Source: Anaerolineae bacterium (GTDB taxonomy: Bacteria; Chloroflexota; Anaerolineae; J102). Taken from it: DNA of 56,217 nucleotides. Where the stretch lies: contig JALXCB010000099.1 of NCBI GenBank assembly GCA_026991225.1, positions 1 through 56,217 on the forward strand, written 5' to 3'. Position numbers and translations under genes: made by a program. Below, one piece after another: positions 1 to 56,217 of the stretch (its first letter is position 1; each line of letters begins with the position of its first letter). The notes below the pieces were generated by a model that was not told the DNA's origin, ran no database searches, and was given only the letters and a program-made list of their open reading frames with translations.

Positions 1-1666
1 GCGTGGGCGTGACAGGGGGCGGCGGGGTGGGCGTGGGCGCGATGTCGTCCCGCGTCACCCGCACGAAATGAAAATAATCGTCGAAGTCTTTGGCGGCCAG
101 ATAGAAGTCGGAGCCGGGGTGATCGCCGCCGCCGGGCAGACGGTCGCCAAAGTAGGCGTCGGTGAGGGTGAAGGTCTTTGTCAACCACTCCCCGGAGTCG
201 GTTTTGCGCACCGTGCCCGCCAGCTTCTCGGGATCGTCCACAGCGTCGTAATAGAGGGACCATGTATCCCGGCCCTGGTCCAGGTAGATGACTTCGACGG
301 TGACGGTGGCGCTCTGGTTCTGGAACAGCCAATCATTGTCTACGTCGAAGTACATATTGGGGTTGCCGCCGAGGATATTCGTGCGCCGCGTGTAGCGCCC
401 CTCCATGGCCTCGGTGACGTTCCATTCAGGCACGGTTTCTCCGCCGTAGACGTCATCGTTCTGATAGAGCCAGAAGGAAAAGTTGCCGCGGGCGGGATAA
501 TAGTTGAACTGAGTCTCCCGCAGCGCCACCCACACCGAGTCGGTGGTGGCGACCTCGGCGCCCAGATAATGCTGAGCGAATTCCAGCCAGGGCGCGCGGT
601 CCGGGTCGGTGACCAGATCTTTGGAAAAGACGAAGTAATCGGCATGGCCGGCCAGGCCCGCATAAACGCACCACATGGTGATGCCAGGGCTTTGTTCGCC
701 CGTGATGGGATCGACGCATTTCTGGCTGGCGTAGCTTTCCCAGCCAATGGGCGCCTTCTTCCACCAGGTGTAGATGGGATCCCATGCCCCCGCCTTGTAG
801 TAGGATTTGTCCGGGTTGTCCACCAGGGCGAAGTCTGCGTCCGGCGTGAGCCCGTTGTGTTTGAGGCCCAGGCCGCGAGACACCGCGTAATCGGTCAGAA
901 TTCGGCGTTGGGCAATGGCGCCGATTTGCTGTCCGTCGTCTGTGCGGATGATGTAAAGGGGCGCGAACTGGTAGAGCAAAGGGGTGTTTTGGAATGCGTC
1001 GGCAAAGATGTCGATGATGTCCATGGAAGTCTCCACCCATTGTTCAGGCGTGAGACCCGCATTGTAAAGGCATTGCAGATCCGTGTTGTCGGCGGGCTTG
1101 GCTTCCCCGAAAATGCCCGTGCCGATCTCGATCCAGGCGATGCGGGGATCGTTGTCGTAGCGCTGAGCGAAGGCCTGGACGAATTCGCGGTATTGTTGCA
1201 AATAGTAGGCGTCCCAATAGCGGGGGATGGCCCACTGCATGGCGTCGCAGCGGACGACGCTTTCCTCGTGTTCCCAGGTCATCCAGGGCGGGATGGCGCT
1301 GCCGCCGCAACAGCGTCCGTCGTAGACGGAAAAGCCGATATTGGCGATTTTGCCCAATGCCGCCTGCGCGTCCAGCCATTCATCCACCACGGACCAATCG
1401 AACACCTGATCCGCGACCTCGATGTCTTTCCAAAAGAAGGTCATGTTGCCGCCGGTGAGGAAGGGGTAATCGTCGGGGCTGACGTCGGCGCGGTCAAGGA
1501 AGATGTAGATGCCGGGGTAGGGGGCGATGGCGCGTTGGGGCGCGTCCGGGGATTGGGGATGGTTGGGGTCGGGGTTGGCGTCCGGGCCCTGGGCCTGGAT
1601 GATGGATACTGCCAGGAAGAGCGTCGTCAGGGAAAGCAGGAGAAGAAAAAGGGGTTTGCGAGACAT
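1..1666 (-). CDS. Secreted glycoside-hydrolase-like protein, C-terminus cut by the window edge
   Basis: The reading frame is open from an ATG at 1666 to the left edge, so at least 555 residues are present and the stop lies outside the window. The start has a GGGAG ribosome site about 8 nt upstream. Residues 1-25 form a signal peptide (MSRK followed by a leucine-rich core ending near AQ), so the product is exported. The next 300 residues have the look of a TIM-barrel glycosidase of the GH42/GH-A type: aromatic-rich strands, and a motif near residue 160 (IEIGTGIFGE) whose Glu could be catalytic. A beta-sandwich-like part follows, and the visible end is a Thr/Pro linker (TPTPPPPVTPT), which suggests a further domain beyond the window. 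The substrate cannot be named. Family assignment is inference; a secreted multidomain protein is well supported. Confidence 0.7.
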   Translation of the reverse strand, partial: MSRKPLFLLLLSLTTLFLAVSIIQAQGPDANPDPNHPQSPDAPQRAIAPYPGIYIFLDRADVSPDDYPFLTGGNMTFFWKDIEVADQVFDWSVVDEWLDAQAALGKIANIGFSVYDGRCCGGSAIPPWMTWEHEESVVRCDAMQWAIPRYWDAYYLQQYREFVQAFAQRYDNDPRIAWIEIGTGIFGEAKPADNTDLQCLYNAGLTPEQWVETSMDIIDIFADAFQNTPLLYQFAPLYIIRTDDGQQIGAIAQRRILTDYAVSRGLGLKHNGLTPDADFALVDNPDKSYYKAGAWDPIYTWWKKAPIGWESYASQKCVDPITGEQSPGITMWCVYAGLAGHADYFVFSKDLVTDPDRAPWLEFAQHYLGAEVATTDSVWVALRETQFNYYPARGNFSFWLYQNDDVYGGETVPEWNVTEAMEGRYTRRTNILGGNPNMYFDVDNDWLFQNQSATVTVEVIYLDQGRDTWSLYYDAVDDPEKLAGTVRKTDSGEWLTKTFTLTDAYFGDRLPGGGDHPGSDFYLAAKDFDDYFHFVRVTRDDIAPTPTPPPPVTPT

Positions 1667-2037
1667 AGAACAGGCTCCCGTGTTGAGTCTGGAACTTGCG
1701 CTTTGTGAAGGCGGCCGAAGATGAAAGCGCAACTCAGGGGAGTGGGCGGAGTGTACTCCATTCTGGGGGCGGGGTCAAGAAATGCGGCGGGGCGGCGGGG
1801 CGACCCGAGCAACGGCGCGCCGATACCGATGAAAACGCCCCTCGGCCAGGTTGGCGGATCGTGAAACGTAATGCGTAATGCGTAAGGTTCTCACGTTTCA
1901 CGTGTTCACGCATCACGCCCGTTGCAGACTCGCCCAACGTGGGCTTCGAGTTGCTTTTGCAAACCAACGAACGCTATTTTCAGAACAGGCGCATAGGCGA
2001 TAGAATGAAGCGTCATCCAATCACCTGGAGGTTATTC
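1667..2037. repeat. Intergenic region with composite palindromic repeat (family C, copy 1)
   Basis: This gap holds no gene. From about 1815 to 1993 lies a repeat that begins with GCGCCGATACCGATGAAAA, has an imperfect hairpin in the middle made of runs like GTGAAACGTAATGCGTAATGC and its complement, and ends with CTATTTTCAGAACAGGCGC. Related copies are near 17170, 24055, 29780, 45600 and 53358. A possible -10 box TAGAAT (2001-2006) for the downstream gene lies just right of the repeat. Confidence 0.65.
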
Positions 2038-2790
2038 ATGAAACGTGCTGATCTGGTCGCTTATCTCGATGATTTGCTGCATATTCATGACATTGCCGAT
2101 TTTGGCCCGCAAGGGTTGCAGATCGAAGGCCGGGAGGAAGTCCGTAAACTGGCCGTGGGCGTAGACGCGGCCCACGCCACCATCGATGGGGCGCTGGCCG
2201 CGGGCGCGGACATGCTCATCGTGCATCACGGCGTCTTCTGGGGCCCGCCCAAGCGGCTCACGGGCGCATTCGGCTTCAAGGTGCGCCGCTTTTTCGAAGC
2301 CGACCTGAACCTGTACGCCGCCCACCTGGCCCTGGACGCTCACCCCGACCTGGGGAACAACGCCGAGCTCTGTCGGCTGTTGGGACTCACGCCCGTGGGG
2401 AGTTACTTCAATTACAAAGGGCTGGATGTGGGCTTCATCGCTGCGCCCCCGCAGCCCATCTCCTTCCAAACGCTGGTGCAGCGCTTTACCGACGCCTTGC
2501 AGCCGCCCTTGCGGGTGCAGTCCTTCGGGCCCGAGGCCGTGCACAAGGTCGCGGTCTGCTCGGGGGATGGCGCGCGCAGCATGGAGGAGGCCCACGCGCT
2601 GGGGTGTGACACGCTGGTCACGGGCGAGCTGGATTACACCATGGCCCACGCGGCGGAGGAACTGGGCATGAACGCGCTCTATGGCGGGCATTACGTCACC
2701 GAAACCCTGGGCGTGCAGGCCCTGGCCCGGCATCTCTCCGACCAATTCGGCCTGGATTGGGCCTTCGTGGATGCGCCGGTGGGGTTGTAG
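2038..2790 (+). CDS. Nif3-like dinuclear metal centre protein
   Basis: The 250-residue product has the length and motifs of the NIF3/YbgI (DUF34) family, a hexameric protein with a two-metal site whose cellular role is still debated; it is sometimes annotated as GTP cyclohydrolase 1 type 2. The metal-site signatures are visible: GPQGLQIEG near residue 22, the HHGVFW motif (residues about 61-66), a conserved HLALDAHPDLGNN stretch, and a C-terminal GELDYTMAHAAEELG segment followed by GGHYVTE. I chose the ATG at 2038 because a GGAGG ribosome site sits 7 nt upstream and the family begins with such an MKRADLVAYLDD helix; a longer in-frame start at 1939 would read through repeat C. Confidence 0.9.
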   Translation: MKRADLVAYLDDLLHIHDIADFGPQGLQIEGREEVRKLAVGVDAAHATIDGALAAGADMLIVHHGVFWGPPKRLTGAFGFKVRRFFEADLNLYAAHLALDAHPDLGNNAELCRLLGLTPVGSYFNYKGLDVGFIAAPPQPISFQTLVQRFTDALQPPLRVQSFGPEAVHKVAVCSGDGARSMEEAHALGCDTLVTGELDYTMAHAAEELGMNALYGGHYVTETLGVQALARHLSDQFGLDWAFVDAPVGL

Positions 2791-2840
2791 TTCGGTCGGG
2801 CCTGTTCCCTGCCCTGCGTGCATCTTTTCACGCCGAAAAC

Positions 2841-2869
2841 TTCCATGCCATTGTAAGCTGTGTTATAAT
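2841..2869 (+). promoter_or_regulatory. Putative promoter of the nuo operon
   Basis: A perfect TATAAT (2864-2869) lies 95 nt before nuoA. Seventeen bases upstream is TTCCAT (2841-2846), a weak -35 (3 of 6 matches). A short GC hairpin followed by AATTTTTG at about 2915-2940 lies between promoter and gene and could act as an attenuator; that part is speculative. Confidence 0.5.
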
Positions 2870-2964
2870 CACCGCTGAATTTGAGACGTTTGCATGACTT
2901 TGTGCGTCGAACGCGCGGCCTTTTGCGCCGCAATTTTTGAGCAAGTTTCAAAGGAGAAATCTCA

Positions 2965-3324
2965 ATGCTCGCACAACAATATGGCCTCATCGGCGTCTTT
3001 GCGCTTATTGCCTTTATCTTTCCTTTTGTGACGTTGGCGTTCACGTGGTTGATTCGGCCCAAACGCCCGAATCCCATCAAACAATCGACCTATGAGTGCG
3101 GTATCGAGACTGTGGGGGACGCCTGGGTGCAGTTTCGGGCGCAGTACTACCTTTTCGCTTTGATCTTCGTGGTTTTCGACCTGGAGGCGATTTTCCTGTT
3201 CCCCTTTGCCGTGGCCTTCAACAAAGTCGGCTGGTTCGCCCTGTTCGAGGCCATTATTTTTGTGCTCATGCTTTTCTTCGGCCTGATCTACGCCTGGAAG
3301 AAGAACGCCTTGGAGTGGCAGTAG
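2965..3324 (+). CDS. nuoA: NADH-quinone oxidoreductase subunit A
   Basis: NuoA is a small membrane subunit of respiratory complex I at the junction of the membrane arm and the quinone site. The 119-residue product has three transmembrane helices and the family signature: KRPNPIKQSTYECGIE after helix 1, including the conserved Cys of the ECG motif, then FDLEAIFLFP in helix 2. An AAAGGAG ribosome site 8 nt before the ATG supports the start. It opens a gene series A-H-J-K-L-M-N. The usual nuoB-G block for the peripheral arm is not between A and H, so those subunits must be encoded elsewhere if a complete complex is made. Confidence 0.97.
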   Translation: MLAQQYGLIGVFALIAFIFPFVTLAFTWLIRPKRPNPIKQSTYECGIETVGDAWVQFRAQYYLFALIFVVFDLEAIFLFPFAVAFNKVGWFALFEAIIFVLMLFFGLIYAWKKNALEWQ

Positions 3325-3639
3325 GAGGAATGAAAGATCGAAAGATTAAGGATTGAAGATTTGATTTCCTGAAAAAACATTAACCACGGAGACACAGAGA
3401 GCACGGAGGAGGAAAAAGATAAGGTTTGGAGAAAATTTTCTCCGTGAATCCCCTTATTTTTCTCTGTGTCCTCCGTGTCTCCGTGTTGAAAAACCTTTTT
3501 GCAGTGAAGCCAAGATTGATTTTTCTCGCCGTTGCCGCCAACCCCAATCTTTAGTCTTTAGTCTTCAGTCTTTATCTTTTACTTCCCCGCACGCTGTTGT
3601 GCTTTATCATCCTCAACTTCCTCATCGGAGTTTTATCCT
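3325..3639. repeat. Nested palindromic repeats between nuoA and nuoH (families F and A)
   Basis: This 315-bp gap has no gene. The outer parts are purine-rich on the left (3332-3361, repeated AAAGATT/GGATTGAAG words) and the complementary pyrimidine-rich on the right (3548-3580, repeated AATCTTTAGTC words), so they can pair. Between them lies repeat A (about 3380-3510), whose arms CCACGGAGACACAGAGAG and CCTCCGTGTCTCCGTG also pair. A second copy of repeat A, about 90 percent identical by eye, is at 51886-52019. If cotranscribed, this would be a large nested hairpin inside the nuo mRNA. Confidence 0.75.
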
Positions 3640-4839
3640 ATGGATTTGAGAGCTATCGGAGAATCTTTCATCGCCTGGCTTGAGGGTTTGGGCATTCCTC
3701 AAGGTTGGGTTTTGCTCATCAACTGGATCCTGGGCGCGTTGATCATCCTGGGAATCGCCCTGCTCATGGCTCTGGCGCTCATCTGGTTGGAGCGCAAGAT
3801 CGCCGGGCGTATCCAGGATCGTCTCGGCCCCAACCGGGTCGGGCCTTTCGGCCTGATCCAGCCCATCGCCGACGCGCTGAAGCTGTTGACCAAAGAAGAT
3901 ATCACCCCGGCGGACGCCGACCGCATCACCTACAACCTGGCGCCCGCCATCGCCGTCTTTCATGTGCTCATGCTGTTTGTGGTCATTCCCTTCGCCGATA
4001 AGGTGGTGGGCGCGAATATCAACGTGGGCATCCTCTATCTGATGGCCTTCGGCGCGTTGGGGACCATGGCCATGCTCATGGCGGGGTGGTCTTCTCGCAA
4101 CAAGTATGCGCTGTTGGGCGGTTTCCGCGTCGTGGCGCAGCTTTTCAGCTATGAGATCCCCATCGCCCTGGTGATGATGATCCCGGTGCTGCTGGTGGGG
4201 AGCATGAATCTGAACGAGATCGCCCGAGGGCAAGGCTCCCTGGCTGGATTGGGATGGTATGTGTGGATCATGCCCGCGGCGTTTCTTCTGTATTTCGTGG
4301 CCGCGCTGGCCGAGGGCGAACGCGCGCCTTTCGACTTGCTGGAGGCGGAGTCGGAGATCGTGGCCGGGTACAATATCGAGTATTCGGCCATGAAGTTCGC
4401 CTGGTTCTATTTGGCTTTTTTCCTGAACACCTGGATTCTCTCCGCCATCGCCACGACGCTCTTCCTGGGCGGCTGGCAGGGGCCCTTTGTCGATCAGGTT
4501 CCCGCCCTGGGCGTGGTTTACTTCTTCCTGAAGACGTTGATCATGTTCCTGGCCTTCGCCTGGGTGCGGGCCACCTTCCCCCGCTTGCGCATCGATCAGA
4601 TGATGGCTTTTTGCTGGAAGGTGTTGGTGCCCATGGCGTTGGCGTTGCTTTTGGGCTCGGCCATCGTTGTCAAGATGGGAACGGAGCTGAATCTGCCGGG
4701 CGTGGTGACCAATGGCCTCATGCTGGTCATGAATATCGTCATTGTCCTGGTCACGCTTTCCCTGCTTGGGCGTTACACCCGCACGCTGCACGAGACGAAA
4801 AACAAGCGTTTGTTCTCTCCCGAACTCCCTCGTTTGTAA
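3640..4839 (+). CDS. nuoH: NADH-quinone oxidoreductase subunit H
   Basis: NuoH forms much of the quinone-binding chamber of complex I. The 399-residue product is slightly long for the family (usually about 320-350) but carries its signatures: LERKIAGRIQDRLGPNRVGPFG near residues 50-65, QPIADALKLLTKED, the acidic AEGERAPFDLLEAESEIVAGYNIEYS segment, and ATFPRLRIDQMM. Eight or nine hydrophobic helices are apparent. A CGGAG ribosome site lies about 10 nt before the ATG. nuoI, which normally follows nuoH, is absent here; nuoJ starts 12 bp downstream. Confidence 0.97.
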   Translation: MDLRAIGESFIAWLEGLGIPQGWVLLINWILGALIILGIALLMALALIWLERKIAGRIQDRLGPNRVGPFGLIQPIADALKLLTKEDITPADADRITYNLAPAIAVFHVLMLFVVIPFADKVVGANINVGILYLMAFGALGTMAMLMAGWSSRNKYALLGGFRVVAQLFSYEIPIALVMMIPVLLVGSMNLNEIARGQGSLAGLGWYVWIMPAAFLLYFVAALAEGERAPFDLLEAESEIVAGYNIEYSAMKFAWFYLAFFLNTWILSAIATTLFLGGWQGPFVDQVPALGVVYFFLKTLIMFLAFAWVRATFPRLRIDQMMAFCWKVLVPMALALLLGSAIVVKMGTELNLPGVVTNGLMLVMNIVIVLVTLSLLGRYTRTLHETKNKRLFSPELPRL

Positions 4840-4851
4840 GGAACTGGCTTT

Positions 4852-5340
4852 ATGGTCGGACAGGCACTTTTCATTCTCACTGCCGGCATCACGCTCCTGA
4901 TGGCTTTGGGGGTGGTGCTGGCCCGTAACTTGTTTCACGCCGCGCTGTTTTTGGTGGGCGCGTTCTTCGGCATCGCCGTCCTCTTCATCTTGCTGGAGGC
5001 GGAGTTCCTGGGCGCGGCGCAGATCATCATCTATATCGGCGCTATCGCCACGCTGATCGTGTTCGCCATCATGCTCTCGAGGCATGTCATGGGCAAGGAG
5101 GCGGGCGCGTATAACCGCAACTGGTATTTTGCCCTGGCGGGCGTCGTGTTTTTCTTCCTCCTCCTGGGCTGGCTGCTCATCAAGATGCCTTTCAATCTGG
5201 TGACGGCGGAGGTCCCCGCGGACGCCATCGCTCAGATCGGCCAGGGCTTCGTCGGGCATTATGTGGTTCCCTTCGAGGTGGCCTCGGTCTTGCTGCTCGT
5301 CGCCCTGATTGGAGCCATCATGCTCGCTCGTGAGCGATAA
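4852..5340 (+). CDS. nuoJ: NADH-quinone oxidoreductase subunit J
   Basis: NuoJ is a small membrane subunit of complex I. The 162-residue protein has about five hydrophobic helices and the family motif LEAEFLGAAQIIIYIGAIATLIVFAIML, which includes the pi-bulge helix region of TMH3. It begins 12 bp after nuoH with an AAGGAAC ribosome site, so translation is probably coupled. The 91-bp gap after it contains a short repeat (family G, 5384-5416: CTGATTACTGAACACTGAT). Confidence 0.95.
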   Translation: MVGQALFILTAGITLLMALGVVLARNLFHAALFLVGAFFGIAVLFILLEAEFLGAAQIIIYIGAIATLIVFAIMLSRHVMGKEAGAYNRNWYFALAGVVFFFLLLGWLLIKMPFNLVTAEVPADAIAQIGQGFVGHYVVPFEVASVLLLVALIGAIMLARER

Positions 5341-5431
5341 AGATTCAGGCGCCATCTCGATCCTTTCCACTTCCTGGCGACGACTGCTCACTGATTACTG
5401 AACACTGATTACTCATGAACGCGGAGGAGCT

Positions 5432-5743
5432 ATGACCGTTCCCCTTTCCTGGTATCTCATCTTCGCCACGGCGCTGTTCAGCATCGGCTTTTTCGGGGTG
5501 CTGGCCCGCCGCAACGCCATCGCCGTGCTCATGGGCGTGGAGCTGATGCTCAACGCGGTGAACGTGAATCTGGTTGCGTTCTGGCGCTACCTCACGCCCA
5601 CCGATCTCTCAGGGCAGATTTTCGTGGTTTTCGTGTTCGCCGTGGCTGCGGCCGAAGCCGCCGTCGGTCTGGCCCTGATGATCTCCATCTACCGCACCCG
5701 CAAGAGCATCAATGTGGATGAGTTGAATGAGCTGAAATTGTAA
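5432..5743 (+). CDS. nuoK: NADH-quinone oxidoreductase subunit K
   Basis: NuoK is an MrpC-like subunit of complex I that contributes to proton transfer. The 103-residue product has three helices and the two conserved buried glutamates, in GVELMLNAVNVN and in AAAEAAVGLAL. A GGAGGAG ribosome site precedes the ATG by 2-3 nt. The following gap (5744-5839) is not a gene: it holds a family F inverted repeat, with GGATTGAAGATGAAAGATTG on the left and a TCTTTGATCTTTCGTCTTTAG type arm on the right. Confidence 0.97.
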   Translation: MTVPLSWYLIFATALFSIGFFGVLARRNAIAVLMGVELMLNAVNVNLVAFWRYLTPTDLSGQIFVVFVFAVAAAEAAVGLALMISIYRTRKSINVDELNELKL

Positions 5744-5839
5744 GGATTGAAGATGAAAGATTGAAGGTGTGAACCGTGACTCATGAGTCTTTGATCTTTC
5801 GTCTTTAGTCTTTCTTTCCCGCCTTCATCGAGGTCGCTT

Positions 5840-8047
5840 ATGCATGATTATCCCTTTGTTTTCAATCTTACCTGGCTGATCCCGCTGCCCACGGCGCTGG
5901 CGTTTTTTGCCATCATCTTCTTTACCAATCCCAAGAAGCGCCTGAGTTCGAACGTAGCCATCGGGGCCGTGATCATTGCCTGGATTCTGTCGTGGGCGGT
6001 GGCCTTCGCCTTTTTCCTGAAACCAGAGCTGACCGAACACCCCTTTGATCTCCATGTGCCCTGGTTGCCCATGGGGGAGATCGCCTTCCACATGGGCGTG
6101 GCTGTGGATGCGGTGACCGCGGGGATGCTGTTCATGGTCGGGTTCGTGCTCACCATGATCTTCATTTACAGCTCCGGCTACATGACTTTCCCCGGGCACC
6201 TGGACCCCAAGCAGTATCCTGAGGCTGCCAAGGAGGGCCTGGATCCCCGGTACAGCCGCTTCTTCGCCTATATCTCCCTGTTCGCCACCGGGATGCTGGG
6301 GCTGGTGGTGGCCGACAACCTGCTGATGCTGTTCATCTTCTGGGAGATCATGGGCCTTTGTTCCTACCTGCTTATCGGCTTCTGGTTCGACAAGAGCTAC
6401 CCCGATCCCAACCAGATCACGCCCAAGCAGGCGGGCCTGAAGGCGTTCCTCACCACCCGCGTGGGCGACGTGCTGTTCATGATGGGCCTGATCTTCCTCT
6501 TCATCCATGCCGGGACCCTGAATTTCCAGGCCATTTTCGCCAATGTGGAATTCATGGAGGAGCTGGCTGCCGCCACGGTGACGCTGCCCGTTTTCGGCGC
6601 GGTGTCGTGGGCCGTGCTCATCTCCATCCTCATCTTCTGGGGCGCTATCGGTAAATCGGCCCAATTCCCGCTGCATGTGTGGTTGCCCGACGCCATGGAA
6701 GGCCCGACGCCCGTCTCCGCCCTCATCCATGCGGCGACCATGGTCTCCGCGGGCGTGTACCTCATCGTGCGCATGGCCCCGCTGTTTGCCGCCAGCAGCC
6801 ACGGGGTCAACGGCGCCATGACCTTTGTGGCCTTCATCGGCGCGTTCACCGCGCTTTTCGCGGCCACCATCGGCGTGGCGCAGAAGGATATCAAGAAGGT
6901 GCTGGCCTATTCCACCATCTCGCAGTTGGGGTATATGTTCGCCGCGCTGGGCATCGGCGCCTGGGTGGCGGCCATCATCCACCTGCTGGTGCACGCCTTC
7001 TTCAAGGCCCTGCTCTTCCTGGGCTCCGGCTCCGTCATCCACGGCGTGGAGCATGGGCATCATCATGTGCACGAACACGGGCATGGGCATGATGATGAGC
7101 ATGGGCATGAGGAGTATTTCGACCCGCAGGACATGTTCAACATGGGCGGGTTGCTGAAACGGATGCCCATCACCGGCTGGACGTTCATCGCGGGCGCGCT
7201 TTCCCTGTCCGCCTTTCCTTTCATCACCGCGGGCTTCTGGTCCAAGGATGAGATTCTGGCCCACGCCTGGGATGGCGGCCACATGGCGGTTTACTGGACC
7301 CTGGCCATCGGCGCTTTCCTGACCGCGTTCTACACCTTCCGCCAGGTGTTCCTCACCTTCTTTGGCAAACCCCGCACCGAAGCCGCGGAACACGCGCCCG
7401 AGAGCGTGCGGGCCATGACCTGGCCCCTCATTGGTCTGGCCTTCTTCGCCATTTTCGGCGGGTTCGTGGCCGTCCCCAAAAGTTTCCCCGTATTCGGTAA
7501 GATTTTCTCCGATTTCATGATCAAGCTCATGGAGATGCAAGGGGAGTTTTATCCCTTCCTGCATGTGGCTCCGGCCGAGTTCCACTGGACGCCCGCCATC
7601 ATCTCCATGACCCTGGCCCTGAGCGGTATCGTCGTGGCCTGGTTGGTGTATGGCTGGAAGCCGCTGGAGGCGGGGCAGCCCGATCCTCTGAAGCGCTGGC
7701 TGGGGCCCGTGTACACCGTGCTGGAAAAGAAGTACTACTTCGATGAGTTCTATCACCTCATCGCCGTCCGCCCGACCTTGTGGCTGGCGAGCTTCTTCGC
7801 CCGTTTCGACCGCGGCGTCATCGACCGCATCGTCAACTGGGTCGGGGCCTTTGGCCGTTGGCTGGCCGCCACCCTGCGCAAGTGGTTCGACGAGTATGTC
7901 ATCGATGGCGCGGTCAATGGCGTGGGACTGGTCACCACCTGGACAGGCGCAGTGGTGCGGCTGATCCAGACGGGCCAGGCGCAGACTTATTTGCTGATTT
8001 TGTTGTTATCGGTGGCGGTGTTGCTGTTGTTGATCCCGCTACGATGA
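5840..8047 (+). CDS. nuoL: NADH-quinone oxidoreductase subunit L, with a histidine-rich loop
   Basis: NuoL is the distal antiporter-like proton-pumping subunit of complex I, with the long lateral helix at its C-terminus. The 735-residue protein has about 16 hydrophobic helices and the family signatures WEIMGLCSYLLIGFW, GKSAQFPLHVWLPDAMEGPTPVSALIHAATMV and HAFFKALLFLGSGSVIHG. Directly after the last motif is a loop at about residues 398-425 with 11 His in 23 residues, mixed with Asp, Glu and Gly. This is unusual for the family, and such sequences can bind Zn, Ni or other divalent metals. A weak GAGGT ribosome site precedes the ATG. Confidence 0.96.
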   Translation: MHDYPFVFNLTWLIPLPTALAFFAIIFFTNPKKRLSSNVAIGAVIIAWILSWAVAFAFFLKPELTEHPFDLHVPWLPMGEIAFHMGVAVDAVTAGMLFMVGFVLTMIFIYSSGYMTFPGHLDPKQYPEAAKEGLDPRYSRFFAYISLFATGMLGLVVADNLLMLFIFWEIMGLCSYLLIGFWFDKSYPDPNQITPKQAGLKAFLTTRVGDVLFMMGLIFLFIHAGTLNFQAIFANVEFMEELAAATVTLPVFGAVSWAVLISILIFWGAIGKSAQFPLHVWLPDAMEGPTPVSALIHAATMVSAGVYLIVRMAPLFAASSHGVNGAMTFVAFIGAFTALFAATIGVAQKDIKKVLAYSTISQLGYMFAALGIGAWVAAIIHLLVHAFFKALLFLGSGSVIHGVEHGHHHVHEHGHGHDDEHGHEEYFDPQDMFNMGGLLKRMPITGWTFIAGALSLSAFPFITAGFWSKDEILAHAWDGGHMAVYWTLAIGAFLTAFYTFRQVFLTFFGKPRTEAAEHAPESVRAMTWPLIGLAFFAIFGGFVAVPKSFPVFGKIFSDFMIKLMEMQGEFYPFLHVAPAEFHWTPAIISMTLALSGIVVAWLVYGWKPLEAGQPDPLKRWLGPVYTVLEKKYYFDEFYHLIAVRPTLWLASFFARFDRGVIDRIVNWVGAFGRWLAATLRKWFDEYVIDGAVNGVGLVTTWTGAVVRLIQTGQAQTYLLILLLSVAVLLLLIPLR

Positions 8048-8185
8048 CATTAGGAATAAGGATCAGGATTGAGGATGAACGTTCGAAAAAATCCCTAATC
8101 CCAATCCCAATCCCAATCCTAATCCAATCCTGAAATTCATAACCCAATTATCGACATCTCCAAAATAACCGAGGAGGAGATTTCA
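8048..8185. repeat. Short-period complementary repeats between nuoL and nuoM
   Basis: The left side (8052-8080) repeats AGGAT/AGGATTG-like units and the right side (8090-8130) repeats the 6-bp unit AATCCC about five times. The two arms are largely complementary and can form a hairpin in the intercistronic RNA. The GAGGAGGAG ribosome site of nuoM lies outside it. Confidence 0.6.
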
Positions 8186-9763
8186 ATGGATTTACTTCGC
8201 AGTTCGGTTCTGACGCTGATTGTGTTCCTGCCGTTGGTGGGAGCGGTTATCGTCGCGTTGATGCCGAAGGACAAAGAAGAACTGATCAAAAAGTTTTCCA
8301 TCTGGTGGAGCCTGATCCCCTTGCTGCTCTCCATCTGGCTGGCCATTGATTACGCCATGAATTATCTGGCCGGGAATCAGATGGCGTATCAGGTGAACGT
8401 CCCCTGGATTCCCTCCATTGGCGTCAGTTATCATATCGGCGCGGATGGGTTGAGCGTGCCCCTGATCTTCCTCACCGCGCTGCTGACGACGCTGGGGTTG
8501 TATTACTCCGCCAGGGTCATCCGCAAGCGGGTGAAGGAGTTTTTCGCCCTGTTCCTCTTCCTGGCCACGGGCATGTTCGGCGTTTTCGTGGCGCTGGACC
8601 TGATCCTGTTCTACGTGTTCTGGGAAATCGGCCTGGTGCCCATGTACTTCCTCATCGGCATTTGGGGCCAGCCCAAGGATCGCCCGCAATACGCGGCCAT
8701 CAAGTTCTTCCTCTACACCCTGGCGGGCTCCATTTTCATGCTGCTGGCCATGATCGGGGTGTATCTGAGCACGGGCACATTCGATATCCTGGCCGCGGCT
8801 GAGAAGGGCGTGTGGCTGAACAACGCCTTGTTCGCCATGCTCTCCTTCTGGGCGTTCTTCGTGGCCTTCGCCATCAAAGTGCCGAGCTTCCCCTTCCACA
8901 CCTGGTTGCCCGACGCCCACACCGCCGCCCCCACGGCCGGTTCCGTCATTCTGGCGGGCGTGCTGCTGAAGCTGGGCGCTTACGGTATCCTGCGCATCCT
9001 CCTCACCCTCTTCCCCGGGCCCTTCGCCCAATACGGCTGGATTGTGGCCCTGTTGGGCGTCATCGGCATCGTCTACGGCGCGTTCGTCTCCCTGGCCCAA
9101 ACCGACCTCAAGCGGCTGATTGCTTACTCCTCGGTGAGCCACATGGGGTATATCCTGTTGGGTATCGGCGCGGTGGCCGTGGCCCTGAACATGAAGGACG
9201 TGGAAGGCGCGAAGCAGAGTGCGGAAATGGCTTTCAACGGCGCTTCGCTGCAAATGTTCATGCACGGCATCATCACGGGCGCCTTGTTCTTCCTGGTGGG
9301 CGTCATCTATGAACGGGCGCACACCCGCGATTTGAAGGTCTTTGGCGGGCTCAGTGCCGTGGTGCCCATCTATTACGCCACCATGATGTTCGCTGGATTC
9401 GCCTCGCTGGGCCTGCCCGGCCTGGCGGGCTTCTGGGCCGAGTTCTTCACCTTCCGGGGCGCGTTCGGCATCGTGCCCGTGCTGGCGGTCATCGGTGTCG
9501 TCGGTATCGTGATTACGGCGGCCTACATTCTCTACCGCATCATCCAGAGCATCTTCCTGGGCGAATACGATCCCAAGCGCTGGACGCACTGGACCACCGT
9601 TTTCGGTGAACATGCGGACGGGCCCACCGACATGGCTTTGTTCGAGAAGGTGACCCTGTGGCCCCTGGTGGCGCTGATGATTCTCCTGGGTTTGTGGCCC
9701 ACGCCTCTGCTTGTTTACTTCAACACGGCTGCACAGCACATCCTCTCCAACCTTCATTTCTAA
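8186..9763 (+). CDS. nuoM: NADH-quinone oxidoreductase subunit M
   Basis: NuoM is the second antiporter-like proton pump of complex I. The 525-residue product is of normal length with about 14 helices. Visible signatures are FWEIGLVPMYFLIGIWG (with the conserved Glu of TMH5), AFAIKVPSFPFHTWLPDAHTAAPTAGSVILAGVLLKLGAYG (with the buried Lys) and YSSVSHMGYILLG. A strong GGAGGAG ribosome site lies 7 nt before the ATG. The next gene follows after 12 bp. Confidence 0.97.
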   Translation: MDLLRSSVLTLIVFLPLVGAVIVALMPKDKEELIKKFSIWWSLIPLLLSIWLAIDYAMNYLAGNQMAYQVNVPWIPSIGVSYHIGADGLSVPLIFLTALLTTLGLYYSARVIRKRVKEFFALFLFLATGMFGVFVALDLILFYVFWEIGLVPMYFLIGIWGQPKDRPQYAAIKFFLYTLAGSIFMLLAMIGVYLSTGTFDILAAAEKGVWLNNALFAMLSFWAFFVAFAIKVPSFPFHTWLPDAHTAAPTAGSVILAGVLLKLGAYGILRILLTLFPGPFAQYGWIVALLGVIGIVYGAFVSLAQTDLKRLIAYSSVSHMGYILLGIGAVAVALNMKDVEGAKQSAEMAFNGASLQMFMHGIITGALFFLVGVIYERAHTRDLKVFGGLSAVVPIYYATMMFAGFASLGLPGLAGFWAEFFTFRGAFGIVPVLAVIGVVGIVITAAYILYRIIQSIFLGEYDPKRWTHWTTVFGEHADGPTDMALFEKVTLWPLVALMILLGLWPTPLLVYFNTAAQHILSNLHF

Positions 9764-9775
9764 TCCACAGGAGGG

Positions 9776-11251
9776 ATGACTTTGAACGTTTCCGACATCA
9801 TTCGCCTTTTGTCGCCTGAACTGATCCTGCTGATTACCGGGTTTGTGGTCATCGGCGTGGATCTGGCGCGGCGCCGAGAGGATGAGGGGCGAACCGCGGC
9901 TGCGGTGGCGGTGGTGGGTTTGATCCTGGCCGCGCTGGCCGCCATCTTCCTCTACTTCAGTTCGCCCAATCAGATCGTCTTCTACACGATGGCCATCGAC
10001 CTCTATGGTTTGTTCTTCAAGGTGGCCGCTTTCATCGGCGTGGCGCTGGTCATCATCGCGTCGGTGAATTATATGGCCGGGCGCAGCAAGTTTCTTGGGG
10101 AGTTTTACGCCTTGCTGGTCTTTGCGGCGCTGGCCATCAGCGTGCTGGTGAGCGCCACGAACCTGATTCTGATTTATATCGGCATCGAGTTCCTCTCCAT
10201 CACCTCCTACATTCTGACTGGCTTCCTGCGCGGAAATGAGCGGTCGGAGGAGGCGGCCATCAAGTACTTCCTCTATGGCGCGTCCGCCGGGGCGATCCTG
10301 CTGTTCGGCATGTCGCTGCTGTTCGGGTTGACCGGCACGACGGATCTGGCGGCGGTGGGCAAAGCGCTGGAGGCCGGGGGCGATATGCACTGGCTGGGGC
10401 TGGTGGCCCTGGTGCTGGTGCTGGCGGGCCTGGGCTATAAGGCCAGCCTGGTTCCCTTCCATCAATGGGCCCCCGACACCTACGACGGCGCGCCCACGCC
10501 CATCTCCGCCTTCCTCTCCACCGCGTCCAAGGCCGCGGGCTTCGCCATCGTGGGTAGGGTCTTTCTGGTGGCCTTTTCCGATTTTCATCCCGAATGGACG
10601 CAAGTCCTGGCCGCCATCGCCGTCCTCACCATGTTCCTGGGCAATCTCACGGCGCTGAAGCAGAAGAGCGTCAAGCGCATGTTGGCGTACTCCTCCATCG
10701 GCCAGGCGGGGTATATCCTGCTGGGCCTGGTGGCGGTGAGCAATGATCCCACCTTCGGCGGCGTCAACGGCCTGATGATCTACCTCTTCGGTTATATTTT
10801 CACCAATGTGGGAGCGTTCCTGCTTCTGCTGCCCATCGAGAAGAAGAGCGGCGGTTCCACGGATATGGAGCAGTTCGATGGGCTGGCCACCCGAGCCCCG
10901 GGCCTGGCCCTGCTCATGTCCCTGTTCCTCATCTCCCTGGCGGGCATTCCGCCCACCGCGGGCTTCATCGGCAAGTTCTACGTCTTCGCCTCGGTCATCA
11001 ACCAGCGCATGATCGTGCTGGGCGCGCTGGCCGCGGTGAACACGGTCATCGCCGCGTTCTACTATTTGAACGTGATCCGCCACATGTATTTTGCGGAGAG
11101 CGCGGTGGAGGGCGGCGTCACCGTCGGCCGCGGGCTGATGACGGTGCTGGCTATCAACGCCATCATGGTGCTGGCCATCGGCATCTTCGCCCAATTCTTC
11201 ATGACCTGGGTGAATAGCTCGCTGGCGCTGGTCACGGCCAGCGGCTTCTAG
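9776..11251 (+). CDS. nuoN: NADH-quinone oxidoreductase subunit N
   Basis: NuoN is the antiporter-like subunit nearest to the quinone module. The 491-residue protein shows about 14 helices and family motifs EFLSITSYILTGFLRGNERSEEAAIKYFLYGA and YKASLVPFHQWAPDTYDGAPTPISAFLSTASKAAGF. The start needs care. The ribosome site AGGAGGG (9769-9775) touches the ATG at 9776, leaving no spacer, whereas a TTG two codons later (9782) has an ideal 6-nt spacer. Initiation at TTG 9782 is therefore likely and would remove two residues. It is the last gene of the operon and is followed by a clear terminator. Confidence 0.96.
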   Translation: MTLNVSDIIRLLSPELILLITGFVVIGVDLARRREDEGRTAAAVAVVGLILAALAAIFLYFSSPNQIVFYTMAIDLYGLFFKVAAFIGVALVIIASVNYMAGRSKFLGEFYALLVFAALAISVLVSATNLILIYIGIEFLSITSYILTGFLRGNERSEEAAIKYFLYGASAGAILLFGMSLLFGLTGTTDLAAVGKALEAGGDMHWLGLVALVLVLAGLGYKASLVPFHQWAPDTYDGAPTPISAFLSTASKAAGFAIVGRVFLVAFSDFHPEWTQVLAAIAVLTMFLGNLTALKQKSVKRMLAYSSIGQAGYILLGLVAVSNDPTFGGVNGLMIYLFGYIFTNVGAFLLLLPIEKKSGGSTDMEQFDGLATRAPGLALLMSLFLISLAGIPPTAGFIGKFYVFASVINQRMIVLGALAAVNTVIAAFYYLNVIRHMYFAESAVEGGVTVGRGLMTVLAINAIMVLAIGIFAQFFMTWVNSSLALVTASGF

Positions 11252-11317
11252 GCACCCAACGGCGGCTTCGTCCGCATTCTGTCGGCAAAGCCGACGCATT
11301 TCTGAAAACGGTTTTCA

Positions 11318-11352
11318 CGCCCGTCTCGCTCGTGCGGGGCGGGCGATTTTTG
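11318..11352 (+). terminator. Rho-independent terminator of the nuo operon
   Basis: An 11-bp stem (left arm 11319-11329 GCCCGTCTCGC, right arm 11334-11344, two G-U pairs, TCGT loop) is followed by GATTTTTG. It lies 67 bp after the nuoN stop, and nothing downstream suggests read-through into the NO reductase genes. Confidence 0.85.
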
Positions 11353-11363
11353 TTGGAAACAAG

Positions 11364-11515
11364 GTGACTGCTCAAGTCTCGCTGCCACTTTTTGCCACGA
11401 AGCCACGAAGGGAACGAAAGCACGAAGTTTTTACCTTTATTTTCCTTCGTGTCTTCGCAAAACTTCGAGCCTTCGTGGCTTTTGACGACCTGGAGTCGAG
11501 TACGCTATCGATTAC
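11364..11515. mobile_element. Degenerate copy of MITE family B (copy B1)
   Basis: The element has degraded end repeats (GTGACTGCTCAAG at the left, ATCGATTAC at the right) around the typical core GCCACGAAGCCACGAAG ... CTTCGAGCCTTCGTGGC. No perfect target duplication remains (flanks GAAACAAG and GGGAAAAG), so this is an older copy than B2 to B5. Confidence 0.7.
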
Positions 11516-11540
11516 GGGAAAAGTAGATAGGTCGGGTTTG

Positions 11541-11556
11541 TGTGACGCCGATCACG
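11541..11556. promoter_or_regulatory. Crp/Fnr-family operator of the NO reductase operon
   Basis: TGTGA-CGCCGA-TCACG is a near-perfect Crp/Fnr-type palindrome (half-sites 11541-11545 and 11552-11556). Its centre is 41.5 bp before the start site predicted from the -10 box at 11578-11583, which is the classic class II activator position. Members of this family that sense NO or nitrite (DNR/NnrR) usually control nor genes; which protein binds here is unknown. Confidence 0.7.
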
Positions 11557-11577
11557 GAAGGGAATTGGGGATTTGGT

Positions 11578-11612
11578 TACAATTTACGATGTCTTATCGA
11601 TGGCGATAAGAC
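11578..11612 (+). promoter_or_regulatory. norC promoter -10 box and 22-nt inverted repeat at the start site
   Basis: The -10 is TACAAT (11578-11583). Immediately at the predicted start of transcription is a perfect inverted repeat, GTCTTATCG (11591-11599), four bases, then CGATAAGAC (11604-11612). It could be a second operator or a 5'-end mRNA hairpin. The leader of about 70 nt ends in an AAAGGAGG ribosome site. Confidence 0.65.
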
Positions 11613-11660
11613 GCGGTTATCGTTTCCACCACATTCACACATCACGAAAGGAGGTCTTGC

Positions 11661-12326
11661 ATGGACTACGGCTGGATTGAAATCGCGGTGGCCGCGATCT
11701 TCGTGTCCGTGGTCATCACCCTGGTGTTGAGCCGGGGGGCCGGATGGTTGTCGTGGCGGTTCTGGCGCAACGCCATGGTCGTCAGCAGTACGGTGATGAT
11801 CCTGGTGCTGCTGTGGCTGAGCTTCGACACCGCGGCGCAAACCCGGCCCGGCGGCGAGCGTCTCGCTCCCTGGACAGTGATCAACCATGAGGTCGGGCTC
11901 AAGTGGAACCCGGAGAAGCGGTGGCAGGAGCCGGTGGTGGGAGAGGAGACGGGCTTTTTCGGCAGGGTGTATTCTCCCGAGGAGGCGTACGCGCTGATTG
12001 CCAAAGGCAAGCTGGTGGTGCAATCCCGAAACTGTATGGAATGCCACACGCTGTTGGGGAATGGCGCGTATTACGCGCCCGACCTGACCCGGGCCTGGTT
12101 GGATCCCTGGTGGGAGGAGCGCGTCATGCCTATCGTGGGCGCGCAGAGTCACGAGGAGGCCATGCGCACGTGGCTGATGAATCCGCCGAAATACCCACAG
12201 GGCAAGCGCCGGATGCCCAATCTGGGCCTGTCGGAGGAGGAAGCCACGGCGCTGGTGGCTTTCCTGAAGTGGATGTCGACCATCGACACCAACGGTTTCC
12301 CCGCGTACTTCGGCGAAATGCAATAA
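11661..12326 (+). CDS. norC: Nitric oxide reductase cytochrome c subunit (NorC-like) with an extra membrane helix
   Basis: NorC is the membrane-anchored c-type cytochrome that passes electrons to NorB for reduction of NO to N2O. The haem-binding motif is CMECH (residues 125-129), followed by TLLGNGAYYAPDLTRAW; the likely axial Met is in RRMPNLGLS (Met185), and the C-terminus (FLKWMSTIDTNGFP) is close to classical NorC. The 221-residue protein is longer than the usual 150 because it has two N-terminal helices (about 6-26 and 37-57) instead of one, plus about 50 extra residues before the haem domain. An AAAGGAGG ribosome site supports the ATG. It is the first gene of the operon and lies 15 bp before norB. 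Confidence 0.92.
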   Translation: MDYGWIEIAVAAIFVSVVITLVLSRGAGWLSWRFWRNAMVVSSTVMILVLLWLSFDTAAQTRPGGERLAPWTVINHEVGLKWNPEKRWQEPVVGEETGFFGRVYSPEEAYALIAKGKLVVQSRNCMECHTLLGNGAYYAPDLTRAWLDPWWEERVMPIVGAQSHEEAMRTWLMNPPKYPQGKRRMPNLGLSEEEATALVAFLKWMSTIDTNGFPAYFGEMQ

Positions 12327-12341
12327 TCGAGGAAGGTGACC

Positions 12342-13799
12342 ATGACTCAAGCAGTGCAATCTCATCCCAAGCTGTATGAATCGCAGAAGCTGGCGCGCTG
12401 GTATTTCGTCGTTGCTATCACGCTCTTTAGCGCGCAACTCATCTTCGGGCTCATTGCCGCTTATCAACAAATCGATCCCAATTTCCTCTTCCAACTGGCC
12501 CCCTTCATGACCAACCGCACCCTCCATGTGAACGCGATGGTGGTGTGGCTGCTGGTGGGCATGATGGGCGGCGTCTACTGGTTCCTGCCCAAGGAGACGG
12601 GCCGGGAGGTGGTCGGCATCACGCTGGCCAAGATCATCTGGTGGGTGATCGTGGCCGGCGTCACCGTGGTGGTGCTGGTCTATCTCTTCGTGCAGATCGG
12701 CCCGGCCAAATGGACCACCATCTGGTTCATCAATGAGGGTCGCGAGTATATCGAGGCTCCCCGTTGGGCGGATATCGCCATCGTGCTGTGGGTGGCTATC
12801 TTCCTGTTCAACGTCATCGCCACGGTGCTGAAGGCCCGGCGCATCACCGGCATCCTCATGGTGCTCATCTTCGATCTGGTGGCTTTGGGCGCGCTCTACA
12901 CCGCAGGGATGCATTTCACCGTGAATATCACCATGGATCAGTTCCTGTGGTGGTGGGTGATTCACCTGTGGGTGGAGGCCACCTGGGAGGTGCTGGTGGG
13001 CGTGCTCATGGCCTGGGCGCTCATGTATCTGTTGGGCACGTCCCGCCGCCTGCTGGAGACCTGGCTGTTCATCGAGGTGGCGTTGGTGTTCGGGACAGGC
13101 ATCATCGGCCTCGGCCATCATTACTTCTGGATCGGCACGCCCGAGTACTGGCTGGGCCTGGGCGGCTTCTTCAGCGCGCTGGAGCCGCTGCCCCTGGTGG
13201 CCATGGTGGTGCACGCGGTCTATGACGCGGGCGGCCATCGCCTGGGCGCGGTGAATCGCCCCGCCATGTTCTGGGTGATTGCCCAGGCGTTCGGCAATTT
13301 CATCGGCGCGGGCGTGTGGGGCTTCATGCAGACCCTGCCGCAGATCAACATGTTCAGCCACGGCACGCAACTGGCCGCGGCCCACGGGCATCTCGCCTTC
13401 TTCGGGGCCTACCTCTCCACCGTGATGGTGCTGGTGTACATCGCCGCCCAAAACCTGCGTCGTCCCGTGCGCATCCCCGTCAGCTCCAAACTTTGGGGCT
13501 GGGCCGCCGGGCTGTTGATCCTGGGCATCATCGGCATCGGCGGCGCATTCACCATCTCGGGGTTCACGCAGACGCTCATCGAACGGGCTGCGGGCGGCAG
13601 CACCTGGGCCGCTTTCATCCAGGCTTACACCCATCCCTGGTACGCCAATACCCTGTGGTGGCGGTTTTGGTTTGGGATGGTGATGCTGGTCGGGTTTGTG
13701 CTGCTGGCAGTCGATCTGTTGACCATCGGCAAACATGCCGAATTACCCAAAGCCGCGAGGCAGCCCGCGGTGGCGGCTGCAGGAGGCGGTCATGATTGA
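12342..13799 (+). CDS. norB: Nitric oxide reductase catalytic subunit (cNOR type)
   Basis: This is a haem-copper oxidase superfamily protein of 485 residues with about 12 helices. All cNOR ligands can be placed: His62 and His350 for low-spin haem b, His348 for haem b3, and His208, His259 and His260 plus Glu212 for the non-haem iron FeB. Glu216 and Glu281 of the proton and active-site region are also present (HLWVEATWE, GHHYFWIG, ALEPLP, AHGHLAFFGAY). The oxidase Tyr-His cross-link site is absent, as expected for NO reductases. There is no long N-terminal cytochrome-like extension, so it is not qNOR. I use ATG 12342, because GAGGAAGG lies 5 nt upstream; an in-frame GTG at 12336 overlaps that site. 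Confidence 0.95.
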   Translation: MTQAVQSHPKLYESQKLARWYFVVAITLFSAQLIFGLIAAYQQIDPNFLFQLAPFMTNRTLHVNAMVVWLLVGMMGGVYWFLPKETGREVVGITLAKIIWWVIVAGVTVVVLVYLFVQIGPAKWTTIWFINEGREYIEAPRWADIAIVLWVAIFLFNVIATVLKARRITGILMVLIFDLVALGALYTAGMHFTVNITMDQFLWWWVIHLWVEATWEVLVGVLMAWALMYLLGTSRRLLETWLFIEVALVFGTGIIGLGHHYFWIGTPEYWLGLGGFFSALEPLPLVAMVVHAVYDAGGHRLGAVNRPAMFWVIAQAFGNFIGAGVWGFMQTLPQINMFSHGTQLAAAHGHLAFFGAYLSTVMVLVYIAAQNLRRPVRIPVSSKLWGWAAGLLILGIIGIGGAFTISGFTQTLIERAAGGSTWAAFIQAYTHPWYANTLWWRFWFGMVMLVGFVLLAVDLLTIGKHAELPKAARQPAVAAAGGGHD

Positions 13800-14148
13800 T
13801 CAAAATGAACTCGTCCGGGCGGTAGGCACGATTATCGCCTTTGGTTTCTTGTTCGTGTTCCTGGCCGGGCTGTATGCGGGCTTCTACACCGCCAGCAAGA
13901 TGTTCGAAAGAGCCTGGCTGGCCTGGATCGGCTACGCCTGCGCCGCGGGCCAGTTCGCGGCAGCGATGATCATGATCTCGACGGGCTTTCTGGACCCCTT
14001 CTGGGTGAAGTTGATCGTCTTCGCGGCCCTGGCCTATCTGGTGATCCCCCCTCTCATGTGGCGGATCGTGCTGGCTTTCCATCGTTATCACGAGGAGGCG
14101 GATGAGTGCATTCCCGCGCCGTCCGCTCCCTTCGGCCCCCTGAGTTAG
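13792..14148 (+). CDS. Small three-helix membrane protein of the NO reductase operon
   Basis: The gene overlaps the end of norB by 8 bp and is preceded by AGGAGG, so it is translationally coupled to it. The 118-residue product has three predicted helices (about residues 7-38, 42-65 and 70-95) and a charged tail with HRYHEEADECIP. I do not recognise the family; it is not an obvious NorE (COX3-like) or NorF. Its position suggests an accessory or structural role for the reductase, but that is inference. An in-frame ATG at 13735 would lie within norB and lacks a ribosome site. Confidence 0.8.
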   Translation: MIDQNELVRAVGTIIAFGFLFVFLAGLYAGFYTASKMFERAWLAWIGYACAAGQFAAAMIMISTGFLDPFWVKLIVFAALAYLVIPPLMWRIVLAFHRYHEEADECIPAPSAPFGPLS

Positions 14149-14157
14149 GAGGAGACC

Positions 14158-14895
14158 ATGGCACAAATCGAACGCGTGGAAGTTTACGTGGACGGTTCAC
14201 CCGAACCGTTCCAGGTCATCACCCAAGCGCCCTTCAAGGTGAAGCTCAACCCCGCGGATTTCGAAGCGGGCGATCATAACATGCGGGTGGTGATCTACTA
14301 CGATAATGGCGAATACTACGACCAACCTTATCTTTTCACCATCCAGCACAACAACGAGATCGCGGTGGGGCATATCAATCAGTCCCCCATCCATAGCCCT
14401 GTGGCGGTGGATCTCATCGATCCCATGGAGCAGGAAGGCTTGCCCCCGCCCAAAGTGCTCACCCATGCCGTGATCCCCACTCTGCTGTTCCTGTTGATTT
14501 TGGTGGTCGCGGGCTGGTTCTCATTTTATGGCGACACTTCCGCCAGCGCCGAAGTGACGAATATCGAGCCCATTGCCAAACCCTCGCGGCCGGAAGCGCC
14601 CGCGGGCGGCGCGGTGGATGGCGCGGCCATCTTCGCCGAAAATTGCGCCTCCTGCCACGGGCCCAACGGCGAGGGCCAGGGGGATGTCTTCCCGGCGCTG
14701 GCGGGCAACGCCAACCTGGCGGACACGGACATGGTCATCGACACGGTGCTGCACGGGCGTCAGGGCACGGCCATGGTGCCCTGGGGCGAGCAAATGAATG
14801 ATGACCAGATCGCTGCGGTCATCAATTACGTGCTGTCGGCCTGGGGCAATGATTTCGGATCGGTGACGCCCGAGGAGGTGGCCGCGAAACGGTAG
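14158..14895 (+). CDS. Ig-like domain / transmembrane / cytochrome c fusion protein
   Basis: The 245-residue product has three parts. Residues 4-65 resemble a bacterial Ig-like beta-sandwich (VEVYVDGSPEPF, then GDHNMRVVIYYDNGEYY). Residues about 101-121 are a single transmembrane helix. Residues 150-235 are a class I cytochrome c with CASCH (163-167) and a probable axial Met206 in TAMVPWG. There is no signal peptide, so the haem domain must lie outside with the Ig-like domain in the cytoplasm, an unusual arrangement. The gene sits 9 bp after the small membrane protein with a GGAGGAG ribosome site. It may be an additional electron donor to NorB, or may link the reductase to another partner. 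Confidence 0.85.
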   Translation: MAQIERVEVYVDGSPEPFQVITQAPFKVKLNPADFEAGDHNMRVVIYYDNGEYYDQPYLFTIQHNNEIAVGHINQSPIHSPVAVDLIDPMEQEGLPPPKVLTHAVIPTLLFLLILVVAGWFSFYGDTSASAEVTNIEPIAKPSRPEAPAGGAVDGAAIFAENCASCHGPNGEGQGDVFPALAGNANLADTDMVIDTVLHGRQGTAMVPWGEQMNDDQIAAVINYVLSAWGNDFGSVTPEEVAAKR

Positions 14896-14911
14896 GTTTG
14901 TCACTTTACTG

Positions 14912-15144
14912 AGAGGCTGTTATGCACTTTGCTTTCCTCAAAGGTCAGGATCGCCGCATCGGACGTTGAAATTCGCCGCAGATAACGCGGATGAAGCAGA
15001 TTTCCGCGGATTTTTTCAAAAGGATGGCATCTTTTTCAGTAAAAATCCGTGTGGATCCGTCGCATCAGCCCCATCCGCGGCGAATTGAAACGCACGTCAT
15101 CCACAAAGTCGCATCAAATTGGCGACAAGTTCATAACAGACTCT
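14912..15144. mobile_element. Non-autonomous palindromic element after the NO reductase operon
   Basis: The ends match as inverted repeats: AGAGGCTGTTATG at 14912-14924 and CATAACAGACTCT at 15132-15144 (one mismatch), with similarity continuing about 6 bp inwards. Inside is a second inverted repeat, AATTCGCCGC (14970-14979) and GCGGCGAATT (15077-15086), around GCAGATTTCCGCGGATT-like words (family E). No transposase and no clear target duplication are seen. Confidence 0.6.
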
Positions 15145-15157
15145 AAAGTCATCACGA

Positions 15158-15189
15158 CGCCTCGGCTGGTTCACCGGCCGGGGCGTTTT
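15158..15189 (+). terminator. Rho-independent terminator after the NO reductase operon
   Basis: A 12-bp stem with two G-U pairs (15158-15169 and 15174-15185, loop TTCA) is followed by TTTTC. It is the first strong stop signal after the cytochrome gene. Confidence 0.75.
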
Positions 15190-15202
15190 CGTCCGTGCGG
15201 GC

Positions 15203-15356
15203 GTAACTGCTAACGTACTTGACTTAAGGCCGCCAAAAGCCACGAAGGCTCGAAGTTTTTCGAAGACACGAAGGAAAAATAAAGAAAAACACGTCGTGCC
15301 TTCGCTTTTCTTCGTGTCTTCGTGGCAAAAAGCGGTGGCGACACCTTAGGAGTTAC
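15203..15356 (-). mobile_element. MITE family B, copy B2, with perfect 8-bp target duplication
   Basis: This 154-bp element has end repeats GTAACTGCTAACGT and the partner ACCTTAGGAGTTAC, and the internal palindrome of the CTTCGTGTCTTCGTGGC type. It is bounded by the direct repeat GTGCGGGC (15195-15202 and 15357-15364). It has no coding capacity. Orientation is opposite to B3 to B5. Confidence 0.9.
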
Positions 15357-15370
15357 GTGCGGGCCGTGAT

Positions 15371-15406
15371 TTGCGCCTGCGGGCGGCTCGGGGGTAAGAT
15401 CGCAAC
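15371..15406 (+). promoter_or_regulatory. Predicted leaderless promoter of yvcK
   Basis: TTGCGC (15371-15376), an 18-bp spacer and TAAGAT (15395-15400) end only 6 nt before the ATG, so transcription should begin at or next to the start codon. No ribosome site is present. The -35 overlaps the flank of MITE B2 by only a few bases. Confidence 0.6.
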
Positions 15407-16696
15407 ATGCGCAGACCCCATGTGTTCCGCTCCCTTCGCGTCTGGCTGACGCCCGGCATCCACATCAAACGCTGGCTGCTGGTGTTGATGCTGGGGATTA
15501 CGATGATCAGCCTGGGGCTGGCGTATCTGCTGCGGGCGTTGTATCTGGCCGGGCCTTATCCTCCCTTCGTTTACTGGCTCACCCTGCAATTTCTACCCCA
15601 TGCGGTGCGGGCGGCCCTGTTCGGCGCGATGGGCATTGGGCTGACGGTGTGGGCTTTCGTGCGGCTGAGCGAATCCCTGCTGGAGCCTTTCACCGAACCG
15701 GGGGAGGATGTGGCCGTGCAGCTTTATCGGCATCGACAAAAGCAGCGGGGCCCGCGCATCGCCTGCATTGGCGGGGGCACGGGCATGCCTTCGGTGCTGC
15801 GGGGCCTAAAGGCGTACACTGCGAATATCACGGCCATCGTCACCGTGGCGGATGACGGAGGCAGTTCGGGGCGGTTGCGACGGGAGATGGGGTTGTTGCC
15901 GCCGGGCGATTTTCGCAACAACCTGGCCGCGCTCTCCGAGGCCGAGGAGATCGCGCAGCGTCTGTTTCAGTATCGCTTTCCCGAGGGCACGGGCCTGCGG
16001 GGTCACGCGTTCGGCAATCTCTACCTGGCCGCCATGGCCGGAGTGACGGGCTCCTTCGAGCAGGGGCTGCTCATGTCGAACCGGGTGTTGGCTGTGCGCG
16101 GGCGGGTGCTGCCATCCACCCTGGAGCTGGTGCAGCTTCTGGCGGACGTGCAGGACGAGGATGGGCGCATTGAACGCATCTACGGCGAATCGCTCATCCC
16201 CAAGCTGGGGCGCGGGCGACGCATCCGCCGCGTCTATCTCGAACCGGACGACCCCAAGGCCTATCCCGAAGCCATCAAGGCCATCCTCAATGCAGACATG
16301 ATCATCGCCGGGCCCGGCAGCCTCTACACCAGCGTCATCCCCAACCTGCTGGTGCCCGAGATCACCGAGGCCATCGCCGCGGCGCGGGCGGTCAAGGTGT
16401 ATGTGTGCAATATCGCCACGCAGCCGGGCGAGACCGACGGCTACGACGTGCACGACCACCTGGCGGCGTTGGAGAATCACGCCAACCGCAAACTGTTTCA
16501 TTTTGTCCTGGCGAACGATCACATTCCCCGGCAGCCGCCCGCGGGCGAGGGATCGGAGTGGGTGCGGCTACCTGAGGAGCGGCATGGCGGCTATCGGCTG
16601 GTCACCGCGGATTTGCAGGATCGGGAGCGCCCCTGGCGGCACGATCCGGAGAAGATGGGCCGGGCGTTGATGGAGATCTTGGGCGAAAATAGATGA
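15407..16696 (+). CDS. yvcK: Membrane-anchored YvcK/CofD-like gluconeogenesis factor
   Basis: YvcK proteins bind nucleotide sugars (UDP-GlcNAc) and coordinate cell-wall and central carbon metabolism; the fold is that of the phospholactate transferase CofD. The nucleotide-binding signature IACIGGGTGMPSVLRGLK starts near residue 118, followed by VADDGGSSGRLRREMGLLPPGDFRNNLAALS, and GPGSLYTSVIPNLLVPEI later. The 429-residue length exceeds that of the soluble Bacillus protein (about 317) because residues 1-105 add two transmembrane helices (about 22-45 and 60-85), as also occurs in other lineages. The protein should therefore sit on the inner face of the membrane. The start is supported by a leaderless promoter. 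Confidence 0.93.
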   Translation: MRRPHVFRSLRVWLTPGIHIKRWLLVLMLGITMISLGLAYLLRALYLAGPYPPFVYWLTLQFLPHAVRAALFGAMGIGLTVWAFVRLSESLLEPFTEPGEDVAVQLYRHRQKQRGPRIACIGGGTGMPSVLRGLKAYTANITAIVTVADDGGSSGRLRREMGLLPPGDFRNNLAALSEAEEIAQRLFQYRFPEGTGLRGHAFGNLYLAAMAGVTGSFEQGLLMSNRVLAVRGRVLPSTLELVQLLADVQDEDGRIERIYGESLIPKLGRGRRIRRVYLEPDDPKAYPEAIKAILNADMIIAGPGSLYTSVIPNLLVPEITEAIAAARAVKVYVCNIATQPGETDGYDVHDHLAALENHANRKLFHFVLANDHIPRQPPAGEGSEWVRLPEERHGGYRLVTADLQDRERPWRHDPEKMGRALMEILGENR

Positions 16697-16716
16697 TGGT
16701 TTGATGGAGAGACATG

Positions 16717-16788
16717 ATGGGTAAACCGCTTTCTAAAGAGGAAGAAGAAGACATTTTGGGTTTGGGGATGGATTTGGAACTGGCCTGA
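16717..16788 (+). CDS. Possible 23-residue small protein between yvcK and rpsU
   Basis: An ATG at 16717 (or 16714) is preceded by GGAGAG and opens a 23-codon frame whose product is acidic in the middle (SKEEEEDILGLG). It ends 27 bp before the rpsU promoter -10 box. There is no known family, and a frame this short can arise by chance. Confidence 0.25.
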   Translation: MGKPLSKEEEEDILGLGMDLELA

Positions 16789-16790
16789 TT

Positions 16791-16820
16791 TTGGCTGATC
16801 GGGCGGGGATGGGATAAAAT
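16791..16820 (+). promoter_or_regulatory. Promoter of rpsU
   Basis: TTGGCT (16791-16796), an 18-bp spacer and TAAAAT (16815-16820) form a good promoter. A small hairpin, TGCGCGTTTGCGCA, begins at the expected start of transcription, and the leader ends in a GGTGGTGAG ribosome site. Confidence 0.6.
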
Positions 16821-16878
16821 AATTTTCTGCGCGTTTGCGCAATCATCTCAATCTATCACAAAAGGTGGTGAGAACTGC

Positions 16879-17085
16879 ATGACCGTAAAGCTGAATCCGG
16901 GCGAATCGCAAGAATCGCTGCTGCGGCGTTTCCGCAAGGAAGTGATGAAAGCGCGCATCCTGCCGGAAGTCCGTCGCAAACGGTGGTACACGCCCCCCAG
17001 CGAACTGCGTCGCCTGCAAAAGCAGAAGGCGATTCGCAAGGCCCGTCAGGCCCAGCGACGGCGCAATCGCCAGGGCGGTCTGTAA
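16879..17085 (+). CDS. rpsU: Ribosomal protein bS21
   Basis: bS21 is a small basic protein of the 30S subunit. The 68-residue product matches the family from end to end: MTVKLNPGESQESLLRRFRKEV, then EVRRKRWYTPPSELRRLQKQKA, and an Arg-rich tail. It has its own promoter and a GGTGGTGAG ribosome site, and is followed at 20 bp by a strong terminator, so it is probably monocistronic. Confidence 0.95.
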   Translation: MTVKLNPGESQESLLRRFRKEVMKARILPEVRRKRWYTPPSELRRLQKQKAIRKARQAQRRRNRQGGL

Positions 17086-17104
17086 GAGCCCTCGGGCTCA
17101 CAGG

Positions 17105-17135
17105 AAAGCTGCTCCTCAAGGAGCGGCTTTTTTGT
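17105..17135 (+). terminator. Rho-independent terminator of rpsU
   Basis: An 11-bp stem (17105-17115 AAAGCTGCTCC, loop TCAA, 17120-17130, one G-U pair) runs directly into a T tract. Confidence 0.92.
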
Positions 17136-17169
17136 TTTCCGGTTTTGTGCTATGATCATGCCAGGGTTG

Positions 17170-17330
17170 GCGCTAGCCTCTTGATTGTTGAGGACGCCAG
17201 GCCAACGTTGGCCGAGACGGCAACGCACGTGATGCGTAAAAACGTGAAACGTAAGCCCCTTACGCATCACGGATTACGTTTCATGACCCTGGCTTCCCAC
17301 GCCAACGTAGCCGCAAAGCATAGCCATCTT
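17170..17330. repeat. Family C repeat, copy 4
   Basis: This gap between rpsU and rsfS contains the family C core: runs like GCACGTGATGCGTAAAAACG paired with CCTTACGCATCACGGATTACG, flanked by GGCCAACGTTGGCC-like words. No gene is seen. Confidence 0.55.
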
Positions 17331-17357
17331 TCTTGATCTATCCACACTCAAAACGAG

Positions 17358-17711
17358 GTGATATCTCTGAACGCCCAAGAACTTGCCCACGATATCGTCG
17401 ATTTACTGGATGAAAAGCAGGCCCAGGATATCCTCTTGCTGGATATCCACGAGCTTGCGCCCTTTGCCGATTATTTCGTCATCGCCACCGCCACCTCCGA
17501 ACGCCAGAGCAAATCCCTGGTGGAGATGCTGGTGGACACGCTGCGGGAACAGCGCATCAAGCCCCTGTTCATCGAGGGAGAAAGTCAGTCGGGCTGGCAA
17601 TTGCTGGACTATGGGGAAGTGATTGTCCATATCTTCTCGCCCGAACTACGGGACTTCTATCGCCTGGAAGACCTCTGGCATGACGCCAAAGTCGTTGTGC
17701 GGTTGCAATAG
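17358..17711 (+). CDS. rsfS: Ribosomal silencing factor RsfS
   Basis: RsfS (Iojap/DUF143) binds uL14 on the 50S subunit and blocks subunit joining when nutrients are scarce. The 117-residue product has the full family pattern: AHDIVDLLDEKQAQDILLLDI, FADYFVIATATSERQ, EGESQSGWQLLDYGEVIVHIF and YRLEDLWHDA. The start is uncertain. The GTG at 17358 is itself part of the only ribosome-site-like sequence, GAGGTGAT; the CTG at 17367 has correct spacing from it, so initiation at the rare codon CTG is possible. The two differ by three residues. Confidence 0.93.
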   Translation: MISLNAQELAHDIVDLLDEKQAQDILLLDIHELAPFADYFVIATATSERQSKSLVEMLVDTLREQRIKPLFIEGESQSGWQLLDYGEVIVHIFSPELRDFYRLEDLWHDAKVVVRLQ

Positions 17712-17718
17712 CCGCGCC

Positions 17719-18576
17719 TCATAACCTCCAGACGTCGCCCTGCGCTCCCACCCGCAGCCCTTGCGCTTCGATCCAGGCCCGCTCTGGGCCCGGTCGCCAC
17801 AACGGATTCGTGTGATTCAGGTGGATGAACGCGACCTCGATGTCGCCGTCTGCCAGTAGAGACGCGGTGTCGCGCGCCAGAGGATGGGGAATTTGGGTGA
17901 GGTCGCGGCCGGGAAGTTCGTCGGGGCTGAAGAAGGTCGCGTCCAGCAGAGCGATATCCACCCCCACGCGTTGTAGCCAGGCCCGCAGGTCGGGCTGGAA
18001 CGCCCGCCAGTGGTCGATGTCCGGGCAATAGAACAGGGTTCGGGAGGGGCTGCGCACGAGCCACGCCACCGTGTCGCTGTACTCGTCCCGATGTGGAACC
18101 GCCACAGGCGTGACCCTGAGCCTGGGTGACAGTGCGACTTCCTGACCGGGAGCGATCTCAACCAGCGTCACATGCCCGCCAGCCGCCAGGCCCGACCAGG
18201 GCGCGTGGGCCCGCAGGAACGCGGCCATGCGCGGGGTGGCGTAGAGGGGCAGGCCACGGGCGTTCATGGCCTCGGGGCCCAGCCAGAGCAGGCCGGGATA
18301 GTGGCCCATGTGGGCGTGGGTGAGGAGGACGCCCGCCAGGGGTGCGCGGGCGGTGAGGGCGTCGTATTGGGCGGGGAAATCGGGCGTGGCGTCGATGAGC
18401 CAGGCCCGGCCCGCGGCCTCATCCACCAGCCCCAGGCTGACGACCCGCTGACGCAGGGCGGGATTGGCGCGGGCCGCGGCGCAGTTGGGGCAGTTGCACC
18501 CCGGCTGGGGCAGCCCGCCATCCTGCGCTACGCCGAGAAGAATAGCCGAAACTGACATCTGAAGGCCGTTTTGCAA
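17719..18576 (-). CDS. PqqB-like metallo-beta-lactamase-fold hydrolase
   Basis: The 285-residue protein resembles PqqB-type members of the metallo-beta-lactamase superfamily: AQDGGLPQPGCNCPNC near the N-terminus (a Cys cluster that may bind a structural metal), THAHMGHYPGL as the metal motif, and later PHRDEYSDTVAW and HLNHTNPLW. The usual HxHxDH has Gly in place of Asp, so the site is not a standard two-metal one. No pqq genes are nearby, so a role in PQQ synthesis is not implied. The longest frame begins with TTG 18576; ATG 18558 (six residues shorter) is equally likely, and neither has a clear ribosome site. A TACAAT -10 (minus strand, 18591-18586) lies upstream. Confidence 0.8.
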   Translation of the reverse strand: MQNGLQMSVSAILLGVAQDGGLPQPGCNCPNCAAARANPALRQRVVSLGLVDEAAGRAWLIDATPDFPAQYDALTARAPLAGVLLTHAHMGHYPGLLWLGPEAMNARGLPLYATPRMAAFLRAHAPWSGLAAGGHVTLVEIAPGQEVALSPRLRVTPVAVPHRDEYSDTVAWLVRSPSRTLFYCPDIDHWRAFQPDLRAWLQRVGVDIALLDATFFSPDELPGRDLTQIPHPLARDTASLLADGDIEVAFIHLNHTNPLWRPGPERAWIEAQGLRVGAQGDVWRL

Positions 18577-18628
18577 TGTGATAGAATTGTAACCCTAGTC
18601 ATGACCGTGGTCATGTCAGGAGGAAATG

Positions 18629-18865
18629 ATGACGCAAACGATTTCCAAAAGCAAACTCAAAGCGAATATGTTGCGGATTTTCCGAGAGATCGAAGAAGGC
18701 GGCGAGGAGCTCATTGTGACAGACCGGGGCAAACCCACGCTGATCATTCGCCCCATCATCGAAAAGAAAAGTGTAGACGACGTCTTCGCCGATCTGCGAG
18801 GCAAGGCGATTGTGCATGAGGATCTGGATGAGCCTACAACAGAGGACTGGGAGGCTCTTCGATGA
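18629..18865 (+). CDS. Phd/YefM-type antitoxin
   Basis: The 78-residue protein has the Phd/YefM pattern: a DNA-binding N-terminal half (SKSKLKANMLRIFREIEEGGEELIVTDRGKPTLIIRPI) and a short C-terminal toxin-binding tail (EDLDEPTTEDWEALR). AGGAGG lies 5 nt before ATG 18629 (a further ATG at 18626 is too close). Its stop overlaps the start of a VapC gene in ATGA, the usual coupling of such modules. The partner toxin is truncated, so this is an orphan antitoxin that may still repress its own promoter or protect against related toxins. Confidence 0.85.
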   Translation: MTQTISKSKLKANMLRIFREIEEGGEELIVTDRGKPTLIIRPIIEKKSVDDVFADLRGKAIVHEDLDEPTTEDWEALR

Positions 18866-19038
18866 TCCTTCTTGATACATCCGCATTGTTCTATTGGACC
18901 CTCGATCCTGATGGGTTGCCCCCCCATGCCAAAGAGGCCATCCGTGAAAGCGATAAAATCCTTGTCAACGCCATCAGTCTTTGGGAACCGACGCATTCGC
19001 TCATTCTATTCCCTGGCCGTTTGGTGAAGGGGCATTGA
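18862..19038 (+). pseudogene. Truncated VapC (PIN-domain) toxin
   Basis: The first 42 residues are a typical PIN N-terminus: MILLDTSALFYWTLDPDGLP, with the first catalytic Asp, and later NAISLWE. A complete VapC needs about 130 residues and three or four acidic residues. After the conserved SLWE the reading switches to unrelated sequence and stops after 58 codons, so the gene has lost its C-terminal two thirds. The junction lies next to the RHS remnant, which points to a recombination scar. Confidence 0.8.
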
Positions 19039-19044
19039 AAATAG

Positions 19045-19360
19045 ATTTGGGAAACCGGGAAACCGGGAGACCGGTAGACCAGAGAGGCGCAAGATAGACA
19101 CCCGCGGCCAACAGCGCCTGGCCAAGACCGACGACCCGCTGACGCAGGGCGGGATTGGCGCGGGCCGCGACGCGTACGGGCGATGGATGAATCGCCCGTA
19201 CGGGCTGGGTAAAGCGCCCGAGCGCGGGTCGTACCAACGGGCGTCGTAGAAATACCGCCCCAACGCCTTCTCGTGATACTGCTCGGTGAAGCGCTTGGTT
19301 GTCAAGGGGCTGAACGGGCCGCTCCGGTTGTCGCCGAGAACTATCCTGATTCACCAGCAC
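19045..19360 (-). pseudogene. Remnant of an RHS-repeat core protein
   Basis: On the minus strand one frame reads TTKRFTEQYHEKALGRYFYDARWYDP, and another frame continues with ALGRFTQP, the standard junction of the RHS-repeat-associated core domain. A frameshift therefore separates the two parts, and the frame then runs into foreign sequence. That sequence includes a 40-bp segment (19130-19169) identical to part of the PqqB-like gene (18439-18478). No start or repeat array remains. RHS proteins are large secreted or toxin-carrying polymorphic proteins. Confidence 0.75.
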
Positions 19361-19412
19361 GCCAGTGGAGCGCAGGTGGCCGATGGCAGAGTTTACGCTG
19401 TATTATCTGACA

Positions 19413-19913
19413 CTACGGCCTACTCGAGATGGTGTTTGCTGACCGTATACCAGCACACACAATATGAAAAGGTAATGCTTCGAGGTCTACGTTTTTATAA
19501 AATCGTGTGATAGTTCTGCTTTCTAAACCAGGAACATGAAAATCGCCAGATAATCCCACCAAATCGATGCTTTTTTCTGGCGGATAATGCCACCCTTGTT
19601 CATCAACAAGATAGCATTCATTGATTGTAATATCATCGTGAGTTTTATTTTGAACGTTAAAAGTAACCACTAAATTGTAGTATTTGACAAAAAACCCAAT
19701 CCTGGTGGGATGATCAAGGATGAAAAGAAATGTAGCTAGTTGTGGTTTCCATTCGTAATCCACTATCTTTACACTGATATCATTATTTTGAAGCACAGGT
19801 TCAGAAGTGTAAGGGTTTTTTCGGAACCGATCAACATTGTATAAAACGAAACAGACATAGATTATTAGAGCCAACAAGATAAAAACCTTGGCCGCTCCTC
19901 TTTTGGATTTCAT
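19413..19913 (-). CDS. AT-rich hypothetical protein with one membrane anchor
   Basis: The 166-residue product has a basic start (MKSKRGAAK), one transmembrane helix (about residues 8-27), and a soluble C-terminal part with beta-rich character (ISVKIVDYEWKP, LVVTFNVQNKTHDDITINE, HYPPEKSIDLVG). I do not recognise a family. Its base composition is clearly lower in GC than its neighbours, which suggests recent transfer. ATG 19913 is chosen because GAGGTGG lies 5 nt upstream; a GTG at 19922 overlaps that site. It lies next to the RHS remnant, where orphan accessory or immunity genes are common, but that link is inference. Confidence 0.7.
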   Translation of the reverse strand: MKSKRGAAKVFILLALIIYVCFVLYNVDRFRKNPYTSEPVLQNNDISVKIVDYEWKPQLATFLFILDHPTRIGFFVKYYNLVVTFNVQNKTHDDITINECYLVDEQGWHYPPEKSIDLVGLSGDFHVPGLESRTITRFYKNVDLEALPFHIVCAGIRSANTISSRP

Positions 19914-19962
19914 CCAGACCACCTCTTATCTAAACTAAACGCATTTTGAAATCAGGTGTTTT

Positions 19963-20230
19963 CGGCCTCGGCCACCCGGAGCTGAAGCTCCGGGCTACGA
20001 AACGACGCCGGGTGAACCCGGCTTTCCGCGGCGCACGACATGCGCCATGGCCCCATTTATGGGGCGTCGTTCTTAGCCCGCAGGTTCACCTGCGGGCGGC
20101 GGCGCGGCCAGAGAACCGCCTTTCATGGATGATCCAATGCAAACCAAAAGCCTTGGTTTCAATTTGCTTTCAGTTTAGCGAAGCGTCTCTCAGGCTAGAT
20201 TCCTCGGGCGCTACGCCCCCTCGGAATGGC
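19963..20230. repeat. Family D palindromic repeat and hairpin downstream of murJ
   Basis: About 19970-20105 is family D: CGGAGCTGAAGCTCCGGGCTA, then CCGGGTGAACCCGG, then GGTTCACCTGCGGGC-like segments, each a small palindrome. At 20196-20227 a hairpin with ends ATTCC/GGAAT and an inner GGGCGCTACGCCC stem lies just after the murJ stop (minus strand) and may serve as its terminator. No gene is seen. Confidence 0.6.
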
Positions 20231-20240
20231 ATTGTGAATT

Positions 20241-21776
20241 TCATCGCCGAAACATGCGGGGCAGGGCCGCCAGTTCGGGGGAGCGGATGAGCCAGGAGAC
20301 CGCCAGGTAGGCGCCCGCAGCCAGGGCGCCGAAAACGAGCGCCTGCATTTTCAGCGGCATAGCGGGCGTCAGATCCATCAATCCAAACACCAGGCCCGCC
20401 ATCAGCGCCGCGGCCAACAGCGCCCGACCCAGACTGGCGGCCACGCGTCGCTCCTCCCAGCCGCCCAGCTTCTTCCGCAGCATCCACAGCAGCGCGGCCA
20501 TCTCCAGGGTGGTGGCCAGGGCGTTGGCCAGAGCCAGACCGCCGTGGGCCAGGGGACGGATGAGGATGAGGCTGAGTAGCACGTTCAGGCCCATGGCCGC
20601 CACGCCGATGACCACGGGCGTTTTCGTGTCTTTCATGGCGTAGAAGCTACGGGCTGAGACTTCGACCAGGGCGTGCCCCACCAGGCCCAGGGCGAAGAAA
20701 CCCAGGGCGAAGGCCGTCATCTGGGTGTCGTGGGCGTCGAACGCGCCTCGCTGCAACAGCAACGCCACGATGGGCTGCCGCAGCAGGATGAGGATGACAG
20801 CAGAAGGCAGGGTGAGGAAGATGAGCAGGGAGAAGAGGCCGCCCAAAGTGTGCTGCATGGCCCGCCGTTCGCCCAGCGCGGCCTGATGCGAAAAGGTGGG
20901 GAAGGCCGCGGTGGCGATGGATTGGGCGAAAATGCCCTGGGGCAGCAGCATGATCAGCCAGGCGTAGTTCAGCGCGCTGATGGAGCCTTCCACCAGGTGC
21001 GAGGCCAGGAACACGTTGACAATGAAGTTGATCTGCACCACGGCCAGGCCCAGCACCCGCGGGGCCATTAGCCGCAGCACCTCCCGCACGCCCGCATCGG
21101 CCAGGCTGAGGGACGCGCGCCATTTGGCCTTGAAATGGATGAGGCCCGGAATCTGAATGGCGAGATGCAGCGTCGCGCCCGCGACCACGCCCAACGCCAG
21201 GGCATAGACGCCTATGCTTGGGGCGAGAAACCACGCGGCCAGGATGATGGACGCGTTGTAGAGTACGGGCGCCAGCGCGGGCAGCAGGAAATGATGGAAG
21301 CTGTTGAGGATGCCCATGATCAGCCCGCTCACCCCGAAGATGACCGTGCTCACCAGCATCCAGCGCATGAGGCTGACGGTGAGGGCCTGCTGTTCGGGCG
21401 TGAAGCCGGGCGCGATGATGTGCGCCACCAGGGGGCGGGCCAGCAGGCCCGCAAGAATCGCCAGAGAAATCAGGCTCAGCAGCAGCAAATTCCCCACTTT
21501 GGACGCCAAACTCCAGGCGTCGTCCAGCTTCCCATGCGCCAACCGCTCGCTGAAGGTGGGGATGAAGGCGGAGGCCAGGGCCCCGCCCGCCACCAGGGTG
21601 AAGAGCAGATCGGGCAGACGGAACGCGGCCAGGTAAGCGTCCAGGTCGGCGCTGGCCCCGAACCGGGCGCCGATAACCATCTCCCGCACCAGGCCCAGCG
21701 CCCGGCTGACGATGAACAGGGCCATGACCAGGCTGGCGGCCCGGGCGATGCGTTGCATGGGGGTGGATGATGACAT
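20241..21776 (-). CDS. murJ: Lipid II flippase MurJ
   Basis: MurJ (MviN) moves lipid II across the cytoplasmic membrane for peptidoglycan synthesis. The 511-residue protein has the expected 13-14 helices and family motifs: SRALGLVREMVIGARFGASADLDAYLAAFRLPDLLF near residue 25, then SAFIPTFSE, LLPQGIFAQSIATAAFPTFS, and RSFYAMKDTKTPV. There is no clear ribosome site before the ATG. It stands alone on the minus strand, divergent from the flotillin-like gene. Confidence 0.95.
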   Translation of the reverse strand: MSSSTPMQRIARAASLVMALFIVSRALGLVREMVIGARFGASADLDAYLAAFRLPDLLFTLVAGGALASAFIPTFSERLAHGKLDDAWSLASKVGNLLLLSLISLAILAGLLARPLVAHIIAPGFTPEQQALTVSLMRWMLVSTVIFGVSGLIMGILNSFHHFLLPALAPVLYNASIILAAWFLAPSIGVYALALGVVAGATLHLAIQIPGLIHFKAKWRASLSLADAGVREVLRLMAPRVLGLAVVQINFIVNVFLASHLVEGSISALNYAWLIMLLPQGIFAQSIATAAFPTFSHQAALGERRAMQHTLGGLFSLLIFLTLPSAVILILLRQPIVALLLQRGAFDAHDTQMTAFALGFFALGLVGHALVEVSARSFYAMKDTKTPVVIGVAAMGLNVLLSLILIRPLAHGGLALANALATTLEMAALLWMLRKKLGGWEERRVAASLGRALLAAALMAGLVFGLMDLTPAMPLKMQALVFGALAAGAYLAVSWLIRSPELAALPRMFRR

Positions 21777-21893
21777 GGGGATGCGATGAAGGGGAACGAT
21801 GCCTGCGAAAATCCTGACGATCCCGACCTTCGGAAGTCAGGTTGGCGGGAAATGGGCGACAGGAACCGGGCCCGGCCAACCTGTATACTATAT

Positions 21894-21899
21894 CCAAGC
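21894..21899 (+). promoter_or_regulatory. Possible -10 box of the flotillin-like gene
   Basis: TATACT lies 69 nt before the ATG, in the gap between the divergent murJ and flotillin-like genes. A clear -35 is not apparent. Confidence 0.4.
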
Positions 21900-21968
21900 G
21901 TAGCCGCTTTGGGCAAACGCCGGTGCTGACCCCGTCGGTCAGAAGATGCAACGCAAGGGAGTTTTGAC

Positions 21969-23972
21969 ATGCGCAAGATGACGAATGTGCACATGCAAGA
22001 GCCGACCCTGGCGCCGGTGGAACAGTCCATCAACGAAGTTGCCGTCACCGCCGAAATGCTGCGCACCCAGGCGGACCAGCTCACGGGACTCTCCCGGTTC
22101 CTGGGGTTTGGCAAACGCATCCTCGTGCCCGCGGACGAAATCCACGCAGTCGTGGGCGATGGGATGCACATCAGCCGTATCTCCAAACACATCAAAATCT
22201 ACGGCAAGACCGCGGATCAACCCTCGGTCTACTGGCTGAACCCCCTCACCCAGGTCATCAAACTGAAGACCATCTCCTTCACCGTGCCCATCCGGGGCGT
22301 GAACGACGAGGGGGTCGAGGCGCTGGACCGCAGCAAGGTGAGTTTTCGCCTGTGGGCCCACGCCGTGGCCAAGCTCAATCCCGCCAAGGCCGACATCGCG
22401 GCCCAGCGGGTGGGCGAGGACACCGTCAGCCTGCTGAACACCATCACCAAGGTGGGCACGGCGGAGCTGGTGGCCGCGGCCGCGACCATGGACCTGTCGG
22501 AGATCATCGCCAACCGTCAGCGGCTGGCCGAGATCGCCTTCCCCAAGGTCAACCAGATTTTGGGCGAGTTGGGCTACGACCTGGCCCTGCTCACCGTCAC
22601 CCGGCTGGATGGCGAGGCCTATCGTCGCATGGTGGAGCAGGCCGAGGCCCGCATCTCCAAGGAAACCGCCATCGCCACCAACCAGGAGCAGATCGCGGAG
22701 ATCCAGGATCGCCAGGCCCGTCAGCGCACCGAAGCCGAGATCCAGGCCATCACCGAGAAGAAGCTGGCCGCGGAGCGGCTGGAAGCGGAGCGGGTGGTGC
22801 AGGAGGCCACCCTCACCCAGCAGGAAGCGGTCAAAGTGCGGGAGCATGAGGTCTCGTTGAAGGAGATCGAGCGCCGCAAGATCGCGGCCCAGGCCGCGCA
22901 CGAGGCCCAGGTCATCGAGCTGGAACTGGCCAAGAAGACCGCGCGCATCGACGCGGAGCGTGAGGCCGAACTACGGGCCCTCAAGCAGCAGAAGGAAGCG
23001 CAATTGCGGCTGGCCGTGGTGCGGGCCGAGGCGGAGCAACTGGCGCTGGCTCAGGCCAAGGAGATGGAGCGCAAGGCCCGGCTTACCGAGGCCGAGGCCC
23101 GGCGGCTGGAGCAGGAGAAGCTGGCCGAGGCGGAGCGCACCAAGAAGGTGCTTTTGCTGGAAGCGGAAGCGCAGGCTCAGGCCGAGCTGGTGCAGGCCGA
23201 GGCGGAAGCGGAAGCCGCGGTGAAGCTGGCCGAGGCGGCCAAGCGCAAGGCCGAGGCGGTGCAGGCCGAGACCGCGGCCCAGGGATTGGCCGAGGCCGAG
23301 GTGGAGGCCGCCCGGGTGAAGGTGGAAGAGGCCCGGGCGAAGATGGAAGCCGACCGTCTGCGCCAGATCCGGGCCGCGGAGCTGGAAGCCCAGCGCGAGC
23401 AGGTGAAGCTGTTCGAGAAAGCGCCCGTGCTGGTGGAGCTGGAGAAGCTCAAGATGCAGATGGCGCACCGCGAGCGGCTGATGCAGATGCAGATGGACGC
23501 GTATTTGCAGGCGTTCACCGCGCTGGCCCCCAACATGCGGGTGCACCTCTACGGCAACGGCGGTCAGGTCAGCAAGATCATGACCGACGTCATGACCATC
23601 GCCCGCGGCGTGCAGGTCATGGGCCAGGAGATCCCCGCGGTGGGGAAGCTGGTTGGCTCGGGCGAGGACTTCGAGGGCCTCGACCTGCCCGGTTTCGACC
23701 TGGCGGCTCTCATGCCCCTCATCCAGAAGACCATCGCCGAGATCAACCCCCGCGTCCTGGCGGGCATGACCGTGGGCGACCTGCTGGCCCGCATGGCCGA
23801 GGTGGCCTCGGGCGACGCCACCCTGACCGAGGCCCTGAGCCGCCTGCAGGATGACGCCAGCGTGCGTCTGATGGGCAACCTGCCCGTTTCACCCCTACTG
23901 AGCGCCCTGGGCGTCACATCGCCCGGAACCTCCGACAACGGTCGGGAGCAGGATTTGTCCCTGGCCGCATAA
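21969..23972 (+). CDS. Flotillin-like SPFH-domain protein with long coiled coil
   Basis: The 667-residue protein has an SPFH/band-7-like domain at about residues 45-220 (FGKRILVPADEIHAVVGDG, LKTISFTVPIRGVNDEGVE, LGELGYDLALLTVTRLDG), then a long Ala/Glu/Lys/Arg coiled coil (about 225-510, with EAE and AEA repeats as in flotillins), and a compact C-terminal region. Unlike flotillin or NfeD partners, it has no N-terminal membrane helix or hairpin and no clear signal for lipidation, so membrane attachment would have to be peripheral. Flotillins organise membrane microdomains. The neighbour murJ suggests, but does not show, an envelope role. A good terminator follows the stop. Confidence 0.82.
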   Translation: MRKMTNVHMQEPTLAPVEQSINEVAVTAEMLRTQADQLTGLSRFLGFGKRILVPADEIHAVVGDGMHISRISKHIKIYGKTADQPSVYWLNPLTQVIKLKTISFTVPIRGVNDEGVEALDRSKVSFRLWAHAVAKLNPAKADIAAQRVGEDTVSLLNTITKVGTAELVAAAATMDLSEIIANRQRLAEIAFPKVNQILGELGYDLALLTVTRLDGEAYRRMVEQAEARISKETAIATNQEQIAEIQDRQARQRTEAEIQAITEKKLAAERLEAERVVQEATLTQQEAVKVREHEVSLKEIERRKIAAQAAHEAQVIELELAKKTARIDAEREAELRALKQQKEAQLRLAVVRAEAEQLALAQAKEMERKARLTEAEARRLEQEKLAEAERTKKVLLLEAEAQAQAELVQAEAEAEAAVKLAEAAKRKAEAVQAETAAQGLAEAEVEAARVKVEEARAKMEADRLRQIRAAELEAQREQVKLFEKAPVLVELEKLKMQMAHRERLMQMQMDAYLQAFTALAPNMRVHLYGNGGQVSKIMTDVMTIARGVQVMGQEIPAVGKLVGSGEDFEGLDLPGFDLAALMPLIQKTIAEINPRVLAGMTVGDLLARMAEVASGDATLTEALSRLQDDASVRLMGNLPVSPLLSALGVTSPGTSDNGREQDLSLAA

Positions 23973-23979
23973 ACATTCG

Positions 23980-24020
23980 AGACCTCGCAGGCTCGTCAGG
24001 ACCTGCGAGGTCTTGTTTTT
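23980..24020 (+). terminator. Rho-independent terminator of the flotillin-like gene
   Basis: An 11-bp perfect stem, GACCTCGCAGG (23981-23991) with its complement (24002-24012), is followed by TTGTTTTT. Confidence 0.88.
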
Positions 24021-24054
24021 GTGGCTGCATGGAACGCAGGCGACGCGAGCGACG

Positions 24055-24403
24055 GCTCGCCGTTACGGATGAAAACGCCCCGCGGCCAGGTTGGCGCGGG
24101 AAGCCAATGCCGTGACGAGTGAAACGTGATGCGTGAGACCGTCACGTTTCACGTTTGACGTTTCACGCCCGTTGCCGGCTCGCTCGACGTGGGTTTCGAA
24201 TTGCTTTTGTGTAACTACTAAGGTATCGCGACCACTTTTTGCCACGAAGACACGAAGAAAAGCGAAGGCACGACGTATTTTTCATTATTTTTCCTTCGTG
24301 TCTTCGAAAAACTTCGAGCCTTCGTGGCTTTTGGCGGTCTAAAGTCAAGTACGTTAGCAGTTACGCTTTTGTAAACCAACGCAACGCTATTTCAAGAACA
24401 GCG
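24055..24403. repeat. Family C repeat, copy 2, interrupted by MITE B3
   Basis: The region between the flotillin-like and kinase genes is entirely repeat. The family C copy runs from about 24055 and continues after MITE B3 at 24373 (GTAAACCAACGCAACGCTAT), ending in AAGAACAGCGCT at the kinase stop codon. Removing B3 and one TSD copy restores the sequence seen in copy C1. Confidence 0.8.
24211..24364 (+). mobile_element. MITE family B, copy B3, inserted into repeat C with 8-bp target duplication
   Basis: The 154-bp element begins GTAACTACTAAGGT and ends ACGTTAGCAGTTAC. Its direct repeat GCTTTTGT occurs at 24203-24210 and 24365-24372. The uninterrupted target is seen in copy C1 (1950s), which proves insertion. 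It has no coding capacity; internal arms GCCACGAAGACACGAAG and CTTCGAGCCTTCGTGGC pair. Confidence 0.95.
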
Positions 24404-25447
24404 CTAGGGGATGCGCGGCAGCGCGGGCCAATGGAGCCGGGCGAAGGCGTGGTCCAGGCGGGCTTTGATCTCCGGCCGCAGGCGCTCCCGATACCGCCCC
24501 AACAAAGGCCCCCATTGGATGATCCAGCGCCAGAGCAGGGCCGCGTCGAGCTGGCGCTGGAACGCGTCCGGGGCGATTTCACATCCACGGCGGGCCAGCT
24601 CCTCCAGGTAGAGCGTCGTCATGGTCGGGAAGGTGAGGGGCGGCTGGGCTTCGGGATAGGCCCAGGGATGGAGGAAGGTCACCCAATCCAGGGCGGGCGG
24701 GCCCCAGGCCACAAGCTGCCAGTCGAACCAGATGCGCATCCGCCCATCCTGCGTGATGGCGATATTTTGGAACCCCGCGTCGCCATGGAGGAGGGTCATG
24801 GGCCCGGCATGCAGGGCTTCCAGCAAAGGGGAGGGATCGCGGGCCAGGGCCAGGAGTTTGGCGACCCGGTCGGGCGTGAGGCTGGCGTCGAACCAGCCTT
24901 CGGCCTGGATGCGCTCCAGGCCCGCCCGTCCATCCTCCACCAGCCGCAGGGCGTCCGCCTGAGTGGGCTGGAGTAGCCATGGCCAGGTCTCGGGCGTTTC
25001 GGTTTGGTTCCAGAAAGCCGCATGGAGTTTCGCCAGATCGGCGATGACGGCCCGTACATCCTCTTCATCCCAGGCGGCGCGCCAGTGGGTCGCGGGCTTT
25101 GCGGGCGGAAAAGGCAGCATCCAGAGTTCGCCCGTGGGCGCGCTGAGGGCGACGACCGTGGGCAGGGTGAGGGGCAGTCGGCCGGGGAGATGGGCGTAGG
25201 CCAGGGCTTCCCGCTGCGCTGCACCCTGCAGAAACGCGCCTTTCGCCACCCGGCCTTGCTTGTAGACCACCGCCAGCGATGAGGCCACGCCCGCCTTGCG
25301 CAGCCGCAGCCGCCAGTATTCGAACCGGCTGCCTGACAATCCGCCGGGAAAGGGCTGGCGCTGGATGGCGACGATCTCAGCCTGAGGCGCGGCCAAATGC
25401 CGCCGCACACCCCACAGCAAAGCGGGTGGAGTGGAATGCGCTGACAT
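24404..25447 (-). CDS. Aminoglycoside-phosphotransferase-like kinase
   Basis: The 347-residue protein has the APH/choline-kinase fold signature: MTLLHGDAGFQNIAI (catalytic loop HGDxxxxN) about residue 220, followed by IWFDWQLVAWGPPALDWVTFL, where the Asp of the DWQ motif binds magnesium. The N-terminal lobe has a lysine in VVYKQGRVAKG. The substrate is unknown; related proteins act on sugars, choline, ecdysteroids or antibiotics. A TAAAAT box 5 nt before the ATG predicts a leaderless message. The stop codon lies at the edge of repeat C. Confidence 0.85.
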   Translation of the reverse strand: MSAHSTPPALLWGVRRHLAAPQAEIVAIQRQPFPGGLSGSRFEYWRLRLRKAGVASSLAVVYKQGRVAKGAFLQGAAQREALAYAHLPGRLPLTLPTVVALSAPTGELWMLPFPPAKPATHWRAAWDEEDVRAVIADLAKLHAAFWNQTETPETWPWLLQPTQADALRLVEDGRAGLERIQAEGWFDASLTPDRVAKLLALARDPSPLLEALHAGPMTLLHGDAGFQNIAITQDGRMRIWFDWQLVAWGPPALDWVTFLHPWAYPEAQPPLTFPTMTTLYLEELARRGCEIAPDAFQRQLDAALLWRWIIQWGPLLGRYRERLRPEIKARLDHAFARLHWPALPRIP

Positions 25448-25458
25448 GACGGATTTTA
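25448..25458 (-). promoter_or_regulatory. Predicted leaderless -10 box of the kinase gene
   Basis: On the minus strand TAAAAT (25458-25453) is separated from ATG 25447 by 5 nt. It overlaps the stop codon of the VapC remnant, so the kinase promoter has been built from that gene's end. No good -35 is seen at 17-18 bp. Confidence 0.45.
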
Positions 25459-25577
25459 CGTTGAAGAGGATCCCAGCAATGTAATTGCTTGCTCCGGCGT
25501 AAGCGCTTTGATGTCTTCAACTTGATCACCAGTGCAATGTCCAAAATGGCGTTGCTGTCAATCAACACCTTGTCCAT
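25456..25577 (-). pseudogene. VapC toxin remnant with internal deletion
   Basis: The N-terminus MDKVLIDSNAILDIAL is a PIN-domain start. In a different frame the C-terminal end reads VEDIKALTPEQAITLLGSSST and stops at 25456-25458. Only about 40 codons remain of a normal 130-140, and the two ends are out of frame by 2 bases, so an internal deletion joined them. It overlaps the antitoxin gene by 20 bp, as in intact modules. Confidence 0.8.
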
Positions 25578-25809
25578 ATTTTTCCATCAGATAAGCGTTT
25601 TTCAGTCTTTCCGGATCATGCCCTTGGAGAATCCCGCCCCAATTTTCAATGAATTCATCTACAAGCTGAGGAAGATTTTTTTCTTTTTCTTCAGGCGCAG
25701 GTCGAATTGTGACTTCAACTTGTTGGCTTGCAAGTGATGTCATCTTGGGCAGGCTGATGGTTCCGTTTTCGCTGACCTGAGTCATGTATCGAAAAATTTG
25801 CTTTGTCAT
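25558..25809 (-). CDS. Antitoxin of the VapC remnant
   Basis: The 83-residue protein (from ATG 25809) has a short beta-rich start (MTQVSENGTISLPKM ... QVEVTIRP) typical of AbrB-like or DUF2281-like antitoxins paired with PIN toxins, and an acidic C-terminal half ending in DPERLKNAYLMEKYGQG. AGGT lies 10 nt upstream of the start. Its toxin partner is broken, so it is an orphan antitoxin. A mobile element is inserted just upstream (25837-26063), and its left target copy lies 19 bp before this start, so the original promoter has been displaced. Confidence 0.75.
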   Translation of the reverse strand: MTKQIFRYMTQVSENGTISLPKMTSLASQQVEVTIRPAPEEKEKNLPQLVDEFIENWGGILQGHDPERLKNAYLMEKYGQGVD

Positions 25810-25836
25810 GATAAAGACCTGTTGAAAGTGAAAATG

Positions 25837-26063
25837 CTGAGTGACTGACAAAACGCGTTGAGGTCTGCTTTGGTCGCCAATGCTGTCGACTCAAGTCGCA
25901 CCATGGCAGGCCTGCGGCCAATGGACGGCCTTCGCCGTCCATTTTCATGATGGAAATCAGGTCGACGGAGGTCGACCGTAGGCGCGAAGCGCCTTCAAAG
26001 GCACGAGTTTACTCGGTCAGATCGAGTGAAAGCAAGTGACTTCAAGATTTGTCAGTCAACCAG
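25837..26063. mobile_element. 227-bp non-autonomous element with 16-bp end repeats and 9-bp target duplication
   Basis: The ends are CTGAGTGACTGACAAA (25837-25852) and TTTGTCAGTCAACCAG (26048-26063), which match in 14 of 16 positions as inverted repeats. The direct repeat GTGAAAATG flanks it (25828-25836, 26064-26072). Inside is a chain of small palindromes (GGCCTGCGGCC, ATGGACGG/CCGTCCAT, GGTCGACGGAGGTCGACC, GGCGCGAAGCGCC). No open frame of note. Confidence 0.9.
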
Positions 26064-26126
26064 GTGAAAATGTTGTTGTCCACATTATAGCTCATGGTCA
26101 AGCCAGAGAAAAAGCCGCTTGTCCCG

Positions 26127-26727
26127 GGTGCGTCCTAAAATTTGGCAAATCGCGTTGTCATCAGGAATTCGGTCGTGCGGGCTCCACCCGGCGCTGAAGC
26201 GCCGGGCTACAAACCACGCCGGGTGAACCCGGCTTTGGCGGGCCGCGCCAGCCGAACAGCCCCGTTCACGGGGCGTTGTTCCTAGCCCGGAGCTTCAGCT
26301 CCGGGGTGATAAGCCTGAGAACGAATCATTACGAGCAGCAAACATGTTTCCTCGGCCACGCCCGCCCGGCGCTAAAGCGATACTGCTGGTTTACCTGGAT
26401 GCGGCGGGGATGGCCCCTCCCGTCCTCCCCCGCAAAGCGGGGAGGAGGTCTTTCCGCCGGAAGAAGCGCTTATTTCTTGAAAACCGACTGGCTTCGGGCG
26501 CAGGGGTGGAGGCAGCGTTGGCGGATCGCCGCCTCTACGGTTTGTTTTGTAGCCTACTTGGGTTTGCCAACAATATCCTGAAGCGCCGGGCTACAAAACA
26601 ACGCCGGATGAACCCGGCTTTTGGCGCGGGCTGGCTCTGAAAGCCTCCTTGAGGGGGCGTCGTTTCTAGCCCGGAGGTTCACCTCCGGGGCGCCAGGCGC
26701 AACGCGCCCATAATTTGGGACGCACCC
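26127..26727. mobile_element. 601-bp non-autonomous element with 10-bp end repeats and 9-bp target duplication
   Basis: GGGTGCGTCC (26127-26136) and GGACGCACCC (26718-26727) are perfect inverted ends, and GCTTGTCCC is duplicated outside (26118-26126, 26728-26736). The interior is a mosaic of family D palindromes (26187-26310 and 26580-26692) and a CCTCCCCCGCAAAGCGGGGAGG hairpin (split here only by a short loop). No transposase is encoded. The right target copy ends directly at the stop codon of the M1 peptidase gene. Confidence 0.88.
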
Positions 26728-26736
26728 GCTTGTCCC

Positions 26737-28299
26737 TCATCGTCCATTGCCCTGAGGTCCGCTTTTGCCCAAAATCCACTCCTCATACATAGGCGTGGGG
26801 TCGATGCCGCCCACCTCCTGCACGATGGCCAGGAAGTCGTCGGGCGTGGGGGTCTTGAAGCGATAGCGGTCGATGAACGCTTGCAACACCTTCAGATAGG
26901 CTTCCCGGCCCATGGCCTGGTAAAGGCTGTCGAAGAACAGCGCGGATTTGGCGTAGACCATGAGTTCGTAGTTCGTGCTGTTGAAGGCGGTGACTTCCTG
27001 GCCCACGGGCGTGTCGTAGCCATGCTTCTTGGCCCACTGCACCGGGATTTCCCATCGCTGGGTGCGGATGCGGTCCGCGGCCTCGGGGCCGTAGAGGGTC
27101 TCCATGTAGAGCAGGCTGCTGTGCTCGGCCAGCCCCTCATCCAACCAGGGATAGCGATAGGGGTCGGAGCCTACCAGCGCGTACCACCATTGATGAGAGA
27201 TTTCGTGGGCGATGAGATATTCCTGGGTGTTGGCCGCCGAGCGGTAGGTGTCCAGGCCGATGTAATTCAGTTTGGGGTATTCCATGCCCAAATAGCGGGT
27301 GGGCGCTTCGGTGATGTCCAGTTCGGTGAAGGGGTAGGGGGAGAAAAGCCGGTCGTAGGTGCGTAACACCGCGGCGGAATAGGCCAGCGCCGATTCCCCC
27401 GCAAGCTCGTCCCTGGACAAATAATGGCTGTTTACCAGGTTGCCGTCCACGGTCCGGCTAACCTCCTGCAAATCCTTGCTCAGCACCATGGTCCATTCCC
27501 GCGCGGGCCCGGTCACGAATTGGTGGGTCTTCCAGCCGGGGTCGGAGGCGGCGGTGTGGGTGATCTCCACGCCCGAGGTGATGATGAGGTAGTCTTCGGG
27601 CAGGGTAACGGTGACGGAGTAGAAAGCCAGGTCGGTGATGGCGATGTCGGCAAAGACGGGGGGAATCTCCAATCGCCAGGGGCTGACGGGGTCGCCCGTC
27701 TGGCGGGCGAGCATGGGATAGGCGTAGGGGAGGCTGAGGATGCCCTCGCTTTCGCCGAAGAGCACGTAGCCCTCTTTTTGCGGCGCCAGGATCTCGAAGT
27801 CGATCTCCAGGTCCAGATCGGCGTTGGGCTCCAGGTCATCGATGAGGGTGATGCGGGCCGCGGAGTTCTCCAATTCGGGCGCAAACCCCACCGCGAAGCC
27901 ATCGGGCAGGGTTCTGACCGCGGTCAATTTCATCAGCCCGCCCAATTGAGGCAGATTTGGATACTGGCGCACGTAGATATCCCGCAGCAGCCGACCGCTG
28001 AGGTTGCGGAAATGCACCCGCTGCTTTCCGAAGACCAGCCGCTTTTCAGGATCGATCTTCAACTGAAGGTTGTAGCGGGGCGTGCTGTCGAAGTCGAAAT
28101 CCGCAGGCAGCGACTCCTTGTGAAACGCGGGATAGTACGGCTCCATGGGATCAGGCGGCGGAGGCGGGGAGCCGCTGCACCCTGCCAGCGCCGCCAGCAG
28201 CCCGAACAACAGGAGAAAGAAGAGGAAAAGTAGGGATCGTTTCATTTGCAGGAGCCGTTTTTTCATATCCGCGGCTTTCGGATATACTTGGATCATCAT
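26737..28299 (-). CDS. M1-family metallopeptidase lipoprotein
   Basis: M1 enzymes are zinc aminopeptidases. The zinc site is complete: HEISH (His365, Glu366, His369, counted from the longest start) and Glu388 in WLDEGLAE, with the expected 18-residue spacing. The N-terminus is a lipoprotein signal (LAALAGC, Cys41) followed by a Pro-rich stretch, so the enzyme is anchored outside the membrane. The start is uncertain: ATG 28299/28296 has GGGGGAGG directly before it, while ATG 28266 or 28245 would give a more normal signal peptide. The YPKLNYIGLD segment stands where M1 enzymes have the exopeptidase GAMEN motif, and that motif is not obvious, so substrate preference is open. Confidence 0.9.
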   Translation of the reverse strand: MMIQVYPKAADMKKRLLQMKRSLLFLFFLLLFGLLAALAGCSGSPPPPPDPMEPYYPAFHKESLPADFDFDSTPRYNLQLKIDPEKRLVFGKQRVHFRNLSGRLLRDIYVRQYPNLPQLGGLMKLTAVRTLPDGFAVGFAPELENSAARITLIDDLEPNADLDLEIDFEILAPQKEGYVLFGESEGILSLPYAYPMLARQTGDPVSPWRLEIPPVFADIAITDLAFYSVTVTLPEDYLIITSGVEITHTAASDPGWKTHQFVTGPAREWTMVLSKDLQEVSRTVDGNLVNSHYLSRDELAGESALAYSAAVLRTYDRLFSPYPFTELDITEAPTRYLGMEYPKLNYIGLDTYRSAANTQEYLIAHEISHQWWYALVGSDPYRYPWLDEGLAEHSSLLYMETLYGPEAADRIRTQRWEIPVQWAKKHGYDTPVGQEVTAFNSTNYELMVYAKSALFFDSLYQAMGREAYLKVLQAFIDRYRFKTPTPDDFLAIVQEVGGIDPTPMYEEWILGKSGPQGNGR

Positions 28300-28339
28300 C
28301 CTCCCCCGTTATTATGCCATATGGTCATTGGATTCCCCC

Positions 28340-29761
28340 ATGAGCGCAAAAGTCAAAATTATCATCAGCGACACTCATATCGGCGCAGGCGGCGCGGACA
28401 TGGGCAATCGCCTGGAAGATTTCATTTCGGATGAAGTCTTCTTTCAGTGGATTCATGGGCTGATCGAGGAGTCGGAACAGTCGGGCCGAGAGATGACGCT
28501 GATCATCAACGGCGACTGGATCGAATTCCTGCAAGTCCCCACCGTGGGCAGCTTCGATCCCACCCGCCATTATCCCACCGACGCATACACCGACCTCAGC
28601 GAGGAGGCCGCCATCCAGCGGCTGGAGGTGGTGCACGCCGGGCATCCTCAGGTCTTCCAGGCCCTGGCCGATTTCATCTCTCCCGGCCCGCCCCGCCGCG
28701 ATCTGGTCATCCTCTTCGGCAACCACGATCCGGAGCTGGCGTATGCAGGCGTGCAGGAGCATCTGCTCGAGTTGTTGGATGCGCGGGGGCGCAAGCGGGA
28801 GCTGGTGCGCGTTGGGGAGCGACGCTATTTCAAGGATGGCGTGCTTGTGGAGCATGGCAACGCCTTCACCGAGGCCGTCAACCGTTTCACCGATCCTGAT
28901 CATCCCTTCGACCCTGAGGAGGAGAGGCTGATCCAACGCCCGCCCGGCTCCTACGTGGTCACCGATTTCTACAACAAAGTCGAATGGGATCGCCCGTGGA
29001 TCGATGGCGTGCATCCCATGAGCTCACTGGTCTTCTACGCCCTGGCCTACGATCCCATCTTCGCCCTGCGCTTCATCAAGGCCCTGCTCACTTCCACGCC
29101 CGACCTCATCACCGACATTCTGGCCACAGGCGCGCAGGAGAGCGCGTCGCAGGAGGTGTTGGCGCAGTTGGATGATGCGGATGAGCGGGCGCTGGCGCAG
29201 CGGTTGCGGGAGGATGACGCCTTCGCCGCGGCCTTCATGCAGGAGGTGGATCAGGCGCTGGCGGCCAAAGGCGCGGTCCCGGCTACGGCGGGATTGGCGA
29301 CCGCGGCCGGGGAGTCCAGGCCGCCCCAGGTGCGGGCGCAGGAGATCATGGAGCATTACTGGCAGGTGTTGGAGGATGCGGCCGGGGAGATGGCGAAAAA
29401 GACCGGGGCGAAAGTGGTTTCGTTTGGGCACATCCACGAGCGGGTGCAGAAGCGTCTGCCCGGCGGCGCGCTCTATCTAAATACGGGCACGTGGATCTGG
29501 AAGATGAACTTCAAGGATGCGCCGGACGCGGTGTGGCGGGACCTCATCGCCCATCCCGAGAAGTACATGTATCGACGTGAACTCACCTACGCCCGGGTCG
29601 ATATCGCCGAGAATGGCCGGATTATCGCCGCCCGGCTGCTGCTGGCGGATGACCCGCCCGGCCCGCCGCCGCCTCCAGAGCCTGCACCCGATCCCAACCT
29701 GTGGCAGCAAGTGGTTCTGGGCCTGCGAAAACTTATCGCAAAATTGACGGGATGGGTATAA
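28340..29761 (+). CDS. Calcineurin-like metallophosphoesterase
   Basis: The 473-residue protein has all five blocks of the two-metal phosphoesterase fold: SDTHIG (Asp11, His13), NGDW (Asp60), FGNHDPE, VEHGN, and FGHIHERVQK with LNTGTW. It resembles LpxH-like hydrolases in layout but is much longer, with an all-alpha insert between the fourth and fifth blocks (about residues 240-350) and an amphipathic C-terminus (QQVVLGLRKLIAKLTGWV) that could touch the membrane. The substrate is unknown. It is divergent from the M1 peptidase with only 40 bp between, so both promoters share that gap (TATTAT and CATAAT boxes occur there). The start ATG 28340 has no ribosome site. Confidence 0.85.
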   Translation: MSAKVKIIISDTHIGAGGADMGNRLEDFISDEVFFQWIHGLIEESEQSGREMTLIINGDWIEFLQVPTVGSFDPTRHYPTDAYTDLSEEAAIQRLEVVHAGHPQVFQALADFISPGPPRRDLVILFGNHDPELAYAGVQEHLLELLDARGRKRELVRVGERRYFKDGVLVEHGNAFTEAVNRFTDPDHPFDPEEERLIQRPPGSYVVTDFYNKVEWDRPWIDGVHPMSSLVFYALAYDPIFALRFIKALLTSTPDLITDILATGAQESASQEVLAQLDDADERALAQRLREDDAFAAAFMQEVDQALAAKGAVPATAGLATAAGESRPPQVRAQEIMEHYWQVLEDAAGEMAKKTGAKVVSFGHIHERVQKRLPGGALYLNTGTWIWKMNFKDAPDAVWRDLIAHPEKYMYRRELTYARVDIAENGRIIAARLLLADDPPGPPPPPEPAPDPNLWQQVVLGLRKLIAKLTGWV

Positions 29762-30096
29762 TGGTCATTCCGTGTGCCAAGACGTCTCGAAACCCGCATT
29801 GGGCGAGCTTGCAACCGACGTCAAACGTAAAGCATGAAACGTGAGCACTTTACGCATCACGCATTACGTTTTACGGCTATGGCTTCCCGCGTCAACAAGA
29901 ATGAGAAATCCGGTAACTGCTAAGGTAGTTGGCCCCAATCGCCCCTCTTTTGCCACGAAGACACGAAGGAAGCGAAGGCACGAAGCCATTCAAAAAAGAT
30001 TTTATCCGTGTTTTCTCGTATCCGTGTCGAGTGAACAGGGCTACGTTAGCAGTTACGAAATCCGTTGAGATTCACCTGGATTCATCGAGATCCCTG
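29762..30096. repeat. Family C repeat followed by MITE B4
   Basis: About 29780-29900 is a family C hairpin (AAACGTAAAGCATGAAACGTG paired with CACTTTACGCATCACGCATT words, each cut by loops). MITE B4 follows at 29913-30056. No gene is seen in the gap. Confidence 0.6.
29913..30056 (+). mobile_element. MITE family B, copy B4, with perfect 8-bp target duplication
   Basis: The 144-bp element begins GTAACTGCTAAGGT and ends ACGTTAGCAGTTAC, between direct repeats GAAATCCG (29905-29912 and 30057-30064). Its right end is only 41 bp from the transporter start codon, so it may have changed that gene's promoter. Confidence 0.92.
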
Positions 30097-30882
30097 ATGA
30101 CCCCATCCCCACGTCGCGCATACCGTTACTTCGACATCGTCATGGCCATGTTCGTGACGGTGCTTTTGCTCAGCAATATCGCCAGTTCCGCCAAGCTCAT
30201 CGATTTGGGCGTCAGCATCTTTGGCCTGCGCCTGGCCTTTGATGGCGGCACCCTGCTTTTCCCTCTGGCCTACATTTTCGGTGACGTGCTCACCGAGGTG
30301 TATGGATACAGCCGCAGCCGCAAGGTCATCTGGATCGGCTTCGCCGCGGCCGCGAGCATGGCCGTTACCTTCTGGGCGCTGGCCCGACTGCCCGGCGATC
30401 CCCTTTGGGGCGCGTTCGTCTACGACAAGATGGCCGCGGTCACGCCCGAGATGCCCGCGCCCGCGGACCCCGTCGCCTTCGGCCAGTCCGCGTACGACGC
30501 CATCCTGGGCGGAGTCAGCACGGGCGCCATCATCGCCGCCAGCCTCATCGCCTATTGGGCGGGCGAGTTCAGCAATTCCTTCGTGCTGGCCAAGATGAAG
30601 GTGCTGACCGAGGGCCGCTGGCTGTGGACCCGCACCATCGGCTCCACCCTGGTGGGCGAGGGCGTGGACACCGTGCTTTTCGTGCTCGTGGCCACGATGC
30701 TGGGCGTCTTCCCTTGGGCCATCGCCCTCAGCCTGATGGTGGCCAACTACATTTTCAAGGTCTCCATCGAAGCGCTGTTCACGCCCGTCACCTACGGCGT
30801 CGTCAACTGGCTGAAGCGCAAGGAAAACGAGGATTACTTCGACCGGGACACCGATTTCAACCCCTTCAAACTGGATGCGTAA
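30097..30882 (+). CDS. yhhQ: Queuosine precursor transporter (VUT family)
   Basis: YhhQ-type proteins import preQ0/preQ1 for queuosine synthesis in tRNA. The 261-residue product has about seven helices and the family motifs LLLSNIASSAKLIDLG, GTLLFPLAYIFGDVLTEVYGYSRSRKVIW, GVSTGAIIAASLIAYWAGEFSNSFVLAKMKVLTEGRWLWTRTIGSTLVGEGVDTVLF, and ANYIFKVSIEALFTPVTYGVV. ATG 30097 begins the conserved part; no ribosome site is obvious. A gene for a six-transmembrane protein follows after 5 bp. Confidence 0.93.
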   Translation: MTPSPRRAYRYFDIVMAMFVTVLLLSNIASSAKLIDLGVSIFGLRLAFDGGTLLFPLAYIFGDVLTEVYGYSRSRKVIWIGFAAAASMAVTFWALARLPGDPLWGAFVYDKMAAVTPEMPAPADPVAFGQSAYDAILGGVSTGAIIAASLIAYWAGEFSNSFVLAKMKVLTEGRWLWTRTIGSTLVGEGVDTVLFVLVATMLGVFPWAIALSLMVANYIFKVSIEALFTPVTYGVVNWLKRKENEDYFDRDTDFNPFKLDA

Positions 30883-30887
30883 CGCGA

Positions 30888-31688
30888 ATGCCCCCCGCCA
30901 CCGATCCTGACGCCCTGGCCGCCCAACACGCGGCCGCGCGCAAGCGCCTGAACAGGGCCTGGTTCATGTTCCTGGCCGCGGGAATCATCGCCATGGCGCT
31001 TGTCTTCGGGCTGCTGCGCGGCCAGTGGCAGGCGGGCCAGTTGAAGGGATGGTTTCTCATCACCGCGCTGGCGCTGTTCTACGAGCTGCGCATCTTCAAG
31101 CAGGCCCTGCCGCTGATGCATTTCCCGGGCGAGGAGCAGCTCGCCGACCGGGTTGGCTCGACCGTGGCCCTGTCGCTGGTCGCGGGCCTGGGATACGGGC
31201 TGCTGGCGGGGCTGCTCATGGTGCCGCAGCCCGCGGGCGCGTTGGGATGGCTGGCGACAGGGCTGGCGCTGGCGGCAGTAGCCGCGGATGCGTGGGCCGA
31301 TCGCCGAAATCGGGAGGCGCGCGTGATGGTGGGGGAACGGTATCTGGCCCGGGAGTTTCGGGCGCTGGGCGCGTTGGTGATCACGGTGGTGGTCATCCAC
31401 TACGGCAAGCTGCCTTCGTGGTTCATCGCGGTCGGGTTCATGGAGTATCTGATGCTGTTTACGGTCGGCTGGCTGGCGAGGAAAGGAGAGGCGATCCCAT
31501 CCGTGGATTCCCGGCCGCGGATCACATTTCTCTTCACCTATCTTCTCGCGGTAAGCGTGGGCGTCGCCCCGGTCATCGGGGAGACGATCGCGCTGCCCCT
31601 GGGCGTCATGTTCGGGTTGGGATACGCACTGGTGGCGCTGCGGGACTGGCTGATCCTGTCGGGCGTGTGGCGGAGGGGCGGATCATGA
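30888..31688 (+). CDS. Polytopic membrane protein of unknown function
   Basis: The 266-residue product has a charged N-terminus (about 25 residues) and some seven hydrophobic helices, with no recognised motif. It starts 5 bp after the transporter and its stop overlaps the next gene (glycosyltransferase) by 4 bp in ATGA. It thus belongs to a tight group of four genes (30097-33834). Its neighbours suggest a role in envelope lipid or glycan assembly, but nothing in the sequence proves it. Confidence 0.8.
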   Translation: MPPATDPDALAAQHAAARKRLNRAWFMFLAAGIIAMALVFGLLRGQWQAGQLKGWFLITALALFYELRIFKQALPLMHFPGEEQLADRVGSTVALSLVAGLGYGLLAGLLMVPQPAGALGWLATGLALAAVAADAWADRRNREARVMVGERYLAREFRALGALVITVVVIHYGKLPSWFIAVGFMEYLMLFTVGWLARKGEAIPSVDSRPRITFLFTYLLAVSVGVAPVIGETIALPLGVMFGLGYALVALRDWLILSGVWRRGGS

Positions 31689-32647
31689 CCCCGACCATCT
31701 CGGTGCTGATCCCGGCCTATAACGAGGCCGACACCGTGGAGGAACTGGTCGAGCGCACGGCTCGCGCCTTCGCGGAGTTGAAGGTCTCGGGCGAACTCAT
31801 CTTCGTGGATGATGGCAGCGCGGACGGGACGGGCGCGCGGGTGGAAGCCCTCCAGGCCCGCTATCCCTGGCTGCGTCTCATCCGCCACCGCCGCAACCAG
31901 GGCCTGACCGTGGCCTTGCAGCATGGGTTCGGGGCCGCGCAGGGCGAGTTCATCATCTTCCTGCCCGCGGACCTGGAATCCCACCCCGATGAGGACATCC
32001 CCAAGCTCTATCACAAGCTGCTGGAGGGCTACGACGTGGTCTCGGGCTGGCGGCAGGGCCGGGCCGATGGCAAGGTGCTGGCCTCGGCCATCTACAACGC
32101 GGTCAGCCGCTGGCTGTTCGATGTGGGGGTGCACGACGCCAACTGGATCAAGGGTTTCCGCCGGGAGGTGGTTGAGGACCTGCCGCCCCTGCGCTCGGAC
32201 TGGCATCGCTTTCTGCTGCATATCGCCGCGGATCAGGGCTGGCGCGTGGGCGAAGTCCCCACGACCTGGTATCCACGCAAGGCCGGGCGCAGTCATTACG
32301 GCTTCGCCCGCATCCCCATCTCCTTCCTGGATGTGCTGGTCATCCGCTTCCTCCTCACCTTCAGTCAGGCCCCCATGCGCTTTTTTGGGGGGCTGGGTCT
32401 GGCTTCGCTGCTGGCGTCAGGCTTCATCTTTCTCTACCTGGCGTTTCTCTGGTTCTCCCGCGGGGCGCAGCGGCGGCCCATTTTCTGGATGGCGCTGGGC
32501 CTGGGCCTGGCCGGGCTGCTCTTCTTCCTGGTGGGGTTCCTGGCGGAGCTCATCGTGGCCCAGGGCGACCGTCTGGCCGAGCTGGAGCGCAAGGTGGAGG
32601 CGCTGACGGAGGAGATCGAGGCGTCGGGCGGGGATGAGGGCGCATGA
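31685..32647 (+). CDS. Family 2 glycosyltransferase with C-terminal membrane helices
   Basis: The 320-residue protein is a GT-A glycosyltransferase of the dolichol/polyprenyl-phosphate sugar synthase type: ISVLIPAYNEADTVEELV, FVDDGSADGTGARVEAL, RNQGLTVALQHGF, and a metal-binding motif LPADLESHPDE (here ADLE in place of the usual DxD). Two C-terminal helices (about 230-255 and 265-290), then a short coiled coil, anchor it in the membrane. It probably transfers a sugar from an NDP-sugar to a polyprenyl phosphate. It overlaps its neighbours on both sides by 4 bp, so translation is coupled. Confidence 0.9.
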   Translation: MTPTISVLIPAYNEADTVEELVERTARAFAELKVSGELIFVDDGSADGTGARVEALQARYPWLRLIRHRRNQGLTVALQHGFGAAQGEFIIFLPADLESHPDEDIPKLYHKLLEGYDVVSGWRQGRADGKVLASAIYNAVSRWLFDVGVHDANWIKGFRREVVEDLPPLRSDWHRFLLHIAADQGWRVGEVPTTWYPRKAGRSHYGFARIPISFLDVLVIRFLLTFSQAPMRFFGGLGLASLLASGFIFLYLAFLWFSRGAQRRPIFWMALGLGLAGLLFFLVGFLAELIVAQGDRLAELERKVEALTEEIEASGGDEGA

Positions 32648-33834
32648 CCCGAGTGCTCATCGTCACCACGAACTATCCCCGCTGGGAGGGCGATCCCCAT
32701 TCGCCCTGGCTGCTGGCGCTGATGGCTCGCCTGCGGGCGCAGGGCTACGAGTTCGACGCGCTGGCCCCCTCCTTCGAGGGGCTTGGGGATCACGTCATCG
32801 ACGGGGTGCAGGTGTATCGTTTTCGCTACGCACCCGCCCGCTGGGAGACCCTCACCCATGAGGAGGGCGCGCCCAACAAAATCCGCAAGCAGCCCCTCTA
32901 CCTGCTTCTGCTGCCTTTCTATCTGCTGGCCGGGGCGTGGGCGGCGTGGCGGCTGGGCCGCCGGGAGCGGTACGATGTCATCCACGTGCATTGGCCCGTG
33001 CCGCAGGGGGTTTTCGGGTGGTTGGCCCGCCGCGGCAACGCCCGTCTCGTGGCCACCTTCTACGGCGCGGACCTGGTCATGGCGCAGCGTTTTCCCTTCC
33101 TCAAGCCCTTCGTGCGCTGGTTCGCGCGGCGCTGCGACGACCTGGCCGCCATCTCCTCCTACACCGCCCGGGAATTGACCGCCATCACCGGCCGCGCGCC
33201 CCGCGTCATCCCCTATGGCATTGAACTCCCCCCCGAACGGGACTGGCCCGCGACGCCGGGCCGCATTCTCACCGTGGGGCGGCTCATCGCCCGCAAGGGC
33301 CATATCTACCTCATCCGGGCCATGGCCCACCTGCGCGACCTCCCCGACGCGCATCTGGTCATCGTGGGCGAGGGGCACGAGCGGGCCGCGCTGGAGGCGG
33401 AGATCGAACGGCTGGGCCTGGAAGACCGGGTCACGCTGGCCGGCCGCGTCTCCGATGAGGAATTGGAGGCCTATTACCAGTCCTGTCAGGTATTCGTGCT
33501 CCCGGCCATTGTGGACGCGTCGGGCGACACCGAGATGCTGGGGATGGTGAGCCTGGAGGCCATGCGCTATTGCAAACCCGTCATCGCCAGCAACGTGGGC
33601 GGCATCCCCGATATCGTCGTGGATGGCGAATCGGGCCTGCTCGTCCCCCAAAAAGACCCCGAAGCCCTGGCTGCGGCCATCCGCCGCGTGCTCACCGACC
33701 CAGACCTGGCCCGACGTCTGGGACATGGCGGCTACCGCTTCGCCCGGGCGCATTTCTCCTGGGAGAGCGTCGAGGGGGCGACGCGAGCGATGTATGGGGA
33801 GGGGGCGCAGGTTCGGATGGATTCCCGTAGATAA
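32644..33834 (+). CDS. Family 4 glycosyltransferase
   Basis: The 396-residue protein has a GT-B fold: VLIVTTNYPRWEGDPHSPWLLALMARL at the start (acceptor domain), and the donor-binding C-terminal half with RILTVGRLIARKGHIYLIRAM, VGEGHERAALEAEI and the E-x7-E motif in EMLGMVSLEAMRYCKPVIASNVGGIPDIV. The sugar is unknown. It shares ATGA with the preceding glycosyltransferase gene, so the two probably act on the same glycan or glycolipid. Confidence 0.92.
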   Translation: MTRVLIVTTNYPRWEGDPHSPWLLALMARLRAQGYEFDALAPSFEGLGDHVIDGVQVYRFRYAPARWETLTHEEGAPNKIRKQPLYLLLLPFYLLAGAWAAWRLGRRERYDVIHVHWPVPQGVFGWLARRGNARLVATFYGADLVMAQRFPFLKPFVRWFARRCDDLAAISSYTARELTAITGRAPRVIPYGIELPPERDWPATPGRILTVGRLIARKGHIYLIRAMAHLRDLPDAHLVIVGEGHERAALEAEIERLGLEDRVTLAGRVSDEELEAYYQSCQVFVLPAIVDASGDTEMLGMVSLEAMRYCKPVIASNVGGIPDIVVDGESGLLVPQKDPEALAAAIRRVLTDPDLARRLGHGGYRFARAHFSWESVEGATRAMYGEGAQVRMDSRR

Positions 33835-33863
33835 CGAGAAGGAATCCAGGGGGCGTCAGGCGT

Positions 33864-34157
33864 TTAGTTTTGTCTATTCCGTTCAACCAACCGCCCTGTG
33901 ATATATTTGTGCAGGATACTCGAAATCAGAGTTTGGTAGGGGATGCCTTCTTCTAACGCCTTCTTTTGCAATGCTTCCAGGTTCTTTGCGGATATCCGAA
34001 TGTTGACTCGCTTGTCTTTCCTGAATGTGGCGCGTGCATATTGCCGGTATCTCTGGATTTCAGCGTCAGGGTTTTCAACAGACTGCCATTCATCGGCGTC
34101 GTAAGTGGCTAAAATATCTTTTTCTTCGGCATCGAGATTCAATTTTTTGTCATTCAT
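33864..34157 (-). CDS. BrnA/CopG-like antitoxin
   Basis: The 97-residue protein has an acidic N-terminal half (toxin neutralising) and a ribbon-helix-helix C-terminal half (RVNIRISAKNLEALQKKALEEGIPYQTLISSILHKYI) for operator binding. It overlaps the toxin gene by 8 bp, with the ATG at 34157 inside the toxin's last codons. A GTG at 34169 is an alternative start. Gene order toxin-then-antitoxin is that of brnT-brnA. Confidence 0.85.
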   Translation of the reverse strand: MNDKKLNLDAEEKDILATYDADEWQSVENPDAEIQRYRQYARATFRKDKRVNIRISAKNLEALQKKALEEGIPYQTLISSILHKYITGRLVERNRQN

Positions 34158-34437
34158 CGGTCTTATCACGCTTGAGATACTTTTTGGTCGCCTTTCGGCT
34201 GGGGATGATGGTTTTCAAAAAGATTTCATGTTCGGATTCTACAAAAGGGACAAGGTAAACATAATTATTCATTTTGACTATGAAGAGCCGCTGGCCTGGA
34301 TACTTCTGCTGGTTGGGATGCTGAACGACATCCAGAAGCTGTCCCTTTTCAATGTAGTAGACGACTTCTTCAAAGGACACGCCTCGTTGGGCTTTGAGCA
34401 CTTCGTTTTTCTCATTATTCCATGAGAAGTATTTCAT
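34150..34437 (-). CDS. BrnT-like toxin (ribonuclease)
   Basis: BrnT toxins are RelE-fold ribonucleases. The 95-residue product has the family layout: FSWNNEKNEVLKAQRGVSFEEVV at the start, a beta-hairpin core (GQRLFIVKMNNYVYLVPFVES), and IIPSRKATKKYLKR at the end, which contains the basic residues of the active site. It appears intact, unlike the two VapC toxins of this window. Transcription should be leaderless: TTGCCA-N17-TAGGAT lies 6 nt before the ATG. Confidence 0.85.
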   Translation of the reverse strand: MKYFSWNNEKNEVLKAQRGVSFEEVVYYIEKGQLLDVVQHPNQQKYPGQRLFIVKMNNYVYLVPFVESEHEIFLKTIIPSRKATKKYLKRDKTDE

Positions 34438-34443
34438 ATGACC

Positions 34444-34472
34444 ATCCTATCACATTGTGTGCATTTTGGCAA
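34444..34472 (-). promoter_or_regulatory. Predicted leaderless promoter of the BrnT/BrnA module
   Basis: On the minus strand TTGCCA (34472-34467, 5 of 6 to consensus), 17 bp, TAGGAT (34449-34444), then 6 nt to ATG 34437. The antitoxin RHH domain would be expected to bind here. Confidence 0.65.
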
Positions 34473-34486
34473 CAGGTTTCACCGAT

Positions 34487-35392
34487 TCATTCCATGTAGC
34501 GTAACAATGCGCCCACGCCCGCGGTGACGAGATCGCGGATGGCGATGAGCAGCCGGTAGCCCACGCCCGCGACCGTGGCCACGCTGAAGGGCAGGAAGCC
34601 GCTGGTCAGCAGCACCAGCACGCCCTCGCGCACGCCTACGCCCATGGGGAAAATGATCGCAAGATAGCCGATGAGCCAGGCGCCCACGAAAGAGGCCGTG
34701 AGCAGCGGAATGTGGCTGGCGGGCACGGGCGCGACGCCCATCACGAAGAAGGCGAATCCCAAACCGATGAGCAGGTGCCCAAACAAACGCAGCAAAAAGA
34801 GCTGGAAAATCCCCCAATAGGTCAGGCTCATGTCCAGGCGCGGCTTTTTCAGCAGTTCGAGGAGGGTGTTGACGAAGGTGGTGAAGATGGGCGGGGCCAA
34901 AAAGAGGAGAGAACCAGCCGTCACAGCCAGGCCCAGGCCCAGATAGGCCCGCGCGTCCAGGTCGGTGCGCAGCGCCAGCGCCGCCAGCAAGAAAATCGCC
35001 CCACTGAGCGCCTGCAGGCCCATCTCCAGGCCCATGCTGGCGGCCATGGCCCGCTTGCCCACCCCGGCCTGGTTGCCCAGCACGAACCGTCCCACCAGAT
35101 CCCACACGCCGCCCGGCAGATAGCGGGCGATCTGCGCCCGGAAGAACAACTGCATCCCCAGCAGCCAGGGGATGCGGGCTCCGGTCAGGGCCAGGGCCCG
35201 CCACCACACCGACGCCACCACGAAGCTTTGCAGCATCAGCAGCCCCAACGCCAGCAGCATGTAACGCCCATCGAACTGCCAGGGATAGGTGACGAAGGTC
35301 TGCCAGTTGTCCGCCAGGGCCTTGCCCCAGAAGGCCAGGATCAGCAGGACGACCAGCGCGTGCCCGATGGAAAGGAGACGCGATCGGGACAT
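34487..35392 (-). CDS. Flippase-like membrane protein (LPG synthase TM region family)
   Basis: The 301-residue protein has about eight helices and belongs to the AglD/MprF-N-terminal-like family (UPF0104): RAQIARYLPGGVWDLVGRFVLGNQAGV near residue 90, and FPMGVGVREGVLVLL near the end. Members move or modify lipid-linked molecules. Its ATG overlaps the stop of the upstream phosphodiesterase gene (TGATG), so they form an operon. With the glycosyltransferases on the opposite strand, a polyprenyl- or glycolipid-related pathway is plausible. Confidence 0.85.
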   Translation of the reverse strand: MSRSRLLSIGHALVVLLILAFWGKALADNWQTFVTYPWQFDGRYMLLALGLLMLQSFVVASVWWRALALTGARIPWLLGMQLFFRAQIARYLPGGVWDLVGRFVLGNQAGVGKRAMAASMGLEMGLQALSGAIFLLAALALRTDLDARAYLGLGLAVTAGSLLFLAPPIFTTFVNTLLELLKKPRLDMSLTYWGIFQLFLLRLFGHLLIGLGFAFFVMGVAPVPASHIPLLTASFVGAWLIGYLAIIFPMGVGVREGVLVLLTSGFLPFSVATVAGVGYRLLIAIRDLVTAGVGALLRYME

Positions 35393-37107
35393 CAATCCAG
35401 ATAACCCAATCCGGCCAGATGCTTGCGGATGGCCTCCCGCTCCGCCTCGCTTTGCTCATCCTCCGGCCCGCGGGCAGGCCCCTCGACCTGTTCGGAGGTG
35501 AAGCGGATGGGGCGTCGCGCCAGCGCGTCGGGCTCGAACAGGTCCGTGAGCGCGACGCCGTCCATCTCCTCAGGAATGGGCTCATCCAGGGTGTAGAGGA
35601 TGGTGGGGGCCATGTCCATGAGCCGGGCGTTCTGCACTTGATGGCCCGCGCGAATGCCAGGCCCCTGGGCGAACAACACCCCCTCCAGCGCATGCTGGCC
35701 CGACTGGTCGGACACGAAATGAAGGCCCTCGCCCAGGCGAACGACGATCTCATCCCCGCTCTGCCAGTCCGCGGTGACGACATGATAGCGATGGGTCTTG
35801 ACGCCCACCACGTCGGGGGCCTCGTGGGCGTGCGGGCCGTGATAGAGGTCCTTGCCCCGATATACGGCGAAGAACACCGGTTCGCCCGTGTCCGGGTCCC
35901 GCAGGTCCCGCAGGTCCGCCATGAGCTGATCGATCAGGCGCTCCGCTTCCTCGCCCGGGGTCACAATCCCTTCCGGCTCCCGGCCCTGGAGGTTGAGATA
36001 GATATTGCCCATGGTCCCCAGCGCGTACGCCTGGGTCTTGCTCCAATCCACCTGGGCGAAGGCCACCGAGGAATAGAGCGCGCCTTTCAGATTGGGAAAA
36101 TGTGCGAATGCCCAGCGCTTCATCGTGCTGACGATGGGCGAATCGAGCCTGTGCACGGCCTTGCGCAGGCCCGCGCGTAACGCCCGTTGCGCCTGCTCGC
36201 GTGGGTTGGCCGACACACCCTGCTTCAGGGTCAGATAGCCCTTTTGCGCCAGCCAGCGGTTGAGGTAGACGGCCTTCTCCATGGGCCCGAAACCGTGATC
36301 GGAGAGGATATAGACCGTGACATCCTCCTCCACCAGCGCATCCCACAGCTCCCCCACCGCCTGGTCCAGGGCCTGATAGATGCGAGGCAGCGCCTGGCCC
36401 AGGGTGTCGGCCTTGTCGGGCTCGTGCAGGGGATGATTCACATCCCAATACTTCCAGAACTTGTGGGCCAGGCGGTCGCTGGCGTCGTACATGACCATGA
36501 AGAAGTCCCAGGGGCGGGTGCGGGCCAGATGCAGGGCCGCGCAGGTGCGCAGCCGGATCATCTCCAGGGCCTCGTCGGCCAGGGCCAGCAACTGCGCTTC
36601 GCTCATGCGACCGCTTTCGATATCCACATCGATGCGATAATCCCCGCACGCCTCGCACAATTCCTGGTAGATGCCGTCGGGATGGGTGAATTTGCTGTGG
36701 ACGCTGGGGGTGAGCAGGCCGCTGATGAGAACGCCATTCACCGGCTCGGGCGGATAGGTCATGGGCACATTGATGACGACGACCTGTTTGCCCCGGTCGC
36801 TGAGGATGCGCCACAGGGTGCGGCCGTCGATGCTGCGACCGTTCACGTAATCGAATTGATAGGTTCCTGGACGTCGTTTCTGAAACCCATACACCCCGAA
36901 TTTGCCGTTATTCGTCCCGGTCATGAACGCGGCCCAGGCCTGCTCGGAGGAGGGCTGGATGGTGGAGCGGAGCTCGCCCCAGCTTCCCTCGCGCATGATC
37001 CGGGCCAGATTGGGCAGCAGCCCCTGGGCCATGAGCGGGTGGATGAGATTGAAGGTGGCTCCGTCCAGGCCGATGACCAGGACGCGGGAAGGGGTGGTAG
37101 GAGTCAT
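35392..37107 (-). CDS. COG3379-type phosphodiesterase/nucleotide pyrophosphatase family protein
   Basis: The 571-residue protein has the alkaline-phosphatase-superfamily core: VLVIGLDGATFNLI (metal Asp), STIQPSSEQAWAAFMTGTN with the nucleophile region, MVMYDASDRLAHKFW, LSDHGFGPM, and later GPHAHEAPDV. It is the type often found in Chloroflexota and archaea near glycan genes. The substrate is unknown; lipid-linked or nucleotide phosphodiesters are likely. ATG 37107 is supported by a leaderless promoter (TACAAT 6 nt upstream) and by the conserved MTPTTPSRVLVIGLDG; a longer frame from 37149 has no support. Confidence 0.87.
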   Translation of the reverse strand: MTPTTPSRVLVIGLDGATFNLIHPLMAQGLLPNLARIMREGSWGELRSTIQPSSEQAWAAFMTGTNNGKFGVYGFQKRRPGTYQFDYVNGRSIDGRTLWRILSDRGKQVVVINVPMTYPPEPVNGVLISGLLTPSVHSKFTHPDGIYQELCEACGDYRIDVDIESGRMSEAQLLALADEALEMIRLRTCAALHLARTRPWDFFMVMYDASDRLAHKFWKYWDVNHPLHEPDKADTLGQALPRIYQALDQAVGELWDALVEEDVTVYILSDHGFGPMEKAVYLNRWLAQKGYLTLKQGVSANPREQAQRALRAGLRKAVHRLDSPIVSTMKRWAFAHFPNLKGALYSSVAFAQVDWSKTQAYALGTMGNIYLNLQGREPEGIVTPGEEAERLIDQLMADLRDLRDPDTGEPVFFAVYRGKDLYHGPHAHEAPDVVGVKTHRYHVVTADWQSGDEIVVRLGEGLHFVSDQSGQHALEGVLFAQGPGIRAGHQVQNARLMDMAPTILYTLDEPIPEEMDGVALTDLFEPDALARRPIRFTSEQVEGPARGPEDEQSEAEREAIRKHLAGLGYLD

Positions 37108-37142
37108 GGAAACATTGTAATCCACCCCATCCCCAGCCCCAA
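37108..37142 (-). promoter_or_regulatory. Predicted leaderless promoter of the phosphodiesterase gene
   Basis: TTGGGG (minus strand 37142-37137), 17 bp, TACAAT (37119-37114), then 6 nt to the ATG. No ribosome site. Confidence 0.6.
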
Positions 37143-37193
37143 AATCCAATGACGATTTATTTTTTCGGGAGGAGTTATGGTATAGTTCCCCCT

Positions 37194-38522
37194 ATGAGTG
37201 CCAGCGTTCAACCATCATCGTTACCCAAGCCTCTTACCCTCACGCCGGACGGACTCCATGCTTTGGCCACGGCCCGGGCCATTGCCGCGGCCCACGGGCA
37301 TGAGTACCTCACCTCCAACCACATTCTGCTGGGGATTTTGGAGACGCGCGGCAGCCTGGGCGAGCTTGTGTTGGAGAAGTTTTCCATCAAGATCGACCAG
37401 TTGAAAACGCGGCTGTGGGCGTATATTCGTCTGGATGCGGGTGAGGACAAGGATCCTTATGGCGGCGAGTTCTTCGGCTTCGCCCTCAGCGAGGATGGAG
37501 CCAGAGCCATGTCGGAAGCGGTGGCTGCGGCGGAGGCGGAGGGGCTTGATTTCATCGATTCGCGGGTGATGCTTCTGGGCATGTTACGCCGCGAGGATAC
37601 GGAAGCAGGCGAGATTCTGCGCCAGTTCGGCATTGACGCCGAGGCGTTTGCCTCTCAGGCCGCTCTGCATCAATCCATCGCCACGCCCAAAGCCGCCAAA
37701 CCGGCTTCCAAATCCAAAATCACCTCATTCAGACGCCCCAAGACCCGGCGCAGCTTCAGCCTGCCCCATATCAGCCCCATCTTCCTGCTCCTCCTGGCCA
37801 TTTTCGGCGGCCTGGGCTACATGCTTTGGGCCGGGATCGGCGATCCCAACAAGCTCACGTTCATCTTCGTGCTGGCGGGCTGGATTCTGGCCGTGTCGCT
37901 GCATGAGTTCGGTCACGCCGTTGTCGCCTATTGGGGCGGCGATCTCAGCGTCGCTGCTCAGGGTTATCTCACCCTGGACCCGTTGAAATACACCCATCCC
38001 CTGATGAGCATCGTCTTCCCCATCATCTTTCTGATCCTGGGGGGCATCCCCCTGCCCGGCGGCGCGGTCTATATCAATCGCGCAGCCATCCGCAAGCCCT
38101 GGATGCAGAGCGCTGTCTCGGCCGCCGGCCCGATCATGACCCTGTTGTTCGGGTTATTGCTGCTCCTTCCCTTTGTGTTTGGGTTGGATGAGATGACCCT
38201 GCGCGCCCATTCTCCTTTCTGGTCGGCGCTGGCCCTGCTGGCCTTCTTCCAGATATTCGCGTTCATTCTCAACCTCATTCCCTGGCCCGGTCTGGATGGC
38301 TTTGGCATTCTGGAGCCCTGGCTTCCCCCCAACATCCTGCATTACGCCTACATGCTGGGCGGGATGGGCATCTTTCTCTTCTTCCTGCTCTTCGCCTACA
38401 CGCCTTTTGGCCAGTGGGTGGGGCAATCTGTCTGGTTGATCATCAATGCGATCAGTCCCGAAGCGGCCTTTATGGCTTACAGCGGGTTTGATCAATTCTT
38501 CGGGTTTTTCAATTTTCGCTGA
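37194..38522 (+). CDS. Clp N-domain / site-2 protease (M50) fusion
   Basis: The 442-residue protein joins two modules. Residues 14-155 form a double Clp_N repeat (ALATARAIAAAHGHEYLTSNHILLGIL, then ALSEDGARAMSEAVAAAEAEG with FIDSRVMLLGML), the part of ClpA/ClpC that binds adaptors and substrates. Residues 195-442 are a membrane M50 peptidase with the zinc motif HEFGH (237-241) and NLIPWPGLDG for the third ligand. A basic linker (165-187) joins them. A -10-like TATAGT (37181-37186) 7 nt before ATG 37194 suggests a leaderless message. The Clp_N part should be cytoplasmic and may select substrates. Confidence 0.9.
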   Translation: MSASVQPSSLPKPLTLTPDGLHALATARAIAAAHGHEYLTSNHILLGILETRGSLGELVLEKFSIKIDQLKTRLWAYIRLDAGEDKDPYGGEFFGFALSEDGARAMSEAVAAAEAEGLDFIDSRVMLLGMLRREDTEAGEILRQFGIDAEAFASQAALHQSIATPKAAKPASKSKITSFRRPKTRRSFSLPHISPIFLLLLAIFGGLGYMLWAGIGDPNKLTFIFVLAGWILAVSLHEFGHAVVAYWGGDLSVAAQGYLTLDPLKYTHPLMSIVFPIIFLILGGIPLPGGAVYINRAAIRKPWMQSAVSAAGPIMTLLFGLLLLLPFVFGLDEMTLRAHSPFWSALALLAFFQIFAFILNLIPWPGLDGFGILEPWLPPNILHYAYMLGGMGIFLFFLLFAYTPFGQWVGQSVWLIINAISPEAAFMAYSGFDQFFGFFNFR

Positions 38523-38525
38523 CCT

Positions 38526-38993
38526 ATGGCAAGAGGCATTCTCCGCGGCGGTCTGGCGGGCGGTCTGCTCGCCATCGCTTTTTCCTTTCTGGGCGTCATC
38601 CCCATCTTCGGTTTCTTCGCTTTTCCCCTACGCATTCTGGCGTGGGCGTTTGGCGGTTACCTGGCGGGGCGCATCGCCATCGGTAGCGGCGCGCGTTCGG
38701 GCGGCGTGGCCGCGGGCATGGGTGCAGGCGTCATCGCTGGGTTGATGGACGGCGTGGCGAATATCGCCCTGGCTCCCCTGGCGTTCAGGCTGGCGGGCGA
38801 TCAGATCGCCGGGCTGGTGCTTCTGCCCCAACCCATCCACGATTTCTTTCTCTCGCTGGGCGTGGACCTGATGCAGATGAACACGGTGGGAGGAAGTATC
38901 TTCCTGGCGTCACTGTTCTGTGGGGGCGCATGGCTTTTCGGCGGCATTGTGGGCATGTTGGGCGGAGGCGTGGCCCAGGCGCTGGCCGAGTAA
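38526..38993 (+). CDS. Glycine-rich membrane protein of unknown function
   Basis: The 155-residue product has four hydrophobic helices with many Gly/Ala (GGLAGGLLAIAFSFLGVI, GVAAGMGAGVIAGLMDGVA, FLASLFCGGAWLFGGIVGML). It starts 3 bp after the Clp_N-S2P gene and must be cotranscribed with it. No family is recognised. It could be a partner or substrate of the protease, but this is inference from position. The stop is adjacent (1 bp) to the end of the convergent SLC13 gene. Confidence 0.75.
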   Translation: MARGILRGGLAGGLLAIAFSFLGVIPIFGFFAFPLRILAWAFGGYLAGRIAIGSGARSGGVAAGMGAGVIAGLMDGVANIALAPLAFRLAGDQIAGLVLLPQPIHDFFLSLGVDLMQMNTVGGSIFLASLFCGGAWLFGGIVGMLGGGVAQALAE

Positions 38994-40787
38994 TCAATAC
39001 AGCGGCCAGATAATGGGGATGAAAATGGTCGCCAGGATCAGGAGGAGGATGTTCAGGGGCAGGCCCACCCGAGTGAAGTCGAAGAAACGATAGTTGCCCG
39101 TGTTGTAGATCATCGTATTCGTCTGGTAGCCTACGGGGGTGATGAAACTGGCCGAAGCTGCGAAGGTGATGGCCATGAGTAGAGGCGTGGGATTGGCTCC
39201 CATCATGCTGGCCGCGGAGATGGCCAGGGGCGCCAGCACCACCGCAGTGGCCTGGTTCGACATGGCCGCGGTGAGAAGCATGGACAGAAGATAGAAAACG
39301 CCCACCAGCAGCCACGGCGGCGCCGGGTCCAGAAAATGGAGGATGGTCTGGCTGAGCCATTCCGCCAGGCCCGAGTTCACCATGGCCGCTTCCAGGGAGA
39401 GGATGCCCGCCAGCAACACCAGCACGCGCTTGTCCAGGGCGGCATACGCTTCGTCCAGGGTGAGAACGTGAGTGAGCACCATCAGCAACGCGCCGGCCAG
39501 GGCGCTGATGACGATGGGCGCGCCCAGGATGGCGGCGATGACCACGCCCGCCATAATCGCCATCGCCCAGAGGGCCTGTCTGGTTTCCGCTTCCGGCGAG
39601 GGCATGTACAGGGGCTCCACGTCCACCAACAGGAGAAAATCGGGATTGTTGCTCAATTCGACCAGATTCTTTCGCTCGCCCACCACCAGTAGCATGTCGC
39701 CCGGCATGATGGGTTCATGGGTGAACCGACCGGTCAGGGACATGCCTCGGCGCAACATGCCGATGGCGACGACGCCGAACCGCTGCCGGAAATTCAGTTC
39801 CTTGATGGTGAATCCGATGATGGACGCCTGGGGCGCCACCACCACCTCCGCCATGCCCAGGTCGTCGCGTTTTTCCAGGAGATGGGGCGGCAGTTCCTCG
39901 GGCAGGACGATCTCAAGCCCCTCGATTTTCTGAAGCTCCAGCAGGCGGTCCAGGGGAGCCCGCACCAGGATGACGTCATTGGCCCGAATGTGGCGGGAGG
40001 CGCCGGGCAAAAGGATGGTGCGCCCATCCCGTAAAATATCGAGAATGGTAATGTCGAAGCGTTTGCCCAGATCGAGATCGCCCAGCTTTTTGCCAATGAG
40101 CGGCGAGTTGGGCCGCACCCGAATCTGGCTCAGATACTCACGCACATGGTATTTGTCCAGCAGGTCGGCTTCGACAGGGCGGTCGGGCAGGAGCTTGCGC
40201 CCAAAGGTCACCATGTAGATCAGGCCCGCGGCCAGAGTGATGATCCCGAAGGGGACGAATTCGAAAAAGCGGAAGGGTTCCAGGCCCGATTGCGCAGCGA
40301 TGCTGCTGACCAGCAGGTTGGTGGAGGTGCCAATGAGGGTGAGCGTGCCGCCCAGGATGGCTCCGAACGAGATGGGCATCAGCAGGCGAGAGGGCGTGAT
40401 CTTCATCTCGCGGGCGATGCGGAGGGCGATGGGGATGAACACCGCGACCACGGCGGTGTTGAGAATGAAGGCGCTCAGGATCGCGGTGGAAAGCATCAAC
40501 AAGAGCAACAAGCGCGTTTCACTCTTGTTGGCCAACCGGATCAGGCGCGAACCAGCCAGGGCGGGCAGGCTCGTCCGTTGCAACCCGGCGCTGAGCACGA
40601 ACATGGCGGCAATGGTAATCGTGGCGGGATTGGAAAAACCCGAAAGCCCCTCGGTCGGCGTCACAATGCCCAGCGCCATCAGCGTCACCATCACGCCCAA
40701 CGCCACCAGATCCACCCGCACGCGCTCTGTGGCAAATGCCACCAGGGCGATGACCAGAATAGCGAGAACGACGAGTCCCTCAATCAT
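38994..40787 (-). CDS. SLC13-type carrier with two TrkA-C domains
   Basis: The 597-residue protein is of the DASS/SLC13 family with a regulatory insert: two bundles of helices (about 1-190 and 400-597) separated by two RCK_C (TrkA-C) domains (about 205-285 and 300-385; RVRPNSPLIGKKLGDLDL, and VVVAPQASIIGFTIKELNFRQRFGVVAIGM). Each bundle holds an SNT-like motif (LIGTSTNLLVSS and SNQATAVVLAPLAI), the sodium and carboxylate site of the family. It may move sulfate, carboxylates or other anions; RCK_C domains bind ligands that gate transport. Confidence 0.9.
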   Translation of the reverse strand: MIEGLVVLAILVIALVAFATERVRVDLVALGVMVTLMALGIVTPTEGLSGFSNPATITIAAMFVLSAGLQRTSLPALAGSRLIRLANKSETRLLLLLMLSTAILSAFILNTAVVAVFIPIALRIAREMKITPSRLLMPISFGAILGGTLTLIGTSTNLLVSSIAAQSGLEPFRFFEFVPFGIITLAAGLIYMVTFGRKLLPDRPVEADLLDKYHVREYLSQIRVRPNSPLIGKKLGDLDLGKRFDITILDILRDGRTILLPGASRHIRANDVILVRAPLDRLLELQKIEGLEIVLPEELPPHLLEKRDDLGMAEVVVAPQASIIGFTIKELNFRQRFGVVAIGMLRRGMSLTGRFTHEPIMPGDMLLVVGERKNLVELSNNPDFLLLVDVEPLYMPSPEAETRQALWAMAIMAGVVIAAILGAPIVISALAGALLMVLTHVLTLDEAYAALDKRVLVLLAGILSLEAAMVNSGLAEWLSQTILHFLDPAPPWLLVGVFYLLSMLLTAAMSNQATAVVLAPLAISAASMMGANPTPLLMAITFAASASFITPVGYQTNTMIYNTGNYRFFDFTRVGLPLNILLLILATIFIPIIWPLY

Positions 40788-41265
40788 TGGATTGTGGATT
40801 GGTAACTATACACGCACCCTCTCATAGCAAGGCAAAAACCACTAAGGACACTAAGGACACCAAGGCACAAAGGGAAAGATAAGAATTTTCTTCGTGTCTT
40901 TGTGACTTTGTGCCTTAGTGGTAAAAACGTCTTACAGAAGGAGCTGTATAGTTACGTGGATTATTTGCTTTCGGAGCCCGAAGTCGGGGGGATTATTGGG
41001 AAATTATACTCCATTCATGCAGGAATAGGACAATCACGCCGCGCGCCAGGCGTAAGATCGGAAGAATTTATGGTGTGCCATAGAAATTTACTGCGAATTA
41101 TGCTCTACCATAAAATGGTTGTCTAAATTAGATGCAATTTTGTCTAAGCTAATTCTATCGCACAGCTTCACCAACACGCAATTGGAATTTGACACACACA
41201 AAAAGCGTCGTGTAAGATCGGTCCACACGAAAGAATCTCACTTTTTCTTATGGCTTGCCATAACT
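40788..41265. promoter_or_regulatory. Operator region upstream of the DtxR-type regulator
   Basis: At 40835-40930 there is a repeat related to family B (AAAACCACTAAGGACACTAAGG with the complement GACTTTGTGCCTTAGTGG). To its right the DNA turns AT-rich and holds several palindromes: TATGG-N4-CCATA twice (41069-41082 and 41249-41262, the latter just before the ATG), ACCAT-AAA-ATGGT (41107-41119), and TCTAAATTAGA (41122-41132) with a related TCTAAGCTAAT 21 bp further (41143). The context GTAAGATCGG precedes both TATGG palindromes, as if the promoter had been duplicated. No gene is seen. Confidence 0.55.
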
Positions 41266-41988
41266 ATGACCGATCCCATGACTGAAGCGGCGGAGATGTA
41301 TTTGCTCCGCATCGCCCTCCTTTCCGAAGGAGACGAACCCGTTCCCATTTCTCAGCTTGCTGAGACGCTGAACGTTTCCCCCATCTCGGCCAACCAGATG
41401 TGCCGCAAGCTGGAGGCCCGCGGGCTGGTGGATTATCAGCCCTACAAAGGGGTCACGCTGACGCTGCAAGGGGAGGCCATCGCCCTGCGCGTGTTGCGAA
41501 AACGTCGCTTGTGGGAGGTGTTTCTGGCCGAGAAACTGGGGCTTGACCCTCAGACTGCGGAGGATGTGGCCTGCCGCTTCGAGCATGTGACGCCCGAGGA
41601 CCTGGCCGAAAAGCTGGCCGAGTTCCTGGGCCATCCCACCCTCAGCCCCCAGCGCCAGCCCATTCCACCCCGATTCGGCAGCCCCCAGCGTCATCAAGTC
41701 ATCCGTCCGCTCAGCGCTGTGGGCGTGGGGGAGCGGGTCCGCGTCACCAATATCGTGGCCGATGAGACCCTGAAGTCCTTCCTGCGCGGCCAGGGCCTCG
41801 GGCCTGGAGCCGTCATGATGGTCCTGGCTGTGGCTCCCGACAAAGCGCTGCTAGTCGAAGTGAACGGCGGGCATGTCTCGCTCGCTACCAACGTCGCCGA
41901 GAAAATCGACGTCACCCCGTTCGAGGAAGAAAGGCCCGCCGGATCGCTCGCGGAGGCACAAGATGCAGCATTGGGCCGCGCCGCCTGA
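41266..41988 (+). CDS. DtxR-family iron-dependent regulator with FeoA-like C-terminal domain
   Basis: The 240-residue protein has a winged helix (PISQLAETLNVSPISANQMCRKLEARGLVDYQPYKGVTLT), the dimer/metal domain, and an SH3-like FeoA domain (about 145-220). The primary metal ligands of DtxR are all present: Met11, Cys103, Glu106, His107 (CRFEHV); Cys rather than Glu points to iron and not manganese. The ancillary site is altered: Arg80 and Glu99 stand where DtxR has His79 and His98. With feoA and feoB downstream it should repress iron uptake when Fe(II) is plentiful. ATG 41266 is chosen because the family starts there; an earlier in-frame ATG is at 41119. Confidence 0.92.
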   Translation: MTDPMTEAAEMYLLRIALLSEGDEPVPISQLAETLNVSPISANQMCRKLEARGLVDYQPYKGVTLTLQGEAIALRVLRKRRLWEVFLAEKLGLDPQTAEDVACRFEHVTPEDLAEKLAEFLGHPTLSPQRQPIPPRFGSPQRHQVIRPLSAVGVGERVRVTNIVADETLKSFLRGQGLGPGAVMMVLAVAPDKALLVEVNGGHVSLATNVAEKIDVTPFEEERPAGSLAEAQDAALGRAA

Positions 41989-42194
41989 ATGTGCAGGCGC
42001 CACGCGCGGTGGCGCGCCGATACCGATGAAAATGAGAACGCAGATGACGCAGATGCAACGCTGATTTCCGCAGATAATCTTTAGTCTTCAGTCTTTTTTC
42101 TTCGTGCCTTCGCTTTCCTTCGCGCCTTCGTGGCTCTATTTTCAAAGCAGAATCGCCCATTCGCCCCCTCGCCCCTTCTCCCATTCGCCCCACC
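41989..42194. repeat. Family E repeat between the regulator and feoA
   Basis: GCGCCGATACCGATGAAAAT (42013-42032) opens a repeat with GAACGCAGATGACGCAG and TTTCCGCAGATAATC words, then CTTCGTGCCTTCGC-type words of family B. A copy with the same left end is at 50285-50440. No gene is seen. Confidence 0.55.
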
Positions 42195-42479
42195 ATGTCG
42201 CCTTACGTCAACGCCCACCCATCCCACGACGCCCATACCCGTCCCCTCAGCGCCGCCCGCCGCGGCGACCGGGTGCGTCTTATCACCATCCACGCCGGAC
42301 GCCGCCTCTCCCGCCGCCTGGCCGAGCTGGGCCTGACGCCGGGCGTGGTCATGCAGGTGGTGCACAAGAACGGCGGCCCCATGCTCATCGCCGTGCGCGG
42401 CACGCGTCTTGCCCTGGGCCGCGGCGTCACCGACAAAATCCTCGTCGAAGAGATGGATGATCCCGCGTCTGTGGCATGA
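42195..42479 (+). CDS. feoA: FeoA
   Basis: FeoA is a small SH3-fold cytoplasmic protein that supports FeoB-dependent Fe(II) uptake. The 94-residue product has the family pattern [68 protein letters not shown], preceded by about 18 extra residues. It overlaps feoB by 4 bp (ATGA), so the two are coupled. No ribosome site is visible before the ATG, which lies after a C-rich stretch. Confidence 0.92.
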
Positions 42480-44773
42480 AAACCAAACGTTGCGCTTATT
42501 GTGAGGAGCATCCGGCCGCGGATTTGGCCCCGCCATCCCGGGTCAGGGAGGATGAGCGCACGTTCATCGTCGCCCTGGCCGGCAACCCCAACACGGGCAA
42601 AACCACCATCTTCAACAGCCTGACAGGCTCCAGGCAGCACACCGGCAACTGGCCCGGCAAGACGGTCGAGAAGAAGGAGGGCGTCTGGAAGCAGGGTGAT
42701 GACCGGTTCCGCATCATCGACCTGCCGGGCGCATACAGCCTCTCCGCCTTCTCCGCAGAGGAGGTCATCGCCCGGGATTTCATCATCGAGGCGCGCCCGG
42801 ACGTGGTCATCGTGGTCGCGGACGCCACGAATCTGGAGCGGAATCTCTATCTGGTCCTCCAGATTCTGGAGATGACGCCTTCGGTCGTCGTGGCGCTGAA
42901 TATGATGGATGCGGCCCGGGCGCAGGGATTGCACATCGACATCGACCGGCTGTCGCAGCGATTGGGCGCTCCCGTGGTTCCCCTCACCGCCCGCACGGGC
43001 GAGGGCATAGGGCGGCTGACCGAGACCCTGGTTCGGGCCGCCCACGAGAGCCGGGGACGCGATCCCTTCCGATTCACGCCTCCCAACCGTTACAGCCCGC
43101 CCATCGAGCAAGCCATCGCCCGGCTGGAGGAGGCCATTGGGGATCATTCCGCCCTGGCGCAACGCTATCCCCCGCGCTGGCTGGCGCTGCAACTGCTGCA
43201 AGACGCGGATTTTTGTGCGGAAATCGCGTCCCTGCCAGGGGACGAAGAACTCTGTCGGCGGGCCGAGAGGGAGCGCTCCCGCCTGCAAGCCCTTTACCAG
43301 ACCGATATCGACGCCCTCATCGCCGAGGACCGCTACGCCTGGATTCATGACGTGGTGGGCGAGGTCATCCGAGGCCAGCCTCAGGGGCCCACCCTCTCCG
43401 ACCGGGTGGATGCGGTGGCGATGCACCCCATCAGCGGCCTGATCATCTTCTTTGGCCTCATGTGGGTGGTGTTCAAACTCTCCACCGACGTGGCCGCGCC
43501 CTTCGTGGCCTGGATCAGCCTTTTCATCAACGATTATCTGGCCCATTGGGTGCTGGAACTGCTGGCCCTGGCGCATCTGGAATCGACCTGGTTCGCCAGT
43601 CTGCTCACCGACGGCATTCTGGCGGGCGTGGGCGGCGTGCTGGTGTTCGTGCCCGTGCTCATGTTCCTCTACATGGGCATGGCCATCATGGAGGACAGCG
43701 GCTACATGGCCCGGGCCGCGTTCGTCATGGACCGATACATGCGCTATCTGGGCCTGGAGGGCAAGAGTTTCGTGCCTCTGGTGTTGGGTTTCGGCTGCAA
43801 CGTCCCCGCCATCTACGCCACTCGCACCCTGGAAAACCGCACGGACCGCATCCTCACGGGCCTGCTGGTGCCCTTCATGAGTTGCAGCGCCCGCCTGCCC
43901 GTCTACGTCCTCATCGCCGGCATCTTCTTTCCCCAATTTCGCACGCCCGCGGTGCTCACCATGTACATCCTGGGCATCGTCGTGGCCCTGACCGTGGGCC
44001 TGTTGCTGCGCAAGACCCTGTTCAAACGCAGCGAGACCAGCGCCCTGCTCATCGAGGTGCCCGCCTACCGCCTGCCCACGGTGAAGAACGTGTGGATGGA
44101 GATGACGCTGCGCACCCGGGCCTTCCTCGAAAGCGCAACCACCATCATCATGACCGTGAGCATCGTGATCTGGCTGTTCATGGCCATCCCCGTGAGCGGC
44201 GAAGGGGCTTTCGCGGATACGCCCGTGGATGACAGCGCCTTCGCCCATCTGGCCGGGGCCATCAGCCCGGCGTTCGAGCCCCTGGGCTTTGGCAACTGGC
44301 AGAACGCCAGCGCCCTGATGAGCGGATTCATCGCCAAGGAGGTCGTGGTCAGCACCCTGGCTCAGGTCTATCACGCGCCGCTGGAGCAGCCCTCGCATGA
44401 GGAAGACCTGGGGTTCTGGGCGGAGGCCCGGCTGGCTGTCGCCAGTTTCTTCCAGGCGGCCCTCGATACGCTCAAAGCCATCCCCGGCATCATCGGCATC
44501 GATCTGTTCGATGGCGAGGAGGCGGGCGCGCCGCCGGGCCTGGGCGCAGCCATCCGCCAGGGCTTCGAGAGCGCCAGCGGGGGCTATGGCGCGCTGGCCG
44601 CGTTCGCGTTCATGGTTTTCGTGTTGCTCTACACCCCCTGCATGGCTACGGTCGCGGCCATGCGCCATGAATTGGGCGGCAAGTGGACGATGCTGAGCGT
44701 GATCACGCAGCTCACCATCGCCTGGATCGCCGCCTTCATCGTCTTCCAGGGCGGCAGGATTCTCTTCTCCTGA
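42476..44773 (+). CDS. feoB: Ferrous iron transporter FeoB
   Basis: FeoB is the GTPase-coupled membrane permease for Fe(II). The 765-residue protein has a G domain (G1 GNPNTGKTT at 36-44, G2 Thr63, G3 DLPG at 82-85, G4 NMMD at 142-145), a helical GDI-like region, and a membrane domain with the two Gate motifs ([21 protein letters not shown], and [19 protein letters not shown]). The N-terminus has CAYCEEH, a CxxC pair not essential in the family that might bind metal. It overlaps feoA by 4 bp. Confidence 0.96.
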
Positions 44774-44907
44774 GCGCAGAAGACCAGAGCTTCAAAGAGC
44801 AGAGCCACAGAGCCACAGAGGCCAGAGCCTCAGAAGCCAGAGCCTCAGAAGCCAGAAAGCTACCTCCCCACTGATTACTGATTACTGAACACTGATTACT
44901 GTCCCCC
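44774..44907. repeat. Short tandem and family G repeats between feoB and feoC
   Basis: 44790-44865 holds imperfect tandem copies of a CAGAAGCCAGAGCCT-like 17-bp unit, followed by a family G stretch of CTGATTACTGAACACTGAT type (44868-44905). The latter resembles 5384-5416 and 51868-51883. Confidence 0.6.
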
Positions 44908-45192
44908 ATGCTCCACGCTATCCTCCACGAACTCCAGACCGCATCCGGCCCCATGACCCTGCGCCAGCTCAGCCGCAGGCTGGGCGTGCAGGAAAGCGCG
45001 CTGGAGGGCATGATCCAGTTTTGGGTGCGGAAGGGCCGTCTGGCGGTCGATGAGGGCGCGGGCGGCGTCACCGAGATGCGCGTGTGCAGCGGCATCGTCT
45101 GCGGATTGCGATCCTGCCCGGGCCCGGGCGCCTGCCCGCTGACCCTCAAAACCCCCGCCCGTTTCCGATTATCCGTCCCTGGACGCCATTGA
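44908..45192 (+). CDS. feoC: FeoC-like winged-helix protein with four-cysteine cluster
   Basis: The 94-residue product begins with a small winged helix (MLHAILHELQTASGPMTLRQLSRRLGVQESALEGMIQFWVRKGRL) and ends with four cysteines at 60, 65, 70 and 76 (CSGIVCGLRSCPGPGAC), as in FeoC proteins that bind an oxygen-sensitive Fe-S cluster. FeoC modulates FeoB stability or acts as a redox sensor for uptake. It follows feoB after 134 bp of repeats. Confidence 0.85.
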   Translation: MLHAILHELQTASGPMTLRQLSRRLGVQESALEGMIQFWVRKGRLAVDEGAGGVTEMRVCSGIVCGLRSCPGPGACPLTLKTPARFRLSVPGRH

Positions 45193-45239
45193 AATAATCC
45201 CCACAACCACTCCAAACCCGATCCCCCTCTCAACCGCCT

Positions 45240-45575
45240 ATGACAACGCAACGCACCCTCATCGCCATCGCCGTGGACGCCAAAGGCGCACTCTGGGGCG
45301 GCCATTTCGGCATGGCTCCATACTTTCAGCTCTACACCCCCACCGGCGATCTGATAGAAACCCGCCCGAACCCTTATGGCGCGGGCCAGGGCAAAAAACA
45401 CGAACACCACGATAATCCCAAACTGATTATCGACCTGCTGCCCGAATGCGCGGTCTTCATTGGCCGCCGCATGGGCGAGGACAGCAAACGCAAGCTGGCC
45501 GAGAAATTCGGCATCGAAGCGGTTATCACCTCGGAACGCACGCCCGAGGCCGCACTGCGGGCCTGTTTGCTTTGA
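45240..45575 (+). CDS. NifX/NifB-family Fe-Mo cofactor-binding-like protein
   Basis: The 111-residue protein has the pfam02579 fold: IAIAVDAKGALWGGHFGMAPYFQLY (the conserved HFG), then KLIIDLLPECAVFIGRRMGEDSKRKLAEKFGIEAVIT. It has a His-containing segment GKKHEHHDNP. No nitrogenase genes are nearby, so a role in iron or Fe-S cluster handling next to Feo is more likely than in nitrogen fixation. It starts 47 bp after feoC. Confidence 0.82.
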   Translation: MTTQRTLIAIAVDAKGALWGGHFGMAPYFQLYTPTGDLIETRPNPYGAGQGKKHEHHDNPKLIIDLLPECAVFIGRRMGEDSKRKLAEKFGIEAVITSERTPEAALRACLL

Positions 45576-45599
45576 AGACAGCTTTGCGCCCGTCTACGC

Positions 45600-45712
45600 A
45601 AGCAGCTCGAAGCCCACACTGGGCGAGCCCGCCAGGGCCGTGATGCGTAATGCGTAATCCGTGAGATCATTACGCATCACGCATTACGACATCGGCTTCC
45701 CACGCCAACCAT
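45600..45712. repeat. Family C repeat, copy 6
   Basis: A hairpin formed by GTGATGCGTAATGCGTAATC and ATTACGCATCACGCATTACG lies between the NifX-like and FTR1 genes, flanked by GAAGCCCACACTGGGCGAG and GGCTTCCCACGCCAACC. Confidence 0.6.
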
Positions 45713-45763
45713 CCACACACGACCCTTGTTCCCATTCCCACACACTTACAAGGAGATATACCC

Positions 45764-46591
45764 ATGTTCGCATCCACTGTGCTCGCGTTGCGCGAGGGCC
45801 TGGAAGCCGCGCTGATCATCGGCGTCATCATCGGCGCGCTCTACAAATTCCAGCGCGACCGTCTCGTCCCCGCCGTCTGGCTGGGAGCCGCGGCCGCGGG
45901 CCTGTTGAGTCTGCTCATCGCTCTGGGCCTCTATCGCATCGGCGTTGAGCTGGAAGGTCCGGCCGAGAAGATCTTCGAGGGGACGACCATGCTGCTGGCC
46001 GCGGGCGTGCTCACCTGGATGATCTTCTGGATGAAGCGTCAATCCACGGGCATGAAGCGGGCCCTGGAAGCCGAGATTTCATCCACCAGCAGCAAGACGC
46101 CCTTCCTTTCTCTCTTCTTCCTGGCCTTCATCACCATCATCCGCGAGGGGATTGAGCTGGGCCTGTTTCTGGCCGCGGCCGCTTTCTCGCTGGATGGCGG
46201 CCAGGTGCTTCTGGGCGCAACGCTGGGGCTGGGCGCCGCAGCCATTTTGGGCTGGCTGATCTACACCTCCAGCGTGCGGCTCAATCTCAAGCAGTTCTTC
46301 AACGTCACCAGCGCGCTGTTGCTGATCTTCGCCGCGGGCCTGGTCGCCCACGGCGTGCACGAGTTCAACGAAGTCGGCTGGATACCCGCGGTCATCGACC
46401 CGCTTTGGAATATCAATCATATTTTGGATGAGAAATCCGCGGTGGGGGAGATGCTCAGCGCCCTGTTCGGGTACAATGGCAACCCTTCGCTGACCGAGGT
46501 CCTGGCCTATGTGAGTTATCTCGCGCTGATCCTGGTCGCCTTGCGGGCGTGGTATGCGCCCGAACCCCAAAAGCAGTCGGCGCGGGCCTGA
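45764..46591 (+). CDS. FTR1-family high-affinity iron permease
   Basis: The 275-residue protein has seven helices and both REXXE motifs of the FTR1/EfeU family: REGLE (10-14) in helix 1 and REGIE (127-131) in helix 4. These transport iron coupled with oxidation. A strong AAGGAG ribosome site precedes the ATG by 9 nt. Together with Feo it gives the cell a second iron route; no EfeO/EfeB-like partner is adjacent. Confidence 0.92.
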   Translation: MFASTVLALREGLEAALIIGVIIGALYKFQRDRLVPAVWLGAAAAGLLSLLIALGLYRIGVELEGPAEKIFEGTTMLLAAGVLTWMIFWMKRQSTGMKRALEAEISSTSSKTPFLSLFFLAFITIIREGIELGLFLAAAAFSLDGGQVLLGATLGLGAAAILGWLIYTSSVRLNLKQFFNVTSALLLIFAAGLVAHGVHEFNEVGWIPAVIDPLWNINHILDEKSAVGEMLSALFGYNGNPSLTEVLAYVSYLALILVALRAWYAPEPQKQSARA

Positions 46592-46632
46592 TTGGAAGCT
46601 GCCTTCCCTTGGAGGCGGGCCTTTCCCCATGC

Positions 46633-46638
46633 TATAAT
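46633..46638 (+). promoter_or_regulatory. -10 box upstream of MITE B5
   Basis: A perfect TATAAT lies 41 bp after the FTR1 stop. MITE B5 is inserted just after it, so a transcript from this promoter towards the gene at 46874 would carry the whole element in its leader. Confidence 0.5.
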
Positions 46639-46650
46639 GGCTTTGCAATT

Positions 46651-46787
46651 GTAACTACTAAGGTCGCGTCACCACTTTTTGTCACGAAGACACGAAGCCT
46701 TTTCCCTTATCTTTTTCTTCGTGTCTTCGCAAAACTTCGAGCCTTCGTGGCTTCTTGCGGCCTAAAGTCGAGGACGTTAGCAGTTAC
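46651..46787 (+). mobile_element. MITE family B, copy B5, with perfect 8-bp target duplication
   Basis: The 137-bp element starts GTAACTACTAAGGT and ends ACGTTAGCAGTTAC, between direct repeats TTGCAATT (46643-46650 and 46788-46795). It has the CACGAAGACACGAAG / CTTCGTGTCTTCG core. Confidence 0.93.
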
Positions 46788-46873
46788 TTGCAATTCATTA
46801 CAGCGCTGTTTGTTCACCGACGCGATGATGCGTCCGTCCAACCAAACACTTCTTCGTCCGCAGAGGTGCGGCT

Positions 46874-47155
46874 ATGGCAGAGGCTCAAAAAGATCAAGCT
46901 CAGGCGCCCCCTGAAGAAAATCCCATCCTGTTGGCCAAAAAGAGGGCTGCTGAACGGATTAAGGCTCGCTTTCATCACAAGGAAAGGCATCCCATGAACG
47001 TCGAGAAAGCCAAACAATGGTTTCTGAAAGAGAAATCCCTGGAGAAAAAAGGCTTTTCCAAAGAAAAACAGCTTCAGGAGCTGCGACACCGGCTTTTCTA
47101 TATCGCACCCCGCCCGACGATTTTGAAACTTCTCCAGGAAAAACCAGCGGCCTGA
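46874..47155 (+). CDS. Small basic protein of unknown function
   Basis: The 93-residue product is rich in Lys, Glu and Gln with a helical look (LLAKKRAAERIKARF, AKQWFLKEKSLEKKGFSKEKQLQELRHRL) and no hydrophobic segment. GAGGTG lies 5 nt before ATG 46874. I recognise no family. It may bind nucleic acid, judging from its charge, but this is a guess. Its promoter appears to be split from it by MITE B5. Confidence 0.65.
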   Translation: MAEAQKDQAQAPPEENPILLAKKRAAERIKARFHHKERHPMNVEKAKQWFLKEKSLEKKGFSKEKQLQELRHRLFYIAPRPTILKLLQEKPAA

Positions 47156-47210
47156 TCTCCCAACCTCCCGTCATCTCCACGCTCCCGGCCCGTCCGGGGG
47201 CGTTTTCGCG

Positions 47211-48017
47211 TCAATCGCCCTCGTCCTGCGTCTGTTTCCGCTGCTCCCACCTGGCCGCGAATGGCGAGCAGGCCAGCTCCCGGTAGAGCACATGGCCCAT
47301 GGCCCGCAGCAACGCGGCCTCGGACGTGGTGGGGCGAGTGCGGCGCAGCAGCCGGTCCACCTTCATCCGTTTGGCGGGCTCCTGGCCCGGCTTGAAGAAC
47401 CCGGCCCGGCCCAACGCCTCCAAAATCATCTCCACGCCCGCGCGGAATTCCTCCTCGGTCGCGGGCGGGTCCTTGGGATCGATGGTGACGGGGGGGAGAT
47501 CGGCGCGGGGGCTGAGCGCAAAGCGGCGCAGCTCGTAGCCCGCCAGCAGCACGGCCTGGGCCAGATTCAGGGAGGCGTAGTCGGGGTTGGTGGGAATGTA
47601 GAGCTGGTAGTGGCTGCGATAGACGACCTCGTTGGGCAGCCCCCAATCCTCCCGGCCAAAGAGAATGGCAGGGGAGCCGGTGCGGGCGTGGTCGAAGATG
47701 ATAGGGGCCAGTTCGTCGGGCGGAAGGATGGCAGGACTCAGCTCCCGCCGCCGGTTGCTGGCGGAGACGATGAGGTTGACGTCTTTCAGGGCCTCGTCCA
47801 CCGTGTCGAAGAATTCGATGCGCTCCTGGAACGCCTCGCTGCGATGGGCCGCGGCGCTGATGATGAACGTATTCCATTCCCGAGGGCGCACCACCCGCAG
47901 CCGCGTCAAACCCGTGTTCATCATCGCCCGAATGGCCATGCCCACGTTCAGCGAATGCTGCGGCTCCACCAGGACGATGATGATCTTCTCCAACAGCGCG
48001 GCGTCGATCTCGGTCAT
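47211..48017 (-). CDS. TrmJ-like tRNA/rRNA methyltransferase (SpoU family)
   Basis: The 268-residue protein is a SPOUT-class 2'-O-methyltransferase of the TrmH/TrmJ type: IIIVLVEPQHSLNVGMAIRAMMNTGLTRLRVVRP (motif 1 with Asn and Arg), ILFGREDWGLPNEV (motif 2), and YIPTNPDYASLNLAQAVLLAGYELRR (motif 3, the knot). TrmJ methylates the wobble-adjacent position 32 of tRNA. ATG 48017 is preferred because GAGGAG lies just upstream and the conserved part starts there; ATG 48029 overlaps the upstream stop codon. Either way it is coupled to the AAA regulator gene. Confidence 0.88.
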   Translation of the reverse strand: MTEIDAALLEKIIIVLVEPQHSLNVGMAIRAMMNTGLTRLRVVRPREWNTFIISAAAHRSEAFQERIEFFDTVDEALKDVNLIVSASNRRRELSPAILPPDELAPIIFDHARTGSPAILFGREDWGLPNEVVYRSHYQLYIPTNPDYASLNLAQAVLLAGYELRRFALSPRADLPPVTIDPKDPPATEEEFRAGVEMILEALGRAGFFKPGQEPAKRMKVDRLLRRTRPTTSEAALLRAMGHVLYRELACSPFAARWEQRKQTQDEGD

Positions 48018-48025
48018 GCGTCTCC

Positions 48026-49441
48026 TCATCCCACCAGCTTGTAGCCCCGCCCGCGCACGGTGACAATGTAGCGGGGATGGCTGGGATCGGGTTCGATCTT
48101 CTTGCGCAGACGGCTCACCAGCTTCTCGATAGCGGAGTCATACACCTCATCCACATACTCCTCCCCCCACACCGATTCCACGATGCTGTATTTGTCGCAG
48201 ATCTTGTTCATGCGGCCATAGAGCAGCAACAGCAGCCGGAACTCCAGCCGGGTGAGGTTTTCCACGGGCTGGCCGTCCACGGTCACCTGGCCCGATTCCA
48301 CATCCACCTGCACGCCCTGGCGGGGCGCGCGGCGGCCCACCATGCGCCGCATGAGGAAATCCTCGAACAGGGAGGAGAACACCTGGGGAGCGTCGCCGTT
48401 GGCGATGAGGATGCCCTTGCGCCGGAGTTCGTCGATGGCCTCGGGCGAGGGATGCTGCTCGGGCGAGAACAGGCTTTCCAACGCGGATTGTTCCTGGTCG
48501 GTGAGATCGCGCCAGATCTTCTGACACTCGGCGATGACGCCCGGGTCCCGGCGCAGTAGGTCCCGCACCTCGCGGTGGATGAGCTGGTCTTCGCTGGCGG
48601 AGCGTCGGCGCAGGCCCGTGATCTGGGCCAGTTTGCGGCAGGCCAGCTCCAAAAGCACAGGGTGGCCGCCCGATTGGGCCAGGAGGAAGGCGATATCCGC
48701 CTCGTCGAAGGTCGCCTGCATCTCGTCGCCGCATGAGGCGATGAGTTGGCGGGCGTCGGCCTCGCTCATGGGAGGCACATAGCGCACATTCGCGCCGAAC
48801 AGCTCGATGAAGTCATCCACATCCTCGCCCATGCGCAGGTGAATGAGGCGGCGGTGGGTGGCGGTGACATAGCTGAGCGCGTCCCCGTAGCGATCCTTCA
48901 GCGCCCGCAGATTCAAAAACACCCGGCCATCCAGCGCCCGAAACGCACTGTCGAATTCATCGAAGACCAGGACGGCCTGGGAAGCGCGGCTTTCCACCAG
49001 TGCGGTGATGGCCTGATTGAAGCTGAGGGGAATGTGGAGCTTGCTGGGGGGCGAGATGAGCTGGTCGTAGGCCGCGGCGATGCGGCCGCGCAAGTCGGAC
49101 TCGCCGGCGTCGGGATGCTGCATCAGCACTCGCAGAATGAGCTCATAGAAAGCCTGCTCGCTCACCTCCAACATGCGATTGCAATCAATGTAGAAGATAT
49201 GGATATGGGCGTCCAGGTCGGGCCGCACTTTTTTCCGCACCTCGGGCCGCCGAAAATCCCGCAGCAGCCACGACTTCCCCACATTGTTGACCCCGACCAG
49301 GCTCACACAGCGGGCTTTGGACGCGCGTTCATAGAGATAACTGAGGAGGTCAGCGCGTGAGAGTTTCGGCGGGTTGAGCAAAGGGGACACGGTGGAGCGT
49401 TCCTGATCGGTTATTGGCGATTTACGTCGAAGCAAGCCCAT
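48026..49441 (-). CDS. AAA-type ATPase fused to an OmpR-like DNA-binding domain
   Basis: The 471-residue protein has an N-terminal Orc1/Cdc6-like or STAND-like ATPase (Walker A GVNNVGKS at 50-57, Walker B VLVFDEFD ending at 164, a sensor-like TATHRR), a helical lid, and a C-terminal winged helix of the response-regulator type (about 375-471, TRLEFRLLLLLYGRMNKICDKYSIVESVWG and VSRLRKKIEPDPSHPRYIVTVRGRGYKLVG). There is no receiver domain, so ATP or ligand binding probably takes the place of phosphorylation. Near-leaderless promoter: TTGGCG-N18-TAGAAT, 5 nt before the ATG. It precedes and overlaps or touches the TrmJ-like gene. Confidence 0.87.
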   Translation of the reverse strand: MGLLRRKSPITDQERSTVSPLLNPPKLSRADLLSYLYERASKARCVSLVGVNNVGKSWLLRDFRRPEVRKKVRPDLDAHIHIFYIDCNRMLEVSEQAFYELILRVLMQHPDAGESDLRGRIAAAYDQLISPPSKLHIPLSFNQAITALVESRASQAVLVFDEFDSAFRALDGRVFLNLRALKDRYGDALSYVTATHRRLIHLRMGEDVDDFIELFGANVRYVPPMSEADARQLIASCGDEMQATFDEADIAFLLAQSGGHPVLLELACRKLAQITGLRRRSASEDQLIHREVRDLLRRDPGVIAECQKIWRDLTDQEQSALESLFSPEQHPSPEAIDELRRKGILIANGDAPQVFSSLFEDFLMRRMVGRRAPRQGVQVDVESGQVTVDGQPVENLTRLEFRLLLLLYGRMNKICDKYSIVESVWGEEYVDEVYDSAIEKLVSRLRKKIEPDPSHPRYIVTVRGRGYKLVG

Positions 49442-49446
49442 CCTCC

Positions 49447-49476
49447 ATTCTAATCACAAATGACCGCAATCGCCAA
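49447..49476 (-). promoter_or_regulatory. Predicted leaderless promoter of the AAA regulator
   Basis: TTGGCG (minus strand 49476-49471), 18 bp, TAGAAT (49452-49447), 5 nt (GGAGG) and the ATG at 49441. Because the 5 nt are GGAGG, the site might also act as a very short ribosome site. Confidence 0.55.
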
Positions 49477-49560
49477 AACAGCGGGATGGAATGGGGTGGT
49501 GTATAATGTAAGCACCTCAACATCACGCATTCAACGGCGGCTCAGCCGGGGAGGAACCTG

Positions 49561-50274
49561 ATGACTTTTCCCAAAATCGCCGTGCTCACCGGCGCGGGCG
49601 TGTCCAAAGGCAGCGGCATCGCCACCTATCGCGACGGCGCGGACAGCCTGTGGAACAACTATCACCCCCAAGACCTGGCCACGCCCGAGGCGTTCGCCCG
49701 GGACCCCAAACTCGTCTGGGAATTCTACGACTGGCGGCGGCGGATGATGGCTCCAGCCAAACCCAACGCCGCGCATCTCACCCTGGCGGAGATGGAAGCC
49801 GTCCTCCCCGATTTCACCCTGGTCACACAGAACATCGACGGGCTGCACCGGGAGGCGGGCAATCGCAACATCCTCTACCTGCACGGAGACATCTGGAGCG
49901 TGCGCTGCACCGAATGCGACTATCGGGCCGAGGATCGCCGCGTGCCCTTGCCCGAACTGCCGCCCACCTGCCCCCGCTGCGGCGCGCTGTTGCGCCCCGA
50001 CATCGTCTGGTTTGGCGAGGCGCTGGACCCGGCCACTCTCTATCGGGCGGAGCAGGCGTTCAGCCAGGCGGACATTGCCCTGGTCGTGGGCACCTCCGCG
50101 GTGGTCTATCCGGCGGCGTTCCTGCCCCACTACACGCGGGAAAAAGGCGGGCGCATCATCGAGTTCAACATGGAGAAGACGCCCCTCTCCCGCTACGCGG
50201 CGGAGACCCTCCTCGGGCCCGCCGAAGAGACCCTGCCCGCGTGGTGGGAGGAATTCAAAAAGCAGTTGGTTTGA
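49561..50274 (+). CDS. Sirtuin, class III type (NAD-dependent protein deacylase)
   Basis: The 237-residue protein is a Sir2 deacylase. It has the NAD motif VLTGAGVSKGSGIATYRDG, QNIDGLH (90-96), the catalytic His108 in LHGD, a zinc ribbon (Cys116, 119, 137, 140), and GTSAVVYPAA. The EFYDWRRR stretch supplies Tyr56 and Arg59, the Tyr-x-x-Arg pair that in class III sirtuins (CobB, SIRT5) binds acidic acyl groups such as succinyl, so desuccinylase activity is likely. AGGA lies 8 nt before the ATG, and a TATAAT box is at 49502-49507. Confidence 0.92.
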   Translation: MTFPKIAVLTGAGVSKGSGIATYRDGADSLWNNYHPQDLATPEAFARDPKLVWEFYDWRRRMMAPAKPNAAHLTLAEMEAVLPDFTLVTQNIDGLHREAGNRNILYLHGDIWSVRCTECDYRAEDRRVPLPELPPTCPRCGALLRPDIVWFGEALDPATLYRAEQAFSQADIALVVGTSAVVYPAAFLPHYTREKGGRIIEFNMEKTPLSRYAAETLLGPAEETLPAWWEEFKKQLV

Positions 50275-50284
50275 GCGATAGCTC

Positions 50285-50445
50285 GCCGATACCGATGAAA
50301 ATGAGAACGCAGATGACACGGATGCTTCGCAACGCAGATTTCCGCAGATGATTTTCACAGATTTTTCTTTTTTATCTGCGTTCATCCGTTTCAATCTGCG
50401 TCATCTGCGTCCCCTATCCTGTTTTCGGAACAGGCTAAGCGCGTC
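50285..50445. repeat. Family E repeat between sirtuin and SGNH hydrolase genes
   Basis: CGCCGATACCGATGAAAATG starts the repeat; GAACGCAGATGACACGGATG and CGTTTCAATCTGCGTCATC-like arms pair; and it ends in TGTTTTCGGAACAGGC, the right end also seen in family C. No gene is seen. Confidence 0.6.
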
Positions 50446-50480
50446 TTGCCCCTGCCATCACTCTCGATTACAATGTTTTC
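50446..50480 (+). promoter_or_regulatory. Predicted leaderless promoter of the SGNH hydrolase gene
   Basis: TTGCCC (50446-50451), 17 bp, TACAAT (50469-50474), then 6 nt to ATG 50481. No ribosome site is present. Confidence 0.65.
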
Positions 50481-51275
50481 ATGAAAACCACCCCTCCCAC
50501 ACACGCGACAACCGAACGAAACATCGTGGTGCTGGGCGATTCCATCGCCGCGGGCTATGGCCTGCCGCCCGAATTCGCCTGGCCCGAACTGCTGCGCCAG
50601 CGCCTGGCCGAAACCTATCCCCGCTATCTGTGGCGCATCCACAACCTCAGCGTTCCCGGCGACGCCACCCCCGACGCCTACGTCCGTTTCGATGCTGTAC
50701 GCGGCCTGCATCCCGACCTGCTCATCATCGCCCTGGGCGTGAACGACTGCCGCCGGGCCTACAGCCCGGTCACCGCCCGCCGCATCGCGATCTTCAACCG
50801 CAACGAGCAGACCTGGTGGGGCCGCAACGCCATGCTGCGACGGCTGGGCTATCTGATCAACCCCCCGCCCGAGGCCCGAGAGGATGGCGGCGCTGATTCG
50901 CAGGTTCCCATGGACGCATTCCTTTCGATTTTGGGCTGGATGGCGCGGCAGGCCCGGGCCATGCACGCCCTGCCCGCGTTCGTGACCATGGCCCCCCTGG
51001 CTCCAACCCTCGCCGCCGATCCTCACTTCGCACCCTGTCCCCGCTATCAGACCGCGCTGCGCGACCTGGCCCGGGAGATGGAAGCCGCGCTCATCGAGAT
51101 CGACTATGCCCTGCCCGAGGGCGCGTGGCAAGAGGACGGCGTCCATCTCACCGCCCGCGGTCAGGCGGAGATCGCCCGCCGCGTCTTCCAGAACTTCCGG
51201 CGACCGCCCATCGCCGCCCATCTCGCCCTGCAAACCCAAGAAAGCAATGCCCACATGGCCCCCTCGCTGGACTGA
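50481..51275 (+). CDS. SGNH/GDSL-family hydrolase
   Basis: The 264-residue protein has the SGNH blocks: VVLGDSIAAGYG (catalytic Ser), SVPGD (Gly block), IIALGVNDCRR (Asn block), and EDGVHLTARG (Asp and His of the triad). No signal peptide is seen, so it is probably cytoplasmic. It may act on acyl or acetyl esters. The last 29 bp overlap the pcm gene in another frame. Confidence 0.87.
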   Translation: MKTTPPTHATTERNIVVLGDSIAAGYGLPPEFAWPELLRQRLAETYPRYLWRIHNLSVPGDATPDAYVRFDAVRGLHPDLLIIALGVNDCRRAYSPVTARRIAIFNRNEQTWWGRNAMLRRLGYLINPPPEAREDGGADSQVPMDAFLSILGWMARQARAMHALPAFVTMAPLAPTLAADPHFAPCPRYQTALRDLAREMEAALIEIDYALPEGAWQEDGVHLTARGQAEIARRVFQNFRRPPIAAHLALQTQESNAHMAPSLD

Positions 51276-51879
51276 CATCACCGATCCCGACGTGCTGGCT
51301 GCGATAGAGCGCGTGCCCCGGCACCGCTTCGTGCCCGAGCATCTGCAACAGTACGCGTACGACGATCGGCCCCTGCCCATCGGCTCGGGCCAGACCATCT
51401 CGCAGCCCTATGTGGTGGCGCTGATGACGCAGGCCCTGGCGCTCACGCCCGAGTCGAAGGTGCTGGAGATCGGCACCGGGTCGGGGTATCAGACTGCGAT
51501 CCTGGCGGAGCTGGCGGGCGAGGTGTACACTGTGGAGGTGCGGCCCGAATTGCAGGAGCGGGCGAAACGCATCCTCGACGAGCTGGGATACGCCAACATC
51601 CACTATCGGGTGGGCGACGGCTGGGAAGGCTGGCCCGAAGAGGCTCCCTTCGACGCTATCATCGTCACCGCGGCCGCGCCCTCGTGGCCGCAGGCCCTCA
51701 TCAATCAACTGGCCGAGGGCGGGCGCATGGTCATCCCCGTGGGCAAAGAGGACTGGAACCAGACGTTGTGGCTGGTGACCAAGATCGACGGCAACCTGAT
51801 CAAGGAATCCCTGGGCCCGGTGCGCTTCGTCCCCCTCATCAAACCCTCGGACGCTTCACAGACAGCCACTGATCACTGA
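51247..51879 (+). CDS. pcm: Protein-L-isoaspartate O-methyltransferase
   Basis: Pcm repairs isoaspartyl residues in aged proteins using S-adenosylmethionine. The 210-residue product has the family features: RVPRHRFVPEHLQQYAYDDRPLPIGSGQTISQPYVVALM, the AdoMet motif VLEIGTGSGYQTAIL, and FDAIIVTAAAPSWPQALINQLAEGGRMVIPVG. ATG 51247 starts within the previous gene (29-bp overlap), suggesting coupling. Its last codons (SDASQTATDH) lie in a family G repeat, so the end of the gene seems to have been formed by the repeat. Confidence 0.93.
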   Translation: MPTWPPRWTDITDPDVLAAIERVPRHRFVPEHLQQYAYDDRPLPIGSGQTISQPYVVALMTQALALTPESKVLEIGTGSGYQTAILAELAGEVYTVEVRPELQERAKRILDELGYANIHYRVGDGWEGWPEEAPFDAIIVTAAAPSWPQALINQLAEGGRMVIPVGKEDWNQTLWLVTKIDGNLIKESLGPVRFVPLIKPSDASQTATDH

Positions 51880-51885
51880 TTCACC

Positions 51886-52019
51886 TTAACCACGGAGACA
51901 CAGAGAGCACGGAGGAGGAAAAAGATAAGGTTTGGAGAGGATTTTCTTTGTGAACTGTCCATATTTTTCTCCGCGTCCTCCGTGTCTCCGTGTTGAAAAA
52001 CCTTTTTGTAGTGGAGCCC
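51886..52019. repeat. Repeat A, copy 2
   Basis: The 134-bp sequence is nearly the same as 3380-3510, with arms CCACGGAGACACAGAGAG and CCTCCGTGTCTCCGTG and the right border GAAAAACCTTTTTG. It fills the space between pcm and the RmlD-like gene. The mobile nature is inferred from its two copies; no target duplication is evident. Confidence 0.75.
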
Positions 52020-52030
52020 TTACCTGACCC

Positions 52031-52897
52031 ATGACGCGCATCCTCATCGTTGGACACAAAGGCCAGCTTGGCCGCACCCTGTTCCATTCCCCCACCGATC
52101 ACGAACTCCTGGGCATGGACCTGCCCGAATATGACATCACCGACGCGGAAGGGACGCAATACGCGCTGCGGGAGATGCGTCCGCAGATCGTCATCAACAC
52201 CGCGGCCTACACCAATGTGGACGGCGCGGAGGCCGAGCCCGACCTGGCCTACCGCATCAACGCCCACGCCGCAGGCCACCTCGCCCGATTCTGCGAGGAG
52301 CTGGGCGCGTCCCTCTGGCATATCTCCACCAACGAGGTGTTCGACGGTCAGCGGCAGGGGCAGCCCTACGACGAATGGGACCTGCCCGACAATACGCATG
52401 GCAGCACATACGCCCGCTCCAAGCTGGCGGGCGAGAACGTCATCCGCTTCTACCATTCCCGCGCCCGCATCATCCGCATCTCCTGGCTCTTTTCGCCCGG
52501 CGGGAACAACTTCCCGGCCAAAATCGTGGCCGCAGCCGACAAACATGGGGCGCTGCGGGTGGTGGATGACGAATTCGGCGTCCCCACCTACGCGCCCGAC
52601 CTGGCCCGGGCCATCTTTCAGCTCATCGACCTGAAAGCGCCCCCGGGCGTGTATCATCTCGTCAATGGCGAGGCGGTCAGCCGCTACGAGTTCGCCAAAG
52701 AGGCCCTGCGCCTGACGGGCCGGGCGCACATCCCCCTGACGCCCATCCCCCATACGGAATGGCGGCGGGCCGCGCAGCCGCCCCTGCGCGCGGTGCTAGC
52801 CAATCGGGCCGCGGCCGCGTTGGGCGTCACCCTGCGCCCCTGGCAGGAGGCCCTGGCCGATTGGGTCGCGGCGTTCACTTCTCGCGTGGGTGAATGA
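52031..52897 (+). CDS. rmlD: dTDP-4-dehydrorhamnose reductase-like protein
   Basis: RmlD makes dTDP-L-rhamnose from the 4-keto sugar using NAD(P)H. The 288-residue SDR protein has the cofactor motif ILIVGHKGQLG, INTAAYTNVDGAEAEPDLAYRINAHAAGHLA, STNEVFDG (family STDYVFDG with Asn and Glu substitutions), the catalytic YxxxK in STYARSKLAGE, and RISWLFSPGGNNF. No rmlA, B or C lies in the window, so the precise sugar is not certain. It starts 11 bp after repeat A. Confidence 0.85.
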   Translation: MTRILIVGHKGQLGRTLFHSPTDHELLGMDLPEYDITDAEGTQYALREMRPQIVINTAAYTNVDGAEAEPDLAYRINAHAAGHLARFCEELGASLWHISTNEVFDGQRQGQPYDEWDLPDNTHGSTYARSKLAGENVIRFYHSRARIIRISWLFSPGGNNFPAKIVAAADKHGALRVVDDEFGVPTYAPDLARAIFQLIDLKAPPGVYHLVNGEAVSRYEFAKEALRLTGRAHIPLTPIPHTEWRRAAQPPLRAVLANRAAAALGVTLRPWQEALADWVAAFTSRVGE

Positions 52898-53594
52898 CGA
52901 CGTTGGGGTGCGTCCCAAATTATGGGCGCGTTGCGCCTGACGCCCCGGAGGTGAACCTCCGGGCTGGAAACGACGCCCCCTCAAGGGGGCTTTCAGAGCC
53001 AGCCCGCGCCCAAAGCCGGGTTCACCCGGCGTGGTTTGTAGTGGAGCCCGCTAAAGATTAAAGAATCTTTCGTTTATCACCCTGAATCCTTAATCTTTAG
53101 TCTTTAATTCGTGGACATCAATTTGTAAAGATATGGGATAGCAATTCTAAACCACACATGATCCTCAAATGGCCTCGCTGAAACCCTGGGCCGGCTGGGC
53201 CGCCGCCCATCGACATGTGATCGGGCGAGGAGGCGGGCCCGGATGAGGCCTGGTATGTAAGCTATGACGGTCAGGTGGAGACGCAGCCCAACCGATTGGG
53301 GCAACCCGCGGCATGGGTATCATCGCGTGAGAGAGCCGTAGGAATCCCATGACAAGCCCGCGCCGATACCGAGGAAAACGCCTCGCGGCCAGGGCGGCTC
53401 GGGAAGCCAGTCACGTGATGCGTAATGCGTAATGCGTGATGCGTAACGATTTCACGTTTCACGTTTTCACGCATCACGCCCGTTGCAGACTCGCCCAACT
53501 TTGATTTGGCGATCTTTTCTCAATCAACGCCAACGCTATTTTGGGAACAGGCGCTCGACTGGACGCCCGCCCGCCGTCGGTTTATAATGCTGCC
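52898..53594. repeat. Repeat-rich gap before mutL (families D, F and C)
   Basis: This 697-bp gap has no convincing gene. 52906-53045 is the reverse complement of the right part of the 601-bp element (starting GGGTGCGTCC, then family D palindromes), but it lacks the second end. 53050-53108 is a family F hairpin (AAAGATTAAAG against AATCCTTAATCTTTAGTC). 53104-53350 is unique DNA with a stop-containing remnant frame. 53358-53553 is family C copy 3 ending in GGGAACAGGCGC. Confidence 0.65.
53560..53594 (+). promoter_or_regulatory. Predicted leaderless promoter of mutL
   Basis: TGGACG (53560-53565, 4 of 6), 17 bp, a perfect TATAAT (53583-53588), then 6 nt to the ATG at 53595. No ribosome site. Confidence 0.7.
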
Positions 53595-55403
53595 ATGCCC
53601 ATCCACATTCTTCCTCCCGACGTGGCCGACAAAATCGCGGCCGGCGAAGTGGTGGAGCGGCCCGCGTCCGTGGTGAAAGAGCTCATCGAGAACAGCCTGG
53701 ACGCGGGGGCCACCGAGATTCGCGTCGAGATCGCGGACGGCGGCAAGCGCCTCATCCGCGTCATCGACAACGGACGCGGCATCCCCGCCGCCGAAGCGCC
53801 CCTGGCCTTCCAGCGCCACGCCACCTCCAAAATCCGCTCGGCGGAAGAGCTGGAGCATATCGCCACCCTGGGGTTTCGGGGCGAGGCCCTGGCCGCGATC
53901 AGCGCCGTGAGCAAGGTGACCCTCATCACCCGCGCGCAAGAGGAGCCGGTGGGGGTTGAGTTGAAGCTGGAAGGGAGCCGGATCGTCAGCCAGCGGGCCA
54001 TGGGCGCGCCGCCGGGGACAAGCCTGACTGTGGAGCATCTCTTCTGGAACACGCCCGCCCGCAAGAAATTCCTCAAATCCAATGCCACCGAGACCGGGCA
54101 TATCAGCAAAATCGTCACCCGATACGCCCTGGCTTATCCCGAAGTGCGATTCAGCCTGGTGGCGGAAGGGCGGCTTCGTTTTCAGACGCCCGGTTCGGGC
54201 GACCGCATGGCCGCGCTGGTCAAAGTGTACGGCCCGGACATCGCCAGTCAGATGCTGCCGGTGGAGGTGGCCGAGGACCCGGTGGCGCCGCAGGTGCGGG
54301 TGAGCGGGTTCGTCAGCGCACCCACGCTGCACCGGGCCAATCGCAGCCATATCGAGCTGTTCCTGAACCGGCGCTACATTCAGGATCGCAATCTGACCTT
54401 CGCCGTGGTGCAGGCCTATCACACCCTGCTGATGACGGGGCGGTATCCGGTGGCGGCGCTGTTCATCGACATGCTGCCCGAGCTGGTGGATGTCAACGTG
54501 CATCCCACCAAGACGGAGGTACGCTTTCGGGAGCCGTCACTGGTGTTTCGGGCGGTGCAGAGGGCGGTGCATCGGGCGTTGCAGGGGCAGGCGCCTGTCA
54601 CCCGCGAGCTGCAAACGCCGGGGACGCCCGAGGACTACCGTAATCAGTGGGCCGCGCGGCGTCAGGCCCTGGTGAGCGCGGGAAAGGCGGAGCCTTCGCC
54701 CGGGCAACTGGCCATGGACCTCTATCGTTCGGAGCTGGCGGGCCGCGAGGAGACGCCCCTGGTGCGGAAGGAAACGCCGGAGACGCCCCCGCCACCCCTC
54801 GCATCCCAAACAGGGGGCGACCGTCTGCCGCCCTTGCGTCCTATCGGACAGATCGCAGCCACCTATCTCATCGCCGAGGGCCCCGACGGCATGTATCTCA
54901 TCGACCAGCACGCGGCCCACGAGCGCATTCTCTACGAGAAGATCATGCAGGCCGAGCAGCAGCCTGTACCCAAACAACAGTTGCTGCAACCCGTCCCCAT
55001 CGAGCTGGGCACGCAGCTCGCGGGCCTCATCGCCGAGCATTTGGAGACGCTGAATCAGAGCGGGTTCGAGATCGAGCCCTTTGGCGAGGGCAGCTATCTG
55101 CTGCGGGCCGTGCCCGCGTTCATGGGGGCGCAGGACCCGCAGTCCCTGCTGGAGGAGGTGGCGCAGGGCTTGGCGCAGCGCACGGATCTGGTGGGCAAGG
55201 CGCGAGAGGAAGCGCTGGTGACCATGATCTGCAAGCGGCTGGCCATCAAAGCGGGGCAGATCCTCTCCGTGGCCGAGCAGCGGGAACTCATCCGTCAGCT
55301 GGAGGCGTGCGAGAACCCCCGCACCTGTCCTCATGGCCGCCCCACCATGCTGCATCTCAGCGCCGCCGCGCTGGAAAAGCAGTTCGGGCGGCTGGGCGCG
55401 TGA
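53595..55403 (+). CDS. mutL: DNA mismatch repair protein MutL (endonuclease type)
   Basis: MutL links mismatch recognition to strand excision. The 602-residue protein has the GHKL ATPase motifs (ELIENSLDAGATEI, DNGRGI, HATSKI, LGFRGEAL) and a C-terminal domain with the metal endonuclease motif DQHA-x2-E-x4-E (DQHAAHERILYE) and CPHGRP near the end, so it should nick DNA as in bacteria without MutH. A QLLQPVPIEL stretch may bind the beta clamp. No mutS is visible nearby. The start is defined by the conserved MPIHILPPDVADKIAAGEVV and the leaderless promoter. Confidence 0.96.
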   Translation: MPIHILPPDVADKIAAGEVVERPASVVKELIENSLDAGATEIRVEIADGGKRLIRVIDNGRGIPAAEAPLAFQRHATSKIRSAEELEHIATLGFRGEALAAISAVSKVTLITRAQEEPVGVELKLEGSRIVSQRAMGAPPGTSLTVEHLFWNTPARKKFLKSNATETGHISKIVTRYALAYPEVRFSLVAEGRLRFQTPGSGDRMAALVKVYGPDIASQMLPVEVAEDPVAPQVRVSGFVSAPTLHRANRSHIELFLNRRYIQDRNLTFAVVQAYHTLLMTGRYPVAALFIDMLPELVDVNVHPTKTEVRFREPSLVFRAVQRAVHRALQGQAPVTRELQTPGTPEDYRNQWAARRQALVSAGKAEPSPGQLAMDLYRSELAGREETPLVRKETPETPPPPLASQTGGDRLPPLRPIGQIAATYLIAEGPDGMYLIDQHAAHERILYEKIMQAEQQPVPKQQLLQPVPIELGTQLAGLIAEHLETLNQSGFEIEPFGEGSYLLRAVPAFMGAQDPQSLLEEVAQGLAQRTDLVGKAREEALVTMICKRLAIKAGQILSVAEQRELIRQLEACENPRTCPHGRPTMLHLSAAALEKQFGRLGA

Positions 55404-55712
55404 CCGGGCGCCCTTTCCATCGGGATTGCCGAGGGAAAGTTGGATGGGATAATTTCTCTTGGGCTTGGGATAAATCCCCCTAGTGGCTAGGTCGCGTATC
55501 ATCCAAAAGGATATGTTGAAAATCGCCCAAAAGAGGTATGATGAACGAAGAAAAACTATCCATTTTACCGATGACGCCGCGGCGAAAAACAGGGAAAATA
55601 AAGAGATCAGTTTGTTGGGGGCTCGCGGCGTCCCGGGTGGTCGATTGGGCGCTTTTGTTTGTGCGCCATTCGCGCTGGGAGCCTCTCCATTGCTGTTGAC
55701 TTCAATTTCGAT
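55404..55712. ncRNA. Possible structured RNA or leader before the zinc-ribbon gene
   Basis: This gap has a possible promoter -10 TATGAT (55537-55542), then a perfect 9-bp stem GACGCCGCG (55573-55581) with CGCGGCGTC (55624-55632) around an A-rich loop, and a second 5-bp stem GGCGC/GCGCC (55648-55652, 55663-55667). A 52-codon frame (55541-55699) also spans it but is Arg-rich without homology that I can see. I cannot assign a known RNA family. Confidence 0.35.
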
Positions 55713-55937
55713 ATGAAAGTAGCCCTTTCTTCTGATGGCGCCCCTATCGAAGCGTCCGCCGACGCGCCGAATCAGGCTATTTGTCCACATTGTGGCGGCG
55801 TGGTGCTCTTACGCGGTCGAAAAGTGATGGGCGGCGGCAAATCCTACTATTGGCGTCACGCTCCCGGCGGCGACCCCGATTGTCCGGGACGCTCCCGCGT
55901 CCTGTCGGTAATCCCTGGCCCCGCTTCTGGTGACTAG
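55713..55937 (+). CDS. Small zinc-ribbon protein
   Basis: The 74-residue product has a short disordered start and then CPHCGG, a basic strand (LLRGRKVMGGGKSYYWRH) and a second Cys in DCPGRSR, a half-treble or Cys3His zinc-ribbon. I have no name for the family. It lacks a clear ribosome site; the gap upstream may hold a leader. A role in nucleic-acid binding is plausible but not shown. Confidence 0.6.
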   Translation: MKVALSSDGAPIEASADAPNQAICPHCGGVVLLRGRKVMGGGKSYYWRHAPGGDPDCPGRSRVLSVIPGPASGD

Positions 55938-56217
55938 AAAACGGTCCCTCCTGGCATTTATCACTTCGCCCGTAACTGCTAACGCACTCCGATTAACAAA
56001 CCACAAAGGGCGCAAAGGTGCCAAGAACACGAAGAAAAGAGGTCAAATCAGGCGACTTGAGCAATTACTAATCGGATGCGTTTCAATTTGGGGGGCAAAA
56101 AATCATCGTCGATTCGTCGCCAAGCACTGGCCGAGTAAACTCGGGCTTTTTGGGCGCAAGCCCCCTCCTTTGCTTCCTCCCCCGCTTCGAGACGGGCGGG
56201 GGAGGAAATAAGGAAGG
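55938..56217. repeat. Truncated family B element and hairpins at the right edge
   Basis: 55972-56068 starts like MITE B (GTAACTGCTAACGCA) and ends in GCAATTAC with a shortened interior; no target duplication. A terminator-like hairpin GGCCGAGTAAACTCGGGC with a T tract lies at about 56130-56152, and a 12-bp palindrome TTCCTCCCCCGC/GCGGGGGAGGAA with a short loop at about 56173-56208. No gene is seen to the edge. Confidence 0.5.

Follow-up and report, generated by a model that had tools for sequence, protein, structure and literature searches.

Leaderless genes have been described in Chloroflexi by Zheng et al. 2011 (PMC3160421): of 12 genomes, 4 contain genes of this TA-led kind, which represent 4.7% of the genes there (4.0–5.7). 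In Deinococcus-Thermus, a 2025 study established by experiment that an ORF-adjacent -10 motif drives leaderless transcription (PMC12340547). A search of one literature collection for transcription-start papers on Chloroflexota returned none. We analysed a stretch of 56,217 nucleotides, hereafter the window, which is contig C99 (61% GC) of an Anaerolineae (Chloroflexota) MAG with a genome of 3.87 Mb in 201 contigs. Its MutL is closest, with 86% and 81% identity, to proteins encoded by other MAGs of the Anaerolineae (Chloroflexota). A preliminary description of the window had listed -10 boxes, most of them paired with a -35-like hexamer, at a constant 5–7 nt from the ATG of several genes, and a check of the sequence found every one of these boxes in place.

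Short-spaced promoters in the window

Upstream of mutL, the arrangement consists of the following elements:

53560..53565, + strand: -35-like hexamer TGGACG of mutL, a weak match to TTGACA, separated from the -10 by a 17-bp spacer
53583..53588, + strand: -10 hexamer TATAAT of mutL, 6 nt before the ATG and kept in relatives
53595..53597, + strand: ATG of mutL, with predicted transcription +1 at A53595; the start agrees with the N-terminus alignment and the Pfam MutL domains

The whole, TGGACG-N17-TATAAT-N6-ATG, matches the consensus at 10 of 12 positions, and a promoter scan found it to be the only promoter-like site in 53200–53900, with 0.2 expected from shuffles. Most close homologues of MutL align from residue 1. 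The TATAAT box is also located 6 nt before the mutL ATG in four relatives (L026, L027, L035 and L036) and is replaced by TAAAAT in two others (L029 and L030). In L034, L040, L041, L042, L043 and L062, given as examples, TATAAT lies 20–30 nt upstream, often with a GAGG-like site. Among the Anaerolineae relatives L026–L062, the putative leaderless form of the mutL promoter alternates with a form having a 20–30 nt leader, and the mutL upstream regions could serve as a natural series in which to follow how leaderless expression evolved. Two genes, mutL among them, have an interspersed repeat, CACGCATCACGCCCGTTGCAGACTCGCCCAAC, in their upstream DNA (1907–1938 and 53468–53499); when up to 4 mismatches are allowed, about 48 copies are counted in 1.23 Mb of the same genome.

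Four other genes of the window present a -10 box at the same distance:

15371..15376, + strand: -35 hexamer TTGCGC of yvcK, with TTGC kept in congeners and N18 to the -10
15395..15400, + strand: -10 hexamer TAAGAT of yvcK, 6 nt before ATG 15407
50446..50451, + strand: -35 hexamer TTGCCC of the SGNH hydrolase gene, N17 to the -10
50469..50474, + strand: -10 hexamer TACAAT of the SGNH hydrolase gene, 6 nt before ATG 50481
34467..34472, - strand: -35 hexamer TTGCCA of the BrnT-like gene, N17 to the -10
34444..34449, - strand: -10 hexamer TAGGAT of the BrnT-like gene, 6 nt before ATG 34437
37137..37142, - strand: -35 hexamer TTGGGG of the phosphodiesterase gene, N17 to the -10
37114..37119, - strand: -10 hexamer TACAAT of the phosphodiesterase gene, 6 nt before ATG 37107

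Eight genomes of the genus carry yvcK, and in each of them the element GGTAAGATC precedes the ATG, with a spacing of 6 in seven cases and of 7 in L198; beyond the -35, the upstream sequences of these congeners have diverged. In other genera of the family, TATAAT, where visible, is found further upstream of yvcK, and in more distant relatives a TATAAT box followed by a leader is frequent at both mutL and yvcK. For the SGNH hydrolase, TACAAT is placed at 6 nt in 5/7 genomes and at 7 and 9 nt in the remaining two. The only close orthologue of the phosphodiesterase gene (L167) does not retain the box.

A different promoter precedes the S2P gene, whose product is a fusion of Clp_N and M50 peptidase domains (Pfam):

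37154..37166, + strand: T-rich element GATTTATTTTTTC in the -35 region of S2P, conserved in congeners
37181..37186, + strand: extended -10 of S2P (M50 peptidase), TATGG-TATAGT, 7 nt before ATG 37194

The preliminary description had credited S2P with the -10 part only; its 7-nt spacing is borne out by conservation in all nine genomes of the genus; the hexamer is TATAGT in eight of them and TATCCT (TATGG-TATCCT) in L279. The T-rich block is likewise conserved in 8/9 congeners and weaker in L279, and a single copy of the element is present in the 1.23 Mb sampled from the MAG. The region 37154–37193 thus forms a genus-conserved unit of T-rich block, extended -10 TATGGTATAGTT and a 7-nt gap before the ATG, and may represent a leaderless promoter with its own regulation. 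S2P and the phosphodiesterase gene are transcribed away from each other, their two short-spaced promoters standing back to back within 86 bp (37108–37193). A wider proposal has two parts. In some Anaerolineae, leaderless expression would be conserved gene by gene, and individual orthologous genes (mutL, yvcK) would switch it on or off from one related family to another; the Clp_N-M50 gene would moreover have a distinct, strongly conserved leaderless promoter, made of the T-rich element and the extended -10, under its own factor. We consider this joint proposal unlikely.

The boxes are conserved between species and the flanking DNA is not, with footprints seen for yvcK, SGNH and S2P across the genus and for mutL in six relatives.

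A preferred distance of 6 nt in the genome

The distance between box and start codon was scanned in a total of 1.80 Mb of own-genome DNA. A first sample of 1.23 Mb consisted partly of contigs picked for TATAATN6ATG, so that its counts are inflated; two further batches of contigs, from which every TATAATN6ATG contig is absent, are biased the opposite way. Genes were called by a simple codon score blind to upstream signals, and the called starts are partly uncertain; the TANRAT test does without start calling, as it considers a box before any ATG that opens a coding ORF. By this test, the first sample contains 48 cases at spacing 6 versus a mean of 4.5 elsewhere (P about 2e-32, in partly hit-selected contigs), and about one tenth of the spacing-6 sites are expected by chance. 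The excess was also found in contigs chosen by number alone (8 versus 1.8), in contigs without TATAATN6ATG for TANRAT boxes other than TATAAT (13 versus 2.0, P = 2e-7), and in the whole, unselected genome, where TATAATN5YATG occurs 29 times versus once at a 12-nt spacing and 0 times for the reversed pattern. Before called starts of the 1.23 Mb, TANNNT gives 34 cases at spacing 6 and a flat level of about 7–8 at other positions, and TANAAT gives 25 versus 1.3. No spike at 6 is seen for TANNNT boxes that do not fit TANRAT, and GTG and TTG starts show none comparable to that of ATG in the own-genome sample. All 34 gene-called members start with ATG; leaderless genes of Mycobacterium tuberculosis, by comparison, use both ATG and GTG.

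The constant distance of 5–7 nt claimed in the preliminary description therefore holds in part. A count of boxes by distance over the genome does reveal an excess (48 versus 4.5, 29 versus 1 and 13 versus 2.0), but it is carried by spacing 6, since spacing 7 has 10 TANRAT cases in 1.23 Mb, weak against the spike, and spacing 5 has 2, under the background mean of 4.5. Both spacing-5 cases of the 1.23 Mb are located in the window:

49447..49452, - strand: TAGAAT of the AAA regulator gene, 5 nt before ATG 49441, probably outside the class
25453..25458, - strand: TAAAAT of the kinase gene, 5 nt before ATG 25447, probably outside the class

These two genes had been presented as similar to the class and as showing its -10 part, respectively, and we have removed both, their spacing being at background. 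For the AAA regulator (TTGGCG-N18-TAGAAT-N5, with GGAGG in the gap), neither the geometry nor the N-terminus is conserved in relatives, and the conserved region begins near residue 25–30; for the kinase, the box is absent in orthologues. The idea of a local cluster was rejected as well: the window has 5 sites where about 2.2 are expected (P = 0.07), and it is a typical piece of its genome, not a special one.

The sites at spacing 6 share several traits, of which the -1 pyrimidine, the -35 TTG and the TG trend were not used in selecting the set. The base at -1 is C or T in 46/48 cases. A -35 TTG lies 16–18 bp upstream in 21/48 cases, versus 15/126 at other spacings (P = 1e-5). The -10 consensus is TANRAT with a trend to TG immediately upstream, as in an extended -10, and the 6-nt gaps between the -10 and the ATG are C-rich and without a GGAGG Shine-Dalgarno (SD) sequence. 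Lead genes preceded by a long gap make up most of the set, and a few sites are inside operons. Pfam matches were obtained for 26 of 28 further members scanned, and many of the domains start within 2–20 residues of the spacing-6 ATG, which makes these ATGs credible starts. The members include DNA polymerase III gamma/tau, signal peptidase, PSP1, UbiE and serine dehydratase, as well as a histidine kinase, a D12 DNA methyltransferase and a glycosyltransferase.

The size of the class was estimated from the excess of boxes unused in contig selection (22 per Mb for non-TATAAT boxes over 1.80 Mb) together with the whole-genome TATAAT count of 33. This gives about 117 genes, roughly 3–5% of the genes, a range that depends on whether called genes or the usual gene density serve as divisor. 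Such genes are a minority: SD-like 4-mers are rightly placed before 37% of the called genes versus 5% in a control region, hence SD-led genes are far commoner. The prediction of many leaderless mRNAs in the preliminary description is thus supported as to their nature, but their number is modest.

Probable leaderless transcription and its alternatives

Promoters of the sigma-70 type usually start transcription at a purine at +1 preceded by a pyrimidine at -1. When 6 nt separate the -10 hexamer from the ATG, the usual +1 is the A of this codon, and the mRNA should accordingly begin with AUG. From the +1 geometry, the C or T at -1, the -35 TTG, the interspecies conservation of the boxes and the genome-wide excess, it is very probable, as far as the sequence can tell, that the TANRAT-N6-ATG genes are leaderless and that their transcription starts at the A of AUG. 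A housekeeping RNA polymerase of the sigma-70 type would bind a weak -35 and a TANRAT -10 ending 6 nt before the ATG. Transcription would begin on the A of this ATG, after a C or T, and give an mRNA starting with 5'-AUG that leaves no space for an SD site. As in the bacteria where this has been studied, the ribosome may recognise the 5'-terminal AUG directly. The arrangement would be used by about 3–5% of the genes, mostly ordinary housekeeping and regulatory ones, beside the larger SD-led set. The position of the boxes, their spacing, base preferences, conservation and phyletic pattern are observed; to these we add an inferred exact transcription start and mode of ribosome binding.

Other readings were considered. 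The spacing could be an artefact of base composition or of start calling, since a codon-score caller treats AT-rich sequence as non-coding, and such sequence could halt the score before the chosen start. However, the same spike appears, at one spacing only, in the whole-genome pattern counts made without start calling (29 versus 1), and an AT-rich Clostridium is devoid of it; the probability of an artefact is close to nil. Alternatively, the real start codon might be further downstream, which would make the ATG at 6 nt false and provide the mRNA with a short leader. Some called starts are indeed uncertain, and the conserved region of the AAA regulator near residue 25–30 goes in this direction. 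On the other hand, MutL homologues align from residue 1, Pfam domains are found at residues 3–20 in many cases, and the spike is tied to ATG with none for GTG or TTG, which a random upstream codon would not give, so that we regard a downstream start as exceedingly unlikely.

The boxes might also be real but secondary, the main transcripts beginning further upstream with a leader. This would be in line with the upstream TATAAT and leader used by some relatives at mutL and yvcK, and with the few sites located inside operons here. As the set is mostly made of lead genes with long upstream gaps, and as the box is conserved across the genus when the DNA upstream is not, we judge this reading very improbable. 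Leaderless transcription from the 6-nt boxes is therefore preferred for the class.

Distribution in the phylum and comparison with known systems

Among 151 sampled genomes of the phylum, the family f14, which belongs to the same class and comprises 12 genomes, has 617 occurrences of TATAATN5YATG versus 73 at the 12-nt spacing. Many other families of this sample have few or none of either pattern. Comparing the 6-nt with the control spacing, an excess is also seen in Anaerolineae HyVt-591 (18 versus 1), Thermoflexales (29 versus 3) and Anaerolineales ACE_CHL7 (33 versus 2), and there is no spacing excess in Anaerolineae SKYG67 (2 versus 4). The negative controls, Clostridium sp. OS1-26 (143 versus 144) and a Bacillota MAG (39 versus 36), show no spacing effect. 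Since the counts differ by genome and the controls are flat, the excess is patchy within the phylum and is not a general effect of composition. The genus of the window, Thermoflexales and Anaerolineales would thus have a clear leaderless class, and other lineages of the phylum would be without one. Individual orthologous genes, for instance mutL and yvcK, could be used to trace the gain and loss of leaderless expression. The start codons of the set could be called exactly from the promoter, which would help the annotation of uncultured Anaerolineae.

Compared with known systems, the class is closest to the TA-led genes of Zheng et al. 2011 (PMC3160421), with which it has in common a TANNNT-type -10 placed about 12 bp before the start codon and a similar share of genes. 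That study does not mention the present lineage; here the box is TANRAT, almost strictly at 6 nt, and the start codon is ATG. In Deinococcus-Thermus (PMC12340547), the -10 is similarly placed at a fixed short distance from the ORF, the -35 being optional, but about 30% of the ORFs are concerned there, on experimental evidence, versus about 3–5% here, in another phylum and from genome sequence. Mycobacterium tuberculosis (PMC3898074) is likewise reported to combine a TANNNT box and transcription from the start codon with SD-led genes alongside. Its leaderless share is much larger than here. The genes reported here are new instances in an uncultured lineage; they call for no new mechanism and agree with published work in kind and amount.
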